DNA from: Elusimicrobiaceae bacterium
Lineage (GTDB): Bacteria; Elusimicrobiota; Elusimicrobia; Elusimicrobiales; Elusimicrobiaceae
Direction: 5' to 3'
Assembly: GCA_017546175.1 (NCBI GenBank)
Contig: JAFYXM010000002.1
Location: forward strand, 1-64,000
DNA length: 64,000 nt
This document shows, in pieces, positions 1 to 64,000 of this stretch (positions are counted from its first letter, which is position 1; every line of letters begins with the position of its first letter). Position numbers and translations under genes: made by a program. The notes beneath the pieces are model-generated. The model ran no database searches. It saw only the letters and a list, made by a program, of their open reading frames with translations, and was not told the origin of the DNA.

Positions 1-9290: not shown

Positions 9291-9317
9291 AAAACCCGCG
9301 TGAAAACGCGGGTTTTT
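9291..9317 (+). terminator. Rho-independent terminator after the sigma factor gene
   Basis: AAAACCCGCGT and ACGCGGGTTTTT form a GC-rich stem with a short loop and a T-run, immediately after the stop codon. Confidence 0.88.
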
Positions 9318-9329
9318 AACTTCAAAATG

Positions 9330-9403
9330 CGCCCCCGGCGGGAGTCGAACTCGCAACCTTCTCCTTAGGACGGAGCTGCTCTATCCAATTGAGCTACAGA
9401 GGC
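9330..9403 (-). tRNA. tRNA-Arg (anticodon CCU)
   Basis: A cloverleaf can be folded on the minus strand: acceptor GCCTCTG with CGGGGGC (two G-U pairs), D stem GCTC/GAGC, anticodon loop GTCCTAA giving CCU, and T loop TTCGACT. Two oddities are seen: an A-C mismatch in the T stem and G-A at the top of the anticodon stem, with G at position 32. CCA is not encoded. Confidence 0.82.
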
Positions 9404-9530
9404 TTTACAAACTATATTCTAGCAAGTTTGAAGATATACTCCAACTTTTCTAATTAGTTTCTACCCCTTTTTAATGAAAATAAAAGACTTATCCTTTTGG
9501 TATCTAACACAAAGAAAGAGGGGGAAAAAT

Positions 9531-10124
9531 ATGTCCTTTACAGATTTAATTCAAAAACGTCGTTCCCGCTATGAGTTGGCGGCTCAAATACCCATTTCTG
9601 AGAAAGACTTGGAAAAGATATTGGAAAAGTGTGTAAAATATGCTCCATCGGCTTTTAACAGTCAAAGCTCCAGAGTTGTGCTTTTACTTTCTTCTGCGCA
9701 TAAATTACTGTGGGATTTGACACTTGAAGCGTTGCGTTCATTAGTACCGTCGGATCATTTTGAGCCGACCTACGAGAAAATAAAATCTTTTGCCAAGGCA
9801 TACGGGACAATACTGTATTATGAAGATCAAAACAGAGTGGAAGAATTAAAAAATCAATTCCCGTTGTATAAAGAGCGTTTTTCCGTTTGGTCCGAACATG
9901 CCAGTGCCATGTTGCAGTTTTCTGTTTGGACAGCTTTGGCAGAAGCGGGGATCGGGGCATCTTTGCAGCATTACAATCCCGTTATTGATGAAGAGGTGGC
10001 TATTGCTTTTCATATTCCGAAATCTTGGAAACTAATCGCGCAAATGCCTTTCGGAAAAAGCGTGGGAGATGACTCAGAAAAAACATTTTTACCTCTCTCT
10101 GTCCGTTTGCGAATTGAGAAATAA
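9531..10124 (+). CDS. Nitroreductase family protein (FMN-dependent)
   Basis: This is a 197-residue protein starting MSFTDLIQKRRS. It shows the nitroreductase pattern: RRSRY near the N-terminus, APSAFNSQSSRVVLL (FMN-phosphate region) near residue 37, and AEAGIGASLQHYNP in the second half. Members reduce nitro, quinone or flavin substrates with NAD(P)H; this sequence resembles the HBN1/YodC-like branch, so the substrate is open. The start at 9531 has a GAGGGGG ribosome site; the longer frame from 9474 has none. It is a single gene between tRNA-Arg and a shared terminator. Confidence 0.85.
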   Translation: MSFTDLIQKRRSRYELAAQIPISEKDLEKILEKCVKYAPSAFNSQSSRVVLLLSSAHKLLWDLTLEALRSLVPSDHFEPTYEKIKSFAKAYGTILYYEDQNRVEELKNQFPLYKERFSVWSEHASAMLQFSVWTALAEAGIGASLQHYNPVIDEEVAIAFHIPKSWKLIAQMPFGKSVGDDSEKTFLPLSVRLRIEK

Positions 10125-10152
10125 AAAACTCCGCTCTTTTGGAGCGGAGTTT
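10124..10152. terminator. Bidirectional terminator
   Basis: AAAAACTCCGCTC, a TTTT loop and GAGCGGAGTTT form a stem between the convergent nitroreductase and paralogue B genes. Confidence 0.88.
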
Positions 10153-10168
10153 GAAAAGTTCACCAAGA

Positions 10169-11365
10169 TTAATAAGAAGCGCCGGATCTAAGACCTTGGT
10201 ACGTATTTTGACGTACGGCATTTCCTTCTTCTTGAGCCAAACGGGCAATTTCTTGAATTTCTTCGTTAGGCAATGCCTTCATCATGTGAATAGCGTAGGC
10301 GCCTTGGACACAAACTTCAACCGCTTGAGGAATATTAGCAATTTTCTGTAAATCTTCTTCAGAAGCATCCAAGAATAAATTAAAGTTGGTATTAATGCGG
10401 TTGGTCACTAACTGATTAGCCGTTTGAGCTTGCGCCGTATGAGCACTGACACCCAAAAGAGCTAAAAACCCGATTGCAAACATATTCTTTTTGGTGGCTA
10501 CGTGTTGGCTAAGCGTCAGCAAGCGTTGGAAAAGACTCGCTTCTGCCTGAGGTAAAAATCTGCGGGCGCCAAAGTTCAAAATGTGGGAAGCTCCTTGGAT
10601 GCTGTTACCGTTGTGAAGTACGCCAAGGGCATCATCTAAGTATTTCAAGAAAAGTTCCTGTTGCTCTTTGGTAGCCGTTTTGAACCACGGCTCATTGGGT
10701 ATAGCTGTTCTTAACAGATTGCGTTCTGCCTTCGGTATGGTTTCGTCAAATAATTTGGTATATTTTTCCATTTGCGTATAGATGTCAAAATCAACGTGGC
10801 TAAAACGGGCGGTCAAATCTTGGTAAAGCTCAATAGATGTTTTTTGCTCTGCAATGATGGCTTGCAGTTCTGCTTCTCTTTTTTCCAGTTGCAAAAGGGC
10901 AGCTTCTCTTTTGGCTTTTTGAGTAGCGGCAGATTTTTCCAAACCGTTCTTTTTGATTGTGATGATGCGTAGTTCTTCTTGCAGGGCGGCTAATTTTTTC
11001 TCTCCCTGAGCAAGAGTCTGATTAAATTCGGCTTGCAGTTTGGCTACGTCTTCTGCATGGCGGGTAGCTGCACGTTTGGCTGTTTCAAATGATTCTTCGG
11101 CAAACTTACGTTTGAGCTCTTCTGTCGCTACTTTGGATCTATATTTATGGATGGCCGTTGTAACGAGGAAAGTCAAAACGGCTGTACCGCCGATGCTTAA
11201 AAACGTTTTTTGATTGTCAGTCAAGCCTAGTTCTTGAATGTCTTTATTAGCTTGCGTTTGAATGTCTTTCAGATTCTCTGTAGAGATTGTTTGCGCAAAC
11301 AAGACATTCTGCCCCAACAAAGAAAAAACAAGGGTAAGTGCTAATATTTTTTGAAGTAGTTTCAT
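10169..11365 (-). CDS. Exported coiled-coil protein, paralogue B
   Basis: This 398-residue protein has the same plan as paralogue A. There is a signal peptide (1 to about 24, ending LFAQ), a hydrophobic segment at about 50-68 after TDNQKTFLSIGG, and a coiled coil at about 70-190 rich in Glu/Lys/Ala. A helical middle domain is followed by a second hydrophobic segment near 297-312 ending HTAQAQT, again like a signal-peptidase site. The conserved C-terminal block NLFLDASEEDLQKIA comes next, then an IHMMKALPNEEIQEIA helix that aligns with IHEMACLEEEQQQEI in A. The function is unknown. The start has a GGAG ribosome site, and the promoter/operator at 11402-11460 lies directly against the stop of paralogue C. 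Confidence 0.85.
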   Translation of the reverse strand: MKLLQKILALTLVFSLLGQNVLFAQTISTENLKDIQTQANKDIQELGLTDNQKTFLSIGGTAVLTFLVTTAIHKYRSKVATEELKRKFAEESFETAKRAATRHAEDVAKLQAEFNQTLAQGEKKLAALQEELRIITIKKNGLEKSAATQKAKREAALLQLEKREAELQAIIAEQKTSIELYQDLTARFSHVDFDIYTQMEKYTKLFDETIPKAERNLLRTAIPNEPWFKTATKEQQELFLKYLDDALGVLHNGNSIQGASHILNFGARRFLPQAEASLFQRLLTLSQHVATKKNMFAIGFLALLGVSAHTAQAQTANQLVTNRINTNFNLFLDASEEDLQKIANIPQAVEVCVQGAYAIHMMKALPNEEIQEIARLAQEEGNAVRQNTYQGLRSGASY

Positions 11366-11401
11366 AATTCTCCTATATGCAGCGTGGTATATTCTATACT
11401 T

Positions 11402-11460
11402 ATTCTAGGAAAAGACAAAAGCTGGGACAAGGGCCTTTGGACCTAGAGTGAAACTAGGTC
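11402..11460 (-). promoter_or_regulatory. Promoter and palindromic operator of paralogue B
   Basis: On the minus strand: -10 TAGAAT (11402-11407), a 17-bp spacer and -35 TTGTCC (11425-11430). Next to it lies TAGGTCCAAAGGCCC (11431-11445), then a perfect palindrome GACCTAG-AGTGAAA-CTAGGTC (11440-11460). The palindrome touches the stop codon of the upstream gene. Confidence 0.65.
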
Positions 11461-12465
11461 TTAATAACCTATGGTATAGCGTAAAGGTTTATTTTGCTGG
11501 CTTTGGCGAGTTTTCTGGTTAACAGATTGGATATAAGCCAACTCTTCATCCGATAAAGATGAAGAAGCCATTTCTTTTAAAGAAAGTACCAATAAATTAG
11601 CATATTCTACAGACTGCGGGTGTTCGGCCAGTAAGGCCAAATCTTCCCTAGTGGCCTCTAAAAAAAGCTCAGGATTGCGTACAAGACGATATAAAGATTG
11701 GTGTTCTGAAGAAAAATCAACCAATTGGTCCACCAATAATAATAGAGCGCCGCCCAATAATAAATGTCTGGCTTGCAAAAAGAGCACTTGCGCCTTTGGA
11801 TATTTGTTAGCCATGTCTGCCAGAAATTTTTGGGCGGCTTCTTTGCCAGATTTATAATTGATGGCAGCCGCTTGGTTGAGGCGTTGGAAAAGCCCCTCAA
11901 TTTCTTCTTGAGAGAGTTTGCGAAAATAGTTAGTGTTTCCGAATCTTTCTTCAATGCGGCGGCTTAAATAGCTTTTCTTGGGTTGTTTGGCTACTTCTAA
12001 TTCTGGAAACAAGCTGTTTTCTTGGGCTTTTTTGGTAGCGCGAAGAGCTTCCTGTGGCTCATCTAACCAGCTTAAATCTTCTTTTTTAGGGGTTGTCGGT
12101 TGAGTGGGGGCCGCTTCTTGCGGAAATAAAGAAAGTTGACTTGGGTCCGCAGCAGCTTTTTTGGCAAACATCTGATGAAATGAATGTTCCGTATGCCAAG
12201 AATGGGAAGAGACGGAAATTTGGTTTAATTCTTGAGTAAGAGCCATTTTCAGTTGAAGGGCCGGTAATTTTTCCATATAAGCCCATAATAAAGTGGCTGA
12301 TATATAAAATAACAAATCACGGCTATGTTCAGATTGGCTGGCATAATGGCGGGCTTGCTTTTGAAGAGAGAACAGCTGTTCTGCAGAAGTATTTTGCCCC
12401 CATACAAAAGCGGAGGGGGAACAGGTATATGCCAGTAGTATTAATAAAGTAAAAAATTTTCTCAT
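11461..12465 (-). CDS. Exported coiled-coil-type protein, paralogue C
   Basis: This is a 334-residue protein starting MRKFFTLLILL with a signal peptide to about residue 24 (FVWGQ). It is the most divergent family member. The coiled coil is replaced by a Pro/Lys-rich middle part (about 115-175), but the helical domain, a hydrophobic segment (LLLGGALLLLVDQL, near 252) and the C-terminal block LFLEATREDLALLA remain. It lacks the AxA site after the second hydrophobic segment. The start at 12465 is favoured over an upstream in-frame TTG because a TACAAT -10 ends 6 bases before it, predicting a leaderless mRNA, and because it gives a clean signal peptide. Confidence 0.8.
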   Translation of the reverse strand: MRKFFTLLILLAYTCSPSAFVWGQNTSAEQLFSLQKQARHYASQSEHSRDLLFYISATLLWAYMEKLPALQLKMALTQELNQISVSSHSWHTEHSFHQMFAKKAAADPSQLSLFPQEAAPTQPTTPKKEDLSWLDEPQEALRATKKAQENSLFPELEVAKQPKKSYLSRRIEERFGNTNYFRKLSQEEIEGLFQRLNQAAAINYKSGKEAAQKFLADMANKYPKAQVLFLQARHLLLGGALLLLVDQLVDFSSEHQSLYRLVRNPELFLEATREDLALLAEHPQSVEYANLLVLSLKEMASSSLSDEELAYIQSVNQKTRQSQQNKPLRYTIGY

Positions 12466-12471
12466 AAATAA

Positions 12472-12531
12472 ATTGTAATGAAAGTGATAAGTTTTAGACA
12501 AGGGCCTTAAGGCCTAGATGTGATGTGGGTC
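12472..12531 (-). promoter_or_regulatory. Promoter and operator-like palindrome of paralogue C (leaderless)
   Basis: On the minus strand: -10 TACAAT (12472-12477), an 18-bp spacer and -35 TTGTCT (12496-12501). TAGGCCTTAAGGCCC (12502-12516) corresponds to the element in A and B. The palindrome at 12511-12531 is degenerate (4 of 7 pairs). The ATG begins 7 bases after the -10. Confidence 0.6.
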
Positions 12532-12553
12532 TTTGGGGGGTGGTGTCTGTGAA

Positions 12554-12605
12554 AATAAAAAAGCACCCTTGCGGGTGCTTTATATGGTTTCCGGACTAGG
12601 ACTCG
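12554..12605. repeat. 52-bp direct repeat, copy 1: terminator plus 3' end of tRNA-Gln
   Basis: This segment is identical to 12745-12796. It contains the terminator hairpin GCACCC/GGGTGC and the tRNA-Gln 3' end up to the T loop (GGACTCG), after which the sequence diverges. It is a tRNA fragment, not a functional gene. Confidence 0.85.
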
Positions 12606-12744
12606 GCCACAAGTCGCCTCGTTGACCCTCGGCGCTCGCGGCCCCGCCTCGCCATACTCGCCTTGCCTCAAAGGCAAACTCGTATAAGGCTGCGGCTTTC
12701 TCATCCTAACGCAGGCAAAGCAGTTTGCCTGCTCTGCGTAACCC
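12606..12744. other. GC-rich palindromic insert between tRNA-Gln 3'-end duplications
   Basis: About 139 bp, clearly more GC-rich than its surroundings. Perfect small hairpins are present: TTGCCT/AGGCAA with a 3-nt loop, and GCAGGCAAA/TTTGCCTGC with a 4-nt loop. No credible coding sequence was seen; the open frame on the minus strand follows repeat composition. It could be the remnant of an element once integrated at the tRNA. Confidence 0.5.
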
Positions 12745-12796
12745 AATAAAAAAGCACCCTTGCGGGTGCTTTATATGGTTTCCGGACTAGGACTCG
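12745..12796. repeat. 52-bp direct repeat, copy 2 (within the intact tRNA-Gln and its terminator)
   Basis: Identical to 12554-12605, offset by 191 bp. The repeat ends in the T loop of tRNA-Gln, the usual crossover zone of tRNA-targeting integrases. Confidence 0.85.
12748..12772 (-). terminator. Terminator of tRNA-Gln
   Basis: AAAGCACCC/GGGTGCTTT stem with a T-run in the minus direction, just downstream of the tRNA. An identical copy lies at 12557-12581. Confidence 0.85.
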
Positions 12797-12848
12797 AACC
12801 TAGAATGACTGGACCAAAACCAGTAGTGATACCATTTCACCATCCGGA
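12780..12848 (-). tRNA. tRNA-Gln (anticodon UUG)
   Basis: Minus-strand cloverleaf: acceptor TCCGGAT/GTCCGGA, anticodon stem ACTGG/CCAGT with loop TTTTGGT giving UUG, and T loop GGTTCGAGTCC. Discriminator A is followed by ACCA, so CCA is not at the expected position. Its 3' end is duplicated upstream. Confidence 0.93.
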
Positions 12849-12877
12849 ATTAAATCTCTGCATATATTGTAGCAAAT

Positions 12878-13177
12878 TTATTTCACTTCGTCTTCTTTTT
12901 TTTCATTTTCCGACGAAGAATTCTTTTTCACTTCTTCCTCATACGCTTTCAAAACATGTTCTTCCATATACTGGCGGAACTCTTGCGTAATGGGATGAAC
13001 GATATCTTTGTGGGAGCCGTCTTGCATTTTGCGCGAAGGCATACATAAGAATACGCCTTTAGCCCCTGCTACTAATTTCATATTGCGCACTACAAAACAA
13101 TCATCAAACGTTACACTGGCAAACGCTTTCAGTCTTTCTTCCCCCATCAAATGAATCCGAATTTCAGTTATTTTCAT
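12878..13177 (-). CDS. spoVG: SpoVG family RNA/DNA-binding regulator
   Basis: A 99-residue SpoVG. The family core is clear: KITEIRIHLM, LKAFASVTFDDCFVVRNMKLV, FLCMPSRKM and HPITQEFRQ, followed by a charged Glu/Lys tail. SpoVG proteins bind nucleic acid and tune division and envelope genes in many non-sporulating bacteria; no sporulation programme is implied. The start MKITEIR at 13177 overlaps the ispE stop by 14 bases, so the two are co-translated. The upstream Met at 13204 lies further inside ispE and is less likely. Confidence 0.93.
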   Translation of the reverse strand: MKITEIRIHLMGEERLKAFASVTFDDCFVVRNMKLVAGAKGVFLCMPSRKMQDGSHKDIVHPITQEFRQYMEEHVLKAYEEEVKKNSSSENEKKEDEVK

Positions 13178-14066
13178 TTTTAGTCCCTCCGAAGTGTGCA
13201 ACAAATACCTTTCGGCCCTGCTTGTTTATTTTCTCTGCCAAATTTTTTGCCTGTTCCAAAGTGGGGGTTAATGCAAAAACCGTGGAACCGGAACCGGACA
13301 TTAAGGGCCGAACACCTAAGGCCTTAAAGTCCTCCTTTACTTCTCTTACAGAATCTACATAGGGCAATACCGCCTCTTCCAAGCGGTTAAATAAAAGGGA
13401 ATTGTATTGCTCTAACGAAGATCCGCTTGTCAAAGCTACCAGTAATCTATCTAAATTGGATATATTTGTCAAGATTTCGGCAGGGCTAGATAAACAAAGT
13501 CTGCCAAAGACGCCTTTGGTCGGCACGGCAGTATCAGGATAGACCAGTACAACCCAAGGCAAAGGCCCTGTAGCGGCTATGGGAGAGAGTTTTTCACCGA
13601 TTCCTTCTCCTTTTAAAAATGTATCCGGATACAGAAATAGCGCTACATCAGCTCCTAATTTGGCGGCACGTGGTAAAAGAAGCAAGGGGTCTTTGTCAAA
13701 AAGTTGACACAAAGCCAGCAAAGTAGTGCCCGCATCAGAAGAGCCTCCGCCTAGTCCGGCTCCCATAGGAATATGTTTTTCTAAAATGATATTGGCTTTT
13801 AAGGTTATCTGAAATTCTTCCTCAAAAGCACGTACGGCCCGAAGGACCAAATTGCTATCGTCGGCTTGCAGACCCGCACCTAAAGGCCCTGTGATTTGTA
13901 AAGCCAAGCTTTCTTGCTCTGCTACTTCAGCAGAAAGAGTGAGCCTATCTGCTAAAGAAATTTTGGCAAAAAGAGTGGATAAATCATGATAGCCATCGGG
14001 TCGTTTGCCCGTTACTTCTAAAAAAAGATTGACTTTGGCCGGTGCCACTAAAGAAATCGTTTGCAT
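13164..14066 (-). CDS. ispE: 4-diphosphocytidyl-2-C-methyl-D-erythritol kinase
   Basis: A 300-residue GHMP kinase of the MEP isoprenoid pathway, phosphorylating CDP-methylerythritol with ATP. It shows APAKVNLFL near the N-terminus (substrate Lys), PMGAGLGGGSSDAGTTL (ATP-binding motif) near 98, and the third GHMP motif MSGSGSTVFAL near 262. The start MQTISLVAPAK at 14066 lies 1 base after the upstream stop, so it is in one operon with the YwqK-like gene and spoVG. It works with dxs and ispA, found at 50-53 kb. Confidence 0.95.
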   Translation of the reverse strand: MQTISLVAPAKVNLFLEVTGKRPDGYHDLSTLFAKISLADRLTLSAEVAEQESLALQITGPLGAGLQADDSNLVLRAVRAFEEEFQITLKANIILEKHIPMGAGLGGGSSDAGTTLLALCQLFDKDPLLLLPRAAKLGADVALFLYPDTFLKGEGIGEKLSPIAATGPLPWVVLVYPDTAVPTKGVFGRLCLSSPAEILTNISNLDRLLVALTSGSSLEQYNSLLFNRLEEAVLPYVDSVREVKEDFKALGVRPLMSGSGSTVFALTPTLEQAKNLAEKINKQGRKVFVAHFGGTKNENN

Positions 14067-14067
14067 A

Positions 14068-15132
14068 TCAACTTTCCTTCCGTTCCGTAGTTTGTAGCAA
14101 AGACCCCCAATGGTATTCTTCATCAGTGATCAGTTGTCCGTCTTCAGAATAAATTTTGTGCGGACCGTCTAATAAACCGTCTGTATAAAATTCGCAATCG
14201 TGCTTTTGACCGTTGGGAAAGAAACTGAAACGTTCTCCGTGTAAGCGGCCATTTTTATAGTTTTCTTGAAACCAAATTTTTCCTTCCGGAAAGTACAAAG
14301 TACGTGTACCATGCAGCTTGCCGTTTTCAAAAAACTCTTCACAATCTGTTTGTCCATTATAGTACAAAACAGTCCGTTTTCCGTGAAGTTTGCCATTTTG
14401 ATAATGAGAGAACACACAGGTTTCTCCATTCGGGAAAAAAGAGCGCCAAGGGCCGTGAAGTTGAGAATTTTGATAGTGGGCAATTATTTTCATAAATCCC
14501 TGTGCACAGTAAGAATAATATTCCGCCTCTCCTTCCCGCAAGCCGTTTTTATAATTTTCTTGACTTAATAGACGCCCCTGCTCATCAAAGCGGCGGAATT
14601 CTCCTTCCAACTTATTATCTTTATAAGTAGCCTCACTACGCAATTGACCATTATCGTCAAATTCTCTTACCAAACCGTCGGGAATATCGCCTAATAATTC
14701 TAAGGTAGAGCCGTTTGCGGCGATGGTTTGTTCTGCCACCTCTTTGCCGTCACGATAGAAAGAAAGAGTCGCTTTATTCACTTTGACGATGGTTCCGTCG
14801 TAATTTGGCTGTGGCTGAGGGATGGCTAAAATGGGAGTACCGTGAATGGTGTGATCCTCCAAATCTGTTAAAATACCGTCTTTATATTTTTCAAAAAAAG
14901 TTACTTCACCATTGTTTAAATCTATGATTTCCAAAGTGCCATGCAGTTTGCCGTTTTTGTAGTGTTTTACCGTTTTGGTGGTAGTTTCAAATTCTTCCAC
15001 CTCTCCTTCCGGCAGGATACCTGTGGTATTAATCAGATTTTTATCTTTGTCTAAAAATTCTTTTGCCAAAGGCGTAGCGCGAAAGTAGCTGCGGCTATCC
15101 GGCGTGACAATGCAAATGACTCTTTCTTTCAT
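14068..15132 (-). CDS. YwqK/MORN-repeat-like protein
   Basis: The 354-residue protein consists mainly of repeats of about 22-25 residues of the form YxNGKLHGxxxxFxxNGxxxxxxxY, at least nine copies from about residue 55 onward. This is the MORN-variant pattern annotated as YwqK family antitoxin. No signal peptide is visible. The antitoxin label comes from the family and no toxin partner is seen here. It leads the operon with ispE and spoVG, and its own upstream region is divergent from trxA. Its cellular role is unknown. Confidence 0.8.
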   Translation of the reverse strand: MKERVICIVTPDSRSYFRATPLAKEFLDKDKNLINTTGILPEGEVEEFETTTKTVKHYKNGKLHGTLEIIDLNNGEVTFFEKYKDGILTDLEDHTIHGTPILAIPQPQPNYDGTIVKVNKATLSFYRDGKEVAEQTIAANGSTLELLGDIPDGLVREFDDNGQLRSEATYKDNKLEGEFRRFDEQGRLLSQENYKNGLREGEAEYYSYCAQGFMKIIAHYQNSQLHGPWRSFFPNGETCVFSHYQNGKLHGKRTVLYYNGQTDCEEFFENGKLHGTRTLYFPEGKIWFQENYKNGRLHGERFSFFPNGQKHDCEFYTDGLLDGPHKIYSEDGQLITDEEYHWGSLLQTTERKES

Positions 15133-15205
15133 ACAAGACCTCTCTTAGTCCTTATTGTACTATACTTTTTGCTAACTAGTGGAAAAGGATAGTATATGAT
15201 AGGTC

Positions 15206-15234
15206 TTGACAGGTACTTTTTTCTCTGCTAACCT
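15206..15234 (+). promoter_or_regulatory. Probable trxA promoter
   Basis: A perfect -35 TTGACA (15206-15211), a 17-bp spacer and a weak -10 TAACCT (15229-15234) lie upstream of a GGGGGAAA ribosome site. Confidence 0.45.
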
Positions 15235-15270
15235 TTATATAAGAAGACATATATGATATGGGGGAAAACA

Positions 15271-15591
15271 ATGAGCGAAGTGATTTTGACTGATGAAAAT
15301 TTTGAGCAAGAAATTACCCAGTATAAAGGGGTAGCTTTGGTAGATTTTTGGGCCACTTGGTGCGGTCCGTGCCGTATGTTGGGCCCGGTGGTAGAGGAAC
15401 TGGCGGCGGAATATGCCGGTAAAGCCAAGATTTGTAAATTAGACGTAGATAAAGGCTCTAATGTCAGTGCTAAATATAATATTACCTCTGTGCCGACCAT
15501 TATTTTCTTCAAAGACGGCTCTGCCGTGGCGCAAGTAACGGGGCTGCAATCTAAGTCGGCTTTACAGGAAAAAATAAATTCCTTGCTGTAA
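15271..15591 (+). CDS. trxA: Thioredoxin
   Basis: A 106-residue cytoplasmic thioredoxin with the active site WCGPCRM near residue 30, the buried Asp in VDFWATW, and the cis-Pro in TSVPTIIFF near 74. It reduces protein disulfides using thioredoxin reductase, which is not in this window. The start MSEVILTD at 15271 has a strong GGGGGAAAA ribosome site; a longer frame from 15253 has none. Ten bases separate it from the exported thioredoxin-fold protein, suggesting co-transcription. Confidence 0.97.
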   Translation: MSEVILTDENFEQEITQYKGVALVDFWATWCGPCRMLGPVVEELAAEYAGKAKICKLDVDKGSNVSAKYNITSVPTIIFFKDGSAVAQVTGLQSKSALQEKINSLL

Positions 15592-15601
15592 GGAGAATAT
15601 T

Positions 15602-16087
15602 ATGAAAAAAATATTGATTTTTTTGTGTTGTTTGTTAGCGCCTGCATTAATGGCGCAAACGACGGGGTATGTTTCCCGCGCCGTTCCGGCTGATGTGTAT
15701 GAGGCTTTGTTGGTAGTGAACGAACAGCATCCCAATTCTAATATGACCTCCACTCAAGCCAAAGAAATCTTGAAAGGGACTATAGTGCTGGAAGCGGGAT
15801 TTTCTGCTTGTGGGGCCTGTGAAAATATGATTAAAGCCATAGAAGAAGCTGGTCTTCTTTCTTTGTGGCAACGGCAGGGTACCCGTTTTTATCAACTCCA
15901 ATCAATCAAAGATGGAACGAAAAATACCCCTCGTTTGATAGACTGGATGACAGGAGTGGCCGAAACGACTTCCGTACCTTTGTTATTTGTAATTAAAGAC
16001 GGCAAAGTGGTGGCAGCTCGTAAAGGTTATAACTCTAAAGATAAAGATTCTTTTATTAGCAAATTGAAATCAGTTACTTTGCAATAA
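15602..16087 (+). CDS. Exported thioredoxin-fold protein with CGAC motif
   Basis: A 161-residue protein with a signal peptide (1-19, ending ALMAQ). The mature part has the motif SACGACENMI near residue 62 in place of WCxxC, then a divergent thioredoxin fold with the cis-Pro region TSVPLLFVIKDGKVV near 120. This suggests an envelope thiol-disulfide protein rather than a TlpA/ResA orthologue; no haem-maturation gene is nearby. A GGAGAAT ribosome site precedes the start. It is co-directional with trxA and ends at the terminator at 16096-16125. The exact family was not recognised. Confidence 0.82.
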   Translation: MKKILIFLCCLLAPALMAQTTGYVSRAVPADVYEALLVVNEQHPNSNMTSTQAKEILKGTIVLEAGFSACGACENMIKAIEEAGLLSLWQRQGTRFYQLQSIKDGTKNTPRLIDWMTGVAETTSVPLLFVIKDGKVVAARKGYNSKDKDSFISKLKSVTLQ

Positions 16088-16095
16088 TCTTTGTT

Positions 16096-16125
16096 AAAAA
16101 AGCCCGCGTATAAAACGCGGGCTTA
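16096..16125 (+). terminator. Rho-independent terminator of the trxA operon
   Basis: AGCCCGCGT/ACGCGGGCT stem. The A-run on the 5' side is strong and the 3' T-run is short (TTAAC), so it may work better in reverse. Confidence 0.65.
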
Positions 16126-16143
16126 ACAAGTAGTAGGCTTACC

Positions 16144-18726
16144 ATGTCAAACCCACCTGCTGAAAAAATCCTTTTTTTAATTGATGCGCACGGTTTTTTA
16201 CACCGCAATTATCATGCTTTGCCCAAGCTGACCACTTCTACGGGTTTAGAAGTGGGGGCTTTGTATGGTTTTGTGCGGTGGTTGATGAAACTGATCAATG
16301 AAAAAAATCCGGCCTATGTGGCGGTTTGTTTTGATTCTGCCGGAGGTTGTGCCCGCAGAAAGCGTTTATTGCCTACGTATAAAGCCAATCGAAAAAAACC
16401 CGATGATGCATTGGTCAGTCAGTTGAACTTAGCCCGAGAAATGGTGAGAGATTTGGGGCTTACCGTAGTGGCTCAGGAGGGGATAGAAGCTGATGACTTG
16501 ATGGCATTTTTGGCCCTGCAAGCTCAAAAAGAGAATGTAAACAGCGTGTTAGTCAGCTCCGACAAAGACATTTACCAATTTTTAAATGAGCATATTTCGG
16601 TTTGGCCTTCCGGCGGTAAGGACGGGATAAAGGGGCCTGAAATAGCGGAAGAAAAGTTTGGAGTTAAGAAAGACTTTTTGCCGGATTACTTTTCCATAGT
16701 GGGGGACAGCTCTGACAATGTGCCCGGAGTGGCGGGAGTGGGACCCAAAACAACGGTAGAACTGATTAAAACCTTTGGACATTTGGAAGATATTTTACGT
16801 GCGGCTCATAATGATGATCCCCGTATGAAACCTACTTTAGCCAAGAAATTACGGGAACAAGAAGGAAATGCCTTATTATCTAAACAATTGGTTATCTTGG
16901 ACCCGGAGTTAAATATTCCTTTTTGCTTGCAAGATTATGCAGTGCGTACAGTGGAGCCGGCCCAATTATCTGAGATGTTTGCTAGATATGAATTTAAAAA
17001 TCTGTTAGAGAATTTTCGTCCCAAAGCATTTACTCCTGCCGCTCTTTTTCAGCAGCCGCAACAAACCGCTCTTTCTTTAAAAGAAATTTTAAATTTGGCT
17101 AACACAGCCAAAGAAGTGTTTTTATATGTAGAAGAGGAAACTCTTTTGCTCTCCGCTTCTTGTGAGCAATATGCGCTGTTACCCATTTCACAGTTACAGC
17201 CGTGGGACTTGGAAGAAATCAAAAAGATTATTTTTAATGACGATATTTTGAAGGTAGGGCATGATTTGAAGTTTGCCTTGCGGGAACTGAATATTTCTTT
17301 GCAGGGAAAAAAGATACATTGTTTTGATACCCGTCTGGCTCGCTATGTTTTGGATCCGTCTTCTGACTTAAGTCCTGCCGGGGTTATTGCTCATTATTTT
17401 TCCGCTTTAGTTAATCAAGAGGAAATAAAGGAAAAATTATCCCTCTATAACAGCTACATTTTTAAATTGCGTGAAAAGCTGGAGTCAGATTTAAAAGAAA
17501 AAGAGATGTGGTCTTTATACGAGCAATTGGAAATTCCGCTCATGTTTGTTTTGTTGGAAATGGAGCAAAACGGCATGAAGGTAGATTGTGCGTGGCTGGA
17601 AAGCTTTAAGATTTTACTTGAAAAAGAAATGCAAGACAAACAATCTTTCATTGATAAAACAGCGGGAAGTGCTATTAACATTAATTCTACTCGCCAGTTG
17701 GGGCAGCTTTTATTTGAGCAATTGCATATTCCTCCTGTTAAAAAGACGAAAACGGGATATTCCACCGACGAAGAAGTCCTTTTGCAAATTGCCCCTTTGC
17801 ATCCGGTGGTGCAACAAATTTTAGATTACCGCTCCAATGCAAAGCTCAAAAGCACTTATGTGGATAATTTGCTTTTAATGGCTGATGAAGAAGAAAGAGT
17901 ACATTCTTATTTGGACCAAACCGGCACCGTGACGGGGCGTCTTTCCAGTTCGGCTCCTAACTTGCAAAATATACCTGTCCGCACGGAAAAGGGGCGTCAG
18001 TTGCGGCGAGCCTTTGTAGCTGAAGAAGGAAAGCTCCTGCTTAGTGTGGACTATTCTCAAATTGATTTGCGTGTGCTGGCTCATGAAAGTAATGACCCTG
18101 CTTTGGTGCAGGCTTTTTGGGAAGGGGGGGATATTCACCTTCAGACGGCAGCGCAGATTTTTAATGTGATGCCTTTGATGGTAACCGAGCAAATGCGCTC
18201 TAGCGCCAAAGCCATTAATTTTGGTATCATTTATGGACAAGGTCCCCTTGGTCTCTCTCAGGCGCTTAACATTCCAATGCGCGAAGCTAAAGAATATATT
18301 GATCAATATTTCCGTAATTTTCAGGGTGTTCGTTGTTGGATTGATGAGAATATTGCCAAAGCACGTGCCAACGGTTTTGTGAAAACGATGTTTGGGCATG
18401 TTCGTTATTTGCCTGAGTTTAATATGGGGGTAGGTAGTATGGCCTCTTTTGCCCAGCGTGCTGCCATTAACACCATTGTACAGGGCGGATCGGCTGATAT
18501 TATCAAAAAAGCGATGGTGGACATTGCCCAAAGCTTACATGGTACGGAAGTAAAAATGATCATGCAAGTACATGATGAGCTTATTTTTGAAGTGCCGGAG
18601 AAAGAGCTGGCCTATTATAGCGAATCTATTAAAACAAAAATGCAAAATGCCGTGAAGTTACGGGTACCTTTATTGGTAAGCGCCAAGGCGGGGCCCAACT
18701 GGTATGAGCTAAAAAAATTATCCTAA
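16144..18726 (+). CDS. polA: DNA polymerase I
   Basis: 860 residues. An N-terminal 5'-3' exonuclease/FEN domain (1 to about 290) has DAHGFLHR, SDKDIYQFL and GDSSDNVPGVAGVG. A degenerate 3'-5' exonuclease-like domain follows (about 300-480). The polymerase domain (about 490-860) has motif A VDYSQIDLR, motif B RSSAKAINFGIIYG and motif C QVHDEL. The exonuclease acidic residues are not at their expected places (FLYVEEE for FDTET, no Asp in GHDLKFAL), so proofreading is probably lost. Motif A has Asp where the family has the steric-gate Glu. It fills gaps and removes primers. The gene opens a plus-strand run with coaE and rho. Confidence 0.97.
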   Translation: MSNPPAEKILFLIDAHGFLHRNYHALPKLTTSTGLEVGALYGFVRWLMKLINEKNPAYVAVCFDSAGGCARRKRLLPTYKANRKKPDDALVSQLNLAREMVRDLGLTVVAQEGIEADDLMAFLALQAQKENVNSVLVSSDKDIYQFLNEHISVWPSGGKDGIKGPEIAEEKFGVKKDFLPDYFSIVGDSSDNVPGVAGVGPKTTVELIKTFGHLEDILRAAHNDDPRMKPTLAKKLREQEGNALLSKQLVILDPELNIPFCLQDYAVRTVEPAQLSEMFARYEFKNLLENFRPKAFTPAALFQQPQQTALSLKEILNLANTAKEVFLYVEEETLLLSASCEQYALLPISQLQPWDLEEIKKIIFNDDILKVGHDLKFALRELNISLQGKKIHCFDTRLARYVLDPSSDLSPAGVIAHYFSALVNQEEIKEKLSLYNSYIFKLREKLESDLKEKEMWSLYEQLEIPLMFVLLEMEQNGMKVDCAWLESFKILLEKEMQDKQSFIDKTAGSAININSTRQLGQLLFEQLHIPPVKKTKTGYSTDEEVLLQIAPLHPVVQQILDYRSNAKLKSTYVDNLLLMADEEERVHSYLDQTGTVTGRLSSSAPNLQNIPVRTEKGRQLRRAFVAEEGKLLLSVDYSQIDLRVLAHESNDPALVQAFWEGGDIHLQTAAQIFNVMPLMVTEQMRSSAKAINFGIIYGQGPLGLSQALNIPMREAKEYIDQYFRNFQGVRCWIDENIAKARANGFVKTMFGHVRYLPEFNMGVGSMASFAQRAAINTIVQGGSADIIKKAMVDIAQSLHGTEVKMIMQVHDELIFEVPEKELAYYSESIKTKMQNAVKLRVPLLVSAKAGPNWYELKKLS

Positions 18727-18732
18727 TCTCTC

Positions 18733-19323
18733 ATGAAATTCATATTTCCAAAACAAATGGTGATTGGTTTAACCGGCGGAATGCTTAGCGGCAAAAGCAC
18801 GGTATTAAAACTTTTTGAAAAAAAGGGAGCCTTTACGCTTTCTTGTGATGATTTGGTGCGGGAAATTTCGCTCCGTGCCGATGTAAAGAAAAAAATAGAG
18901 AAACTTTTTGGCGGTTCGGAAAAGCAATTTCTCGCCCAAAAGATCTTTAACAATCCCACCGCCCGTATTCAGCTTGAGCGTCTACTTCATCCGTTGCTTT
19001 TACAGGAAATATCTCAGCGTTTAAAGGCCGATAAAACGCTTTTGCGCGTAGTGGAAGTGCCTCTTTTATTTGAAGCGGAATTGGAAGACTATTTTGATTT
19101 GACTTTAGCTGTGGCGGCTCCTCAAAAAATGTTGCTTAAACGTTTGGCTTACCGCAAAGTGAAAAAAGAAGATTTTGAAAAAAGAAGCATTGTGCAATTT
19201 AGCCAAGAGAAGAAAATGGCATTGGCTGATTTAAGCTTACTGAATGACGGGTCCTTGGGACAGTTGGAAGAAAAAGTGGACCATATTTATCAAGCGATAC
19301 TAAAAATTTACCAAGTAAAATAA
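18733..19323 (+). CDS. coaE: Dephospho-CoA kinase
   Basis: A 196-residue P-loop kinase for the last step of CoA synthesis. It shows the Walker A motif GLTGGMLSGKST, then the DDLVRE acceptor region, a LLHPLL segment, and the lid region VEVPLLFEAELEDYFD. It lies 6 bases after polA, so it is likely in one transcript. CoA is also the donor for the phosphopantetheinyl transferase at 3.1 kb. Confidence 0.93.
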   Translation: MKFIFPKQMVIGLTGGMLSGKSTVLKLFEKKGAFTLSCDDLVREISLRADVKKKIEKLFGGSEKQFLAQKIFNNPTARIQLERLLHPLLLQEISQRLKADKTLLRVVEVPLLFEAELEDYFDLTLAVAAPQKMLLKRLAYRKVKKEDFEKRSIVQFSQEKKMALADLSLLNDGSLGQLEEKVDHIYQAILKIYQVK

Positions 19324-19332
19324 GGAGACATC

Positions 19333-20811
19333 ATGTCAGAAAAAACCTTGCAGGAAAAACCTGCTAAAGCTGCTGCCGGTAAAACTGCTGCCGCAAAAGC
19401 AAGCAAACCGGAAATACAAAAAGCAGATGCCGTCAAACCGGCGGCGGAAGCCAAAACAGTTGCGCCGCAACGCCGTATCATGCAAAAAACGGGTAATGCT
19501 TCGGCCCCTTATGCTCCGCAGCCTATGCAACGCCAACCCAATGGAGCCAAAATGATGGATGCGCGTGAGCTTAATAAACTGAGCATTGCAGAGCTTACCA
19601 AGTTAGCCGTCAATTATAATATTGAAGATATTTCCGGTTTACGTAAGTCTGCTTTAATTGGAAAAATCGTGGCGATTCAGGCTAAGCAAAATGGCTCTGT
19701 TTACGGCGGCGGGGTATTGGAAATTTTACCGGACGGTTTTGGTTTTTTACGTTCCGTGGAGAATAATTATTTGGCCGGTCCGGAAGATATTTATGTTTCT
19801 CCTTCTCAGATTAAACGTTTTGGTTTGCGCAAAGGAGACACGATTGAAGGTTTGATTCGCCCGCCTAAAGAAGGGGAACGCTTTTTTGCCATGTTGCAAG
19901 TGCAAAAGGTGAATGGAGTGGAATCGGTAAACGTGTACAACCGTCCTTTATTTGAAAATTTAACTCCGCTTCATCCTAATGAACGATTTAATTTGGAAAT
20001 TGATAAAAATTCGCTCACACAGCGCGTAATAGATTTAATGTCTCCTATTGGTAAAGGTCAACGCGCTTTGATTGTGGCAGCACCTAAGACGGGTAAAACC
20101 ATGGTCATGCAGGCCATTGCCCACTCCTTAGAAGCCAATCATAAAGATGTGGTGCTGATGGTGTTACTGATTGACGAACGTCCGGAAGAAGTGACGGACA
20201 TGGCCCGCAGCGTAAAAGGAGAAGTAGTAGCCTCTACGTTTGACGAGCCTGCCGAACGCCATGTACAAGTGGCCGAAATGGTGATTGAAAAAGCCAAACG
20301 TATGGCCGAAATGGGTAAAGATGTGGTCATTTTGCTGGACTCCATTACCCGTTTGGCTCGTGCGTATAATACGGTGGCTCCGTCTTCGGGCCGCGTGTTG
20401 ACCGGCGGTTTGGAAGCCACTTCCTTGCACAAGCCCAAACGTTTCTTAGGGGCTGCGCGCAAACTGGAAGAAGGCGGCTCTTTAACCATTATTGCCAGTG
20501 CTTTGGTGGAAACGGGAAGCCGTATGGACGAAGTGATTTTTGAAGAATTCAAAGGTACCGGAAACAGTGAATTGTGCTTGGACCGCAAACTTTCCGAACG
20601 CCGCATTTTCCCTGCGGTGGACATTAACCGCAGCTCCACCCGCAAAGAAAACTTGCTCTTAACGGAAGATGAACTGAACAAAATGTGGGTGATTCGCAAG
20701 GTGCTCGCTCCGCTAAGCAGTGTAGATGCAATGACGCTGCTATTGGATAAATTATCTTCCACCAAGTCTAATAAAGACTTTTTGAAACAAATGGAAGTAA
20801 ATGCTTTTTAG
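19333..20811 (+). CDS. rho: Transcription termination factor Rho
   Basis: 492 residues. An Ala/Lys/Pro-rich extension (1 to about 70) precedes the N-terminal helical part ([18 protein letters not shown]). The cold-shock RNA-binding domain follows ([15 protein letters not shown], about 120-190), then the RecA-like ATPase with Walker [11 protein letters not shown] (about 250), the Q-loop region and [12 protein letters not shown], and Walker [17 protein letters not shown]. It is a hexameric RNA translocase that ends transcription. An N-terminal disordered insert is common outside Proteobacteria. An AAGGAG ribosome site lies 10 bases after coaE. Confidence 0.97.
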
Positions 20812-20820
20812 GCGAAAAAA

Positions 20821-20855
20821 AGGAGAAATGAAAGATTTATGCTTTCCTTTCTCCT
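20821..20855 (+). terminator. Hairpin between rho and rpmE (terminator or leader)
   Basis: AGGAGAAA-GAAAG pairs with CTTTC-TTTCTCCT with one internal mismatch and a 7-nt loop. The T-run after it is weak (GTGTTTTATGG), so it may be an attenuator or processing hairpin rather than a strong terminator. Confidence 0.5.
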
Positions 20856-20918
20856 GTGTTTTATGGTAAAATAAACAAGAAGGCGTTTTTGCCCCGTACT
20901 ATTTTAGAGGAAAATCAA

Positions 20919-21263
20919 ATGAAAGAGAAAATACATCCGAAATATGATTTTGTTGAAGCTACCTGTGCTTGCGGCAACAAATTTACCACCCGCTCCACCG
21001 CTAAAACCTTGAAATTGGATATCTGCGCTGCTTGCCATCCGTTCTTTACCGGCAAACAAAAATTGTTAGATACCGAAGGTATGGTGGAAAAATTCAATAA
21101 ACGTTTTGCTTCTACGGCCGGTAAGACCGTAACCCGCAAACCGAAAACCGAAGTAAAAGCTAAAGCCAAATTGGCCAACAAAGCTGTTTTGAAAAAAGCC
21201 GCTTCCGCCAAGAAAGCTCCGAAAGCTGAAGCTCCGGCCAAAAAAGAAAAAGCCGCTAAATAG
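20919..21263 (+). CDS. rpmE: 50S ribosomal protein L31 with basic C-terminal extension
   Basis: A 114-residue L31. The core shows [19 protein letters not shown] and [31 protein letters not shown], so it is the zinc-binding C+ form (Cys in CAC and CAAC). About 50 Lys/Ala-rich residues follow the core, beyond the usual 70-residue length. The start MKEKIHP at 20919 has an AGAGGAAAA ribosome site; the longer frame from 20856 is rejected. Confidence 0.95.
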
Positions 21264-21277
21264 CAACGTTCTTTAAA

Positions 21278-21312
21278 TAAACAGACTCTCGCGATCGGGG
21301 GTCTGTTTTTTG
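21278..21312 (+). terminator. Rho-independent terminator of rpmE
   Basis: AAACAGAC with GTCTGTTTTTT, loop CTCGCGATCGGGG, after the L31 stop. Confidence 0.8.
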
Positions 21313-21352
21313 TTATAAAAGCACTATTTTTTGTAAGAAAGGAATTTAAGTT

Positions 21353-22411
21353 ATGAATACTTCCAAATACGCTGAGGAATATAAAACTTTAGAACAGGAG
21401 CTCATGAGCGGTAATTTGTCTGCCCAAGAGCTGATGGAAAAGTCTAAACGCCATGCCTTTTTAAAGCCTATTATAGAAAAAGAAAATGAAATTGCCGCTA
21501 CCTTAAAAGCCATTGAAGATGACCGCGCTATGATTAAAGACGGATCAGATAAAGAAATGGCTGCTTTGGCGGCGGAAGAACTGGCCGAATTGGAAGAGAA
21601 ATTGCCTGTTTTACAACAAGAACTGCGTGTGCTGGTTATTCCGCCGGACCCGAACGATTCTAAAAGCATTTATTTAGAAATTCGCCCCGGTGCAGGGGGG
21701 GAAGAATCTGCCTTATTTGCCGCGGAGCTTTTACGCGTTTATCAGCATTTTGCGGATGCTAAGGGCTGGAAAACCGAGCTTTTGGAGTTTACGCCTACCG
21801 GTTTGAAAGGATGTAAATATGTAAGTATGTTTATTAAAGGGGAGGGAGCCTATTCTTGGTTGCGTGACGAAGCCGGCACCCACCGCGTACAACGCGTGCC
21901 CGATACGGAAACGTCCGGCCGTGTGCATACTTCCACCGTAACGGTAGCCATTATGCCGGAAGCGGAAGATATTGATATTGAAATTAAGCCCGAAGATTTG
22001 GAGCTGGAAACCTGCCGTAGCGGTGGAGCGGGCGGCCAAAACGTCAACAAAGTGGAAACGGCCGTGCGTATTATTCACAAGCCTACCGGCGTAGTGGTGT
22101 CCTGCCGTGAGGAACGCAGTCAAGGTAAAAACCGCGAAAAAGCGATGGCCATGCTCAAAGCCAAGCTTTATCAAATAGAAGAAGAAAAACGCAATAAAGA
22201 AATTTATGATGCGCGTAAAAACCAAGTGGGCACTGGAGATCGCAGTGAAAAAATTCGTACGTATAACTTTCCGCAAAGCCGCGTTACCGATCACCGCGTA
22301 AACCAAAACTACCATAATATTACTGAAATTATGCAGGGCAGTATTGAGAATATTTTGGAAGATTTGCGCAAACTGCGCGTGGAAGAAAAACTTAAAAATT
22401 TGGAACTGTAG
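21353..22411 (+). CDS. prfA: Peptide chain release factor 1
   Basis: 352 residues. It carries the catalytic GGQ in [18 protein letters not shown] (near 225) and the codon-recognition loop [13 protein letters not shown], where the RF1 PxT motif is PDT. RF2 would show SPF. It releases peptides at UAA/UAG. The start has an AAAGGAATT ribosome site. The PrmC methylase that modifies the GGQ glutamine is encoded two genes downstream, a common arrangement. Confidence 0.95.
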
Positions 22412-22417
22412 TTATTG

Positions 22418-22429
22418 TACAATGTGTGT
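22418..22429 (+). promoter_or_regulatory. -10 element 6 nt before the ATG (predicted leaderless start)
   Basis: TACAAT at 22418-22423, six bases, then the ATG at 22430. No Shine-Dalgarno sequence. It lies in the short gap after prfA. Confidence 0.5.
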
Positions 22430-23401
22430 ATGAAAACATTGCCTCATATACAAGACTTGCGTCGAATTTTAGTTCTTAGGGGAGATGGGTTTTTGGCAGA
22501 TGCCATTATTTCTTCTTGCTGTTATCGTGAACTAAAAAAGGCCAACCCTAATCTTAAAATTACCGTGGCTTGTTTCGGTCCTGCTTATGAATTGTTTAAA
22601 AATAATTCTTATGTGGATCGTGTGGTCAAACTGCCTGCCAAAGCATTGAAAGAAGAAAAAGTAACTTTTCAACTCTTACGCAAGGCCTTGAAACTACGTT
22701 TAAAAAAGTTTGACTTAGTATTAGATTCTTCCAATAAAGATTTTTTTGCTTGGCGATTGTTTAAAAAAATAGTCGGCGGAGACAGGCTTTTAGACGCTTC
22801 TACCAGCCCTGTGCAGCCTTTTGGTGCTCCTGACCAACATGGGAGTGTACATGAGCAGACTATTTTAAGGCAACTGGGGGTGGAAAATCCGGATAAATCT
22901 TATGATTTGCCTGTTGCTGCCGGTAGTCGCCAACGTGTGGAGAAGTGGCTGGAAAAGATTTCTTTGCAAAAATATATTTTGTTTAACCCTTTTGGTTCGG
23001 AGCCTATGCGCCGCCTTCGGGCAGAAACAATGAAAGAGATTTGTGTTTCTTTCCGTCGGTTGGGGCTTGCTTTTGTGGTTCCGGCAAAGCCGCAAGATTT
23101 TGCCCAACTTACGCGAATTTTTGAACAAGACAAAGATGTTTTTGTAGGCGAAATTGTAGAGCCGTCTGAACTATTTGAGCTGGTGCGATTAAGTGCCTTG
23201 GTGGTATCTACCGACAGCTCCGTAGTACATATCGCCTCCGGTTTTGAAAAACCCGGCCTATTTTTCTATCATCAACCGACAACTTTTACCGCTCCGGATA
23301 ATCCTAAAGCCGTAGTTTTACAAACCAAACCGGAAGATATCAATCTTTTTGATTGGTGGAAGTTGAATTACTCGGTAGATTCTTTCCAAGAAAAAATATG
23401 A
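22430..23401 (+). CDS. Glycosyltransferase family 9 (heptosyltransferase-like)
   Basis: A 323-residue GT-B glycosyltransferase of the ADP-heptose/LPS family. The N-half shows RRILVLRGDGFLADAI and LDLVLDSSNKD. The C-half shows YILFNPFGSEPMRRL and the nucleotide-sugar segment VVSTDSSVVHIASGFEKPGLFF. It probably adds a sugar to LPS core or another surface glycan; donor and acceptor cannot be read. The start at 22430 is the ATG placed 6 bases after a TACAAT. The stop overlaps the prmC start (ATGA). Confidence 0.88.
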   Translation: MKTLPHIQDLRRILVLRGDGFLADAIISSCCYRELKKANPNLKITVACFGPAYELFKNNSYVDRVVKLPAKALKEEKVTFQLLRKALKLRLKKFDLVLDSSNKDFFAWRLFKKIVGGDRLLDASTSPVQPFGAPDQHGSVHEQTILRQLGVENPDKSYDLPVAAGSRQRVEKWLEKISLQKYILFNPFGSEPMRRLRAETMKEICVSFRRLGLAFVVPAKPQDFAQLTRIFEQDKDVFVGEIVEPSELFELVRLSALVVSTDSSVVHIASGFEKPGLFFYHQPTTFTAPDNPKAVVLQTKPEDINLFDWWKLNYSVDSFQEKI

Positions 23402-24246
23402 GTTTAAAAACACGCGCACAGTGGTTGAGCTGGGCTGAAGCGGAGCTGAAAAGCGCCGCCACACAGCAGCCCCGTGCCGAAGCGGAGTTTTTATTGGCGG
23501 CTGCCTTGCAAAGCAGCCGTACGCGCGTATTGGCTTTTTCATCTGAAACGGTAGGGCAAAAAGAGGCGGATGCTTTTGTGCATTTTATAGAGCAAAAAAA
23601 GGCGGGAAAACCCGTATCCTACATTACCGGAGAGACTGATTTTTGCTCTTTGACATTGCGCAGTGACGAACGGGCCTTGGCTCCCAGACCGGAAACGGAA
23701 GAATTAGTGGAATTTTGCTGTAAATTATTTGAAAAAGGGGCGGACCCTGCCATTTTAGATTTATGCACCGGCAGCGGCTGTATAGCACTGGCTTTGGCAG
23801 CCAAATTTCCGCGTGCACAGGTGACGGCGGTGGATATTTCTGCGCAGGCTCTTTCTTTGGCGGCGGAAAATGCCCGTATCACCAAGTTGCAAGAAAAGGT
23901 AAAATTTTTACAGAGTAATTTGTTTGAGCAGGTAAGCGGACGTTTTGATTTAATTGTGTCTAATCCGCCCTATATTCCAACGGCCCAGTTGACGGGTTTA
24001 TCGGCAGAAGTGCAGCAAGAGCCGCGCCTGGCTTTAGACGGCGGAGAAGACGGTTTGGTCGTGATTAGACAAATTGTACAGTTGGCGGGCGATTATCTAA
24101 ATCCGCGCGGTGTCTTGGCTATGGAAATCGGTATTGCAGAGGCTGAAGCGGTGTGTGCTTTGTTTGATGCTAATCAGTGGGAAGGCGGAGTGAAAAAAGA
24201 TTTTGCCGGTGTGGAGCGTTTTGTTTTTGCCCGCCGGAAATTTTAA
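23398..24246 (+). CDS. prmC: Release factor glutamine methyltransferase
   Basis: 282 residues. An N-terminal helical domain (PRAEAEFLLAAAL) is followed by the PVSYITGETDF segment typical of HemK/PrmC. A SAM-dependent Rossmann domain has LDLCTGSGCIALALA (near 133) and the catalytic NPPY (SNPPYIPT, near 200). It methylates the Gln of GGQ in release factors, consistent with prfA nearby. The start at 23398 overlaps the previous stop as ATGA; the longer frame from 23353 lies inside the glycosyltransferase gene. Confidence 0.95.
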   Translation: MSLKTRAQWLSWAEAELKSAATQQPRAEAEFLLAAALQSSRTRVLAFSSETVGQKEADAFVHFIEQKKAGKPVSYITGETDFCSLTLRSDERALAPRPETEELVEFCCKLFEKGADPAILDLCTGSGCIALALAAKFPRAQVTAVDISAQALSLAAENARITKLQEKVKFLQSNLFEQVSGRFDLIVSNPPYIPTAQLTGLSAEVQQEPRLALDGGEDGLVVIRQIVQLAGDYLNPRGVLAMEIGIAEAEAVCALFDANQWEGGVKKDFAGVERFVFARRKF

Positions 24247-24257
24247 AGGAGATTTGT

Positions 24258-25529
24258 ATGGATAGATTTTTAGTGGAAGGTGGAAAACAATTAAACGGAA
24301 CCGTGAAAATCAGCGGATCCAAAAATGCTTGTTTACCGATATTGGTGGCTTCTTTGCTGACGGATGAGCCTTTTATTTTGCATCGGGTTCCCAATTTGCG
24401 TGATGTGCGTACTACGTTGAAAATTTTGACTGCCTTGGGTAAAAAAACTCAGTATGAAAACGGCACTGTTACCATTACCGCAGACGGTGAATTGAAAAAC
24501 AGCCTGCCTTATGAGCTGGTGAAACAAATGAGGGCCAGCTTTTGGGTGGCAGGGCCCTTGTTGGCGCGTTTTAAATCAGCCGAGATTCCTTTGCCGGGGG
24601 GATGTGCGTTGGGTGCAAGACCCGTGGATATTCATCTGAAAGGTTTTGAAAAATTGGGGGCTACCTGTGCTACTGAGCGCGGCAATGTGATTTTATCTGC
24701 TCAAGAGCTCAAACCAGCCAAAATTACGCTGCGTTTTCCCAGTGTGGGTGCTACTCAAAATTTGATGATGTGTGCCTCTTTGATTGAAGGGGAAACGGTG
24801 TTGGAAAATATAGCCAAAGAACCTGAAATTGAAGACGTGGCAGAAGTATTGCGCAAAATGGGGGCGGAGCTTTTTACTGATGAGAAAGGCCGTCTAGTCA
24901 TTCGTGGTCGCAATAAATTAAACGGTGTGGAACATGCAGTAGTGGCCGACCGTATTGAAACAGGCAGCTATATTTTGGCGGCCGCCGCTACGCGCGGTGA
25001 TGTGAGGGTAGAAGATTGTGTGCCGGAGCATAACTCTATTTTGCTGGAATATATGCAAGAAGCGGGCGTTCCGATGGAAATCGGAGAAAACTACGTACAT
25101 GTAAAGCCCTATCAAGCACCTTTAAAACCTGTGCGCATTAAGACTGCTCCCTACCCCGGCTTTGCCACAGATTTGCAAGCTCCGTGGATGGCTTTGATGA
25201 TTTTGGCGCAAGGTGCCAGCGAGGTGGACGAAGTGATTTTTGAAAACCGTTTTATGCACGCACCGGAGCTGGTCCGTATGGGAGCCGATATCGTGACGGA
25301 GAAGAGTGTGGCGCGCATTAACGGAGTCAAAGAGCTTTCGGGGGCGCATGTAATGGCCTCAGATTTGCGTGGCGGTTTTGCGCTGTTGATGGCGGGGCTT
25401 TGTGCCAAAGGAATTACCGAAATAGAACGTGTGTATCACATAGACCGCGGTTATGAAGACCCTGAGGGAAAACTCAATGCTTTGGGCGCCAAAGTAACCC
25501 GTTATAATCCTGATAAAGATGACTTTTAA
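24258..25529 (+). CDS. murA: UDP-N-acetylglucosamine 1-carboxyvinyltransferase
   Basis: 423 residues, usual length for MurA, the first committed step of peptidoglycan synthesis and target of fosfomycin. The start region LNGTVKISGSKNACLPIL holds the substrate Lys/Asn. The loop PGGCALGARPVD (near 115) keeps the catalytic, fosfomycin-reactive Cys, so sensitivity would be expected. The ribosome site AAAGGAGAT supports 24258. The last 11 bases overlap folC, indicating coupling. Confidence 0.96.
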   Translation: MDRFLVEGGKQLNGTVKISGSKNACLPILVASLLTDEPFILHRVPNLRDVRTTLKILTALGKKTQYENGTVTITADGELKNSLPYELVKQMRASFWVAGPLLARFKSAEIPLPGGCALGARPVDIHLKGFEKLGATCATERGNVILSAQELKPAKITLRFPSVGATQNLMMCASLIEGETVLENIAKEPEIEDVAEVLRKMGAELFTDEKGRLVIRGRNKLNGVEHAVVADRIETGSYILAAAATRGDVRVEDCVPEHNSILLEYMQEAGVPMEIGENYVHVKPYQAPLKPVRIKTAPYPGFATDLQAPWMALMILAQGASEVDEVIFENRFMHAPELVRMGADIVTEKSVARINGVKELSGAHVMASDLRGGFALLMAGLCAKGITEIERVYHIDRGYEDPEGKLNALGAKVTRYNPDKDDF

Positions 25530-26760
25530 TCAACTTTACCGACAGCTTTTGCAACGCAACGGACCTACGTTCGGTGTGGGGCGCAAAGGCTTTAAATCTC
25601 TGCTTTGTCGTTTGGGTAATCCTCATTTGGATTACCCAATTATTCATGTGGCGGGAACCAACGGGAAAGGGAGCGTTTGTCATTTAACAGCATCGGTATT
25701 ACAGCAAGCCCATCATAAAACGGGGTTGTTTATTTCTCCGCATCTTTTTTCACCGTGCGAAAGAATTTCTATTGATGGAAAATTGATATCCAAAAAAGAG
25801 TTTGTGAGCATTTGCCAAGAAGTATTGGCCTGCGAAAAAGAAAAATTAAATTTTTTTGAGATTTTAACCGCGGCTGCTTTTTTATATTTTTCCCGCCAAA
25901 AAGTTAATTTTGCTGTTTTTGAAACGGGCTTGGGAGGAAAAAAGGATCCTACCAACGTTTCTCGTCCTATAGCCAGCGTGATTACTTCTATCGGGTTGGA
26001 CCATTGTGATGTGTTGGGAAATACACTGACTCAAATTGCCCGTGAAAAGGCGGGAATTATTAAGCCGGCTACCCCTGTTTTTATAGCAGAACTGCCGGAG
26101 AAAGCTCGCAAAGTAATAATAAAAATAGCTTTTGATTTAAAATCTCCGCTCACGCAAGTAAGAGCAAATTATTTTAAGACAGAAAAGATAGATTGGCCTC
26201 GTAATCGCTTTATTTTGAAAAAAGGGGAAAATAGATATACGGTAGGAGTTTTGGGAGAAAAACAACCGCAAAATGCGGCATTGGTGTATCGTTTGTGCCG
26301 TTATTTAGGCATAGAAGATGCTGCTATTAAAAAAGGCTTTTCTAAAGTAAAAATAAAAGGACGCTTTGAGGTGTTAAAATACGGAAAAAATACGATTGTT
26401 TTTGATGGAGCGCATAACCCGCAAGCGGCGGAGAGTTTGATTCGTTTTTACCAAAAAACTCCTTGGTGCGCACAGGCGGCTATGGTGTGCGGCTTTATGA
26501 AGGATAAAGAATATCTGCAAATGTTAAAGCTTTTTTCAAAATATTTTAAAAATTTGTATATTACCTCTGTGCGCTCTCCGCGTGCTGCCACCTTACAGGA
26601 AATTAAAAAGGCAGATTTTTTTAAGCAAAATACAGCTTTTTTTCCGATAGCTTCTCAAGCCCTCCAAGAGGCCTGCCATCATAACCGTATTGTATTTGTA
26701 AGCGGTTCTTTTTACTTGGTGGCATCCCTTCGCACGCGTGTGGGCGCGCGTAAAGATTGA
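25519..26760 (+). CDS. folC: Folylpolyglutamate synthase / dihydrofolate synthase
   Basis: 413 residues of the Mur-ligase superfamily, adding glutamate to folates. It shows the P-loop HVAGTNGKGSVCHL (near 37), SPHLFSPCERISIDG, GLGGKKDPTNV, and the C-terminal FDGAHNPQAAESL motif. The start overlaps the murA end by 11 bases in another frame. No other folate gene is adjacent, so whether it also acts on dihydropteroate is open. Confidence 0.92.
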   Translation: MTFNQLYRQLLQRNGPTFGVGRKGFKSLLCRLGNPHLDYPIIHVAGTNGKGSVCHLTASVLQQAHHKTGLFISPHLFSPCERISIDGKLISKKEFVSICQEVLACEKEKLNFFEILTAAAFLYFSRQKVNFAVFETGLGGKKDPTNVSRPIASVITSIGLDHCDVLGNTLTQIAREKAGIIKPATPVFIAELPEKARKVIIKIAFDLKSPLTQVRANYFKTEKIDWPRNRFILKKGENRYTVGVLGEKQPQNAALVYRLCRYLGIEDAAIKKGFSKVKIKGRFEVLKYGKNTIVFDGAHNPQAAESLIRFYQKTPWCAQAAMVCGFMKDKEYLQMLKLFSKYFKNLYITSVRSPRAATLQEIKKADFFKQNTAFFPIASQALQEACHHNRIVFVSGSFYLVASLRTRVGARKD

Positions 26761-26818
26761 CATAGCTCTTCTATTGTGGTTAAATTTATAATATATTGCT
26801 TTTTTGGGGCGAAGAACT

Positions 26819-28552
26819 ATGGATAACGAAAATTTACAATTAGACGGACAGACGGAAATTACACGTTTTTTGGAGAAGTTTAATCAAACGGCCCCTGTGG
26901 CTGAGTTTTCTTTTTCCCGCCCGACTTCTGTAAAGCAGGAAGTTGCCACCGCCGCTAAACAAGAGCAATATAATCAATCTTTTGAAAAATTGGAAGAAAA
27001 AATCCGCGAGTTGGAAGAAAAATTCCAAGCTTCTACCGCCCAAAACGAAGCGATTATGAAGGAGCTTTCCCGTACGCGAGAGGCTGTGGAAAAACAGCAA
27101 AACAAAGAAGCCTTCTTTGCTAATATTACTACTACCATTGCCAATTTGAAAGAAAGTGTGGAAAATCTTTCCCGTGCCCAGAAATCTGCGCGGATGTATG
27201 ATCCCACTACCGCGCCGAGTCGTAGTTTTGACAGTGTTTCTTCAGGTGAATATGCGGCTATGTCTTCTTACTTGCCTCAGAGTTATCGTTCTGCTCAGCA
27301 AGCCAAACTGCAAAGCGAGAGGGCCGAGAAAGAGAAAGCCTTGGCTGATTTATCTGCCGAGCGTTTAGCCAAAGACAAAGCGTTGAGCGATTTGCAAACT
27401 GAAAAGGCTTGCAAAGAAAATTTATTAGCTGAGCTGGCTACGGAGCGTGAAGCAAAAAACCGCGCCTTGACAGATTTACAGGCAGAAAAGACCCGCAGCG
27501 AAATGGCGGTCACGGAGCTTAAGAGCGGCTATGAGGAAAAGGAACGTTTTATTACCAGCTTGCGCCAAAAGGCCTCTCAGCTTAAAGCCGTCAATGTAGC
27601 CTTAGACCGTGAAATCAGAAAAGTGCAAGAAGAAAAAATAGAAGCCTTGCGCAAATCTGCCGAGCAAGCTAAAGAAATTCTTTCCTTGCGTGATGCTTTG
27701 ACGGCGGCCGAAGAACGCTTTAAATCTTTTGACTTTGAAGGACGTATTATTTCCATTAAACGTCAGTACGAACACAAGGTCAACACCTTGGAGACGCAAC
27801 TGCATGAAATTTCTAATACTTGTATGAAACAAGTAGAAGAAATTGAATCTTTGAAAGCGGAAAACTTGAAATTGCATAAAATTGCCGAAGAGAGAGAACA
27901 ATTGGCCGCTTTGTATGAAGCCAAAACTCGCGAATTGGAAACATTGCAAGCGTCTGTGGCGCAGCTTCGCTCTTCAGAAGATAATACCAATCAAGCCCGC
28001 TTGGCGGCCTTTACCCGCCGTATGCAGAAACTGCAGCAAGAGCATGAAGCCTTGTCCGTGCGCCTGACTCAAGCGCAGGAAGCTTTGCAGACTGTCAGTG
28101 CGGAAAAGAAAACCTTGGAAGAAAATTTCAAAACTTTGCTTTCCAAAATTGAGAAAAATGACGAAGTTATTGAAACATTGAAGCAAAAAATTACGGTTTT
28201 GACGGAAGAAAACCGCGAGCTTAAAACTCGCTCCGCTTCCAAAACTGTACGGGAGCCTCAGCCGGTCAAAGAACCCGTTACCGTGCGTCAGCCTTTGGCT
28301 TCTGTTAAGCCGACTAACACCGTACGCGCTGCTATCAAGACCGCGCGGGAGCCTTTGCCGGAGCCTGAATCTGCTCCTGTAGGTATGCAAAATACCATGC
28401 GTCCTAAAGTGCAGACGGAAGCAGACTTGCCGGAAATCCGTGTAGCCGATCCTGTTCCGCAAGAGCAGCTCTATAACGGAGAAGACTTCTTGGAAAAAAC
28501 GGATAGTTTTATCGGACGAATGAAATGGTCTATCTTTCGGGAAGACAAATAA
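26819..28552 (+). CDS. Long coiled-coil protein of unknown function
   Basis: No family was recognised. The 577-residue protein has no signal peptide or membrane segment. Residues about 40-110 and 160-480 are dominated by Glu/Lys/Gln/Ala/Leu heptads with internal repeats such as EKALADLSAERLAKDKALSD and RALTDLQAEKTRSEMA, so a long parallel coiled coil is expected. Residues about 480-560 are Pro/Thr/Val-rich and probably disordered, ending in a short FIGRMKWSIFRED tail. It may be a cytoskeletal or scaffold protein. The ATG at 26819 is preferred over an upstream TTG. It lies between folC and ddl, suggesting a possible cell-shape role (inference). Confidence 0.8.
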   Translation: MDNENLQLDGQTEITRFLEKFNQTAPVAEFSFSRPTSVKQEVATAAKQEQYNQSFEKLEEKIRELEEKFQASTAQNEAIMKELSRTREAVEKQQNKEAFFANITTTIANLKESVENLSRAQKSARMYDPTTAPSRSFDSVSSGEYAAMSSYLPQSYRSAQQAKLQSERAEKEKALADLSAERLAKDKALSDLQTEKACKENLLAELATEREAKNRALTDLQAEKTRSEMAVTELKSGYEEKERFITSLRQKASQLKAVNVALDREIRKVQEEKIEALRKSAEQAKEILSLRDALTAAEERFKSFDFEGRIISIKRQYEHKVNTLETQLHEISNTCMKQVEEIESLKAENLKLHKIAEEREQLAALYEAKTRELETLQASVAQLRSSEDNTNQARLAAFTRRMQKLQQEHEALSVRLTQAQEALQTVSAEKKTLEENFKTLLSKIEKNDEVIETLKQKITVLTEENRELKTRSASKTVREPQPVKEPVTVRQPLASVKPTNTVRAAIKTAREPLPEPESAPVGMQNTMRPKVQTEADLPEIRVADPVPQEQLYNGEDFLEKTDSFIGRMKWSIFREDK

Positions 28553-28566
28553 CTTTTAATTACTCT

Positions 28567-28594
28567 AAAAGCCTGAGTTACATCAGGCTTTTTA
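28567..28594 (+). terminator. Rho-independent terminator after the coiled-coil gene
   Basis: AAAAGCCTGA with TCAGGCTTTTT and a short loop. Confidence 0.85.
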
Positions 28595-28607
28595 TAAGTG
28601 CAAATAT

Positions 28608-29684
28608 ATGACAAATAAAATACAAGTAGCCGTTTTATATGGCGGAAAATCTACCGAACATGAAGTGTCTGTGCATAGCGCGCAAACCGTCTGTGCCGTA
28701 TTGGCAAATAATGAAAAATATGACGTTTTACCTATTTTAATTGATCAAGCAGGTCATTGGTTTTTACAAAACTCCTGCAGCGAGAAAACGCCTCAAGACA
28801 TACCGGTTACACCGGTTGTCTGCGCACAAGGTAAAATTTTTATTCCTTCCCAAAACAAATACTTAAACCCTGATGTCTTTTTCCCCGTGTTGCACGGCAC
28901 CAACGGAGAAGATGGCACTTTGCAAGGGCTTTTGGAATGTTTGGACGTTGCGTATGTGGGGTGTGGCATTTTGGCTTCTGCGATGGGCATGGATAAAGAA
29001 ATTTCTAAACTGTTGGCTTTGCAAATGAACGTGCCCACTTTGCCTTATCAAAAGCTGTCTCGTGAGCAAGCTTATGATAAAGATGCCTTGGAAAAATGGG
29101 CTAAACAAACAGGATACCCTGTGTTTGTAAAACCCGTGCGTCTAGGATCTTCTATCGGTGTAACGAAGGTAAAAAAAGTTGAAGAATTGCATGAGGCTAT
29201 CTCTTTTGCTTTTCGTTTTGACAGTGATGTACTGGTGGAAAAGGGGCTGGAAAAACCGCGGGAAGTATTTTGTGCGTTGCTGGGAGAGGGGGAAAATATT
29301 CGTACTTCCGAATGTGGAGAGCTGAAAACTTTAGACGGCGAATTTTTTGACTATCAGGCCAAATATATTACGGTAGGCGGTTGTGAAACGCGTGTACCTG
29401 CCGAATTGCCCGAAGAAACACGCGCGGCTATTCGCCACGGAAGTGAGTTGGTTTTCCGTGCGTTGCGCGGAAGCGGACTGGCGCGGGTGGACTTTTTGAT
29501 TGATGGTCAGGGAAAGGCTTGGTTTTCTGAAATTAATACTTTACCCGGAATGTCTGAAACTAGCCTTTATCCGCAGTTATTTGAAGCGGCAGGAATAGCA
29601 TATCCCCAAGTGCTTGATGAACTGATTTCTATTGCCTTGTCCGTATATCAACGCAAAAATATGCTGTCTACGGAGCGTGAATAA
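28608..29684 (+). CDS. ddl: D-alanine--D-alanine ligase
   Basis: A 358-residue ATP-grasp ligase making the D-Ala-D-Ala stem terminus of peptidoglycan. Motifs: VLYGGKSTEHEVSVHSA (N-terminal substrate loop), HGTNGEDGTLQGLLE, FVKPVRLGSSIGV, and the metal site FSEINTLPGMSETSLYP. The Ser/Met context in the last motif and the H-G-x-N-G-E-D-G segment fit VanA/DdlB-type ligases; D-lactate specificity is not suggested. The stop overlaps the next start as TAATG. Confidence 0.95.
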   Translation: MTNKIQVAVLYGGKSTEHEVSVHSAQTVCAVLANNEKYDVLPILIDQAGHWFLQNSCSEKTPQDIPVTPVVCAQGKIFIPSQNKYLNPDVFFPVLHGTNGEDGTLQGLLECLDVAYVGCGILASAMGMDKEISKLLALQMNVPTLPYQKLSREQAYDKDALEKWAKQTGYPVFVKPVRLGSSIGVTKVKKVEELHEAISFAFRFDSDVLVEKGLEKPREVFCALLGEGENIRTSECGELKTLDGEFFDYQAKYITVGGCETRVPAELPEETRAAIRHGSELVFRALRGSGLARVDFLIDGQGKAWFSEINTLPGMSETSLYPQLFEAAGIAYPQVLDELISIALSVYQRKNMLSTERE

Positions 29685-30139
29685 TGATTTCTTTGGTCCG
29701 CCGATTTTTTGTTTTGCCCTTTTTGCTGAAAGTTATTTGGACTTTTTGCTTATTGGGGGCCTTGCTGAATATGGTGTTTATCGGTAGAGATTTGCAAGGA
29801 AACGGGATCTTGCTGCGGCTGCATGTCGGATTTTTTATCTTATATGCAGGGCAAGTGGCGTTTATTTTGCTGCAAGAACGTATGGTTTGGATCCTTTCTT
29901 TACTGCAGGCCTTTTTAGCTTTTCTGAGCAATTTAGATTTTACGTTTGTGCCGGTGGGGCGTGTGGTAGGCTATCTTGTGTATGGTTTTTACGGTAGCTT
30001 TAGCCTAGAAGCCATGGAAGCCTATAAATATGTATTTGTATCTTTTTGCTTAACGTTGGAACTGCTAAAGACATGGCTTTTATTTGCCCTGTTGCCGGCT
30101 CCTAAAAAGAAAAAAGATTCCGTAGAAATTCAATCATGA
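29684..30139 (+). CDS. Small integral membrane protein, unknown
   Basis: A 151-residue protein with four hydrophobic stretches (about 10-30, 43-63, 66-90 and 112-135) and short charged loops, ending in a Lys-rich tail PAPKKKKDSVEIQS. No family was recognised. It is translationally coupled to ddl (TAATG), so it is probably co-regulated with cell-wall synthesis. Function unknown. Confidence 0.75.
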   Translation: MISLVRRFFVLPFLLKVIWTFCLLGALLNMVFIGRDLQGNGILLRLHVGFFILYAGQVAFILLQERMVWILSLLQAFLAFLSNLDFTFVPVGRVVGYLVYGFYGSFSLEAMEAYKYVFVSFCLTLELLKTWLLFALLPAPKKKKDSVEIQS

Positions 30140-30153
30140 CGATTTTAACAAAT

Positions 30154-30184
30154 AAAAAACCCGCTCTTTTGAGCGGGTTTTTTT
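30154..30184. terminator. Bidirectional terminator
   Basis: AAAAACCCGCTC, loop TTTT and GAGCGGGTTTTTTT, between convergent genes. Its end overlaps the tgt stop codon. The core is nearly identical to the hairpin at 5445-5474. Confidence 0.9.
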
Positions 30185-31343
30185 ACTCATATTTCTTAAT
30201 AAATTCTTCTTTGAATTTTAAGAAGGTTCCGTTTTCTATGGACTCGCGTACCCGTTCCATGGTGCGAGTTAAGAAACGGATGTTGTGCATGGAAAGCAGG
30301 CGGTGGCTAGTAAGTTCGCCGCTTCTAAATAGATGGCTTAAGTACGCGCGGGAATAATTGCGGCAGGCAAAACAGTCGCAATTTTCGTCCAAGGGCCGCT
30401 CGTCCAAGCGGTAGCAGGCATTTTTGATGTTCATACGGCCTTCATCAGTCATCACCATACCATTGCGCGCTACGCGTGTGGGCCACACACAGTCAAACAT
30501 ATCTACACCGCGTTCTACGGAGTTCAAAATTTCCACCGGTGTACCCAACCCCATAAAATAGCGGGGTTTGTTTTCGGGCAGGTTTTCCGTTACAGCCAAC
30601 ACGGCATCGTTCATCTGCTCTTGCGTTTCTCCTAAAGAAAGGCCGCCCAAGCAATAGCCGTGCGTCGGCAGTTCGGCCATGTGCAGGGCCGCTTCTTTGC
30701 GCAAATCAGGGAAGATAGAGCCTTGAATGATACCGAATAACAAAGAATTATTGACGGTAAAAGAGCCGTCTTCGTTTTGTGTGATGTCTTGCTGAGGGAC
30801 CACTTTTTGATAGTGTGCCGCGGCGCGTACGGCCCAGCGTTTGGTTTGTTCTAAGGCTTCGCGCGCATCACGTTTGGACGGGTCTTTGGCATGGATACAA
30901 ACGTCTAGCATCGTCCAAATATCAGAGCCGATTTCATTTTCAAATTCAATTACGTTTTCAGGAGTGAAAAGATGTTTGCTCCCGTCATGGTGAGAGCGGA
31001 ACAAGACTCCTTCTTCGCTGATTTTGCGAAATTGAGACAAACTATACACCTGAAAGCCGCCCGAATCGGTCAAAATACTGCCGTCCCACTTCATAAATTT
31101 ATGCAGGCCGCCTAGTTGTTTGAGTACTTTGGTGGTAGGGCGCAAATACAAATGGTAGGTGTTGGAAAGCAGACACTCGGCATGAATATCTTTTAAATCA
31201 GCCGAGGTCAAGGCTTTTACGCTGGCTTGGGTAGCCACCGGCATAAACACGGGGGTTTTTACCGGTCCGTGTTTGGTGTATAAAATACCCGTTCGGGCTT
31301 TGCTTTGCGGGTCTTTGGTTAATATTTTAAAAGGGGAAATCAT
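30183..31343 (-). CDS. tgt: tRNA-guanine transglycosylase (queuine/preQ1)
   Basis: 386 residues. It exchanges G34 for preQ1 in GUN-anticodon tRNAs. The catalytic region DSGGFQVYSL (near 92), GGLSLGE, and the second Asp in VDMFDCVWPTRVARNG are present. The zinc site is CDCFAC...H near the C-terminus. It works with QueA, encoded 57 bases upstream across a hairpin. preQ1 synthesis genes are not in this window. Confidence 0.95.
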   Translation of the reverse strand: MISPFKILTKDPQSKARTGILYTKHGPVKTPVFMPVATQASVKALTSADLKDIHAECLLSNTYHLYLRPTTKVLKQLGGLHKFMKWDGSILTDSGGFQVYSLSQFRKISEEGVLFRSHHDGSKHLFTPENVIEFENEIGSDIWTMLDVCIHAKDPSKRDAREALEQTKRWAVRAAAHYQKVVPQQDITQNEDGSFTVNNSLLFGIIQGSIFPDLRKEAALHMAELPTHGYCLGGLSLGETQEQMNDAVLAVTENLPENKPRYFMGLGTPVEILNSVERGVDMFDCVWPTRVARNGMVMTDEGRMNIKNACYRLDERPLDENCDCFACRNYSRAYLSHLFRSGELTSHRLLSMHNIRFLTRTMERVRESIENGTFLKFKEEFIKKYE

Positions 31344-31373
31344 ACTTATATTTTATCAAATCTGGAGAATAAG

Positions 31374-31401
31374 AAAAAACCCCGCAAAAGCGGGGTTTTC
31401 T
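31374..31401 (-). terminator. Hairpin between queA and tgt
   Basis: AAACCCCGC, loop AAAA and GCGGGGTTTT. It touches the queA stop. It would partly or fully separate tgt transcription from queA. Confidence 0.8.
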
Positions 31402-32435
31402 TATAAAATCATCATGCTGTCGCCAAAAGAATAGAAGCGATACTTATTCTCTACCGCTTGGCTGTAAGCCTGATAAATAAAGTCTTCCGTGGCAAAGGCC
31501 GTTACCATGCACAGAGGGGTGGAATCGGGGAAGTGAAAATTGGTAATCAGGCAGTCAATAGCCTTAAACTGATAGCCGGGGTAAATGAATAAATCGGTCC
31601 ATTTTTTTCCGGCGGAAGTAATGCCGTTTTCGGTAAAACTTTCCAAAGTGCGTGTACTGGTGGTGCCGACGGAGAAAACACGTTTACCGTTTTGGCGGGC
31701 GGCATTGACCGCGGCAGCCGTCTCGGGCGAGATTTCCCCCAGTTCGGCCAGCATGGTGTGCTCTTGCGGTTCTCCGCGCAATGGTTTAAACGTACCCCAC
31801 CCCACATGCAAGGTAATATAGACAATATTAACCCCTTTATCTTTTAACTTTTGCAAGAGTTCGTCCGTGAAGTGAAAGCCGGCCGTCGGTGCGGCAATAG
31901 AGCCTTCATGCTTGGCATAGACGGTTTGGTATCTTTCTTTATCGGTGGACAGGCTGGGCGTTAACCCTTCGTGTTTGCGGGCTTTTTCAATATACACCGG
32001 CAAGGGCATAAGGCCGTGTCCGTGGCAAAAAGGCAAAATATCGTCTTGATTAAATTCTATTAAAACTTCATTGTTGGGGGTTTTGCCCAACATTTTGCCG
32101 GTTAAGCCGTCGCCAAAGTCCAGCTCGGCATTTTCTTTGTAATCACGGGTCAGCACTGTCCAAACGCGCGGGTTTTCCTGCGGACGCACGAGCAAAACTT
32201 CCACTTTTCCGCCGGTAGATTTGTGGGCAAAGAGTTTGGCAGGGAAAACTTTGGTATTATTAAGCACCAGCACATCACCTGCATTGAAATAGTCGGCAAT
32301 ATCGCGAAATACACGGTGCGTAATGGTTTGCTCTTTGCGGTTAAGCACCATCAAGCGAGAGCTATCGCGCGGAGTGGCCGGTTGCTTGGCGATTAAGGGG
32401 TCTATATTAAATTTTTTAAAGCGTTCAAATGCCAT
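31401..32435 (-). CDS. queA: S-adenosylmethionine:tRNA ribosyltransferase-isomerase
   Basis: 344 residues. It adds the epoxycyclopentane precursor to preQ1 in tRNA, using the ribosyl part of SAM. Family signatures: FNAGDVLVLNNTKVFPAKLF near 50, PTAGFHFTDELL near 185, TLHVGWGTFKPL, and NFHFPDSTPLCMVTAF near 300. It lies 6 bases after the SpoIID-like gene, in the ruvAB-containing operon. Confidence 0.95.
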   Translation of the reverse strand: MAFERFKKFNIDPLIAKQPATPRDSSRLMVLNRKEQTITHRVFRDIADYFNAGDVLVLNNTKVFPAKLFAHKSTGGKVEVLLVRPQENPRVWTVLTRDYKENAELDFGDGLTGKMLGKTPNNEVLIEFNQDDILPFCHGHGLMPLPVYIEKARKHEGLTPSLSTDKERYQTVYAKHEGSIAAPTAGFHFTDELLQKLKDKGVNIVYITLHVGWGTFKPLRGEPQEHTMLAELGEISPETAAAVNAARQNGKRVFSVGTTSTRTLESFTENGITSAGKKWTDLFIYPGYQFKAIDCLITNFHFPDSTPLCMVTAFATEDFIYQAYSQAVENKYRFYSFGDSMMIL

Positions 32436-32441
32436 ATATCC

Positions 32442-33551
32442 TCACAGTTCCGTCAATTTGGCTGACGGGAAATAATTAGATAAAATTTGTTGATAGTTTT
32501 TTCCGGCCAAAGCCATGCCTTTAGCCCCGTCTTGGCACATACCGATACCGTGCCCGTAACCGTGCCCGTTAAAGGCAAAACCGCGGTTGTTTTTTTTGAT
32601 ATCACTCAGCTTACAGCTTTTGAGCAAAGAAGCCCCCACCGCCAAGCGAAATTTAGCACAGGAAAGTTCTTTTTTCCCTTTAGCCGTAGTAAATTCTAAG
32701 GTAATGGCACGCTTACTGGCACTGCGGCTGGCTACTTTGATTTTGCTTACACTGCCTTGTAAGCCGTTTTTATTGACAAAACTGTTGATAGATTTCTGCG
32801 GTACAGTATTAGCCCAAGTGTAGCTTTTGCTGTGGGTATCATAGCTGCAGGACGCCCCTTGCAAAGGTTTAACGGTGGGGCCTTTGGCACCCGTCCAGAT
32901 TTTGGCATCATCGGTGCCGCCGCCGCAGTTGGCATGATAGTAAGTGTGAAAAGGCTCCCCTTTGTAAGTGAGCACCAACCCTTTAGTAGCGCCGACGGCT
33001 TCTTTCACGCTGTCATACACTTTTCCCGATCCTTTATACATCTGATCGCGCGTATCATTGTAAAGGTCAAAATCGGTGCGTTTTTTGTTTTTCAGTTGCA
33101 TCAGTGTATAGGTGCGTGCCGAAACGGCTTGAGCCTTTAAGGCTTCCACGGGCCAAGAGTAGCTCATTTCATAAGGCAGTACGCCCAAAAGATAATCTTC
33201 TATATCGGTGTGCTCTACAATGCGGAAAGTTTTTCCTTTGGGTATCACATAAAATTTACCCGTATAAAGATTTTTTTGGAAAGTAAGTTTTGTGCCTTGG
33301 GCAGGCTCAATAATTAAAGTTTTATCCGTTTTAAGTGTGCCTAAAGAAAGTTTGCCGCCTGCCAAGGAAATATCTAGTGTTTCGGGGTTGCTTACTTTGT
33401 ATTTTTTGCCGTCCGGCTCATAAATATACACAAGGCCCGAGTTTTGCACTTGGGCTTTTTTAAGTCCGTCAGCCAGCAATACGCGCAACTCTTTGGCGTG
33501 CAGACTGAGCGTGCAAAAACAAACAAGTAAAGTAAGCAGGAGTTTTTTCAT
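32442..33551 (-). CDS. SpoIID/LytB domain exported protein
   Basis: 369 residues with a signal peptide (1-18, ending LHAKE). A SpoIID/LytB domain occupies about 110-340: LLGVLPYEMSYSWPVEALKAQAVSARTYTL, the YHANCGGGT segment, and the C-terminal GHGYGHGIGMCQDGAKGMA. In the family this fold is a glycan-strand lytic transglycosylase (SpoIID) or amidase enhancer (LytB). In a non-sporulating cell it most likely trims peptidoglycan in the periplasm. Its start overlaps the ruvB stop by 1 base. Confidence 0.9.
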   Translation of the reverse strand: MKKLLLTLLVCFCTLSLHAKELRVLLADGLKKAQVQNSGLVYIYEPDGKKYKVSNPETLDISLAGGKLSLGTLKTDKTLIIEPAQGTKLTFQKNLYTGKFYVIPKGKTFRIVEHTDIEDYLLGVLPYEMSYSWPVEALKAQAVSARTYTLMQLKNKKRTDFDLYNDTRDQMYKGSGKVYDSVKEAVGATKGLVLTYKGEPFHTYYHANCGGGTDDAKIWTGAKGPTVKPLQGASCSYDTHSKSYTWANTVPQKSINSFVNKNGLQGSVSKIKVASRSASKRAITLEFTTAKGKKELSCAKFRLAVGASLLKSCKLSDIKKNNRGFAFNGHGYGHGIGMCQDGAKGMALAGKNYQQILSNYFPSAKLTEL

Positions 33552-34570
33552 TAGAAAAGTAACCCTTCGTGCTGTTTTTTGCCCAAATGGTCATAGGCTT
33601 TTTTGGTGGCTACGCGGCCGCGCGGAGTACGTGCGATAAATCCGGCTTTGATGAGGAACGGCTCTATAGCGTCGGTCAATGTGTCCACCGCTTCGGATAC
33701 AGCAATGGCTAAATTGTCCACACCCACGGGGCCTCCGCCAAAGCGATCTATTAAAGCCTCTAAAATACGTTTGTCCACACTGTCTAAGCCCTCGCTGTCA
33801 ATGTCTAAGGCAGTCATGGCAGTAATGGCAATTTCTTCGGTAATAACCCCTTGGCCTTTGACTTGAGCAAAGTCTCTGGCGCGGCGCAACAGGCGGTTGG
33901 CAATACGCGGTGTACCGCGAGAGCGTTTGGCAAGCTCGGTCAGTCCTGCGCGGTCGGCGGCGATGTTTAACAAGCGCGCCGAACGGGCCAAAATATCGGT
34001 AATTTCTTTAACTTCGTAAAAACCTAAGTTAAACACAATGCCAAAACGATCACGCAAAGGCCCCGTCAAAAGGCCTGAGCGCGTGGTGGCACCGACTAAG
34101 GTAAATTTAGGAACAGCCAACTTTAAGGTGGTTGATCCTGCCCCTTTGCCCGTATTGATAAAGAAAGTGAAGTCTTCCATAGCAGGGTATAAGGCCTCTT
34201 CCACGGCGGGGTTTAAGCGGTGGATTTCGTCCACGAACAAAATATCTCCGTCGGAAAGCTCGGTAGTCAGCATGGCTGCTAAATCTCCCGGACGCGCCAA
34301 AACGGGACCGGAAGTAACTTTGATATTCACGCCCATTTCGCGCGATAAAATATTGGCCAGTGTGGTTTTGCCCAAGCCGGGGGGGGAATAAAATAAACAA
34401 TGGTCCAAAGATTCCCCGCGAGATTTAGCTGCTTCAATAAAAATGCGTAAATTGTCTTTGAGTTTGTCTTGTCCGACAAATTCATCTAAGCTTCCGGGGC
34501 GCAAGGCCGCTTCCAAGCCGTTGGATTCGTCTGCTAATTGATTTACGTTTAACACTTCGTTATGGTTCAT
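33551..34570 (-). CDS. ruvB: Holliday junction branch-migration ATPase RuvB
   Basis: A 339-residue AAA+ motor. It has ALRPGSLDEFVGQDKLKDNL, Walker A PPGLGKTTLA near 66, Walker B ILFVDEIHRLN, the sensor-1 region ATTRSGLL, and a winged-helix C-terminus (GFIARTPRGRVATKKAYDHLG). It overlaps ruvA by 4 bases. Confidence 0.97.
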   Translation of the reverse strand: MNHNEVLNVNQLADESNGLEAALRPGSLDEFVGQDKLKDNLRIFIEAAKSRGESLDHCLFYSPPGLGKTTLANILSREMGVNIKVTSGPVLARPGDLAAMLTTELSDGDILFVDEIHRLNPAVEEALYPAMEDFTFFINTGKGAGSTTLKLAVPKFTLVGATTRSGLLTGPLRDRFGIVFNLGFYEVKEITDILARSARLLNIAADRAGLTELAKRSRGTPRIANRLLRRARDFAQVKGQGVITEEIAITAMTALDIDSEGLDSVDKRILEALIDRFGGGPVGVDNLAIAVSEAVDTLTDAIEPFLIKAGFIARTPRGRVATKKAYDHLGKKQHEGLLF

Positions 34571-35178
34571 TTTTTCAGTACCCGTAAAGCTTCTTTAATA
34601 ATATGTTCAATCGGATCATTAGGGTTAATGCCCTCTTGATAGAGCTGTTCTATGGCGCGGCGGCTCTCGGGCGCGGAATAGCCCAGCGCCGTCAACGCTT
34701 CCAGCACTCCGCTCATATAAGGAGCCTCATCTAACACCTTGATTTTGCTAGACCCCTGTACGGTAACGGCGTCCATTTTATCTTTTAAGGAATTGATAAG
34801 TTTTTCTGCCGTTTTGGAGGTAAAACCAAAGATGCCGGTTAAAATTTTAGGGTCGCGCTTGATGATTGCATTGTGAAAGTCCGCCACGGAGCGCAAAGCT
34901 TTATTTAAATATTCTAAGGCCTTTTTGGCGCCTGTGTTGGGAATGGCACTTTTGAACAAGGCCCAAAGCTCTTTGTCTTCTTTAGACAAGAAACCATACA
35001 GCACCGTACCGTCGTACGGAGAAATGGACTCGGCGATATAAAGCGCGGTTTCTCGTCCGCTTTCCAACTCTTGGGCAGAGCCTTTGGCAAGGTTCACTTC
35101 ATAACCTACACCTGCGCAGACGATGATGACGCTTTCTTCCTTGACTTCTAAAATTTGACCTTTGAGGTATGCAATCAT
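34567..35178 (-). CDS. ruvA: Holliday junction DNA-binding protein RuvA
   Basis: 203 residues. It has the N-terminal OB fold (MIAYLKGQILEVKEESVIIVCAGVGYEV), the two HhH region (LWALFKSAIPNTGAKKALEYLNK; the family GVGPK turn is IPNTGAK here), and a C-terminal RuvB-interacting domain (ALTALGYSAPESRRAIEQL). ruvC is not directly upstream because a pilin cassette on the other strand intervenes. Confidence 0.93.
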   Translation of the reverse strand: MIAYLKGQILEVKEESVIIVCAGVGYEVNLAKGSAQELESGRETALYIAESISPYDGTVLYGFLSKEDKELWALFKSAIPNTGAKKALEYLNKALRSVADFHNAIIKRDPKILTGIFGFTSKTAEKLINSLKDKMDAVTVQGSSKIKVLDEAPYMSGVLEALTALGYSAPESRRAIEQLYQEGINPNDPIEHIIKEALRVLKK

Positions 35179-35238
35179 AGGGTTATTTTAGCATATTTAT
35201 CATATTGAACGGCTTTTTCAGGAGTTTCGTTTGTTGTG

Positions 35239-35390
35239 GGCAAACCATTTTCCATATTTAAGTTTCTTGACTCCGCCTTGCCTGCGCCGTAGCTAGCACT
35301 ACTTGCCTTGGCAACTAGCGGAGCCAATAAATCATAAATCTGAAAAATCATGCTATGAACATTTGTTTTTTCGTCGGAGAGAGAATAAAA
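35239..35390 (+). repeat. Pilin upstream cassette, copy 1 (shared with 48575-48798)
   Basis: Blocks shared with the second pilin gene, in the same order: GCAAACCATTTTCC; CTTGCCTGCGCCGTA; TGCCTTGGCAACTAGC; AAATCTGAAAAATCATGCTA; and TTCGTCGGAGA. The middle block contains a hairpin GTAG (35289-35292) / CTAC (35299-35302) with loop CTAGCA, inside outer TTGCC/GGCAA and CTCCGC/GCGGAG arms. No gene is seen in this 286-base gap; the short minus-strand frame runs through these repeats. Confidence 0.75.
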
Positions 35391-35392
35391 GT

Positions 35393-35424
35393 TTGACAAA
35401 TCGTTTTTTTTTTTTTGCTACTAT
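35393..35424 (+). promoter_or_regulatory. Pilin promoter with 13-T tract in the spacer
   Basis: -35 TTGACA (35393-35398), a 20-bp spacer containing 13 consecutive T (35404-35416), and -10 TACTAT (35419-35424). The spacer is longer than the optimal 17 bp. Confidence 0.7.
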
Positions 35425-35465
35425 TTTTTCAGATGTAAAAACTAAATTTAAAAAGGAGAATAAAA

Positions 35466-35936
35466 ATGAAAAGAGGTTTTACTTTAATAGAACTTTTAGT
35501 AGTCGTGTTGATCATTGGTATATTGTCTTCGGTGGCACTGCCGCAATACCAAAAATCAGTGGACCGCGCCAAAGGAGTGGAAGCTTTGACGGCGGCCAAA
35601 GCTGTTGCTGATGCGGAGAATGTTTATTTTATGGCGAATGGAGTGTACGCACCAAGTATGGGCTATTCTTCGGCGCTTGATATAGAGGTTCCCGTGCTTA
35701 AAAATTGGGATATAAGCTCATCGGTCTCTCTTTGTTCTTGTGGTACTGTTGACGGCTGTCATACATCAGGGTGTTCTTTTTCTCTTGGTGCAGAAAGAAA
35801 GGATGTGGGGACTTCTGGTGTTGAGTATGGAACAAAGCTAGGCTATTTCTTAGAAAACGGACAAACCGTCTGCCGTTGTTGTATCGGTGAAAAATGCCAA
35901 AACTATTTTGGCGTGAAGAGTGGAGAGGAGTTTTAA
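35466..35936 (+). CDS. Type IV pilin-like protein (major-pilin-type N-terminus)
   Basis: 156 residues. A very short leader MKRG precedes the prepilin-peptidase motif G-FTLIELL with Glu5. The hydrophobic helix VVVLIIGILSSVALPQY follows, then a globular part with many Cys (CSCG, CHTSGC, CRCC, C) that may form disulfides. It should be processed by PilD and assembled in a pilus or pseudopilus; no assembly gene is in the window. The first 28 residues are nearly identical to the pilin at 48880 while the rest is different. An AAGGAG ribosome site precedes the ATG. Its stop lies 1 base from the convergent ruvC stop. Confidence 0.93.
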   Translation: MKRGFTLIELLVVVLIIGILSSVALPQYQKSVDRAKGVEALTAAKAVADAENVYFMANGVYAPSMGYSSALDIEVPVLKNWDISSSVSLCSCGTVDGCHTSGCSFSLGAERKDVGTSGVEYGTKLGYFLENGQTVCRCCIGEKCQNYFGVKSGEEF

Positions 35937-35937
35937 T

Positions 35938-36510
35938 CTATTTCCCGAACTTTTTTAACTGGGCGGCTTTGGCCGCCTTTATTTTTGCCAAAAAAGCGGC
36001 TTGCACATTTATTTGCTGATTTAAAGGGGCCGTTTTTTGATGACAAATGGCAATGGCCACCGCGTCGGCTACGTCATCGGGGGAGGGGGCTTTGTCTAAG
36101 TTTAAGGTCAGCTGTACCATGCGTTGCACTTGTTTTTTATCAGCCGCGCCCGATCCGCACAACTGCATTTTGACCCGTTTGGGGGGATAAAAAGAAATGT
36201 TTTTTCCTGCCTGTTCACAAGCCAATATAATTACCCCGCGCGTCATAACGGTATTAGCCATGGTAATAGCTCGCTTTAAAAAGAAGTTTTGCTCCATAGC
36301 CACTTGATCGGGTTTGTATTGGGCCAAGATTTTTTGCAATTCGCCATAGATATAATTTAAACGCACGGGTAAATCTTGCCCTGGCTCTGTATGAATCAGT
36401 CCGCACGCTACCAAACTCAGCTTGTTGCGCGGGTCGCGGCTGAGTACGGCCCAACCGGTGCGGTCCAAACCGGGGTCTATACCCAAAACGATAGAAGTTT
36501 TCTGATTCAT
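35938..36510 (-). CDS. ruvC: Holliday junction resolvase RuvC
   Basis: 190 residues. RNase H-fold endonuclease with acidic catalytic residues in GIDPGLDRTGWAV (Asp near 11), AMEQNFFLKRA (Glu near 72) and PSPDDVADAVAIAICH (Asp pair near 143-147). The C-terminus is extended by about 25 Lys/Ala-rich residues over the usual 165-175. It is separated from ruvAB by the inverted pilin cassette, although the three act together. Confidence 0.95.
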   Translation of the reverse strand: MNQKTSIVLGIDPGLDRTGWAVLSRDPRNKLSLVACGLIHTEPGQDLPVRLNYIYGELQKILAQYKPDQVAMEQNFFLKRAITMANTVMTRGVIILACEQAGKNISFYPPKRVKMQLCGSGAADKKQVQRMVQLTLNLDKAPSPDDVADAVAIAICHQKTAPLNQQINVQAAFLAKIKAAKAAQLKKFGK

Positions 36511-36540
36511 AAAATTGCGCTCTTATCGGCTCTTAAACAA

Positions 36541-36570
36541 ACCGCCCGTTTCCTTGCGGTCGCGGGCGGT
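36541..36570 (-). terminator. Hairpin downstream of yebC
   Basis: ACCGCCCG and CGGGCGGT arms with a 14-nt loop, followed on the minus strand by TTTGTTT. Probably a terminator or attenuator before ruvC. Confidence 0.6.
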
Positions 36571-36590
36571 GCTAAGTTGTTTAGTAAAAC

Positions 36591-37346
36591 TTATTTGTCC
36601 AATTTAGCCATAATATCGTCGGGGATATTATAGTTGGAATAGACGTTTTTGGTATCATCGTGATCGTCGAGTTCGTCCATCATCTTCATCAAAGATTCGG
36701 CCGTATGCTCGTCACTGATGTTCACTTCGGTATCGGGGAGCTTGGTCAGCTCAGCAGATTCCGGCGTGATGCCTTTGGCTTCAATGGCTTTTTTCACTTC
36801 GTCAAAAGAGGCATCGGGAGCGGTGAGCACTTCGTACACGTCACCTTCGGTGCGCACGTCTTCGGCGCCGGCTTCCAAGGCCAAGTCCATCAGTTCTTCT
36901 TCGCCGATGGCTTCTTTGTTAATGACGATTACGCCTTTGCTTTTGAACATATAAGACACACAACCGGACGTTCCGATAGAACCGCCGCGGCTGGTGAAAA
37001 TTTTGCGAATTTCGGCGAAGGTGCGGTTTTTATTATCGGTGGTACATTCCACGATAACGGCCGTAGAGCCCGGACCATAACCTTCGTAGGTGATTTCTTC
37101 GTAAGATACACCCGGCAACTGACCGGTACCTTTCATGATAGCACGTTTGACGTTGTCAGACGGCATATTGGCCGCGCGAGCATCGTCCATCGCTTTTCTC
37201 AAGCGGGGGTTTTGGTCGGGGTTGCCGCCGCTCATTTTGGCGGCGATGGTGATTTCTCTTAAAATTTTGGTAAATACTTTGCCTTTTTTGGCATCAACGA
37301 GGGCCTTTTTGTGTTTAATACCGGCCCAGTGCGAATGTCCACCCAT
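36591..37346 (-). CDS. YebC/TACO1 family protein
   Basis: 251 residues with the family start MGGHSHWAGIKHKKALVDAKKG (the usual motif is AGHSKWANI) and the conserved RLRKAMDDARAANMPSDNVKRAI and YEGYGPGSTAVIVE segments. Members act as transcriptional regulators or, as shown for TACO1 and YebC-type proteins, help ribosomes through difficult stretches such as polyproline. The neighbour ruvC is a widespread genomic companion. Confidence 0.95.
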   Translation of the reverse strand: MGGHSHWAGIKHKKALVDAKKGKVFTKILREITIAAKMSGGNPDQNPRLRKAMDDARAANMPSDNVKRAIMKGTGQLPGVSYEEITYEGYGPGSTAVIVECTTDNKNRTFAEIRKIFTSRGGSIGTSGCVSYMFKSKGVIVINKEAIGEEELMDLALEAGAEDVRTEGDVYEVLTAPDASFDEVKKAIEAKGITPESAELTKLPDTEVNISDEHTAESLMKMMDELDDHDDTKNVYSNYNIPDDIMAKLDK

Positions 37347-37424
37347 GGGTACGCTCCTTACTGCAAGATTAGATACTTTATTCTAGCAAATTTTCCGCTT
37401 TCAGAATAGGGGCGGGGAAAATGT

Positions 37425-37436
37425 TACAATCTTTTT
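37425..37436 (+). promoter_or_regulatory. -10 element 6 nt before the ATG (predicted leaderless start)
   Basis: TACAAT (37425-37430), CTTTTT, then ATG at 37437. No ribosome-binding sequence is in front of the ATG. Confidence 0.5.
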
Positions 37437-38147
37437 ATGAAAATAGCCGACGTTATTTTGCAGAAACTTCATGATTTGTCCGACCCGAAAACGGCCGCCG
37501 TACAGCTGCGTTTTTTTAAAACGGGTAAAGGGCAGTACGGTGAGGGGGACCGATTTTTAGGTGTTACTTTGCCACAGACAAGGCGCGTGGTGAAAGAGTT
37601 TTTTGCCTGCGCAGATTGGAAAGATTTGGAGAATTTATTTGCCTCTAAGTGGCACGAGGCGCGTGCGTGCGCGGTATTGATATCGGTGGAGAAGTTTGAA
37701 AAAGCGCAGACAGAACGGGAGCGCAAAGAGATTTTTGATTTTTATGTGGCGCATTTACCGCGGGCGAATAATTGGGATCTGATAGATATTTCCGCTTACA
37801 AAATAATAGGGGCATTTTTGGCGGATAAAAAGGATAGAAGTATTTTGTTTGTGTTGGCCCAAAGTGAAAACTTGTGGGAGCAGCGGGCCTCTATCGTCAG
37901 TACGATGTTTTTGGTCAAGCGCGGGGAATTCGGGCCGACGCTAAAACTGGCGGAGCAATTTTTCGCGCACGAGCATGATTTGATGCACAAGGCCACAGGG
38001 TGGCTTTTGCGCGAAGTGGGTAAAAAAGACGAGCGTATTTTACGTAAGTTTTTGGGTAAGCATGCCGCGCGTATGCCACGCACAATGCTACGCTACAGCA
38101 TTGAAAAACTGACTCCCGAGCAGAAAAAATTTTATATGGGGAAATAA
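37437..38147 (+). CDS. DNA alkylation repair protein (AlkD-like HEAT-repeat glycosylase)
   Basis: 236 residues made of helical HEAT-like repeats. It shows FFKTGKGQYGEGDRFLGVTLP (the family GxGD-FxGxxxP segment), HEARACAVLI, and NNWDLIDISAY, which places a Trp and Asp where AlkD uses Trp/Asp to hold the damaged base. AlkD enzymes remove cationic alkylated purines such as 3-methyladenine and 7-methylguanine. It is a single gene, with a predicted leaderless transcript, divergent from yebC. Confidence 0.9.
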   Translation: MKIADVILQKLHDLSDPKTAAVQLRFFKTGKGQYGEGDRFLGVTLPQTRRVVKEFFACADWKDLENLFASKWHEARACAVLISVEKFEKAQTERERKEIFDFYVAHLPRANNWDLIDISAYKIIGAFLADKKDRSILFVLAQSENLWEQRASIVSTMFLVKRGEFGPTLKLAEQFFAHEHDLMHKATGWLLREVGKKDERILRKFLGKHAARMPRTMLRYSIEKLTPEQKKFYMGK

Positions 38148-38152
38148 AAAAA

Positions 38153-38225
38153 TGCCCCGTGCGGGATTCGAACCCGAACCACCGGTTCCGAAGACCGGTA
38201 CTCTATCCAGTTGAGCTAACGGGGC
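38153..38225 (-). tRNA. tRNA-Arg (anticodon UCG)
   Basis: Minus-strand cloverleaf: acceptor GCCCCGT/ACGGGGC, D stem GCTC, anticodon stem CCGGT/ACCGG with loop CTTCGGA giving UCG, and T loop GGTTCGAATCC. Discriminator A; CCA not encoded. Confidence 0.95.
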
Positions 38226-38318
38226 GATAAAAGCAAAAAAATCACAAAAGAGCAAAAACAACCGCATTTATTTTAGCATTTTTTGCGCGCCCGTCACCGA
38301 GGCATTTTTAATTAGCAA

Positions 38319-38395
38319 GGACCTAGGAAAAAATAGGTCCAAATTTTTTTGAAAAAAATATTTTCTTACATTTCCATTTTTTGTATAAATTATGT
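38319..38395 (+). promoter_or_regulatory. Palindromic operator and leaderless promoter of the CpXC-cca operon
   Basis: A perfect inverted repeat GGACCTA (38319-38325) / TAGGTCC (38334-38340) with an 8-nt spacer matches the operator type found before the coiled-coil paralogues. A -10 TATAAA (38384-38389) lies 6 nt before the ATG, with a weak TTTTCT -35 at 17 bp. Confidence 0.6.
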
Positions 38396-39034
38396 ATGAG
38401 GTCGATTAAGTTAAACCAAACCCTGACTTGCCCCAACTGCGCTGAGCCTTTTGACGCGGAGCAGTGGACGTTCGTCAACGTTACCCCAAACCCCGAACTC
38501 AAAGACGCCGCCTTGGGAGGAGAACTTAACTTGTTCTGCTGCCCCCATTGCAGCACTTTCTTCCACGGCGAAAATGATTTTGTTTATTTAGACGAACAGG
38601 CAAGCTTGTTGATTTTCGTTTTCTCGGACAAAAATCAGCAAGATAAAAAGGAACTGCTTGCCAAAATGCAGCATGACTATGAACAGCTGCGTGACACCGT
38701 TTTTAAGCAGTTAAATCTGGACTTTGGACCAATGTGCGTGTTTGGTCTGGAGGAGCTTAAGGAGGTGGTAGAGAAAGAACAACAACGTACCGATGAGTCA
38801 GAAGCCATTGCAGCTGCCGCTGCCGCGCTGGGACTGAAAGTCGCGCGGCTTAAGCCCGAATGGGCGCGGGAACGGGGGTTCCCTTTGTACACGGCGGCTG
38901 GGACAGATGAAACGGCGGCTAGTTATGCCGGTTCTGCCCGCAAGGTGCTTAAGTCGGGACTGAAGAGCCCGTTGCTTAAACACTTTGCAGAAAAAATGGA
39001 AGGGGATGGCGCGAAAGCGCCCGAAGTATTATGA
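38396..39034 (+). CDS. CpXC-domain zinc-ribbon-like protein
   Basis: A 212-residue protein. The N-terminal domain (1 to about 130) has two CPxC motifs, TCPNCAEPF near residue 7 and CCPHCSTFF near 46, typical of the CpXC domain of unknown function, and probably binds zinc. An Ala-rich helix and a basic, Gly/Ser-rich tail follow. There is no signal peptide. The start at 38396 is chosen from the -10 spacing; the TTG at 38381 overlaps the promoter. Its stop overlaps the CCA-enzyme start (ATGA), hinting at a tRNA- or RNA-related role (inference). Confidence 0.82.
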   Translation: MRSIKLNQTLTCPNCAEPFDAEQWTFVNVTPNPELKDAALGGELNLFCCPHCSTFFHGENDFVYLDEQASLLIFVFSDKNQQDKKELLAKMQHDYEQLRDTVFKQLNLDFGPMCVFGLEELKEVVEKEQQRTDESEAIAAAAAALGLKVARLKPEWARERGFPLYTAAGTDETAASYAGSARKVLKSGLKSPLLKHFAEKMEGDGAKAPEVL

Positions 39035-40128
39035 TACCGAGAAAACATAAGGAATTGTTGCAAACCATCGGCCAATATGCCGATAAATTAGGACTGAAGG
39101 CTTGGGTAGTGGGAGGAGCTGTCCGAGACTTCTATTTAAAGAAGGACACGAAAGACATTGACCTCACGTTTGAAGGATCGCCGGAATCCGTTGCCGGATT
39201 TTGTGTGAGAATGTGGGGCGGGGAAAAGCATAAATTTTCCCAGTTCAATACCTACCGTGTAACTTTGGCAAACGGCTTGAAGCTGGACTTAGTACAAGCC
39301 CGTAAAGAACATTACGCCCGCCCGGGTGCTTTGCCACAGGTTACATTTTCCAACATTAAGGACGACTTATTCAGAAGGGATTTTACGGCCAATGCGTGGG
39401 CGCTGAGTATTTTGCCTAAAAATTTTGGCGCGTCTTATGATCCGTTCGGAGCGAAAAAGGCCATTGATAGCGGCGTCGTGAAAATTTTGCACGACAAGAG
39501 CTTTTCCGATGACCCGACACGTTTGTACCGTGCCGCTCGTTTTGCGGGCCGCTTTGGATGGACGATTGACCGGAAAACCTCCCAACTGATGAGCGATGCC
39601 TCCAGAGAGGAATATCCGTTTATTCTCTCTCGTGAACGTGTGAGACAAGAGTTCATCAAAATCTTGGAAGAAAAAAAACTGCCGGAAGTGTTTGCCATCT
39701 TGGAGCAATATGAATTGATGCCTTTTATTTATCCGGGCCTGAAATGGAACGATGCTATTTTAAAAGGCAAAAGCATAGAGGCCAAGCTGGGCATTTGTGC
39801 GTGCTTATTGGGAGCCAGCGGGCCGGAATTTTTGATCAGCTTGCACCTGCCCAAAGAGCTGACGCACGAACTGATCGGCGCGTGGAGCGTGGTGGACAGC
39901 CAAAAGTCTCCCATGGCGGCGCTGTCGCCTTTGCAAGAAAGCATTATCCGTGCCGTTTGCCCCGGCCTTAAACGTACGGCCTTACAACCGTGCTTTGTAA
40001 AAGGGCGCGAACTGCGCGATATGGGCCTGAGCGGACGGAAAATTTCGTCTGCGATGGAACGCTTTTGCAAATTGCAATGGGCCGGCCGCATCGTCAATCA
40101 CGATCAAGCTTTAAGTTTCTTGAAGTAG
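39031..40128 (+). CDS. tRNA nucleotidyltransferase / poly(A) polymerase family
   Basis: 365 residues. Class II nucleotidyltransferase with VVGGAVRDFYLKKDTKDIDLTFEG (catalytic DxD near 45-47), the B-motif RRDFTANAWALS, and RAARFAGRFGWTID. The tRNAs in this window do not encode a proper CCA end, so a CCA-adding enzyme is required; this is the likely one. The length is shorter than PcnB. It is translationally coupled to the CpXC gene and ends at a terminator. Confidence 0.9.
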   Translation: MIPRKHKELLQTIGQYADKLGLKAWVVGGAVRDFYLKKDTKDIDLTFEGSPESVAGFCVRMWGGEKHKFSQFNTYRVTLANGLKLDLVQARKEHYARPGALPQVTFSNIKDDLFRRDFTANAWALSILPKNFGASYDPFGAKKAIDSGVVKILHDKSFSDDPTRLYRAARFAGRFGWTIDRKTSQLMSDASREEYPFILSRERVRQEFIKILEEKKLPEVFAILEQYELMPFIYPGLKWNDAILKGKSIEAKLGICACLLGASGPEFLISLHLPKELTHELIGAWSVVDSQKSPMAALSPLQESIIRAVCPGLKRTALQPCFVKGRELRDMGLSGRKISSAMERFCKLQWAGRIVNHDQALSFLK

Positions 40129-40142
40129 ATTGAACTTGTATA

Positions 40143-40175
40143 AAAAACCCGCACTGATAAAGTGCGGGTTTTTTG
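40143..40175. terminator. Bidirectional terminator
   Basis: AAAAAACCCGCACT and AGTGCGGGTTTTTT between the convergent cca and DJ-1-like genes. Confidence 0.9.
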
Positions 40176-40192
40176 TATGAAAATCAACAAAA

Positions 40193-40738
40193 CTAGTTGT
40201 TTTCTTGATAATAAATATCCTCTTTGGTTGCTTTGACCGTTTCTTCACCGCAGAGCGCGCGCAAAATGGCAAAGGAAAAATCAAATGTGGCAGCCGCGCT
40301 TTTGGCGGTGATGATTTGGCCGTCTGTGACGGCGTAATCTTCATGGAAAGTACCGCCGAAATCTTCATTCATGGCCGTATAGCAAGTGTAATTTTTCCCT
40401 TGCAAAAGACCCGCACGGCCCAAAATGGTGGGGCTGGCGCAAATGGCGGCAATAAGTCTGTCCGAAGAAGAAAATTCTTTCAGCAAGTCCTGCACCCCTT
40501 GGCTGGCTTCTAACTCTTGCCATTGAGGACCACCGGGGAGAATGAGGGCGGCATAATTATCATCTTTAAAATCATCAAACGGTTTAAGCTCCGTACACAT
40601 CAGGCCAAAGCGCCCCGTAGCTTCCGCTCCGCGCAGACTATATATATCTACTTCCAGTCCGCCCCTGCGCAAAAGAGCAAAAGTGCCCACCGCTTCCATC
40701 TCTTCAAATCCGTTCGTTACAATCATACATACTTTCAT
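40193..40738 (-). CDS. DJ-1/PfpI family protein
   Basis: 181 residues of the DJ-1/ThiJ/PfpI superfamily. It has the N-terminal FEEMEAVGTFALLRRGG (conserved Glu) and the nucleophile elbow AAICASPTILGRAGLL with the reactive Cys near 103. It is closest in pattern to the YajL/DJ-1 branch, for which chaperone, glyoxalase-like or deglycase roles have been proposed. The actual activity is open. It lies directly downstream of the flippase gene (1 base gap). Confidence 0.9.
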   Translation of the reverse strand: MKVCMIVTNGFEEMEAVGTFALLRRGGLEVDIYSLRGAEATGRFGLMCTELKPFDDFKDDNYAALILPGGPQWQELEASQGVQDLLKEFSSSDRLIAAICASPTILGRAGLLQGKNYTCYTAMNEDFGGTFHEDYAVTDGQIITAKSAAATFDFSFAILRALCGEETVKATKEDIYYQENN

Positions 40739-40739
40739 A

Positions 40740-42185
40740 TCAGTTCCCCTTAGTTGTCTTTCTTCCGCGTATAATCAGCCACATTAGCAGCGGATATGCA
40801 CACAGCAAACCTACTTTAAATTCTAAGAGTTGCAGAGAATTTAAAACGGTGCCGGCATTGTGTACGGCATAGGCGATAGCGGCGGCTAAAAGGCCTATAA
40901 TCACCAGTTTCTTGTACTCATAAGGCAAAGGATATACCTTTTGCGTAAAACTAAATAAAGATATCGCCATAACCAAATAACTCAGTGCCACGGCCCAACC
41001 GGCCCCCACGATGCCCACATGCGGTACCAACAGTAAGTTGACGGTAATGCTGGTAGCTGCGCCCAAAAGGGTAATCCACATCAGCACTCGTGTTCGTTTG
41101 GTAATTACGGGGCCTACCATAAAATTGATATAAAGACCGTAGAAGAAATACCCCAGCAGTACCGGTGCAATAACGTTAAGTCCTCCCCAATACTGCGGTG
41201 CGATTAAATGGAAATTGCCAAAGATGTTGCTTTGGATAATGGTGGGCATTAAGAACACAAGCCCCAATAATACCCATGAGGCAAAAGCGGTAAAGAAAGT
41301 GAGTACTTTTGCAAAGAGGTCTTTAGCTTCTTTGTCTTTGGCATGGCTTAAGAAAAAGGGGCGCCATGCTTGGTCAAACATAGATACAATCAGCATCATA
41401 AATACACCGATTTTGAAGTTGGCCTGATAAATGCCTACGTCGGAAAGGCCTACCAGTTTTACCAAAATAGGTTTGTCTATTACGCTGACCAAAAGGCTCG
41501 CCAGCCCTGCCGGCACAAAGGGCCATGCAAATAAAAGCATTTGCTTTTGCAGGGAGAAATTAAAAGATACGGGGCCCGATTTCAGCTCATCCCACACCAC
41601 AGGGGAAAGCAAAAGTAAAGAGGCTAAAGAGGCAAAAATATTGGCCCAAAAAATAGATTCCACTCCCATTTTATAAACGGCAATAAACAAGACATTACAA
41701 AGCACATTCACGATGATAGAGGCCGTGCGTACCCCTGCAAAATACCACGCGCGTCGCTGAAGGCGAAGCTTGGTAAAAGGAATCATGTTTAACATATCCA
41801 AAAATAAAATAAACACGGCCAAACGGATCAAATTAACGTGCGCGGCTCCAATGCCGACCACAACGGCCAAAGGTTTGGAAAAAAGAAACATCATTCCGCC
41901 TAACACCGCTCCGTAAAGGAGCAATCCGTAAAAACAGTGTTGAAAGACTTCTTTTTTATTTTCGGCTTCGCTGGCAAAACGCAGATAACTTTGGTCCATG
42001 CCGAATAAAAACACCACATTCAGCAACGCAATAATGGCAAAAACCGTGGCGGCCACGCCGTATTCTGCGGTAGCTAAGTAGTAAGTATAAAAAGGAACTA
42101 AACAAAAGTTCAGCAGCCTTGCCACAACGGTGGAGGTGCCATATACTAAGGTTTCTTTTCCTAAACGAAGTATTGCTTTAGACAT
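40740..42185 (-). CDS. Polysaccharide/lipid-linked oligosaccharide flippase (Wzx/MATE-like)
   Basis: 481 residues with about 14 hydrophobic segments. The N-terminal KETLVYGTSTVVARLLNFCLVPFYTYYL is the classic start of the polysaccharide_synt family in the MOP superfamily. It should flip a lipid-linked glycan across the inner membrane for O-antigen, capsule or other surface polymer. The start is MSKAIL at 42185 (ATG) rather than the TTG two codons upstream. No polymerase is adjacent. Confidence 0.88.
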   Translation of the reverse strand: MSKAILRLGKETLVYGTSTVVARLLNFCLVPFYTYYLATAEYGVAATVFAIIALLNVVFLFGMDQSYLRFASEAENKKEVFQHCFYGLLLYGAVLGGMMFLFSKPLAVVVGIGAAHVNLIRLAVFILFLDMLNMIPFTKLRLQRRAWYFAGVRTASIIVNVLCNVLFIAVYKMGVESIFWANIFASLASLLLLSPVVWDELKSGPVSFNFSLQKQMLLFAWPFVPAGLASLLVSVIDKPILVKLVGLSDVGIYQANFKIGVFMMLIVSMFDQAWRPFFLSHAKDKEAKDLFAKVLTFFTAFASWVLLGLVFLMPTIIQSNIFGNFHLIAPQYWGGLNVIAPVLLGYFFYGLYINFMVGPVITKRTRVLMWITLLGAATSITVNLLLVPHVGIVGAGWAVALSYLVMAISLFSFTQKVYPLPYEYKKLVIIGLLAAAIAYAVHNAGTVLNSLQLLEFKVGLLCAYPLLMWLIIRGRKTTKGN

Positions 42186-42191
42186 ACGCAA

Positions 42192-42223
42192 AATACCCCG
42201 CCGCTTAATACGGCGGGGTTATT
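42192..42223 (-). terminator. Rho-independent terminator of the PNP gene
   Basis: AATACCCCGCCG with CGGCGGGGTTATT, loop CTTAATA. It lies between PNP and the flippase start. Confidence 0.75.
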
Positions 42224-42227
42224 CAGA

Positions 42228-43049
42228 CTAGATTTTGGGAAGAACAGTTTCCAATAAATCTTTAAATTTACCTTCAATTTTTTTGCTTTCGCTGATGGTT
42301 TGTTCATGAGAAAGCGGAGTCTTGGCAATGCCACAACCCATGTTGGTTACCCATGCAAGGCCGAGTACACGAATGCCACATTGGCGAGCGACCAATACTT
42401 CCGGCACTACACTCATGCCCACCACGGTGGCGCCCAATTTTTTGAAAGCTTTGATTTCGGACGGTGTTTCAAAATTCGGCCCTGTTACGGCAAAATAGCA
42501 ACCTTCTTTAGCGCTGATTTTGAGCTTTTTGGCAGCGTCCATAGTGGCTTTGCGCAATTTTTTGTCATACGCTTCGGAGAGGTCAAAGAACATCGGGCCA
42601 AATTCTTTTTCGTGGTTGCCGATTAAGGGATTGTTAGCCATGAAGTTAATATGGTCATTTAACACACAGACAGAGCCGGGTTTGAGCTTCATATCCAAAG
42701 AGCCTACCGCCGCAGACACTACCAGTTTTTCCACACCGAGCATAAACATTGTGCGGATAGAAATAGCCAAATCTTTCATCGGGTGTCCTTCGTAATAGTG
42801 GAAACGGCCCTGCATGACCATAATTTTTTTGCCTTTAAACGTACCGAAAATCAAATTACCCGTGTGCCCGGGAACAGTACTGCGCAAGAAACCGGGAATA
42901 TCGGCATAAGAAATGGTAATTTTCTTTTCCAGCGGCGGAATAGATCCTGCCAAACCGGAACCGGTGATGATCGCAATTTCCGGCTTAAAATTTTTAGTTT
43001 TCTTGTTGATATAAGCAACGGCTTTTTTGACTTGCTGAAGTTGGGTCAT
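42228..43049 (-). CDS. Purine nucleoside phosphorylase (inosine/guanosine type)
   Basis: 273 residues of the trimeric PNP family. It shows ITGSGLAGSIPP (phosphate loop) near 29, GFLRSTVPGHTGNLIFGTF, GRFHYYEGHPM, VSAAVGSL and GPNFETPSEIKAFKKLGATVVGMSVVPE. It splits purine nucleosides for salvage. It lies 11 bases downstream of the yraN stop, probably in one transcript with rnhB-yraN. Confidence 0.94.
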   Translation of the reverse strand: MTQLQQVKKAVAYINKKTKNFKPEIAIITGSGLAGSIPPLEKKITISYADIPGFLRSTVPGHTGNLIFGTFKGKKIMVMQGRFHYYEGHPMKDLAISIRTMFMLGVEKLVVSAAVGSLDMKLKPGSVCVLNDHINFMANNPLIGNHEKEFGPMFFDLSEAYDKKLRKATMDAAKKLKISAKEGCYFAVTGPNFETPSEIKAFKKLGATVVGMSVVPEVLVARQCGIRVLGLAWVTNMGCGIAKTPLSHEQTISESKKIEGKFKDLLETVLPKI

Positions 43050-43060
43050 ACGGCCTCCGT

Positions 43061-43420
43061 TTATAAATTGTACCGCTGAGGGATAAAAGCATCAGGTATA
43101 TGCGTTATTTCTTCACCCAGCAGACATATAGCATCAAATCTTATACTATCAAATTTGGGAGCATTTTCCTTAATATATAGGTGCGCGGTTTGTACTATTT
43201 TGTTTTGTTTGCTTTTGGTAATGGCCGCCACAGGCCCGCCAAAGGCGCTGCTATTGCGCTGTTTAACCTCGCAAAAAACCAAAGTTTTTTTGTCTAAGGA
43301 AATAATGTCTATTTCTCCACAGTTTTTGCGATAATTGCGCGCCAAAATTCGGTGCCCTTTATTTTTTAAAAAGGCAACGGCTTTATCTTCTGCCTCATAA
43401 CCGGATTGAGTGGTGTTCAT
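43061..43420 (-). CDS. YraN family (UPF0102) nuclease-like protein
   Basis: 119 residues. Restriction-endonuclease-like fold with the family pattern GYEAEDKAVAFLKNKGHRILARNYR, GEIDIISLDKKTLVFCEVK (D-x(n)-ExK) and ITKSKQNKIVQTAHLY. Its biological role in the family is poorly known. The start MNTTQSG at 43420 overlaps the rnhB stop by 4 bases; the longer frame runs into rnhB. Confidence 0.92.
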   Translation of the reverse strand: MNTTQSGYEAEDKAVAFLKNKGHRILARNYRKNCGEIDIISLDKKTLVFCEVKQRNSSAFGGPVAAITKSKQNKIVQTAHLYIKENAPKFDSIRFDAICLLGEEITHIPDAFIPQRYNL

Positions 43421-44058
43421 GGGAATAAAGTAGGGGCAAAAAAGTCCCGTATCGGAGCAAATGTTTTGCGGTGTTCTTTGCATGGGCCCAGCTCACGTAC
43501 GGCGGCAATGTGTTTCGGTGTGCCATATCCTTTGTGCGCGGAAAACCCGTAGCCGGGGTAAAGCTTCTCTAAAGTATCCATATAACGGTCTCTGATAACT
43601 TTGGCGATAATGCTGGCTGCGGCAATGTTTAAAGATTTGGCATCTCCGTCTATAACGGCCTGTTGTGGGAGGGGGAAATCTTTAATCAGATGATTTCCGT
43701 CCACCAAAGCGACTGCCTTGTAAAGATTGTGAAATTTTTGCGCGGCTCTGCGCATGGCCAAAAAAGTGGCTTGCAAAATATTATAGCGGTCTATTTCTTC
43801 TGCCGAAGCAAAACCTACTCCGTACAAAATACCTAATTGATTAATTTTTTCAAAAATCTTTTCTCTTTTTTGTGCGGTCAATTTTTTGCTATCGTTGACA
43901 TCTTCAAAATAGCTGTACATATTGGAAGGAATAAAGCAGGCGCAAGCAACTACCGGACCGGCCAAAGGACCTCGCCCCGCTTCATCTATGCCAAAGAGTG
44001 TAGGGGTTTGTAAATCAAGGGCCATCTTTTTATCAAAATCTTGCAGAGAGGTTTTCAC
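43417..44058 (-). CDS. rnhB: Ribonuclease HII
   Basis: 213 residues. It has the GIDEAGRGPLAGPVVACAC signature near 23 with catalytic Asp/Glu, a VDGNHLIKD segment, and AAASIIAKVIRDRYM. It removes misincorporated ribonucleotides and RNA primers. The start at 44058 is probably GTG, with AAGGAG upstream. It overlaps yraN by 4 bases, the common rnhB-yraN pair. Confidence 0.95.
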   Translation of the reverse strand: MKTSLQDFDKKMALDLQTPTLFGIDEAGRGPLAGPVVACACFIPSNMYSYFEDVNDSKKLTAQKREKIFEKINQLGILYGVGFASAEEIDRYNILQATFLAMRRAAQKFHNLYKAVALVDGNHLIKDFPLPQQAVIDGDAKSLNIAAASIIAKVIRDRYMDTLEKLYPGYGFSAHKGYGTPKHIAAVRELGPCKEHRKTFAPIRDFFAPTLFP

Positions 44059-44109
44059 GGAAGTCTCCTTTTGATTTATTGTAGCAATTCTGCTAGAGAA
44101 AGCAAAGAA

Positions 44110-44139
44110 AAACGCCCGCGATTTTAACCGCGGGCGTTT
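44110..44139 (-). terminator. Rho-independent terminator of pssA
   Basis: AAACGCCCGCG with CGCGGGCGTTT, loop ATTTTAAC. Confidence 0.88.
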
Positions 44140-44155
44140 GGAAACAAAATTTAAA

Positions 44156-44947
44156 CTATTTTTCTACTTTAATGCCTTTAAACGCGCGGTACAAAACAGC
44201 CAATAAACCAAACAATACATAAGCAGTCATGACAATAAAGATCACATCTTGCGGGAAACGGATTAAAAGCACTACAAGTACCACCAATAAAAGCATGTTC
44301 CATACACTCATTTTTTTATTTTCCCGTTTAGATTTAAAAGCCGCATAAGGAACGGTGGAAACCATCAAAATAGCCATAACCAACATACCCAAAGCTACTA
44401 AATTGTAAACGTGCGGCAAGAAGACGGGCATCATGCGCAAGTTATGTCCGCCGGCCTGCATAATGCTGTAAGAAATGGCAAAAGAAGCCAAAATAGAAGC
44501 AGGAGCTGGCACCGGAAGACCGGAAAAATATTTTTTAGAACCTTCACCGGCATGAGCCATAGTGTTAAATTTAGCTAAGCGCAAAATACCGAAACAAGCA
44601 TATACACAAGCAATCGGCGCGCCCCACAAAGGATATTGATGCAACACCATAAAATACATCAAAATAGCCGGAGCCGTACAGAAGGAAACCCCGTCTGCCA
44701 AAGAGTCCATTTCTACACCAAATTCACTTTCCGTACCGAGCATACGGGCCACACGACCGTCAAATAAATCAAATACGGCAGCAATCAAAATAAGCCAACC
44801 GGCTTTGGAAAAGTTTCCTTGAGCAGCAGCTAAAATAGAAAAGAAACCACAAGCCAAATTCCCCAATGTAAATAAAGATGGAGCAGCTGCAGCACCGGTT
44901 TGTTTGATTTTTTGTACGGCCTTAGGGGTGTTTTTTTCTTGAGCCAT
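44156..44947 (-). CDS. pssA: CDP-diacylglycerol--serine O-phosphatidyltransferase
   Basis: 263 residues with about 7 hydrophobic segments. The CDP-alcohol phosphotransferase motif is complete: D-x2-DG-x2-AR-x8-G-x3-D-x3-D in DLFDGRVARMLGTESEFGVE followed by MDSLAD near 67-90. It makes phosphatidylserine at the inner membrane; Psd, encoded just upstream, decarboxylates it to PE. The start is the ATG at 44947; an in-frame GTG at 44959 overlaps the psd stop. Confidence 0.94.
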   Translation of the reverse strand: MAQEKNTPKAVQKIKQTGAAAAPSLFTLGNLACGFFSILAAAQGNFSKAGWLILIAAVFDLFDGRVARMLGTESEFGVEMDSLADGVSFCTAPAILMYFMVLHQYPLWGAPIACVYACFGILRLAKFNTMAHAGEGSKKYFSGLPVPAPASILASFAISYSIMQAGGHNLRMMPVFLPHVYNLVALGMLVMAILMVSTVPYAAFKSKRENKKMSVWNMLLLVVLVVLLIRFPQDVIFIVMTAYVLFGLLAVLYRAFKGIKVEK

Positions 44948-44949
44948 AA

Positions 44950-45618
44950 TTATTTCCACAAGGCCAAGACGGTGTTTCCACCTTCTACTTTTTGGCCTTC
45001 TTTGACGATGATGCGTACGGCATCTTTGGGCAGGTACACCGCCACTTGGCTGCCGAAGCGGATCAAGCCGATCAAGTCACCCACCTTTACTTCTTGTCCG
45101 GGTTTGACCCAACATTCAATGCGGCGGGCGATAGCACCGGTTAATTGCTCTACGTGGGCAAAGCGGTCGCTATTGGGGCGGTAAATTTGAATTAAATTGC
45201 GTTCGTTTTTAGAAGCGGCATCAGGATTGTTGGCAAATAAGAACAACCCTTTGTGATAGAAAATTTCTCCGATTTTTCCGCTCACCGTAGCACGCTGTAC
45301 GTGCACATCAAAAACGGACAAGAAAATACGAATGACTACGGAGTTCGGGTCATCTTCGGTTTTGATGCTCAACACGGTGCCGTTGGCAGGACTGGCAATT
45401 TCGTCATCGGCAAATTGTGCATTGACTTTTGGAATACGGAAAAAGAAAGCACAAAAGCAAGCTACCAATAAAAACAGGCCGCCGATAACACGGAAGCCCA
45501 TTAACAAGAAAAGCACCGCAATAACCATTGCGATAGAAAAAAAACGAAGTCCGGTAGAGTGGACCGTAAATACCCAGCCAAAGGCCTTGGCCAATGTTCT
45601 TTGCAAATCTTCTAACAT
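44950..45618 (-). CDS. psd: Phosphatidylserine decarboxylase (short, PSD-A type)
   Basis: 222 residues. Two N-terminal hydrophobic stretches (about 15-55), then SPANGTVLSI, SVFDVHVQRATVSGKI (His motif) and the C-terminal processing motif RFGSQV near 190, where self-cleavage before Ser creates the pyruvoyl group. Short forms like this occur in many non-proteobacterial lineages. The start MLEDLQ at 45618 has a GAGGG ribosome site; the longer frame would run through tRNA-Leu and is rejected. It is coupled to pssA with a 2-base gap. Confidence 0.93.
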   Translation of the reverse strand: MLEDLQRTLAKAFGWVFTVHSTGLRFFSIAMVIAVLFLLMGFRVIGGLFLLVACFCAFFFRIPKVNAQFADDEIASPANGTVLSIKTEDDPNSVVIRIFLSVFDVHVQRATVSGKIGEIFYHKGLFLFANNPDAASKNERNLIQIYRPNSDRFAHVEQLTGAIARRIECWVKPGQEVKVGDLIGLIRFGSQVAVYLPKDAVRIIVKEGQKVEGGNTVLALWK

Positions 45619-45658
45619 ATTACCCTCTGCCGGGTCGGCCCGGTCTTTAAATAAAGAG

Positions 45659-45742
45659 TGGGCAGGGGGGGACTCGAACCCCCACGATCTTGCGATCAAC
45701 AGATTTTAAGTCTGTCGCGTCTACCAATTCCGCCACCAGCCC
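45659..45742 (-). tRNA. tRNA-Leu (anticodon UAA)
   Basis: Class II cloverleaf on the minus strand: acceptor GGGCTGG, anticodon stem ACAGA/TCTGT with loop CTTAAAA giving UAA, a long variable arm GATCGCAAGATC, and T loop GGTTCGAGTCC. Discriminator A; CCA not encoded. Confidence 0.95.
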
Positions 45743-45786
45743 TACTGATATTATTTTAACAAAAAAAAAGCGAGATTACAATTTTT

Positions 45787-46197
45787 TTAGCGGCAAGAGA
45801 TTTTTAAACTGTTATAAAACTTCTGACAAAAGAGTGCTTTTACGCCGATATCTTTTAAGCGGGCCTGTAAATCTCTGTCCGAAGTTACCGCAATGACACG
45901 TCGGCCTTGTTGGGCTAAAAAATAGGCCTCTTGATAAATATAATCGTCAGCTGTATCCTGCTCGGAAAATACAATATGTACTCCAGCGCGGTACAAAGGA
46001 CCTACGGGGCGGTATGCCCCGTCAAACACCACGCGGTACTCATGCATACAGTATTTTTCGTCTTGAGAAACAGCTTCTAAAAAATCTAAAAATTCTTCGG
46101 TTACGTCTTCTTCCGTGCGAGCAAACTGCCACAAAAAGCTGCGCACTAAGTTCAGTCCGTCAATTAAATAAAGGGTCGGTTTAGTAGTTACGTACAT
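45787..46197 (-). CDS. YacP/Rae1-like NYN-domain protein
   Basis: 136 residues. PIN-like NYN fold with LYLIDGLNLVRSF (first acidic residue), VVFDGAYRP, IVFSEQDTADDYIYQEA, and VTSDRDLQARLKDIG. This is the YacP pattern; the characterised Bacillus homologue Rae1 is a ribosome-associated mRNA endonuclease. Here it lies next to tmRNA on the opposite strand, so a link to ribosome rescue is possible (inference). The start MYVTTKP at 46197 is preferred over an upstream non-ATG frame. The C-terminus is short compared with about 165-170 residues in the family. Confidence 0.85.
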   Translation of the reverse strand: MYVTTKPTLYLIDGLNLVRSFLWQFARTEEDVTEEFLDFLEAVSQDEKYCMHEYRVVFDGAYRPVGPLYRAGVHIVFSEQDTADDYIYQEAYFLAQQGRRVIAVTSDRDLQARLKDIGVKALFCQKFYNSLKISCR

Positions 46198-46232
46198 AGT
46201 TTTTAATAATGTATTGTGCCAACGGTCCAAAA

Positions 46233-46260
46233 TTGCTATAAGAAAATGATACAATATAAT
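46233..46260 (+). promoter_or_regulatory. Probable tmRNA promoter
   Basis: -35 TTGCTA (46233-46238), a 16-bp spacer and -10 TATAAT (46255-46260), about 50 bases before the mature 5' end. A small hairpin GCGGCT/AGCCGC (about 46274-46291) lies in the precursor leader. Confidence 0.55.
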
Positions 46261-46316
46261 ACCGTTTATGGGGGCGGCTCGTCAAAGCCGCGTTCTTTGA
46301 AAATTTCCGTATTTAC

Positions 46317-46659
46317 GGGGGTGTAATAGATTCGACGGGTATCTGTTACGGCCTAGGAGCAGGTATTGGTTGGCCAGGCCAATTCAAATAGGGCTACAAA
46401 AATAACTAACGACAATCAAGTCGCTTGGGCTAACGCTTAGTCCACTGCCTCCCGAGTGCTTTTCACACGCTTGGGAAAGGCAGTCATTATGTGAAATGCA
46501 GTATATCAGGCGCGCTTCGTCTTGATATACCCAAGACACACGGAGCAAATCATAAAGGTGCCGCTGCACGCTTACTTTATGATTAATTAAGTGCAGCTAA
46601 ACCTGTAGGGTCTGGGTTGTTAGGATGTTCGGACGGGGGTGCGAATCCCCCCACCTCCA
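46317..46659 (+). ncRNA. ssrA: Transfer-messenger RNA (tmRNA)
   Basis: The ends form the tRNA-like part: 5' GGGGGTG pairs with 3' CACCTCC, and the T loop GGTGCGAATCCCC is present. The 5' part has the signature GTAATAGATTCGACGGG. The tag frame starts around GCT at 46393 and reads ATKITNDNQVAWANA before TAG at 46438, followed by pseudoknot-like inverted repeats. Discriminator A is at 46659 and CCA is not fully encoded. It frees stalled ribosomes with SmpB, which is not in this window. The first tag codon is inferred. Confidence 0.95.
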
Positions 46660-46713
46660 CTTTTTAGATAAATATGGGAATGAAAAATTTTTATTTTTTT
46701 ACGGAGGGCTGAT

Positions 46714-48123
46714 ATGGCCGCTGAAATTAAGTTTGGTACTGACGGTTGGAGAGGTGTAATTGCGTGGGATTTTACGTATGAAAATGTGCGCCGTTTGGCA
46801 CAAGCTTTAGCCGATTATATTAACGAAAATGCTCCGTCTGAAGATGAGGGAAAAAGCGCCAAAGTATTTGTGGGTTATGACCGTCGTTTTATGTCAGATT
46901 TATTTGCGGCAGACATTGCCAGTATTTTGCGCTCCAACAAGATAGACGTTGTTTTGTCCGAATGTCCGGTCACGACTCCTATGGTCAGTATGCTTACTCT
47001 TAAGAAATTTTGGTTAGGGATCATGGTGACGGCTAGCCATAATCCTGCCCAGTACAACGGGGTTAAAGTGAAATTGGGCGGTTGTTCCGCTCCGCTTCGC
47101 GAAACCAAAGAAATTGAGCAAAATATTGATGAAAATCCGGTCCTTTTCCTCTACGGTCAAAAGGCTGATCAAAAGAATTTAACAGATCTTTACCAAAAAC
47201 ATTTATCTTCCGTTGCTAATGTTAAAAAAGTTGCTACGTTAAAGGGCAATATTGCTGTAGATTATATGCACGGTACAACGGCAGGTTGGTTGGAGAAAAT
47301 ATTACCTTCCAACAAAATCATAGCTTTGCATGAGAAACATGATCCGACCTTTAACGGCTTACAGCCGGATCCGTCTTTAAAAAATATGGCAGAACTCAAA
47401 AAAGTGCTGCTGGATAAAAAGGCCATTGTCGGTTTTGCCTTTGACGGTGACGGAGACCGCTTTGGACTTTTAGATGAAAAAGGAAATTACGTCACGCCCA
47501 GCGTGGTGGCCGGGGTACTTTTGCACCATTTGTCTAAGGATAAAAAGTTTAAAGGAAAAATCGTGCAAACGGTTTCCATGGGATATTTGCCCAAACGGAT
47601 TGCGCGTGCCAAGGGGTTCAGCTTTGAAGAAGTACCGGTCGGCTTTAAGCATGTGGCGGAAATTATGAATTTGGAAGATGTTGCTTTCGGCGCAGAAGAA
47701 GCGGGCGGCTATTCTTGGAAGGGGGGAGCCTCTGACAGGGACGGACTGGTAGTTGCATTGGCGTGGCTCGATATTTTGGCCAACACCAAAAAGAAAGTGT
47801 CTGAGCTTTGTGATGAAGTGGCCAAAGAATATGGTGCTTCGGTGTATTTGCGCAGAGATTTGCCTGCCGCCAAAGCCATTGATAAAGAAGCTTTTGCAGA
47901 AAAATTGCGCAAAAAATTGCCGAAGAAAATTGCCTCTTTCAAAGTGGCCGAAGTATCTACTTTAGACGGCGTGAAAATCTATTTTGAAAACGATGAATGG
48001 TTGCTGGTTCGCCCGTCCGGTACGGAGCCTTTGGTGCGTGTGTATGCTGAAGCCGCTACGAAAAAGGACACCCAAGCCTTGTTAGATTTTGGGGAAAAAT
48101 TGGTTGCACAATATATTAAATAG
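46714..48123 (+). CDS. Phosphohexomutase (phosphoglucomutase/phosphomannomutase family)
   Basis: 469 residues, four-domain alpha-D-phosphohexomutase. The catalytic phosphoserine is in TASHNPAQYNGVK near 108, the magnesium site is FDGDGDRFGLLDE near 244, the sugar loop is GAEEAGGYSWKG near 328, and the phosphate loop RPSGTEPLVRVYAE is near 433. It interconverts hexose 1- and 6-phosphates; glucose or mannose preference cannot be fixed by eye. ACGGAGGG ribosome site. The next gene begins 8 bases after its stop. Confidence 0.93.
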   Translation: MAAEIKFGTDGWRGVIAWDFTYENVRRLAQALADYINENAPSEDEGKSAKVFVGYDRRFMSDLFAADIASILRSNKIDVVLSECPVTTPMVSMLTLKKFWLGIMVTASHNPAQYNGVKVKLGGCSAPLRETKEIEQNIDENPVLFLYGQKADQKNLTDLYQKHLSSVANVKKVATLKGNIAVDYMHGTTAGWLEKILPSNKIIALHEKHDPTFNGLQPDPSLKNMAELKKVLLDKKAIVGFAFDGDGDRFGLLDEKGNYVTPSVVAGVLLHHLSKDKKFKGKIVQTVSMGYLPKRIARAKGFSFEEVPVGFKHVAEIMNLEDVAFGAEEAGGYSWKGGASDRDGLVVALAWLDILANTKKKVSELCDEVAKEYGASVYLRRDLPAAKAIDKEAFAEKLRKKLPKKIASFKVAEVSTLDGVKIYFENDEWLLVRPSGTEPLVRVYAEAATKKDTQALLDFGEKLVAQYIK

Positions 48124-48131
48124 GGGAAAAT

Positions 48132-48485
48132 ATGCAAAGAATAGGGTTAGTAGATGATTCTGTGATGTTGCGCTCGGCCATTAAAAATGTGCTGGAATCT
48201 TCCGGTTTTGAAGTAGTATTAGAGGCCGGTGGCTCACAAGAATTATTTGAAAAGTTGGAAAAGACGGTGCCGTCTTTAATTTTGTTGGACGTTTTCTTTC
48301 CGACGGAAAACGGTTTGGATATTTTAGCTCGCTTGAAAAAACAATATCCGCCGATAAAAGTGCTGATGGTGACGGGCCTGAAACAGGAAACTATTTCCGA
48401 AGAGGCCAAAAGACTCGGTGCCAGCGGGGTATTGTATAAGCCGTTTGATACCGACGATCTTTTAAACGCCATTAAACAAGCATAG
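48132..48485 (+). CDS. Single-domain response regulator (CheY-like)
   Basis: 117 residues, only a receiver domain. The acidic pocket is VDDS near 6-7, the phospho-acceptor Asp is in LILLDVFFP near 55, Thr is in MVTGL near 84, and Lys is in LYKPF near 105. No output domain or kinase is nearby. With 8 bases after the mutase stop it is likely co-transcribed. It could signal to motility (type IV pili) or other machinery; the partner is unknown. Confidence 0.93.
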   Translation: MQRIGLVDDSVMLRSAIKNVLESSGFEVVLEAGGSQELFEKLEKTVPSLILLDVFFPTENGLDILARLKKQYPPIKVLMVTGLKQETISEEAKRLGASGVLYKPFDTDDLLNAIKQA

Positions 48486-48508
48486 TAGGAGACTTTTTAG
48501 TTTGTTCG

Positions 48509-48543
48509 CCGCGTGAAACGTAAAGTTTTACGCGGTTTTTTTG
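48509..48543 (+). terminator. Rho-independent terminator after the receiver gene
   Basis: CCGCGT with ACGCGG and an inner AC/GT extension, then a seven-T run. Confidence 0.85.
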
Positions 48544-48574
48544 TATGTCTTTTTCATTTGCGTGTCTAATTCAG

Positions 48575-48798
48575 TGCAAACCATTTTCCCTATTTGGTTA
48601 TTTTTCGTTTCCTTGCCTGCGCCGTACCTGACAGTATGTGCCTTGGCAACTAGCCACGCAAACTAAACTCAAATCTGAAAAATCATGCTATGAATATTTA
48701 TTTTTCAGTTATTACGAATGGCAGTTTTTTTGCTAGCTTTTTTGGTTCTTTTTTAGAAATGTAAAAAGAACACTATCTTCGTCGGAGAAAAAGAATAG
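48575..48798 (+). repeat. Pilin upstream cassette, copy 2
   Basis: It holds the same blocks, in the same order, as 35239-35390. It has about 85 extra bases between the AATCATGCTATGAA block and the TTCGTCGGAGA block. The central hairpin is GTAC (48624-48627) / GTAT (48634-48637), with changes that keep pairing relative to copy 1. No gene is seen in the 394-base gap 48486-48879 apart from the terminator, this cassette and the promoter. Confidence 0.75.
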
Positions 48799-48800
48799 TC

Positions 48801-48831
48801 TTGACAAATCGTTTTTTTTTTTTGCTACTAT
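48801..48831 (+). promoter_or_regulatory. Pilin promoter with 12-T tract in the spacer
   Basis: -35 TTGACA (48801-48806), a 19-bp spacer with 12 T (48812-48823), and -10 TACTAT (48826-48831). It differs from the other pilin promoter by one T. Confidence 0.7.
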
Positions 48832-48879
48832 TTTTTCAGACGGAAAAATTGAAGCAAAAACTAAAAAAGGAGTAAAAAA

Positions 48880-49368
48880 ATGAAAAGAGGTTTTACTTTG
48901 ATAGAACTGTTAGTAGTTGTTTTAATTATCGGTATTTTGTCAGCCGTGGCCTTACCGCAATATACTAAAGCCGTAGAGAAAAGCCGTGCTACAGAAGCAA
49001 TGATTTTACTTAAAAGTATGCAAGATGCGGCTCTTGTTCATTGTTTAGAGGTTGGCGATTGTGATAGTACTTCATATTATGTAGAACATCTTGCCGTATC
49101 TTTCCCAAGTTTAGAGTGTGAAGCAGAAGTGTGCTATGGAAAAAATTATGAATATGAATGTGATGAAGGTGGATGTCACTCTCCGTATGCTATGAGGACA
49201 AACTCGGAATATGAATATTCTATTCAATTAACAAGCTCTTATTATGACGATGCAAATCTGCGAAATAAACGTTTTTGTTATGGGAGTAATGCCAAAGGAA
49301 TAGAATTGTGTAAAAGTTTAGGTGGACGAGCTATTGCTGGATATGAAAATTATTATGAATTAAGATAA
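48880..49368 (+). CDS. Type IV pilin-like protein
   Basis: 162 residues with the leader MKRG and the FTLIELLVVVLIIGILSAVALPQY helix. The globular part has Cys residues spread as CLEVGDC, CEAEVCYG, CDEGGC, C and C, different from the pilin at 35466. It lacks a recognisable receptor or major-pilin subtype. Processing by prepilin peptidase is expected. The ribosome site is AAAGGAG and a strong terminator follows. Its own promoter and cassette make it an independent unit. Confidence 0.93.
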   Translation: MKRGFTLIELLVVVLIIGILSAVALPQYTKAVEKSRATEAMILLKSMQDAALVHCLEVGDCDSTSYYVEHLAVSFPSLECEAEVCYGKNYEYECDEGGCHSPYAMRTNSEYEYSIQLTSSYYDDANLRNKRFCYGSNAKGIELCKSLGGRAIAGYENYYELR

Positions 49369-49369
49369 T

Positions 49370-49401
49370 AAAAACCCCGCTCAAAAGAGCGGGGTTTTTT
49401 A
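49370..49401. terminator. Bidirectional terminator
   Basis: AAAAACCCCGCTC, loop AAAA and GAGCGGGGTTTTTT, between the convergent pilin and LOG genes. Confidence 0.9.
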
Positions 49402-49415
49402 TAAAGAAACCCTTT

Positions 49416-50246
49416 TTATTTAATACCGTAGAAGTCGGCAATAATGGCCCAAGCTTCTTCGGCGGTATCTACAATGTGGCACATTTTGGCATCGGCTTTG
49501 TTAATTACGCCGTAGGAAGCCAAGGCATCAAAATTAACCACTTTGCTCCAGAACTCTTTACCTACTAAAATGACGGGAATTTCTTCTTTCTTGTAGGTTT
49601 GAATAAGTGTCAGAATTTCAAAAAGTTCGTCAAACGTACCAAACCCGCCCGGAAAGCCTAAAATGGCTTTAGAGCGCATGACCAAGTGTAGTTTGCGAAT
49701 GGCAAAATAATGGAATAAAAATGCCAAATTCTTGGTGATATACGGGTTAGGGCGTTGCTCGTGCGGCAAGGTAATATTAAAGCCGATACTGGTGCCGCCG
49801 TTTTCAAAAGCACCGCGGTTGGCCGCTTCCATGAGTCCCGGTCCGCCGCCTGTAACTACGGCAAAGCGATTTTTACCTTTTTTGACGACTAACTTGGCAA
49901 ATTCGCGACCGACTTCGTAATATTTAGACAAAGACAAAAGTCCTTCTGCCTCGGCCAATTTGGTTTGCAAAGTTTTGCTTTTCGGCTTTTTAGCCAGTTC
50001 TTTTTTAGCAGCGGCTACGATAGCTTTGGCCTCTTTTTCAGGGCGAACACGCGCACTGCCAAAACAGACAATAGTCTGTGTAATATTAAGCGCTTTGAGG
50101 TACAATTCCGGCTTTAATACTTCCAGCTGAATGCGCACGGGGCGCAAGGTACCCTTGTTGAGTAGTTCAATATCCTCATAAGCGCGGATATAGGAAGAAT
50201 CATGATCTGCTGCGGCTACATTTCTCACTTTGGTGTTTTTTTTCAT
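49416..50246 (-). CDS. LOG family protein (TIGR00730 / YgdH-type Rossmann fold)
   Basis: 276 residues. It has FGSARVRPEKEA, the nucleotide-binding VVTGGGPGLMEAANRGA, and the catalytic PGGFGTFDELFEILTLIQT near 211-229 with the PGGxGTxxE motif. Family members are cytokinin-activating phosphoribohydrolases or PpnN-like nucleosidases; older lysine decarboxylase labels are wrong. It starts 1 base after the dxs stop, in one operon with dxs and ispA. Confidence 0.92.
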   Translation of the reverse strand: MKKNTKVRNVAAADHDSSYIRAYEDIELLNKGTLRPVRIQLEVLKPELYLKALNITQTIVCFGSARVRPEKEAKAIVAAAKKELAKKPKSKTLQTKLAEAEGLLSLSKYYEVGREFAKLVVKKGKNRFAVVTGGGPGLMEAANRGAFENGGTSIGFNITLPHEQRPNPYITKNLAFLFHYFAIRKLHLVMRSKAILGFPGGFGTFDELFEILTLIQTYKKEEIPVILVGKEFWSKVVNFDALASYGVINKADAKMCHIVDTAEEAWAIIADFYGIK

Positions 50247-50247
50247 A

Positions 50248-52101
50248 TTATTTACCCCATTTGAGTATTTGTTCCGTCATTTTTTGCGGCGTAAGGCCTA
50301 ATTGCTCAAACAATTGACCCACTTTACCGTGTTCTACAAATTCGTCCGGTAGCCCTAAACGCAAAAGCTTAAAGGGCTTTTCTTGCGAGGTTAAATATTC
50401 CGCCACGGCAGAGCCAAAGCCGCCGCAGACACTGTTGTCCTCCACCGTTACGATACGGGGGGAGCCTTTTAATGCTTGCTCTAAAATATCTGTGTCTAAA
50501 GGTTTAATAAAGCGGGCATTGATGACCCCTGCATCTACGCCTTTTTTCCGTAAAAGTTCGGCAGTTTCCAAGGCGGGGTGTACGCGGTTTCCCACCGCTA
50601 CGATAGTAAGGTCATTTCCTTTTTTAAGCCATACGCCTTTTCCGATAGGCAGCTCTTTCGGCTCTTCGTCCATTTTTACCCCAAAGCCCGAGCCGCGCGG
50701 ATAACGTAAAACATAAGGCTTGCCGCAAGTTATGCCCGTTTTGAGCATGTGCTGTAGTTCATTTTCATCAGCCGGCGCGGCGATGATTAAATTGGGCGTG
50801 CTTCGCAAGAAACTTAAATCATAAGCTCCATGATGGGTCGGTCCGTCTTCGCCCACGAGGCCTGCTCGGTCCAACGCAAACACGACGGGTAAGTTTTGCA
50901 AAGCAATATCGTGCACGATTTGGTCGTAGCAACGTTGGGCAAAAGAAGAATAAACCGCCACCACCGGTTTCATACCTTCGGCAGCTAAGCCTGCAGCAAA
51001 CGTGGCTGCATGCTCCTCGGCAATGCCTACGTCAAAGAAGCGCTCCGGATAGGTATGGCGGAACTCATCAAGCCCTGTCCCTTCAGGCATGGCCGCGGTA
51101 ATGGCATTGATAGTTTGGTCTTCTTTAGCCAGTTTGGTCATGGTGTCGGAAAAAGCCTTGGTAAAGGTAATACAGTTGGTTTTACCAATGGTGTCACCCG
51201 TATCTGCATCAAAGATACCGATACCGTGAAACTTGGTCGGTTTTTCTTCGGCAGGAGTGTAGCCTTTTCCTTTTTTGGTAACTACATGCAAAAGCACGGG
51301 GCCTTTGACTTCTTTTACGCTTTCCAAAACCTCAATCATGGCTTCAATATCATTTCCATTGACGGGGCCATAATAGCGAAAGCCCATTTCTTCAAAAATA
51401 GTCCCCGGAAACAAAATAGCGCGGGCCCGTTTGGCCAGTTTGGCAGCATTGTTTCCCAGTTCGTCAAATTGTTTTAAAAAGCCGGTAGCTTTTTCTTCGG
51501 CCAACTGTACATACTTTTTGGTTAAGAGTTTAGTAAGCACTTTTCCTAAAGCACCGACACGTTTGGAAATAAACATTTGGTTATCATTTAAGATGACCAA
51601 CATGTCTGATCCCAAGAGGCCTGCGTTTTGCATAGCTTCATAAGACATACCGCCTGTTAAAGCACCGTCGGCCACCAAGGCTACGACACGCGCATCGGAC
51701 TTTTTTTGGTCACGTGCAATAGCCATGCCCAACGCGGCCGATAACGCCGTACTGGCATGACCTACGCCAAAGTCGTCATATTGGCTTTCACTGCGTTTGG
51801 GAAAACCGCTCAAACCGCCTTTGGTACGAATAGAGTGAAATTTGTCCTGTCGTCCCGTTAAGAGTTTGTGAGCATAGGCTTGGTGCCCCGTGTCAAAAAC
51901 CAGTTTGTCTTTGGGCGTATCAAACACATAATGAAGTGCCGTAATAATTTCCACCGCCCCTAAACTAGAGCCTAAATGCCCCCCGTTTTTGCTGGTGGTT
52001 TGGATGATTTCCTGCCGAATTTCTTCGCACAAGGTGGGCAAAAGTTCACGCTTGATATTGCGCAAGTCGGCGGGAGTTTTGACGGTGGGTAATACTTTCA
52101 T
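50248..52101 (-). CDS. dxs: 1-deoxy-D-xylulose-5-phosphate synthase
   Basis: 617 residues, a thiamine-diphosphate enzyme joining pyruvate and glyceraldehyde 3-phosphate in the MEP pathway. It shows KNGGHLGSSLGAVEI, the ThDP site VADGALTGGMSYEAMQNAG...NDNQM near 145-175, the transketolase Pyr domain with GIAEEHAATFAAGLA, and DRAGLVGEDGPTHHGAYDLSFLR. The start at 52101 has AAGGAG 5 bases upstream. It follows ispA by 9 bases. Confidence 0.97.
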   Translation of the reverse strand: MKVLPTVKTPADLRNIKRELLPTLCEEIRQEIIQTTSKNGGHLGSSLGAVEIITALHYVFDTPKDKLVFDTGHQAYAHKLLTGRQDKFHSIRTKGGLSGFPKRSESQYDDFGVGHASTALSAALGMAIARDQKKSDARVVALVADGALTGGMSYEAMQNAGLLGSDMLVILNDNQMFISKRVGALGKVLTKLLTKKYVQLAEEKATGFLKQFDELGNNAAKLAKRARAILFPGTIFEEMGFRYYGPVNGNDIEAMIEVLESVKEVKGPVLLHVVTKKGKGYTPAEEKPTKFHGIGIFDADTGDTIGKTNCITFTKAFSDTMTKLAKEDQTINAITAAMPEGTGLDEFRHTYPERFFDVGIAEEHAATFAAGLAAEGMKPVVAVYSSFAQRCYDQIVHDIALQNLPVVFALDRAGLVGEDGPTHHGAYDLSFLRSTPNLIIAAPADENELQHMLKTGITCGKPYVLRYPRGSGFGVKMDEEPKELPIGKGVWLKKGNDLTIVAVGNRVHPALETAELLRKKGVDAGVINARFIKPLDTDILEQALKGSPRIVTVEDNSVCGGFGSAVAEYLTSQEKPFKLLRLGLPDEFVEHGKVGQLFEQLGLTPQKMTEQILKWGK

Positions 52102-52110
52102 GAGCACTCC

Positions 52111-53166
52111 TTAATAAGTACGGGTTTTGAAAAATTCAGCCATGCAATACAGCGGAGCCAAGTTTTTGCGCTTGACGTTTTTCAGACTGTCTAAAGCTTT
52201 TTGCGCTTTGGCGATTAAAAGCTGGGCATGTTTGCGGCTTCCCTCCAAACCGAACAAGCTGACAAAGGTCAGTTTGCCGTTTTGCGCGTCACTGTTGGAC
52301 TTGCCCAACTGTTTGGCAGAGGCAGTAACGTCTAAAATATCATCTACGATTTGGAATACCAAACCGATGCAGTCTGCATATTTTTGGATATGTTTAAGAT
52401 CTGCTCCTTTGGCTCCGGCCAAGAGTGCCCCCGTTTCCACGCTGGCGCGAATGAGAGCGCCGGTTTTGTTTTCATGAATGTAGAGCAGTACATTTTCAGG
52501 GGTGGTTTCTTTGACCGATTGCGGCAAAAGGAAATAATGCAAGCTTTTATCAGCTAATTTTTTAGATGTCTTTTTGAGCTTTTCAGCACGGAAGCTGGAA
52601 GCTTCTTGTGTACCCATGCCCTCAGCATACACATCAGCCGTCTGACCGCCGACCATGCCGGATGCTCCTGCGCGGTGGGCAAAATTTTGCAAAGCATGCA
52701 AGGTATTTTCATAGCCGATAGATTTTACTTTTCCGTTTTGAGCAAACACTTCAAATACATAAGTCAGCAGAGCATCACCGGCGAGCAAAGATAAATCTTC
52801 GCCAAATACTTTGTGATTGGTAGGTTTGCCGCGGCGCAGGTCATCATTATCCATGCAGGGTAAATCATCGTGAATCAAAGAATAGGTGTGCAGCATTTCC
52901 AGCGCACAGGCCGCAGGCATCACGTCAGCGGCTTTTTTGCCGAATGCTTCGGCGGTAGCCATGGCTAAAATGGGGCGCACACGCTTGCCGCCTGCTTGCA
53001 AAGAATAATCCATGGCGTCGGTTAAAATTTTGGGAGAATTGGGAATTTTATTAATAAATTTGGAAAGATTTTTTTCTACCAATTTGGCGCGTTCTTTTAA
53101 ATACGTATCAAAGGCTTTCATTTGTTTTGTGTTATCTGCATAGGTTGCACTGCAATTTTTTGTCAT
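52111..53166 (-). CDS. ispA: Polyprenyl (farnesyl/geranylgeranyl) diphosphate synthase
   Basis: 351 residues. It has GGKRVRPILAMA, the first Asp-rich motif DDLPCMDNDDLRRGKPT (DDxxxxD form typical of bacterial FPP synthases), and the second motif FQIVDDILD. It condenses IPP with allylic diphosphates. About 40 residues longer than E. coli IspA, including an N-terminal extension and an insert around 200-225. The start MTKNCSATY at 53166 has an AGAGGTGG ribosome site. Chain length is inferred. The ispA-dxs order fits isoprenoid supply for carriers and quinones. Confidence 0.92.
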   Translation of the reverse strand: MTKNCSATYADNTKQMKAFDTYLKERAKLVEKNLSKFINKIPNSPKILTDAMDYSLQAGGKRVRPILAMATAEAFGKKAADVMPAACALEMLHTYSLIHDDLPCMDNDDLRRGKPTNHKVFGEDLSLLAGDALLTYVFEVFAQNGKVKSIGYENTLHALQNFAHRAGASGMVGGQTADVYAEGMGTQEASSFRAEKLKKTSKKLADKSLHYFLLPQSVKETTPENVLLYIHENKTGALIRASVETGALLAGAKGADLKHIQKYADCIGLVFQIVDDILDVTASAKQLGKSNSDAQNGKLTFVSLFGLEGSRKHAQLLIAKAQKALDSLKNVKRKNLAPLYCMAEFFKTRTY

Positions 53167-53256
53167 AACCACCTCTAAAAGGGTATATCTTTTATTATAC
53201 ATTAAAGCAAAGCCAACGGAAATAAAAGTGGCGTATTTTTCTTGCTTTTTAAAATA

Positions 53257-53268
53257 TATAATAAAAGT
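53257..53268 (+). promoter_or_regulatory. -10 element 6 nt before the hydF ATG (predicted leaderless start)
   Basis: TATAAT (53257-53262), AAAAGT, then ATG at 53269. There is no ribosome site. It lies in the 102-bp gap divergent from ispA. Confidence 0.55.
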
Positions 53269-54438
53269 ATGGTAAAACTGAACAGACCTCATATCGGCAT
53301 TTTTGGCAGAATGAACGTGGGTAAAAGCTCGCTCATCAATGCGTTAACCGGCCAAGATACGGCTGTGGTGGCAGATGTGGCCGGCACGACGACGGACCCC
53401 GTCAAAAAAAATATGGAAATTTTGGATATCGGCCCCGTTACGCTGATTGATACGGCAGGGGTGGACGATACTTCTGCATTAGGGCCGCAACGTGTGGAAA
53501 AAACCAAAGAGGCTTTAGAACACGTCAATTTGGCCATTTTGGTATTTGCCGAAGAATTTGGTCTGTGTGAAAAAGAGTGGACGTCTTTGTTTCGCCAAAA
53601 AAATATTCCCTGCTTTTTAGTGCATAACAAAGCCGATTTGTTTCCGCCTGTTGCGGCAGAGATAGACGGGGCGGAAGTGGTGGAATTTTCGGACAAGTGG
53701 GGGGATAGTGCTGATTTAATTTCCGCTATTATCCGCCATATGCCTGCTACTGCGTACAGCCATGATGATATTTTTGGCGGGTTTGTAGGGGAAGCAGATG
53801 AAGTGGTATTTGTGATGCCGATTGATGATTCTGCCCCTGAAGGGAGGCTTATTTTGCCGCAAGTGCAAAGCTTGCGTGGTCTTTTAGACAGCTATGGCAT
53901 TGGAATTTGTCTGCAGCCGCAGCAATTGCAAGGGTGGCTGAAAAATCATACGCCTAAATTGGTAGTAACTGATTCTCAAGTTTTCGCTCAAGTCAGCGCG
54001 TTGGTGCCACAGAATATTGCTCTGACCAGTTTTAGTATTTTGTTTTCTCGCCTGAAAGGAGATTTTGATTTGTTTTTGGCAGGCACGGAAAAAATAGCAG
54101 ATCTGCAAGAGGGGGACAAAGTACTGGTGTTGGAGTCTTGCACACACAGCGTCAACGTGTGTGATGATATCGGACGGGTGAAACTGCCTGCATTATTGCA
54201 GAAGAAAACGGGCAAAAAGCTTTCTTTTGAATTTGTGAGCAATTTAGATCCTCTTCCCAAAGATTTATCTGTTTATAAATTGGCTTTGCAGTGCGGTGGA
54301 TGTATGGTGACTCGTCAACAGATTTTAAACCGTTTGGCCCATTTGGCTCACGCGGGGGTGCCGGTCAGTAATTACGGACTGGCGATAGCATGGTGTACGG
54401 GAATTTTTGACCGAGTGACGGAAATTTTCCGCCGATAG
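53269..54438 (+). CDS. hydF: [FeFe]-hydrogenase H-cluster maturation GTPase HydF
   Basis: 389 residues. An N-terminal GTPase domain has GRMNVGKSSLIN (G1), DTAG (G3) and HNKAD (G4). A dimerisation domain follows, then the C-terminal cluster-binding domain with LESCTHSV near 293 and QCGGCM near 345, the conserved Cys of the iron-sulfur scaffold. HydF receives the di-iron precursor from HydE/HydG and loads hydrogenase HydA. Its presence indicates hydrogen metabolism; the partners are elsewhere. The start at 53269 is chosen over the longer frame from the -10 spacing. Confidence 0.95.
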   Translation: MVKLNRPHIGIFGRMNVGKSSLINALTGQDTAVVADVAGTTTDPVKKNMEILDIGPVTLIDTAGVDDTSALGPQRVEKTKEALEHVNLAILVFAEEFGLCEKEWTSLFRQKNIPCFLVHNKADLFPPVAAEIDGAEVVEFSDKWGDSADLISAIIRHMPATAYSHDDIFGGFVGEADEVVFVMPIDDSAPEGRLILPQVQSLRGLLDSYGIGICLQPQQLQGWLKNHTPKLVVTDSQVFAQVSALVPQNIALTSFSILFSRLKGDFDLFLAGTEKIADLQEGDKVLVLESCTHSVNVCDDIGRVKLPALLQKKTGKKLSFEFVSNLDPLPKDLSVYKLALQCGGCMVTRQQILNRLAHLAHAGVPVSNYGLAIAWCTGIFDRVTEIFRR

Positions 54439-54488
54439 CTGCCTTGAAAAAATACATGGCTTTGCTATACTATAAAAAAGGAGATATT

Positions 54489-55022
54489 ATGAAACATTTA
54501 TTTTTGATAAGCTTGTTTTTTGTAAGTGCAGCGGCTGTATCGGCGCATCCCAGAACTACGGTGGTGGTTACTCACCCACAGACCGATACAACTTCTGTGG
54601 TCAGGCCGCGTACCAATGTGGTTGTAAACCGCCCTGTTACAGCCGTTACTGTAGAGAAACCTTTGACGGCGGGCGGTGCAACGGAGAATTTTGTCAGAGG
54701 AAACGGAGAAGAAAAACCCGCGGCAACACCTAAAGCAGCCACCGCGGCCCCGTCTGCCAAAACGGCAGCTGCCAACAGCTATGAGCCGAGTTACAAAAAA
54801 TCAAAAAATTTGACTCCCAAAAAAGCGGATCAAAGCAGTGGTGCAGCCGACGGATTGGGACTAAAAGATCCTGTGGCGGCACAGAAAGAAGCAGAGGCTC
54901 GCTCCTCTGCCGTGCAAAAGGCTTTGGACGAAGGAAGTTTTAACAAAATTGTTCCTCCCGAAATCATGGGTAAGCTCAAACAGCGTAACCATGAGGCAGC
55001 CAAAGCAGCAGGAAAAAAATAA
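54489..55022 (+). CDS. Exported protein with Val/Arg/Pro repeats, unknown
   Basis: 177 residues. Signal peptide 1-20 (ending AVSAH). The mature N-terminus has short tandem units such as RTTVVVTHPQTD, RPRTNVVVNRP and VTAVTVEKP. An Ala/Lys/Ser-rich, probably disordered region follows, then a helical C-terminus (LDEGSFNKIVPPEIMGKLKQ). No family was recognised. The promoter is TTGAAA-16-TATACT and the ribosome site is AAGGAG, 50 bases after hydF, so it is transcribed on its own. Confidence 0.8.
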   Translation: MKHLFLISLFFVSAAAVSAHPRTTVVVTHPQTDTTSVVRPRTNVVVNRPVTAVTVEKPLTAGGATENFVRGNGEEKPAATPKAATAAPSAKTAAANSYEPSYKKSKNLTPKKADQSSGAADGLGLKDPVAAQKEAEARSSAVQKALDEGSFNKIVPPEIMGKLKQRNHEAAKAAGKK

Positions 55023-55029
55023 ATCTAAT

Positions 55030-55063
55030 AAAAAACCCTCCGAATAAAGTAGGAGGGTTTTTT
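55030..55063 (+). terminator. Rho-independent terminator
   Basis: AAAAAACCCTCC with GGAGGGTTTTTT and a 10-nt loop, after the exported-protein stop. Confidence 0.88.
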
Positions 55064-55143
55064 ATTAGGTTTTTTCTTCTTACTTTTTCTCATTACCGAA
55101 AAAGGTAAGCCTAGCGCTAGCCGATAGAAAAAATATAAAAAGA

Positions 55144-55225
55144 CCTGTTTTTAGGCTGTTTTGTGAACTCGTGCATAATCGCACTCAAACGCACAAAACA
55201 GACAACTCCTAAAAACAGGTTTTTT
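55144..55225. other. Long imperfect hairpin; candidate structured small RNA or double terminator
   Basis: CCTGTTTTTAGG (55144-55155) and CTGTTTTGTG (55156-55165) pair with CACAAAACAG (55192-55201) and CCTAAAAACAGG (55208-55219), giving 22 bp with one 6-nt bulge. An inner GTGC/GCAC stem forms the tip, and a T6 run ends it. A TATAAA lies just upstream (near 55134). The rest of the gap 55064-55261 holds only a short CTAGCGCTAG palindrome. Confidence 0.55.
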
Positions 55226-55261
55226 ATCAGCATTTCTAAAATCAGCGGAAAACGGTAAAAA

Positions 55262-56137
55262 CTAATTTTGGGTTTTGATTTTGCGGGCTACACTGTCGGC
55301 AGGGGACGCCGTGCCTAAGGCTAAATTTACCTTCCATACTCCGCAGCTGAAGGTGCGGTTTTGCAGGTCTTCAGGTTGGGTGCCCGTTTGTACCTTGGCT
55401 TTGCAATAAACGGTGTAAATATTTTCATCACTCAGGCGGGCGGTGTAAATGCGTTGACTCAAAAGAAAGATATATTTTTTGCTTCTATACTCTTTGTTTA
55501 AGTTATAAAAGTAGCGGTCTATCTTGGCTCCTTCCAATCGTTGTAACAAATCTTGAGCACGCTGTTGGGCGGCGGCATCTTCTGCGGTTTGAGTGTTTTG
55601 CTCTTGCAGGATAGCCTGATCTGCCAAGTAGGCATTTCTGCGTGCTTGTAAGAAACGGGCTTGGTTTTCTATTTGTGCCAAACGTACAGGGTCTTCCACC
55701 GTTTCTCTTTTTAATTTCACCAAACCGTTTTTATTAATGATTCCTTTTTCGGATACTTTGACCGAAGTGGTATTGACTAAATTGGAATGGCTGACGGAGA
55801 GCGTAATTTTAGACGGTGTGTATTTATCGGCGCGTCCATAATATTTTAAATTTTTTTCAAAGTTTTTATTAAAGTCCAATACCACTTCTGACTGTTCGCT
55901 TCTCCAACAACAGCTGTCAATGCAAGTTTTTTGTCCGTCTAAAGCAGTTTTGGCTTCTGCGGGGGAAAAGCTAAGGCGGAACTGATAGCAGGAGTCAAAC
56001 TGTTTTCCGTCAAAATCGGTCTTTTTGGCAGGGATATCCAACCACGCTTTGGTGGTGGCTACGCCGGAGTTGTTTAATGGCGCATAACACGCCACAAAGA
56101 AAACGGAGAATATTGCCAATGAGAAAACTTTTTTCAT
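55262..56137 (-). CDS. Putative lipoprotein, unknown function
   Basis: 291 residues. The signal peptide ends in a lipobox FFVAC (Cys near 17), so it is a predicted lipoprotein. The mature part has a Cys pair region (SCYQF, TCIDSCCW) near 49-77 and a beta-rich N-half. A helical Gln/Ala stretch around 175-205 precedes a C-terminal part with YTVYCKAKVQTG and FSCGVWKV. No family was recognised. It is convergent with the exported-protein gene and divergent from the MscS gene. Confidence 0.8.
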   Translation of the reverse strand: MKKVFSLAIFSVFFVACYAPLNNSGVATTKAWLDIPAKKTDFDGKQFDSCYQFRLSFSPAEAKTALDGQKTCIDSCCWRSEQSEVVLDFNKNFEKNLKYYGRADKYTPSKITLSVSHSNLVNTTSVKVSEKGIINKNGLVKLKRETVEDPVRLAQIENQARFLQARRNAYLADQAILQEQNTQTAEDAAAQQRAQDLLQRLEGAKIDRYFYNLNKEYRSKKYIFLLSQRIYTARLSDENIYTVYCKAKVQTGTQPEDLQNRTFSCGVWKVNLALGTASPADSVARKIKTQN

Positions 56138-56185
56138 ACACTTAATTATAATAACTTTTTTTATAAAAAGTACGAAGGAGGGGTT

Positions 56186-57475
56186 ATGCTGACAACTTGG
56201 TTTGGAAATTTATTTGCTTCTTGGTCTTTTGTGTCGGATAAAGTAAGCACTTTATCAGCGGAATTTTTGGGAATATTGGTTTTGTTTTTGACGGTTTATT
56301 TGATAGCCAAAATTTTTAAAGGACTGTTCTATCTTGTTTTTGACCGTTCCTTTTTTGTTTCCAAATTTCCGCATTTTTTTGAAGCGGTTAAACACTCTCG
56401 TATTTTAGTTGCCGCCGGTTACAGCATATCTGCCGTGGCGGTGGTGCAATTGTACCCGTTGTTTCTTCCTGTGGAGGGGGCTTTTTTGGCTCCTGTTTTA
56501 CAAAAAATAGTAGGTATTTACGTAGTAGCCTGCTTCATGCGCTTGTTTGTGTGTGCCGTGAATATTTTAGATCACATGTACGGCAGAAACCCCAATGTGC
56601 CTTTGCGCGGGGTATTTCAAGCGGCCAAAATTGTGATTTATTTGTTGGGAGCTTTGGTGATTATTTCCATTTTAATCAGCAAAAAGCCGATGTTTGTCAT
56701 TACCGGTTTGTCAGCGGCTGCTGCGGTGTTTATGTTGATTTTCAAAGACCCTATTTTGGGCTTTGCCGCAGGCATACAGCTGGCTAGCAACCATTTGCTT
56801 AAAATCGGAGATTGGATCACCATGGAATCTCACGGTGCCGACGGTACGGTAACCGATATTACCCTCACCACCGTGCGTGTACAAAACTTTGACAATACAC
56901 TGGTAAATATCCCTGCGTATGATTTGGTATCCCGTCCGTTTCAAAACTGGAGCGGTATGTTTGAAAGCGGGGCAAGACGTATCAAACGTTCTATTAATGT
57001 AGATGTAGAAACTATTAAATTTTTGGACCAAGATTTATTAAATCGTCTGAAAAAAATAAAGCTGATTTCCGGTTATTTAAAAGATAAAGAAGCTGAAATC
57101 CGTGCTTTTAATGAAGAGCACGGAAATAAGGAAAGTTTTTTAAACGGAAGACATTTAACCAATGTGGGTACATTTCGCCAATACGCGGTGGCTTATTTAA
57201 ATAGTTTATCCACCATCAATCATGAGCAAACCTGTATGGTGCGTCAGTTGGCTCCCACTACGGCAGGATTACCGTTAGAGATTTATTGTTTTACCGCTAC
57301 GACCGAATGGTTAAAATACGAAGGGATACAGTCTGATGTATTTGACCACTTATATTCGGTGATGCCGGAGTTTGATTTGCTGCCGTATCAGCAACCGGCA
57401 GGGCGCAATATCAGCCAAGCCGCAAAAGTAATGTTTGCTGATAAAAACCAAGGTTTAAACCAAATTGAAAAGTAA
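56186..57475 (+). CDS. Mechanosensitive ion channel, MscS family (YbdG-like)
   Basis: 429 residues. About five hydrophobic segments lead into the pore helix and beta domain: GLSAAAAVFMLIFKDPILGFAAGIQLASNHLLKIGDWITM (about 175-215), then VTDITLTTVRVQNFDNTLVNIPAYDLVSRPFQNW. The insert after FESGARRIKRSINVDV and the C-terminal extension fit the YbdG/MscM subgroup. It opens under membrane tension on osmotic downshock. GAAGGAGG ribosome site. Monocistronic. Confidence 0.93.
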   Translation: MLTTWFGNLFASWSFVSDKVSTLSAEFLGILVLFLTVYLIAKIFKGLFYLVFDRSFFVSKFPHFFEAVKHSRILVAAGYSISAVAVVQLYPLFLPVEGAFLAPVLQKIVGIYVVACFMRLFVCAVNILDHMYGRNPNVPLRGVFQAAKIVIYLLGALVIISILISKKPMFVITGLSAAAAVFMLIFKDPILGFAAGIQLASNHLLKIGDWITMESHGADGTVTDITLTTVRVQNFDNTLVNIPAYDLVSRPFQNWSGMFESGARRIKRSINVDVETIKFLDQDLLNRLKKIKLISGYLKDKEAEIRAFNEEHGNKESFLNGRHLTNVGTFRQYAVAYLNSLSTINHEQTCMVRQLAPTTAGLPLEIYCFTATTEWLKYEGIQSDVFDHLYSVMPEFDLLPYQQPAGRNISQAAKVMFADKNQGLNQIEK

Positions 57476-57477
57476 AT

Positions 57478-57508
57478 TAAAAGCCCCGCTTTTCAGCGGG
57501 GCTTTTAA
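57478..57508. terminator. Bidirectional terminator
   Basis: TAAAAGCCCCGCT, loop TTTC and AGCGGGGCTTTTAA, between the convergent channel and symporter genes. Confidence 0.88.
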
Positions 57509-57509
57509 T

Positions 57510-58907
57510 TTATACTACTTTGTGTAAATTTATCTGGGTTTCTTTTTGCAGTTTATGCCGCAGTCTCCACAACATATAAATATTTGGCAGTGTCATCAGC
57601 GTCATCATCAGTACGGTCAGTCCCCAAGCAAAACGGGTGCTTAACCCCACTTCAAAAGCATCGGCAGAAATCTTCCACCCTAAAGAGAAAGTGGTTCCCA
57701 AGCCTCCGCCAATGACCGATACTACGATGTAGAAAACGCGCCATGTTTTGGTCCATTTTCCACAGCCCAAAAACTGGAAGGCTTTTTCCCCGTAATAAGA
57801 CCAACCGATTAAGGTAGTAAAAGAGAAAATAATGAGCGAGAAGATTAAAATAGGGGTTCCGATATAAGGCACCGTTTTAAAAGCGCTGTTACAAAGGTTG
57901 GCGGCAAAGACGTCGGGGTTTTGCCAGTCTCCTGCCAGCACCACTACCAAGCCGGAAAGTACACAAATAAATACGGTCCAAAAGACAGAAGTAGCAGAAA
58001 TGATACCCATTTTGGCGGCACTTTTGGTTTGCGCGGCAGAAGCGGCAATAGAGGCACTGCCCAAGCCGGCTTCCGTACTCATTACACTTCTGGAAACTCC
58101 CATTCCAATAGCATTTAACGCGCCTTTAAAAGCAGCCATGACTCCTACGCCAACCGCACCGCCCAAAGCGGCCTTGCCGGTGAAAGCCATGCTGACAATT
58201 TGCCAAAGCGCTAGGGGAACATCAGTCCAGTTCATGATGAGAATGATTAAAGCAATAAACAAATAAGCTCCGCCCATGAGTGGCACCAGCCATTCTGAAT
58301 AAGCGGCTATTCTTTTTACACCGCCAATGGTTACGATTCCTGCAAAAACAGCCACAATAAATCCGATAATCCACGGATTTAAGCTATAGCCTTCCCGTAA
58401 GACATCAGCAATAGAATTGGTTTGCAGGGCTGCTCCTGCAGTCAAAGCCATAAAAATAGTGCCGAAGGCAAAAACAACAGCCAACCATTTCATTTTTAAT
58501 ACGCGTGTCATGACATACATCGGTCCGCCTACATACTCGCCGTCTCTGCGTACGCGGTATTTTACCGCAGCGGTACATTCGCAGTATTTAATGACAAAGT
58601 TAAAAAGCCCCGCCAGCACAATCCAAAATACCGCTCCGGGGCCGCCTTCGGCCACGGCGGTCGTGACACCCAAAATGCTTCCGGTGCCTACGGTGGCACC
58701 AATCATCATGGCTAGAGAAGCAAAACTGCTGACCGTGCCTGCTCCCTCATCTTTGCTCAAGGAAAGAGAAATCGCTTTAAAAGTATATTTTTGAATAAAT
58801 CCCAGCTTGAAGGTAAAATAAATGCCTAATCCAAAAATCAGGATAATCATGGGGGGTCCCCAAATAAATCCGTTAATGACATTGACATAATGCAGCAGTG
58901 TTTCCAT
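57510..58907 (-). CDS. Sodium:alanine/glycine symporter (AGCS family)
   Basis: 465 residues with about 11 membrane segments. The AGCS signatures are clear: GAGTVSSFASLAMMIGATVGTGSILGVTTAVAEGGPGAVFW near 55-95, EYVGGPMYVM, and NAIGMGVSRSVMSTEAGLGSASIAASAA. It imports alanine or glycine with sodium, consistent with amino-acid-using fermentation. Single gene. The exact amino acid is inferred from the family. Confidence 0.94.
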   Translation of the reverse strand: METLLHYVNVINGFIWGPPMIILIFGLGIYFTFKLGFIQKYTFKAISLSLSKDEGAGTVSSFASLAMMIGATVGTGSILGVTTAVAEGGPGAVFWIVLAGLFNFVIKYCECTAAVKYRVRRDGEYVGGPMYVMTRVLKMKWLAVVFAFGTIFMALTAGAALQTNSIADVLREGYSLNPWIIGFIVAVFAGIVTIGGVKRIAAYSEWLVPLMGGAYLFIALIILIMNWTDVPLALWQIVSMAFTGKAALGGAVGVGVMAAFKGALNAIGMGVSRSVMSTEAGLGSASIAASAAQTKSAAKMGIISATSVFWTVFICVLSGLVVVLAGDWQNPDVFAANLCNSAFKTVPYIGTPILIFSLIIFSFTTLIGWSYYGEKAFQFLGCGKWTKTWRVFYIVVSVIGGGLGTTFSLGWKISADAFEVGLSTRFAWGLTVLMMTLMTLPNIYMLWRLRHKLQKETQINLHKVV

Positions 58908-59066
58908 ACGATAAGCTCCAACTTGTAATCGAAATAAAAATGAATATGAAACTTATTGTAGCAAATATCACTTGGGACACACCTGAAAAAATATTGGCAT
59001 ATCTTGGAGAATAATTTATACAATGTATCTAGTATGGCGATGCTGTTTAATAAGGAGATATTTTTT

Positions 59067-59432
59067 ATGAAAAAAATTTTTCTGTTTGCCGTGTTGGCGG
59101 TGTTAAGTGTGGGTTGTGCTTCTGCTGATAAAAGTGCCTCTTCCCAAGATGAAGGTTTAACCGATCAATACGCCAAATATCAAATCGTGGATCAAGAGTT
59201 TGATAATTTGATTGTTCCCAATGATAATTATGACCGCGTTTCTTCTTATGAAGATCAAGTAAGCGGTGCTTCTTATATCCAAAGCTCCACCCGCCAATCC
59301 GGCCAAAGACCGGCCCGCACCATGGCTGTTAAAAAAACCGTGGTGGACGGTGAAGGCAATCAAATGCCGGCTGATGTTTCTGCACCGGTCACCGACCAAG
59401 AAGCTTTGCCTGACGAAGAGGCCGCCTACTAA
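59067..59432 (+). CDS. Small lipoprotein, unknown
   Basis: 121 residues. Lipobox LSVGC at residue 17 gives a mature lipoprotein of about 104 residues, acidic and Ser/Gln-rich with no clear domain (DEGLTDQYAKYQIVDQEF, then a Pro/Ala/Asp tail). AAGGAG ribosome site. The nadA start lies 1 base after its stop, so the two may be co-transcribed although functionally unrelated. The function is unknown. Confidence 0.8.
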   Translation: MKKIFLFAVLAVLSVGCASADKSASSQDEGLTDQYAKYQIVDQEFDNLIVPNDNYDRVSSYEDQVSGASYIQSSTRQSGQRPARTMAVKKTVVDGEGNQMPADVSAPVTDQEALPDEEAAY

Positions 59433-59433
59433 G

Positions 59434-60480
59434 ATGTCTTTCGGTTTGGCTGGTAACAAAGAACTTTTAGAACAAGAAGCCCATAGACTCTATGGGCTTT
59501 TGGGTTCTGTGTCTTACCGGCAAGACCTAAAATGGACGTATGCCGATTGTTTGCAAGCGGCCCCTTATACGCTTACCATTAATCAACTCAAAAAAGAACA
59601 AAATGCTGTTATTTTAGCCCATTCTTATACCGTACCGGAACTGGTATTGGGCGTGGCCGACTTTAGCGGAGATTCCTATGCTTTGAGTTTAAAAGCACGG
59701 GAAGTCTCTGAAGAAAAAATCGTTTTTGCCGGTGTATGGTTCATGGCGGAAACGGCCAAGATTTTAAATCCTTCCAAACAAGTTATTATTCCGGCCGGTA
59801 AGGCTGGTTGCAGTTTAGCTGATGCCATCACGGCCCAAGAAGTACGCGCTTTGAAACAAAAATATCCCAACGTCCCCGTGCTTTGCTACGTCAACAGCAC
59901 TGCAGAGGTAAAGGCTGAATGTGACGTATGCGTTACTTCGGGTAATGTGTTTGATATTGCAGAAAACTTACCGCAGAAAGAATTGATTTTTGTGCCTGAT
60001 TTATTGATGGCCAAAAATATAGAGCAAGAATTAATTCGTCGTGGAAATCCCAAAAAAATTATTGCCGCCGGCGGCAGCTGCTGTGTACACGATAAATACA
60101 CGGTGCAAGACGTGCAAAAACTGCGTGCTGACTACAAGGATATTGTGATGATTTGCCACCCCGAATGTCAGCCTGAAGTTTGCGCCGCATGTGACTATGT
60201 GGCAAGCACCAAGGGTATGCAAGACTTTGTGGAAAAAAGTGAGGCCAAAATATTCGGTATGTTGACCGAGCAAGGACTGGTGAACCGCTTAGAGGCCGCT
60301 TTTCAAGATAAAAAATTTGTTTGGCCGTTTGGTACGTGCCAATATATGAAACAAAATACGTTAGAAAATACTTTTCAGGCTCTCTTGGAGCCTCAGCCGG
60401 ACCAAATTGTCACCTTGCCCGAAGACGTGCTGGTCCTTGCACAAAAATCTTTACAAAAAATGTTTGAGTTAAGCAAATGA
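59434..60480 (+). CDS. nadA: Quinolinate synthase NadA
   Basis: 348 residues. It condenses iminoaspartate with dihydroxyacetone phosphate using a [4Fe-4S] cluster. It shows AVILAHSYTVPEL (usual HxYQ is HSYT), FAGVWFMAETAKIL (usual CGVxFMAETAK), AGCSLADAI, and CHPECQPEVCAACDYVASTKGM. The cluster Cys of the family can be placed at AGCS, at TSGN's neighbour VCVTSGN, and in the C-terminal FGTCQYM. The start at 59434 follows the lipoprotein stop; the longer frame is out of register with it. The nadC start overlaps the stop (ATGA). Confidence 0.92.
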   Translation: MSFGLAGNKELLEQEAHRLYGLLGSVSYRQDLKWTYADCLQAAPYTLTINQLKKEQNAVILAHSYTVPELVLGVADFSGDSYALSLKAREVSEEKIVFAGVWFMAETAKILNPSKQVIIPAGKAGCSLADAITAQEVRALKQKYPNVPVLCYVNSTAEVKAECDVCVTSGNVFDIAENLPQKELIFVPDLLMAKNIEQELIRRGNPKKIIAAGGSCCVHDKYTVQDVQKLRADYKDIVMICHPECQPEVCAACDYVASTKGMQDFVEKSEAKIFGMLTEQGLVNRLEAAFQDKKFVWPFGTCQYMKQNTLENTFQALLEPQPDQIVTLPEDVLVLAQKSLQKMFELSK

Positions 60481-61310
60481 TTATTGAAAAAATTATACAG
60501 TTAGCTATTGAAGAAGATTTAGGACTGGGGGATATTACCTCCGACAATATTTTTACCCCGCAGGACCGTGCCCGTGCCGTGATTGTAGCCAAGGAAGATT
60601 TGGTTTTGTGCGGTATGGATATTGCGCGACAAACTTTTTGGTATGTAGATGAAACGGTCACTTTTACTCCTTTGAAAAAAGACGGAGAATTTGTGAAAAA
60701 AGGGGAAAAAGTATTAGCGCTTGAAGGCGCTACATTAAGCATCTTAAAAGCGGAACGCACCGCTTTGAACTTTATGCAACGTATGAGCGGTATTGCCACC
60801 GCCAGCCGCGAATATGCAGAGATTACCAAGCCTTATGGTGTAATGATGGTAGATACGCGCAAAAGCCAACCGGGCATGCGTAAACTGGATAAGTATGCCG
60901 TGCGTTGCGGCGGAGCGCGTAATCACCGTATGTCTTTGGCAGACAGCGTGATGATTAAGGATAACCATATCGCCGCGGCAGGATCTATTACTGCAGCCGT
61001 CAAACGTATTAAAGACGTGATTGGTCATACCCCTAAGGTGGAAGTGGAAGTGACGAACACAGCTGAAATTAACGAAGCTTTGGCTGCCGGAGCTGATATT
61101 ATTATGTTAGATAATATGACCCCTGCACAAGCTGCTGATGCCGTAAATCTTATTAACGGCCGTGCGTTGGTGGAAATTTCCGGCGGCATTAACAAAGAAA
61201 ACTTAGCCGCTTATTGTGAGGCCAAACCTGATGTAATTTCCAGCGGTGCTCTGACCCATTCCGTGCCGAGCAAAGATTTAAGTCTTAAAATTACCGAGTA
61301 TATCCGATAA
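60477..61310 (+). CDS. nadC: Nicotinate-nucleotide pyrophosphorylase (carboxylating)
   Basis: 277 residues. Quinolinate phosphoribosyltransferase with EDLGLGDITSD, ERTALNFMQRMSGIAT, DTRKSQPGMRKLDKYAVRCGGARNHR, KDNHI, VEVEVTN, and LDNMTPAQ. It makes nicotinate mononucleotide from quinolinate and PRPP. With nadA it forms the de novo NAD branch. No L-aspartate oxidase (nadB) or aspartate dehydrogenase is in this window. Confidence 0.96.
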   Translation: MIIEKIIQLAIEEDLGLGDITSDNIFTPQDRARAVIVAKEDLVLCGMDIARQTFWYVDETVTFTPLKKDGEFVKKGEKVLALEGATLSILKAERTALNFMQRMSGIATASREYAEITKPYGVMMVDTRKSQPGMRKLDKYAVRCGGARNHRMSLADSVMIKDNHIAAAGSITAAVKRIKDVIGHTPKVEVEVTNTAEINEALAAGADIIMLDNMTPAQAADAVNLINGRALVEISGGINKENLAAYCEAKPDVISSGALTHSVPSKDLSLKITEYIR

Positions 61311-61328
61311 TTTCAGAGGAGTAAAAAA

Positions 61329-62543
61329 ATGGATTATAAAAAACTATATTCTGATACGGCCAACAGCATTAAAGCCTCAGCCATTCGTGAACTTTTAAAA
61401 GTCATTTCCAGACCTGAAGTGATTTCTTTGGCCGGCGGTTTGCCGGACCCTACATTATTTCCTATAGAAGCCGTAGCTAAAAGTATGCAGGAGGCATTGG
61501 CTACCTCTGCCAGAGAAGCCTTGCAATACGGTACCACGGAGGGGCAAGCAGGGCTAAAAAGAGAGCTGATCAAACTTTTAAAAGAAACCGAAGATATTGA
61601 TGCCACAGCCGAGCAACTATTGGTAGTATCAGCCTCTCAGCAGGGGTTGGATATGACTTCGCGCATTTTTTTAAACCGCGGTGATGCCATTGTTACGTCT
61701 TCTCCCACTTATTTAGGGGCTTTGCAAGCTTTTGAAGCTTCGGGTGCTGATGTGTACGGGGCCGACAGTGATGAGCAAGGGGTTGTTCCTGCCGCTATTG
61801 AAAAAAGACTCCAAGAGTTACAGGTAGCAGGCAGACCGTGTAAATTTATTTATTTGGTGCCTGATTTTCAAAACCCCAACGGTCTTACTATCCCCGAAAG
61901 CCGCCGCGTGGAAATTTTAAAATTAGCCGAAAAATACAATACGCTCATTGTAGAAGATTCCCCGTATCGTCAGGTACGTTTTGAAGGTACGGCACCTAAA
62001 ACCTTTTACCATTTGGACGAAGGCCGCGGCAATGTAATTACGTTGTTTACGTTCTCCAAGGTTTTTGTGCCGGGGTTCCGCTTGGGCTATGTCTTGGCTC
62101 CTGCCGAAGTGATAAGAAAGTATGTAATCTTAAAACAAGCAATGGACTTATGCACCAGCCCCATTGTGCAGGTGGCAGCAGAAGCTTATTTAAAGAGCGG
62201 CCATTTGCAGGGCCATATCCAAGAAGTGGTAAAAGTATATCACAAAAAACGCGACTTGATGCTGAAAGTCTTAGCCGAGGAAATGCCCCAAGGCGTCAGT
62301 TGGACCAAACCCGAAGGGGGACTTTTCTTATGGGTTACTTTGCCCGAGTATATTGACGCGCAGGAAATGCTTAAAATCTCCCTACAAGAATGTGTAGCCT
62401 ATGTGGCAGGGGTGGACTTTTATCCGCCGCGTGATGCCAAAAAGAATGATTTGCGCTTGAACTTCTCTTACTCTACTGAAGAACAAATTGTAGAGGGAGT
62501 GAAAAGGCTGGCAAGAACTATTAAAAAAGCTATGGCTAAATAG
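61329..62543 (+). CDS. PLP-dependent aminotransferase (class I, 2-aminoadipate/LysN-like)
   Basis: 404 residues, fold-type I. It has ISLAGGLPDPTLFP, YGTTEGQAGLKREL, the PLP-contact segment PDFQNPNGLTIPESRR, EDSPYRQVRFEG, and the Schiff-base Lys in TFSKVFVPGFRLGY near 240. The pattern is that of the MocR-related single-domain aminotransferases annotated as 2-aminoadipate or aromatic/branched-chain transaminases; substrate open. Ribosome site AGAGGAG. Separated from nadC by 18 bases, so probably in the same transcript, which ends at 62559-62587. Confidence 0.9.
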   Translation: MDYKKLYSDTANSIKASAIRELLKVISRPEVISLAGGLPDPTLFPIEAVAKSMQEALATSAREALQYGTTEGQAGLKRELIKLLKETEDIDATAEQLLVVSASQQGLDMTSRIFLNRGDAIVTSSPTYLGALQAFEASGADVYGADSDEQGVVPAAIEKRLQELQVAGRPCKFIYLVPDFQNPNGLTIPESRRVEILKLAEKYNTLIVEDSPYRQVRFEGTAPKTFYHLDEGRGNVITLFTFSKVFVPGFRLGYVLAPAEVIRKYVILKQAMDLCTSPIVQVAAEAYLKSGHLQGHIQEVVKVYHKKRDLMLKVLAEEMPQGVSWTKPEGGLFLWVTLPEYIDAQEMLKISLQECVAYVAGVDFYPPRDAKKNDLRLNFSYSTEEQIVEGVKRLARTIKKAMAK

Positions 62544-62558
62544 AACTTGAGAAGAATT

Positions 62559-62587
62559 AAAACCCCGCGTTATGCGGGGTTTTTTTA
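62559..62587. terminator. Bidirectional terminator
   Basis: AAAACCCCGC with GCGGGGTTTTTTT, between the aminotransferase and OsmC genes. It overlaps the osmC stop. Confidence 0.88.
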
Positions 62588-62968
62588 GGCTTCTTTTACT
62601 ACGGAAATTTCATGCTCTATTTTTACATGCCGTGCTACCAAGCAGCGTTTGGCAACTTCAATCAGGGCATTTTCATATTTGGGCGGAAAGTCTGCCGGTA
62701 CATGAATGACCACTTTGATTTTTTCAATCACGTAATCATTGATATTCCACACGGGATCTAAGGTTAAATAGACCGTTTCCGGCAGAGCATGTTGTTTTAA
62801 GAAATTTAAAACATACACTCCGCTGCAGCTGCCCAATGACGATAAAAACAAGTCAATCGGGGTAGGAGCGGAAGCATCTCCGCCTTGTTCTTTGGGTTGA
62901 TCTGTCCAAACGTCAAAGTCTTTCACGCGTACGCGCACCTTTTTGTTCCCTTCAAAGGTAATTTTCAT
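62585..62968 (-). CDS. OsmC/Ohr family protein
   Basis: 127 residues. Family features: SAPTPIDLFLSSLGSCSGVYVLNFLKQH, with the first redox Cys pair region near 48-50, and the second conserved Cys in AKRCLVARHVK near 108. OsmC/Ohr proteins reduce organic or lipid hydroperoxides with the two Cys. The short length and sequence fit the YhfA-like subgroup rather than Ohr; activity is inferred. An AAGGAGCC ribosome site precedes the start. Confidence 0.9.
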   Translation of the reverse strand: MKITFEGNKKVRVRVKDFDVWTDQPKEQGGDASAPTPIDLFLSSLGSCSGVYVLNFLKQHALPETVYLTLDPVWNINDYVIEKIKVVIHVPADFPPKYENALIEVAKRCLVARHVKIEHEISVVKEA

Positions 62969-63057
62969 TTACGGCTCCTTATGAGTTAAATAACGACGGA
63001 AAAAGATACAACTCTCTACTAGTATATCTATTTTTTTTTAAATTTCAACAGAAAATT

Positions 63058-63091
63058 TTGGCTCTCTGCCTGCTTTTGATACAATAGATAT
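63058..63091 (+). promoter_or_regulatory. Promoter with -10 placed 6 nt before the ATG (predicted leaderless)
   Basis: -35 TTGGCT (63058-63063), a 16-bp spacer, -10 TACAAT (63080-63085), AGATAT, then ATG at 63092. No ribosome site. Confidence 0.6.
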
Positions 63092-64000
63092 ATGAAAAAA
63101 TTATCTTTTCTCTTTTTCCTTTGCGTTACGTCTTTACTTTTTTTAAGCGGTTGCTCCTCTACACAAAACCGAAAACATCAGGTGTTTTCCTCCATAGAGG
63201 AGCATGCTCTTTCCCCTGAAAAAGTGTCTTTGTGGAAAGACAAACTTTATTTGCTTTATTCTTATGAGGGAAAACAGTTTTATTTTGTAGCTTCGGCCAC
63301 GGCTGACATTCAAAAAGGCAGTCCGTACTCTTTATTGGAGCCGAAAGGTTTTTTTGATATGGGCGAAGGGGAAAAAGCCCAAACCGTACTGGTGGTGGGA
63401 CGGGAATGGACCGAAGTGCTCAAAGAAGTTTTGCTTTCCGTTGCTCCGCCAAAACCGCAAGAAGGAAAAGTGATTTTTATAGAAAATTTTGAAACCCTTT
63501 TATACAGAGATGCAAGCGGAAAGTTGGACTTGGTAGATTTAGCCCAATCTCCTGCAGATGTGGATATCGTCGGAAAACTGGAAAGCAAAGAGTTTGATGC
63601 GTTGGTTTTTAAGAAGTTAAAAGAATTGGTCAATGAAAAGGGTGCTCCTTATACGCGCTTTTTGTTGCAGCTTAAAAATGTACCGCTGACGCCGTTTTTA
63701 TACGTAGACGTAGAGAAAGATATTATTACTCCCTTGCAGTTGCCCCCTTATTATGATTTAGAAAAAGAGATGACGCAGTTGGGCTTTTCCACCACGTTTT
63801 TATGGTCCTTTTTTGTGAAAAGTCATTTCATAGGTATTATCAAAGCACCTTTTACTTCAGCCACGCGCCTTGGCTCTTTAACCCTATCCAGTATATATAC
63901 GGCTTTGCCGCCCAGATATAAAGACTTAGAGGAAGTGCCTGCTTTGTCTGACTCCGGAGAAGAAATGGACCTGCCAGACTTTGAGAAATGGCTTAATAAA
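63092..64000 (+). CDS. Putative lipoprotein, 3' end outside the window
   Basis: 303 residues are visible and the frame is open to the edge. The signal peptide has a lipobox FLSGC (Cys at residue 21, then SSTQ), so it is a predicted lipoprotein. The visible part reads as an alpha/beta protein with segments KLYLLYSYEGKQFYF, TVLVVGREWTEVLKEVL and ALPPRYKDLEEVP. No family was recognised. The start is set by the -10 at exactly 6 bases and by the signal peptide. Confidence 0.8.
   Translation, partial: MKKLSFLFFLCVTSLLFLSGCSSTQNRKHQVFSSIEEHALSPEKVSLWKDKLYLLYSYEGKQFYFVASATADIQKGSPYSLLEPKGFFDMGEGEKAQTVLVVGREWTEVLKEVLLSVAPPKPQEGKVIFIENFETLLYRDASGKLDLVDLAQSPADVDIVGKLESKEFDALVFKKLKELVNEKGAPYTRFLLQLKNVPLTPFLYVDVEKDIITPLQLPPYYDLEKEMTQLGFSTTFLWSFFVKSHFIGIIKAPFTSATRLGSLTLSSIYTALPPRYKDLEEVPALSDSGEEMDLPDFEKWLNK

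What the first reader, a model, noticed from the sequence alone, without database searches (positions are those of the whole stretch)
12554..12848. Duplicated tRNA-Gln 3' end around a GC-rich palindromic insert
A perfect 52-bp direct repeat covers the terminator and tRNA-Gln 3' end up to the T loop, 191 bp apart. This is the layout left by integrases that recombine at tRNA 3' ends, but the intervening 139 bp is too small for an element and consists of hairpins. It may be a scar of excision or a minimal mobile unit.
Basis: partly seen in the sequence, partly recalled or inferred. Interest (0 to 1): 0.52.

Follow-up and report, generated by a model that had tools for sequence, protein, structure and literature searches.

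The report
Mobile structured-RNA element behind tRNA genes
The odd 139-base insert behind this glutamine tRNA gene belongs to a large, apparently undescribed family of small non-coding elements found behind many different tRNA genes in distantly related bacteria, each carrying a stretch complementary to the tRNA it follows, which hints at a new way for a tiny element to choose where it lives.

Summary
In detail: a perfect 52-bp repeat flanks a 139-bp insert behind an intact tRNA-Gln(TTG) gene. It is neither a scar nor unique. A covariance model of the insert matches 80 of 90 genomes of the family, 115 of 294 of the phylum, and some Patescibacteria. Of 120 distinct units, 93 lie under 130 nt behind a same-strand tRNA (20 isoacceptors). 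The unit is a covarying fold (28 of 34 pairs change on both sides), preceded by a two-part arm complementary to the 3' end of the tRNA it follows (8.0 of 9 nt; 5.9 shuffled). Near-identical cores sit at different tRNAs with different arms. Where tRNA and displaced copy differ, the arm follows the tRNA 109 times, the copy twice. A congener has the site empty. No reverse transcriptase, serine or tyrosine recombinase tracks copy number. Best reading: a non-coding mobile element whose folded RNA (or ssDNA) recognises tRNA 3' ends by base pairing. Mobility is inferred from comparison; enzyme and steps are unknown.

The parts
12776..12849 (-). tRNA-Gln(TTG), intact host gene and target
   Evidence: ARAGORN; Rfam RF00005 59 bits
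12745..12796 (-). first repeat copy (DR1): tRNA 3' end from the T loop, CCA, trailer and intrinsic terminator
   Evidence: 52/52 identical to the second copy
12734..12744 (-). acceptor half of the 5' arm; in this copy only weakly complementary to the tRNA-Gln acceptor strand (4 of 7)
12711..12732 (-). HP1 hairpin GCAGGC-AAACTGCTTT-GCCTGC, splitting the arm in two
   Evidence: covarying helix 1; sequence
12700..12708 (-). T-arm half of the 5' arm, TAGGATGAG, pairing with tRNA positions 57-64 with one G-U pair and a tandem G-A step
12605..12699 (-). conserved structured core AAAGCC...GTGGCC (95 nt, two further hairpin domains)
   Evidence: R1 match 161 bits (R1 was built with this copy in it), covariation
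12554..12605 (-). second repeat copy (DR2): displaced tRNA 3' end and terminator; its first base doubles as the last base of the core

Best explanation
The insert is one copy of a family of small (about 140-bp) non-coding mobile elements that live directly behind tRNA genes. Shown by comparison: a unit consists of an acceptor-strand complement, a hairpin (HP1), a T-arm complement and a 95-130-nt folded core that ends at the T loop of a displaced copy of the tRNA 3' end; its fold is conserved by compensatory changes; its arms are complementary to the particular tRNA it follows; and very similar cores occur at different tRNAs with different arms. Inferred: the unit acts as folded RNA (or single-stranded DNA) whose arm pairs with positions about 57-72 of a tRNA gene or transcript, and this pairing selects or stabilises insertion at the T loop. 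Insertion restores the tRNA and duplicates (or displaces) the stretch from T loop to terminator, so a second insertion can follow and arrays grow next to the tRNA. The enzyme must come from elsewhere in the cell and is not identified.
For: Family of related units: 57 of 66 same-genus genomes by BLAST, 80 of 90 family genomes and 115 of 294 phylum genomes by covariance model, plus Patescibacteria. tRNA linkage: 93 of 120 units under 130 nt behind a same-strand tRNA; 20 of the other 27 have one 198-1178 nt upstream. Fold: 17 of 34 pairs covary on the unfitted alignment, 28 of 34 on 113 distinct sequences, 0 of 500 shuffles reach the covariation score. Arm: 8.03 of 9 nt complementary to own tRNA against 5.93 (sd 0.11, maximum 6.32 of 2000 shuffles), n 92; acceptor half 5.26 against 3.19, n 88. 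Arm follows tRNA rather than displaced copy at 109 of 115 differing positions, 73 of 75 in the strictest subset. Movement: 17 pairs of cores at least 93% identical at different isoacceptors, one 105/105; for 43 of 61 units the nearest core sits at another isoacceptor, yet the arm follows its own tRNA at 100 of 114 informative positions. Empty or relic sites at tRNA-Gln in relatives. Tandem arrays.
Against: No movement was observed directly and no enzyme found; counts of RT, large serine and tyrosine recombinases do not correlate with unit number. 18 of 61 units have their nearest core at the same isoacceptor against 4.1 expected, so part of the pattern is inheritance at a locus. A 105/105 identical core with different arms and HP1 is hard to get by mutation after a jump; it fits core exchange into existing arms (gene conversion) as well. 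Seamless, presumably young units fit their tRNA slightly worse than scarred ones (8 of 15 against 37 of 45 perfect, p 0.03, one uncorrected test), which speaks against an arm copied from the target at birth. In the window's own copy the acceptor half fits poorly although its repeats are perfect. Where the two copies of the trailer can be compared, only 11 of 40 are identical over at least 29 nt, so simple target duplication is clear only for a minority. L192 has no upstream tRNA, and at L218 and L247 none was seen in the stretch held.
Confidence: 0.55

Rival explanations
1. A minimal tRNA-integrating cassette moved in trans by a resident site-specific recombinase (XerC/XerD, a phage integrase or a large serine recombinase). 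The T loop is the crossover, the unit carries the tRNA 3' end that restores the gene, and the arms are recombinase-binding inverted repeats.
For: Restored tRNA plus displaced 3' fragment is the layout of integrase islands (abstract start of PMC4383910 in the listing), and T-loop crossover is known for phage Ms6 (abstract start of PMC1762012, same listing). 89 of 90 family genomes hold a tyrosine recombinase match. In L110 and L134 the displaced copy, not the first, carries the trailer seen at the unfilled tRNA-Ser(GGA) of the own genome. A serine-recombinase element abuts tRNA-Asp in the own genome.
Against: No correlation with tyrosine (rho 0.16, p 0.12) or serine recombinase counts (rho -0.09, p 0.37); 4 of 27 unit-rich genomes have no serine recombinase, no RT and at most two tyrosine recombinases (drafts, so absences are soft). 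The core varies by compensatory pairs, as expected of a folded strand rather than a double-stranded binding site. A recombinase cannot by itself explain arms that change with the tRNA while the core does not.
Confidence: 0.2
2. A host RNA, not a selfish element: a tRNA-linked structured RNA that pairs with the 3' end of its tRNA or pre-tRNA and affects tRNA termination, 3' processing or dosage, spread among tRNA loci by duplication and gene conversion.
For: Arm tracks the living tRNA, not the dead copy. In predicted folds of 66 tRNA-plus-unit transcripts the arm pairs with the tRNA 3' end in 57, with the displaced copy in 1, neither in 8. The arm's tandem G-A variant occurs 29 times, only opposite tRNA 57-58 = GA. 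Wobble pairs in HP1 favour the tRNA-sense strand 9 to 3.
Against: Patchy presence: 0 to 21 matches per genome in one family, 11 of 30 tRNA-Gln loci flagged as filled, relics and degenerate copies, tandem arrays. The unit lies behind the terminator in most loci read, so it would need read-through. The fold predictions ignore cotranscriptional folding and tRNA modification.
Confidence: 0.18
3. Retroposition: the unit is an RNA copied by a reverse transcriptase at the tRNA 3' end, the arm being a complementary-DNA copy of the tRNA end primed from the terminator hairpin.
For: The repeat spans T loop to terminator, that is the 3' part of the tRNA transcript; scars of 0-20 nt at the 3' junction, resuming at tRNA positions 61-65 in 23 of 31 cases; the arm is the complement of that stretch.
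Against: RVT_1 in only 14 of 90 family genomes, none in the own genome nor in G004 with 21 units; young arms are not better than old ones; HP1 in the middle of the arm is unexplained.
Confidence: 0.05
4. Simple tandem duplication of the tRNA 3' end, with the insert a random filler.
For: A direct repeat is present.
Against: The same insert family recurs behind 20 isoacceptors.
Confidence: 0.02

Closest known systems
tRNA-integrated genomic islands and prophages of tyrosine integrases (Islander-type; phage Ms6 T-loop site)
   Same: Restored tRNA, displaced 3' fragment, boundary in the T loop, serial insertions at one tRNA.
   Different: 139 bp, no gene, many different tRNAs for one core, tRNA-complementary arms, conserved folded core.
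Small bacterial palindromic repeats / MITE-like elements, especially YPAL (RU-2) and RPE (passages of PMC2229807 read)
   Same: About 100-200 bp, non-coding, structured, empty and filled sites; YPAL makes variable target duplications (3-26 bp) at or next to dyad symmetry.
   Different: Those passages mention no tRNA target (the word tRNA does not occur) and no target-complementary arm; YPAL is described there for Yersinia and Erwinia, this family spans phyla.
RNA-guided mobile systems (IS110 bridge RNA, TnpB/IscB guide RNA; recalled, not tested) and TIGR-Tas (passages of PMC12045711 read)
   Same: A structured RNA with a segment matching a target.
   Different: No nuclease or transposase gene in or beside the unit; one contiguous complement split by a hairpin; not an array of 9-nt spacers.

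Membership tests
Tyrosine-integrase tRNA island | tRNA gene regenerated and 3' fragment displaced | tested here: met
   (a displaced acceptor end was found in 40 of 66 units)
Tyrosine-integrase tRNA island | integrase gene in the element | tested here: not met
   insert of 139 bp; only ORF calls overlapping it are short spurious frames
Tyrosine-integrase tRNA island | mobilised in trans by a resident recombinase | tested here: inconclusive
   no correlation over 90 genomes, but nearly all hold XerC/D-like genes
MITE / small palindromic repeat | 100-200 bp, non-coding, many dispersed copies | tested here: met
   528 model matches in 90 genomes (sum computed)
MITE / small palindromic repeat | target site duplication | tested here: inconclusive
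   clear in the window and in 11 of 40 comparable units
MITE / small palindromic repeat | terminal inverted repeats of a known transposon | not tested
   no insertion-sequence library was searched; the terminal complementarity seen is to the tRNA
Known RNA family (Rfam 15) | match over gathering score | tested here: not met
   window 12300-13100; weak sub-threshold hits only, E 0.11-0.83, apart from tRNA; 13 loci; tRNA only
Retroelement with resident RT | reverse transcriptase in carrier genomes | tested here: not met
   14 of 90 genomes, none in the own genome
Phage- or plasmid-borne element | copies on phages or plasmids | tested here: not met
   one unit (L164) used as query: no match in 50,697 phage and 72,556 plasmid records; viral contigs: one contig, L223, whose held part looks bacterial

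The most novel reading that the evidence does not exclude
An RNA-guided mobile RNA without its own protein: a folded non-coding element that chooses tRNA genes by pairing its split arm with the tRNA 3' end, inserts at the T loop while keeping the tRNA intact, and changes its guide when it settles behind a new tRNA, across at least two bacterial phyla.
Probability: 0.3. Interest if true: 0.95.

Novelty: categorically new. Interest (0 to 1): 0.84.

Why it matters
If right, bacteria host a protein-free, tRNA-specific mobile RNA or ssDNA element in gut Elusimicrobiota and Patescibacteria that escaped RNA and mobile-element catalogues. It makes testable how a structured strand with no enzyme of its own finds a target, how its guide changes, and whether tRNA maturation is affected. 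It also gives a simple marker (the R1 fold) for annotating what now reads as spurious ORFs behind tRNAs.

Tried and rejected
Excision scar: rejected, because the insert is a full family member. Known RNA: no Rfam family. Autonomous partner: RT, large serine recombinase and tyrosine recombinase counts do not follow unit counts; a suspected 6-kb element between two units in G108 turned out to be two tRNAs, each with its own unit. Phage or plasmid vehicle: nothing with one query. Intron in the T loop: the displaced copy is scarred or lacks an acceptor end in most of 66 units (26 had none found), so it could not serve as a 3' exon. tRNA-like fold in which the arm is the tRNA's own 5' strand: set aside because the arm also complements T-loop positions 59-60 (0.98 and 0.99 own against 0.38 and 0.87 shuffled). 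Literature: searches listed no paper describing such an element; the library lacks most subscription journals.

Limits: units were sampled from the best-scoring loci, hence biased to close relatives; R1 was built from copies including this one. Core ends were found by pattern and are wrong in a few units (for example L210, L266); one search repeats the key test without them. tRNA position numbers come from anchoring on the T-loop TTC and are a recalled convention. In one search five of the 66 units with a core and a tail were dropped (tail not starting GA or AA), leaving 61; one search used 60 units.

Full report
Observation. Searches confirm the perfect 52-bp repeat and the 139-bp insert. On the minus strand the order is: tRNA-Gln(TTG), terminator, arm with hairpin HP1, core, displaced tRNA 3' end, second terminator. 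The 191-nt unit folds far better than its shuffles (z -5.03).

A family. The insert region used as a DNA query matched 57 of 66 genomes of the genus, often several times and sometimes in tandem. A covariance model built from 28 units matched 80 of 90 genomes of the family in 6 of 6 genera and 115 of 294 genomes of the phylum in 22 of 90 genera. Record titles of same-family loci say Elusimicrobium or Elusimicrobiaceae. R1 also matched loci titled Patescibacteria, Campbellbacteria and Parcubacteria (L128, L136, L168, L192, L222), one titled HGW-Elusimicrobia-2 (L145) and one unclassified bacterium (L164). Searching those seven genomes gave 1 to 12 matches each, several of them weak. A tRNA lies directly upstream in L128, L136, L145, L164, L168 and L222, not in L192. 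In L355, L370 and L371 strongly diverged cores keep the arm layout; not every match was checked this way.

Always behind tRNAs. Of 120 distinct units, 93 have a same-strand tRNA less than 130 nt upstream of the unit, of 20 isoacceptors. Of the other 27, 20 have one 198-1178 nt upstream, mostly as later members of arrays; 7 have none in the stretch held, five of these at or near contig ends. With 44 tRNA matches in the 1.34-Mb own genome, a random same-strand place would qualify in about 0.2% of cases (my arithmetic).

Fold. On the unfitted alignment A1 17 of 34 pairs show changes on both sides (97.7% of cells paired; structure derived from the same alignment). On 113 distinct sequences aligned to the model it is 28 of 34 (this alignment leans to the model). 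In both, 0 of 500 shuffles reach the covariation score, and slid partners pair in under 43% of cells. On A1 the count of further pair types does not exceed its shuffles (254 of 500); on A2 it does. HP1 wobble pairs favour the tRNA-sense strand 9 to 3, a weak hint.

Arms. The 9 nt before the core match the complement of tRNA positions 56-64 of the adjacent tRNA at 8.03 of 9, against 5.93 for shuffled arms (2000 shuffles, maximum 6.32; n 92). The stretch before HP1 matches the acceptor complement (longest match 5.26 against 3.19; n 88). Opposite a GA at tRNA 57-58 the arm has GA 29 times and the Watson-Crick TC 26 times; opposite AA it has TT 33 of 34 times: a tandem G-A pair appears only where it can form, which points to a structural constraint. 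Where the tRNA and its displaced copy differ, the arm is complementary to the tRNA at 109 of 115 positions and to the copy at 2; in the strictest subset 73 of 75 and 0. Predicted folds of 66 tRNA-plus-unit transcripts pair the arm with the tRNA 3' end in 57 and with the copy in 1, at the expense of the tRNA's own T stem, so these folds may not be the living ones.

Movement. Seventeen pairs of cores are at least 93% identical at different isoacceptors; L006 (Arg-TCG) and L013 (Leu-CAA) share 105/105 nt but differ in arm, HP1 and trailer. Of 61 units, 43 have their nearest core at another isoacceptor (median identity 0.93), yet at 100 of 114 informative positions the arm follows its own tRNA and at 4 that of the nearest core; 18 of 61 nearest cores share the isoacceptor, more than the 4.1 expected, so inheritance in place also plays a part. 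At tRNA-Gln(TTG) a pattern flags a unit in 11 of 30 genomes; L314 has one more by eye, and L292, L297, L300 and L310 show relics by eye. G022 has tRNA and terminator once, with 74% identity upstream but no alignable downstream flank; G019 is syntenic on both sides (76% and 67%) and holds a relic.

Junctions. Among 66 units the displaced copy often matches the tRNA for 3 nt (14 units) or 6 nt (10 units), then shows a scar and resumes at positions 61-65 (23 of 31 with a resumption); 10 were printed as seamless, including this one. A displaced acceptor end was found in 40 of 66; the two trailers are identical over at least 29 nt in 11 of these 40. In L110 and L134 the displaced copy has the trailer seen at the unfilled tRNA-Ser(GGA) of the own genome, so in some loci the first trailer may have come with, or changed after, the insertion.

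Mechanism. Shown: linkage, fold, arm complementarity, similar cores at different tRNAs, empty or relic sites. Inferred: that a folded RNA or ssDNA uses the arm to recognise the tRNA 3' end and inserts at the T loop. Unknown: the enzyme and how the arm changes. Against an arm copied from the target at birth, seamless units fit slightly worse than scarred ones (8 of 15 against 37 of 45 perfect; p 0.03, uncorrected). Core exchange into existing arms is a live alternative. RT, large serine and tyrosine recombinase counts do not correlate with unit counts (rho 0.19, -0.09 and 0.16; p 0.08, 0.37 and 0.12).

Known systems. The layout works like a tRNA-integrated island (abstract starts of PMC4383910 and PMC1762012 seen in the listing) but lacks its gene. 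Size and structure recall YPAL and RPE (passages of PMC2229807), which lack the tRNA target and the arm. No Rfam family matches. The paper searches listed no description of it. I therefore rate it categorically new in anatomy, while the mechanism stays open.

Noticed in passing
L036 1659-1960 (own genome, behind tRNA-Glu TTC), also L377: A second, unrelated core behind tRNA-Glu with the same layout (full T-arm complement, core, displaced 3' end and terminator); 135 bp are 100% identical in G022, with long flanking blocks about 81% identical, and found in 2 of 90 family genomes.
   Followed up: partly
L058 1-1576 (own genome, tRNA-Asp) and L089 1644-1720: A serine-recombinase-like ORF next to tRNA-Asp; the sequence touching that tRNA 3' end also directly follows the displaced tRNA-Ser(TGA) end in L089, as if one element attaches to different tRNA 3' ends.
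   Followed up: partly
L060, behind tRNA-Ala(CGC), own genome: Tandem units of roughly 100 bp repeating the tRNA-Ala T arm, acceptor end and terminator.
   Followed up: no
L059, behind tRNA-Ser(TGA), own genome: A different insert of roughly 175 bp flanked by the tRNA 3' end; similar sequence (GGTCGGATACCTCCGC...GTATACCTTCC) recurs near units in L006 and L089.
   Followed up: no
L038 (Arg TCT), L297, L310 (Gln TTG): Arm plus HP1 without a core behind a tRNA: relics, or docking sites that precede core arrival.
   Followed up: no
window 12507-12746 minus; L333 7076-7321 minus: Units read through as short spurious ORFs (for example ...EQANCFACVRMRKPQP...), likely misannotated as proteins elsewhere.
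   Followed up: no
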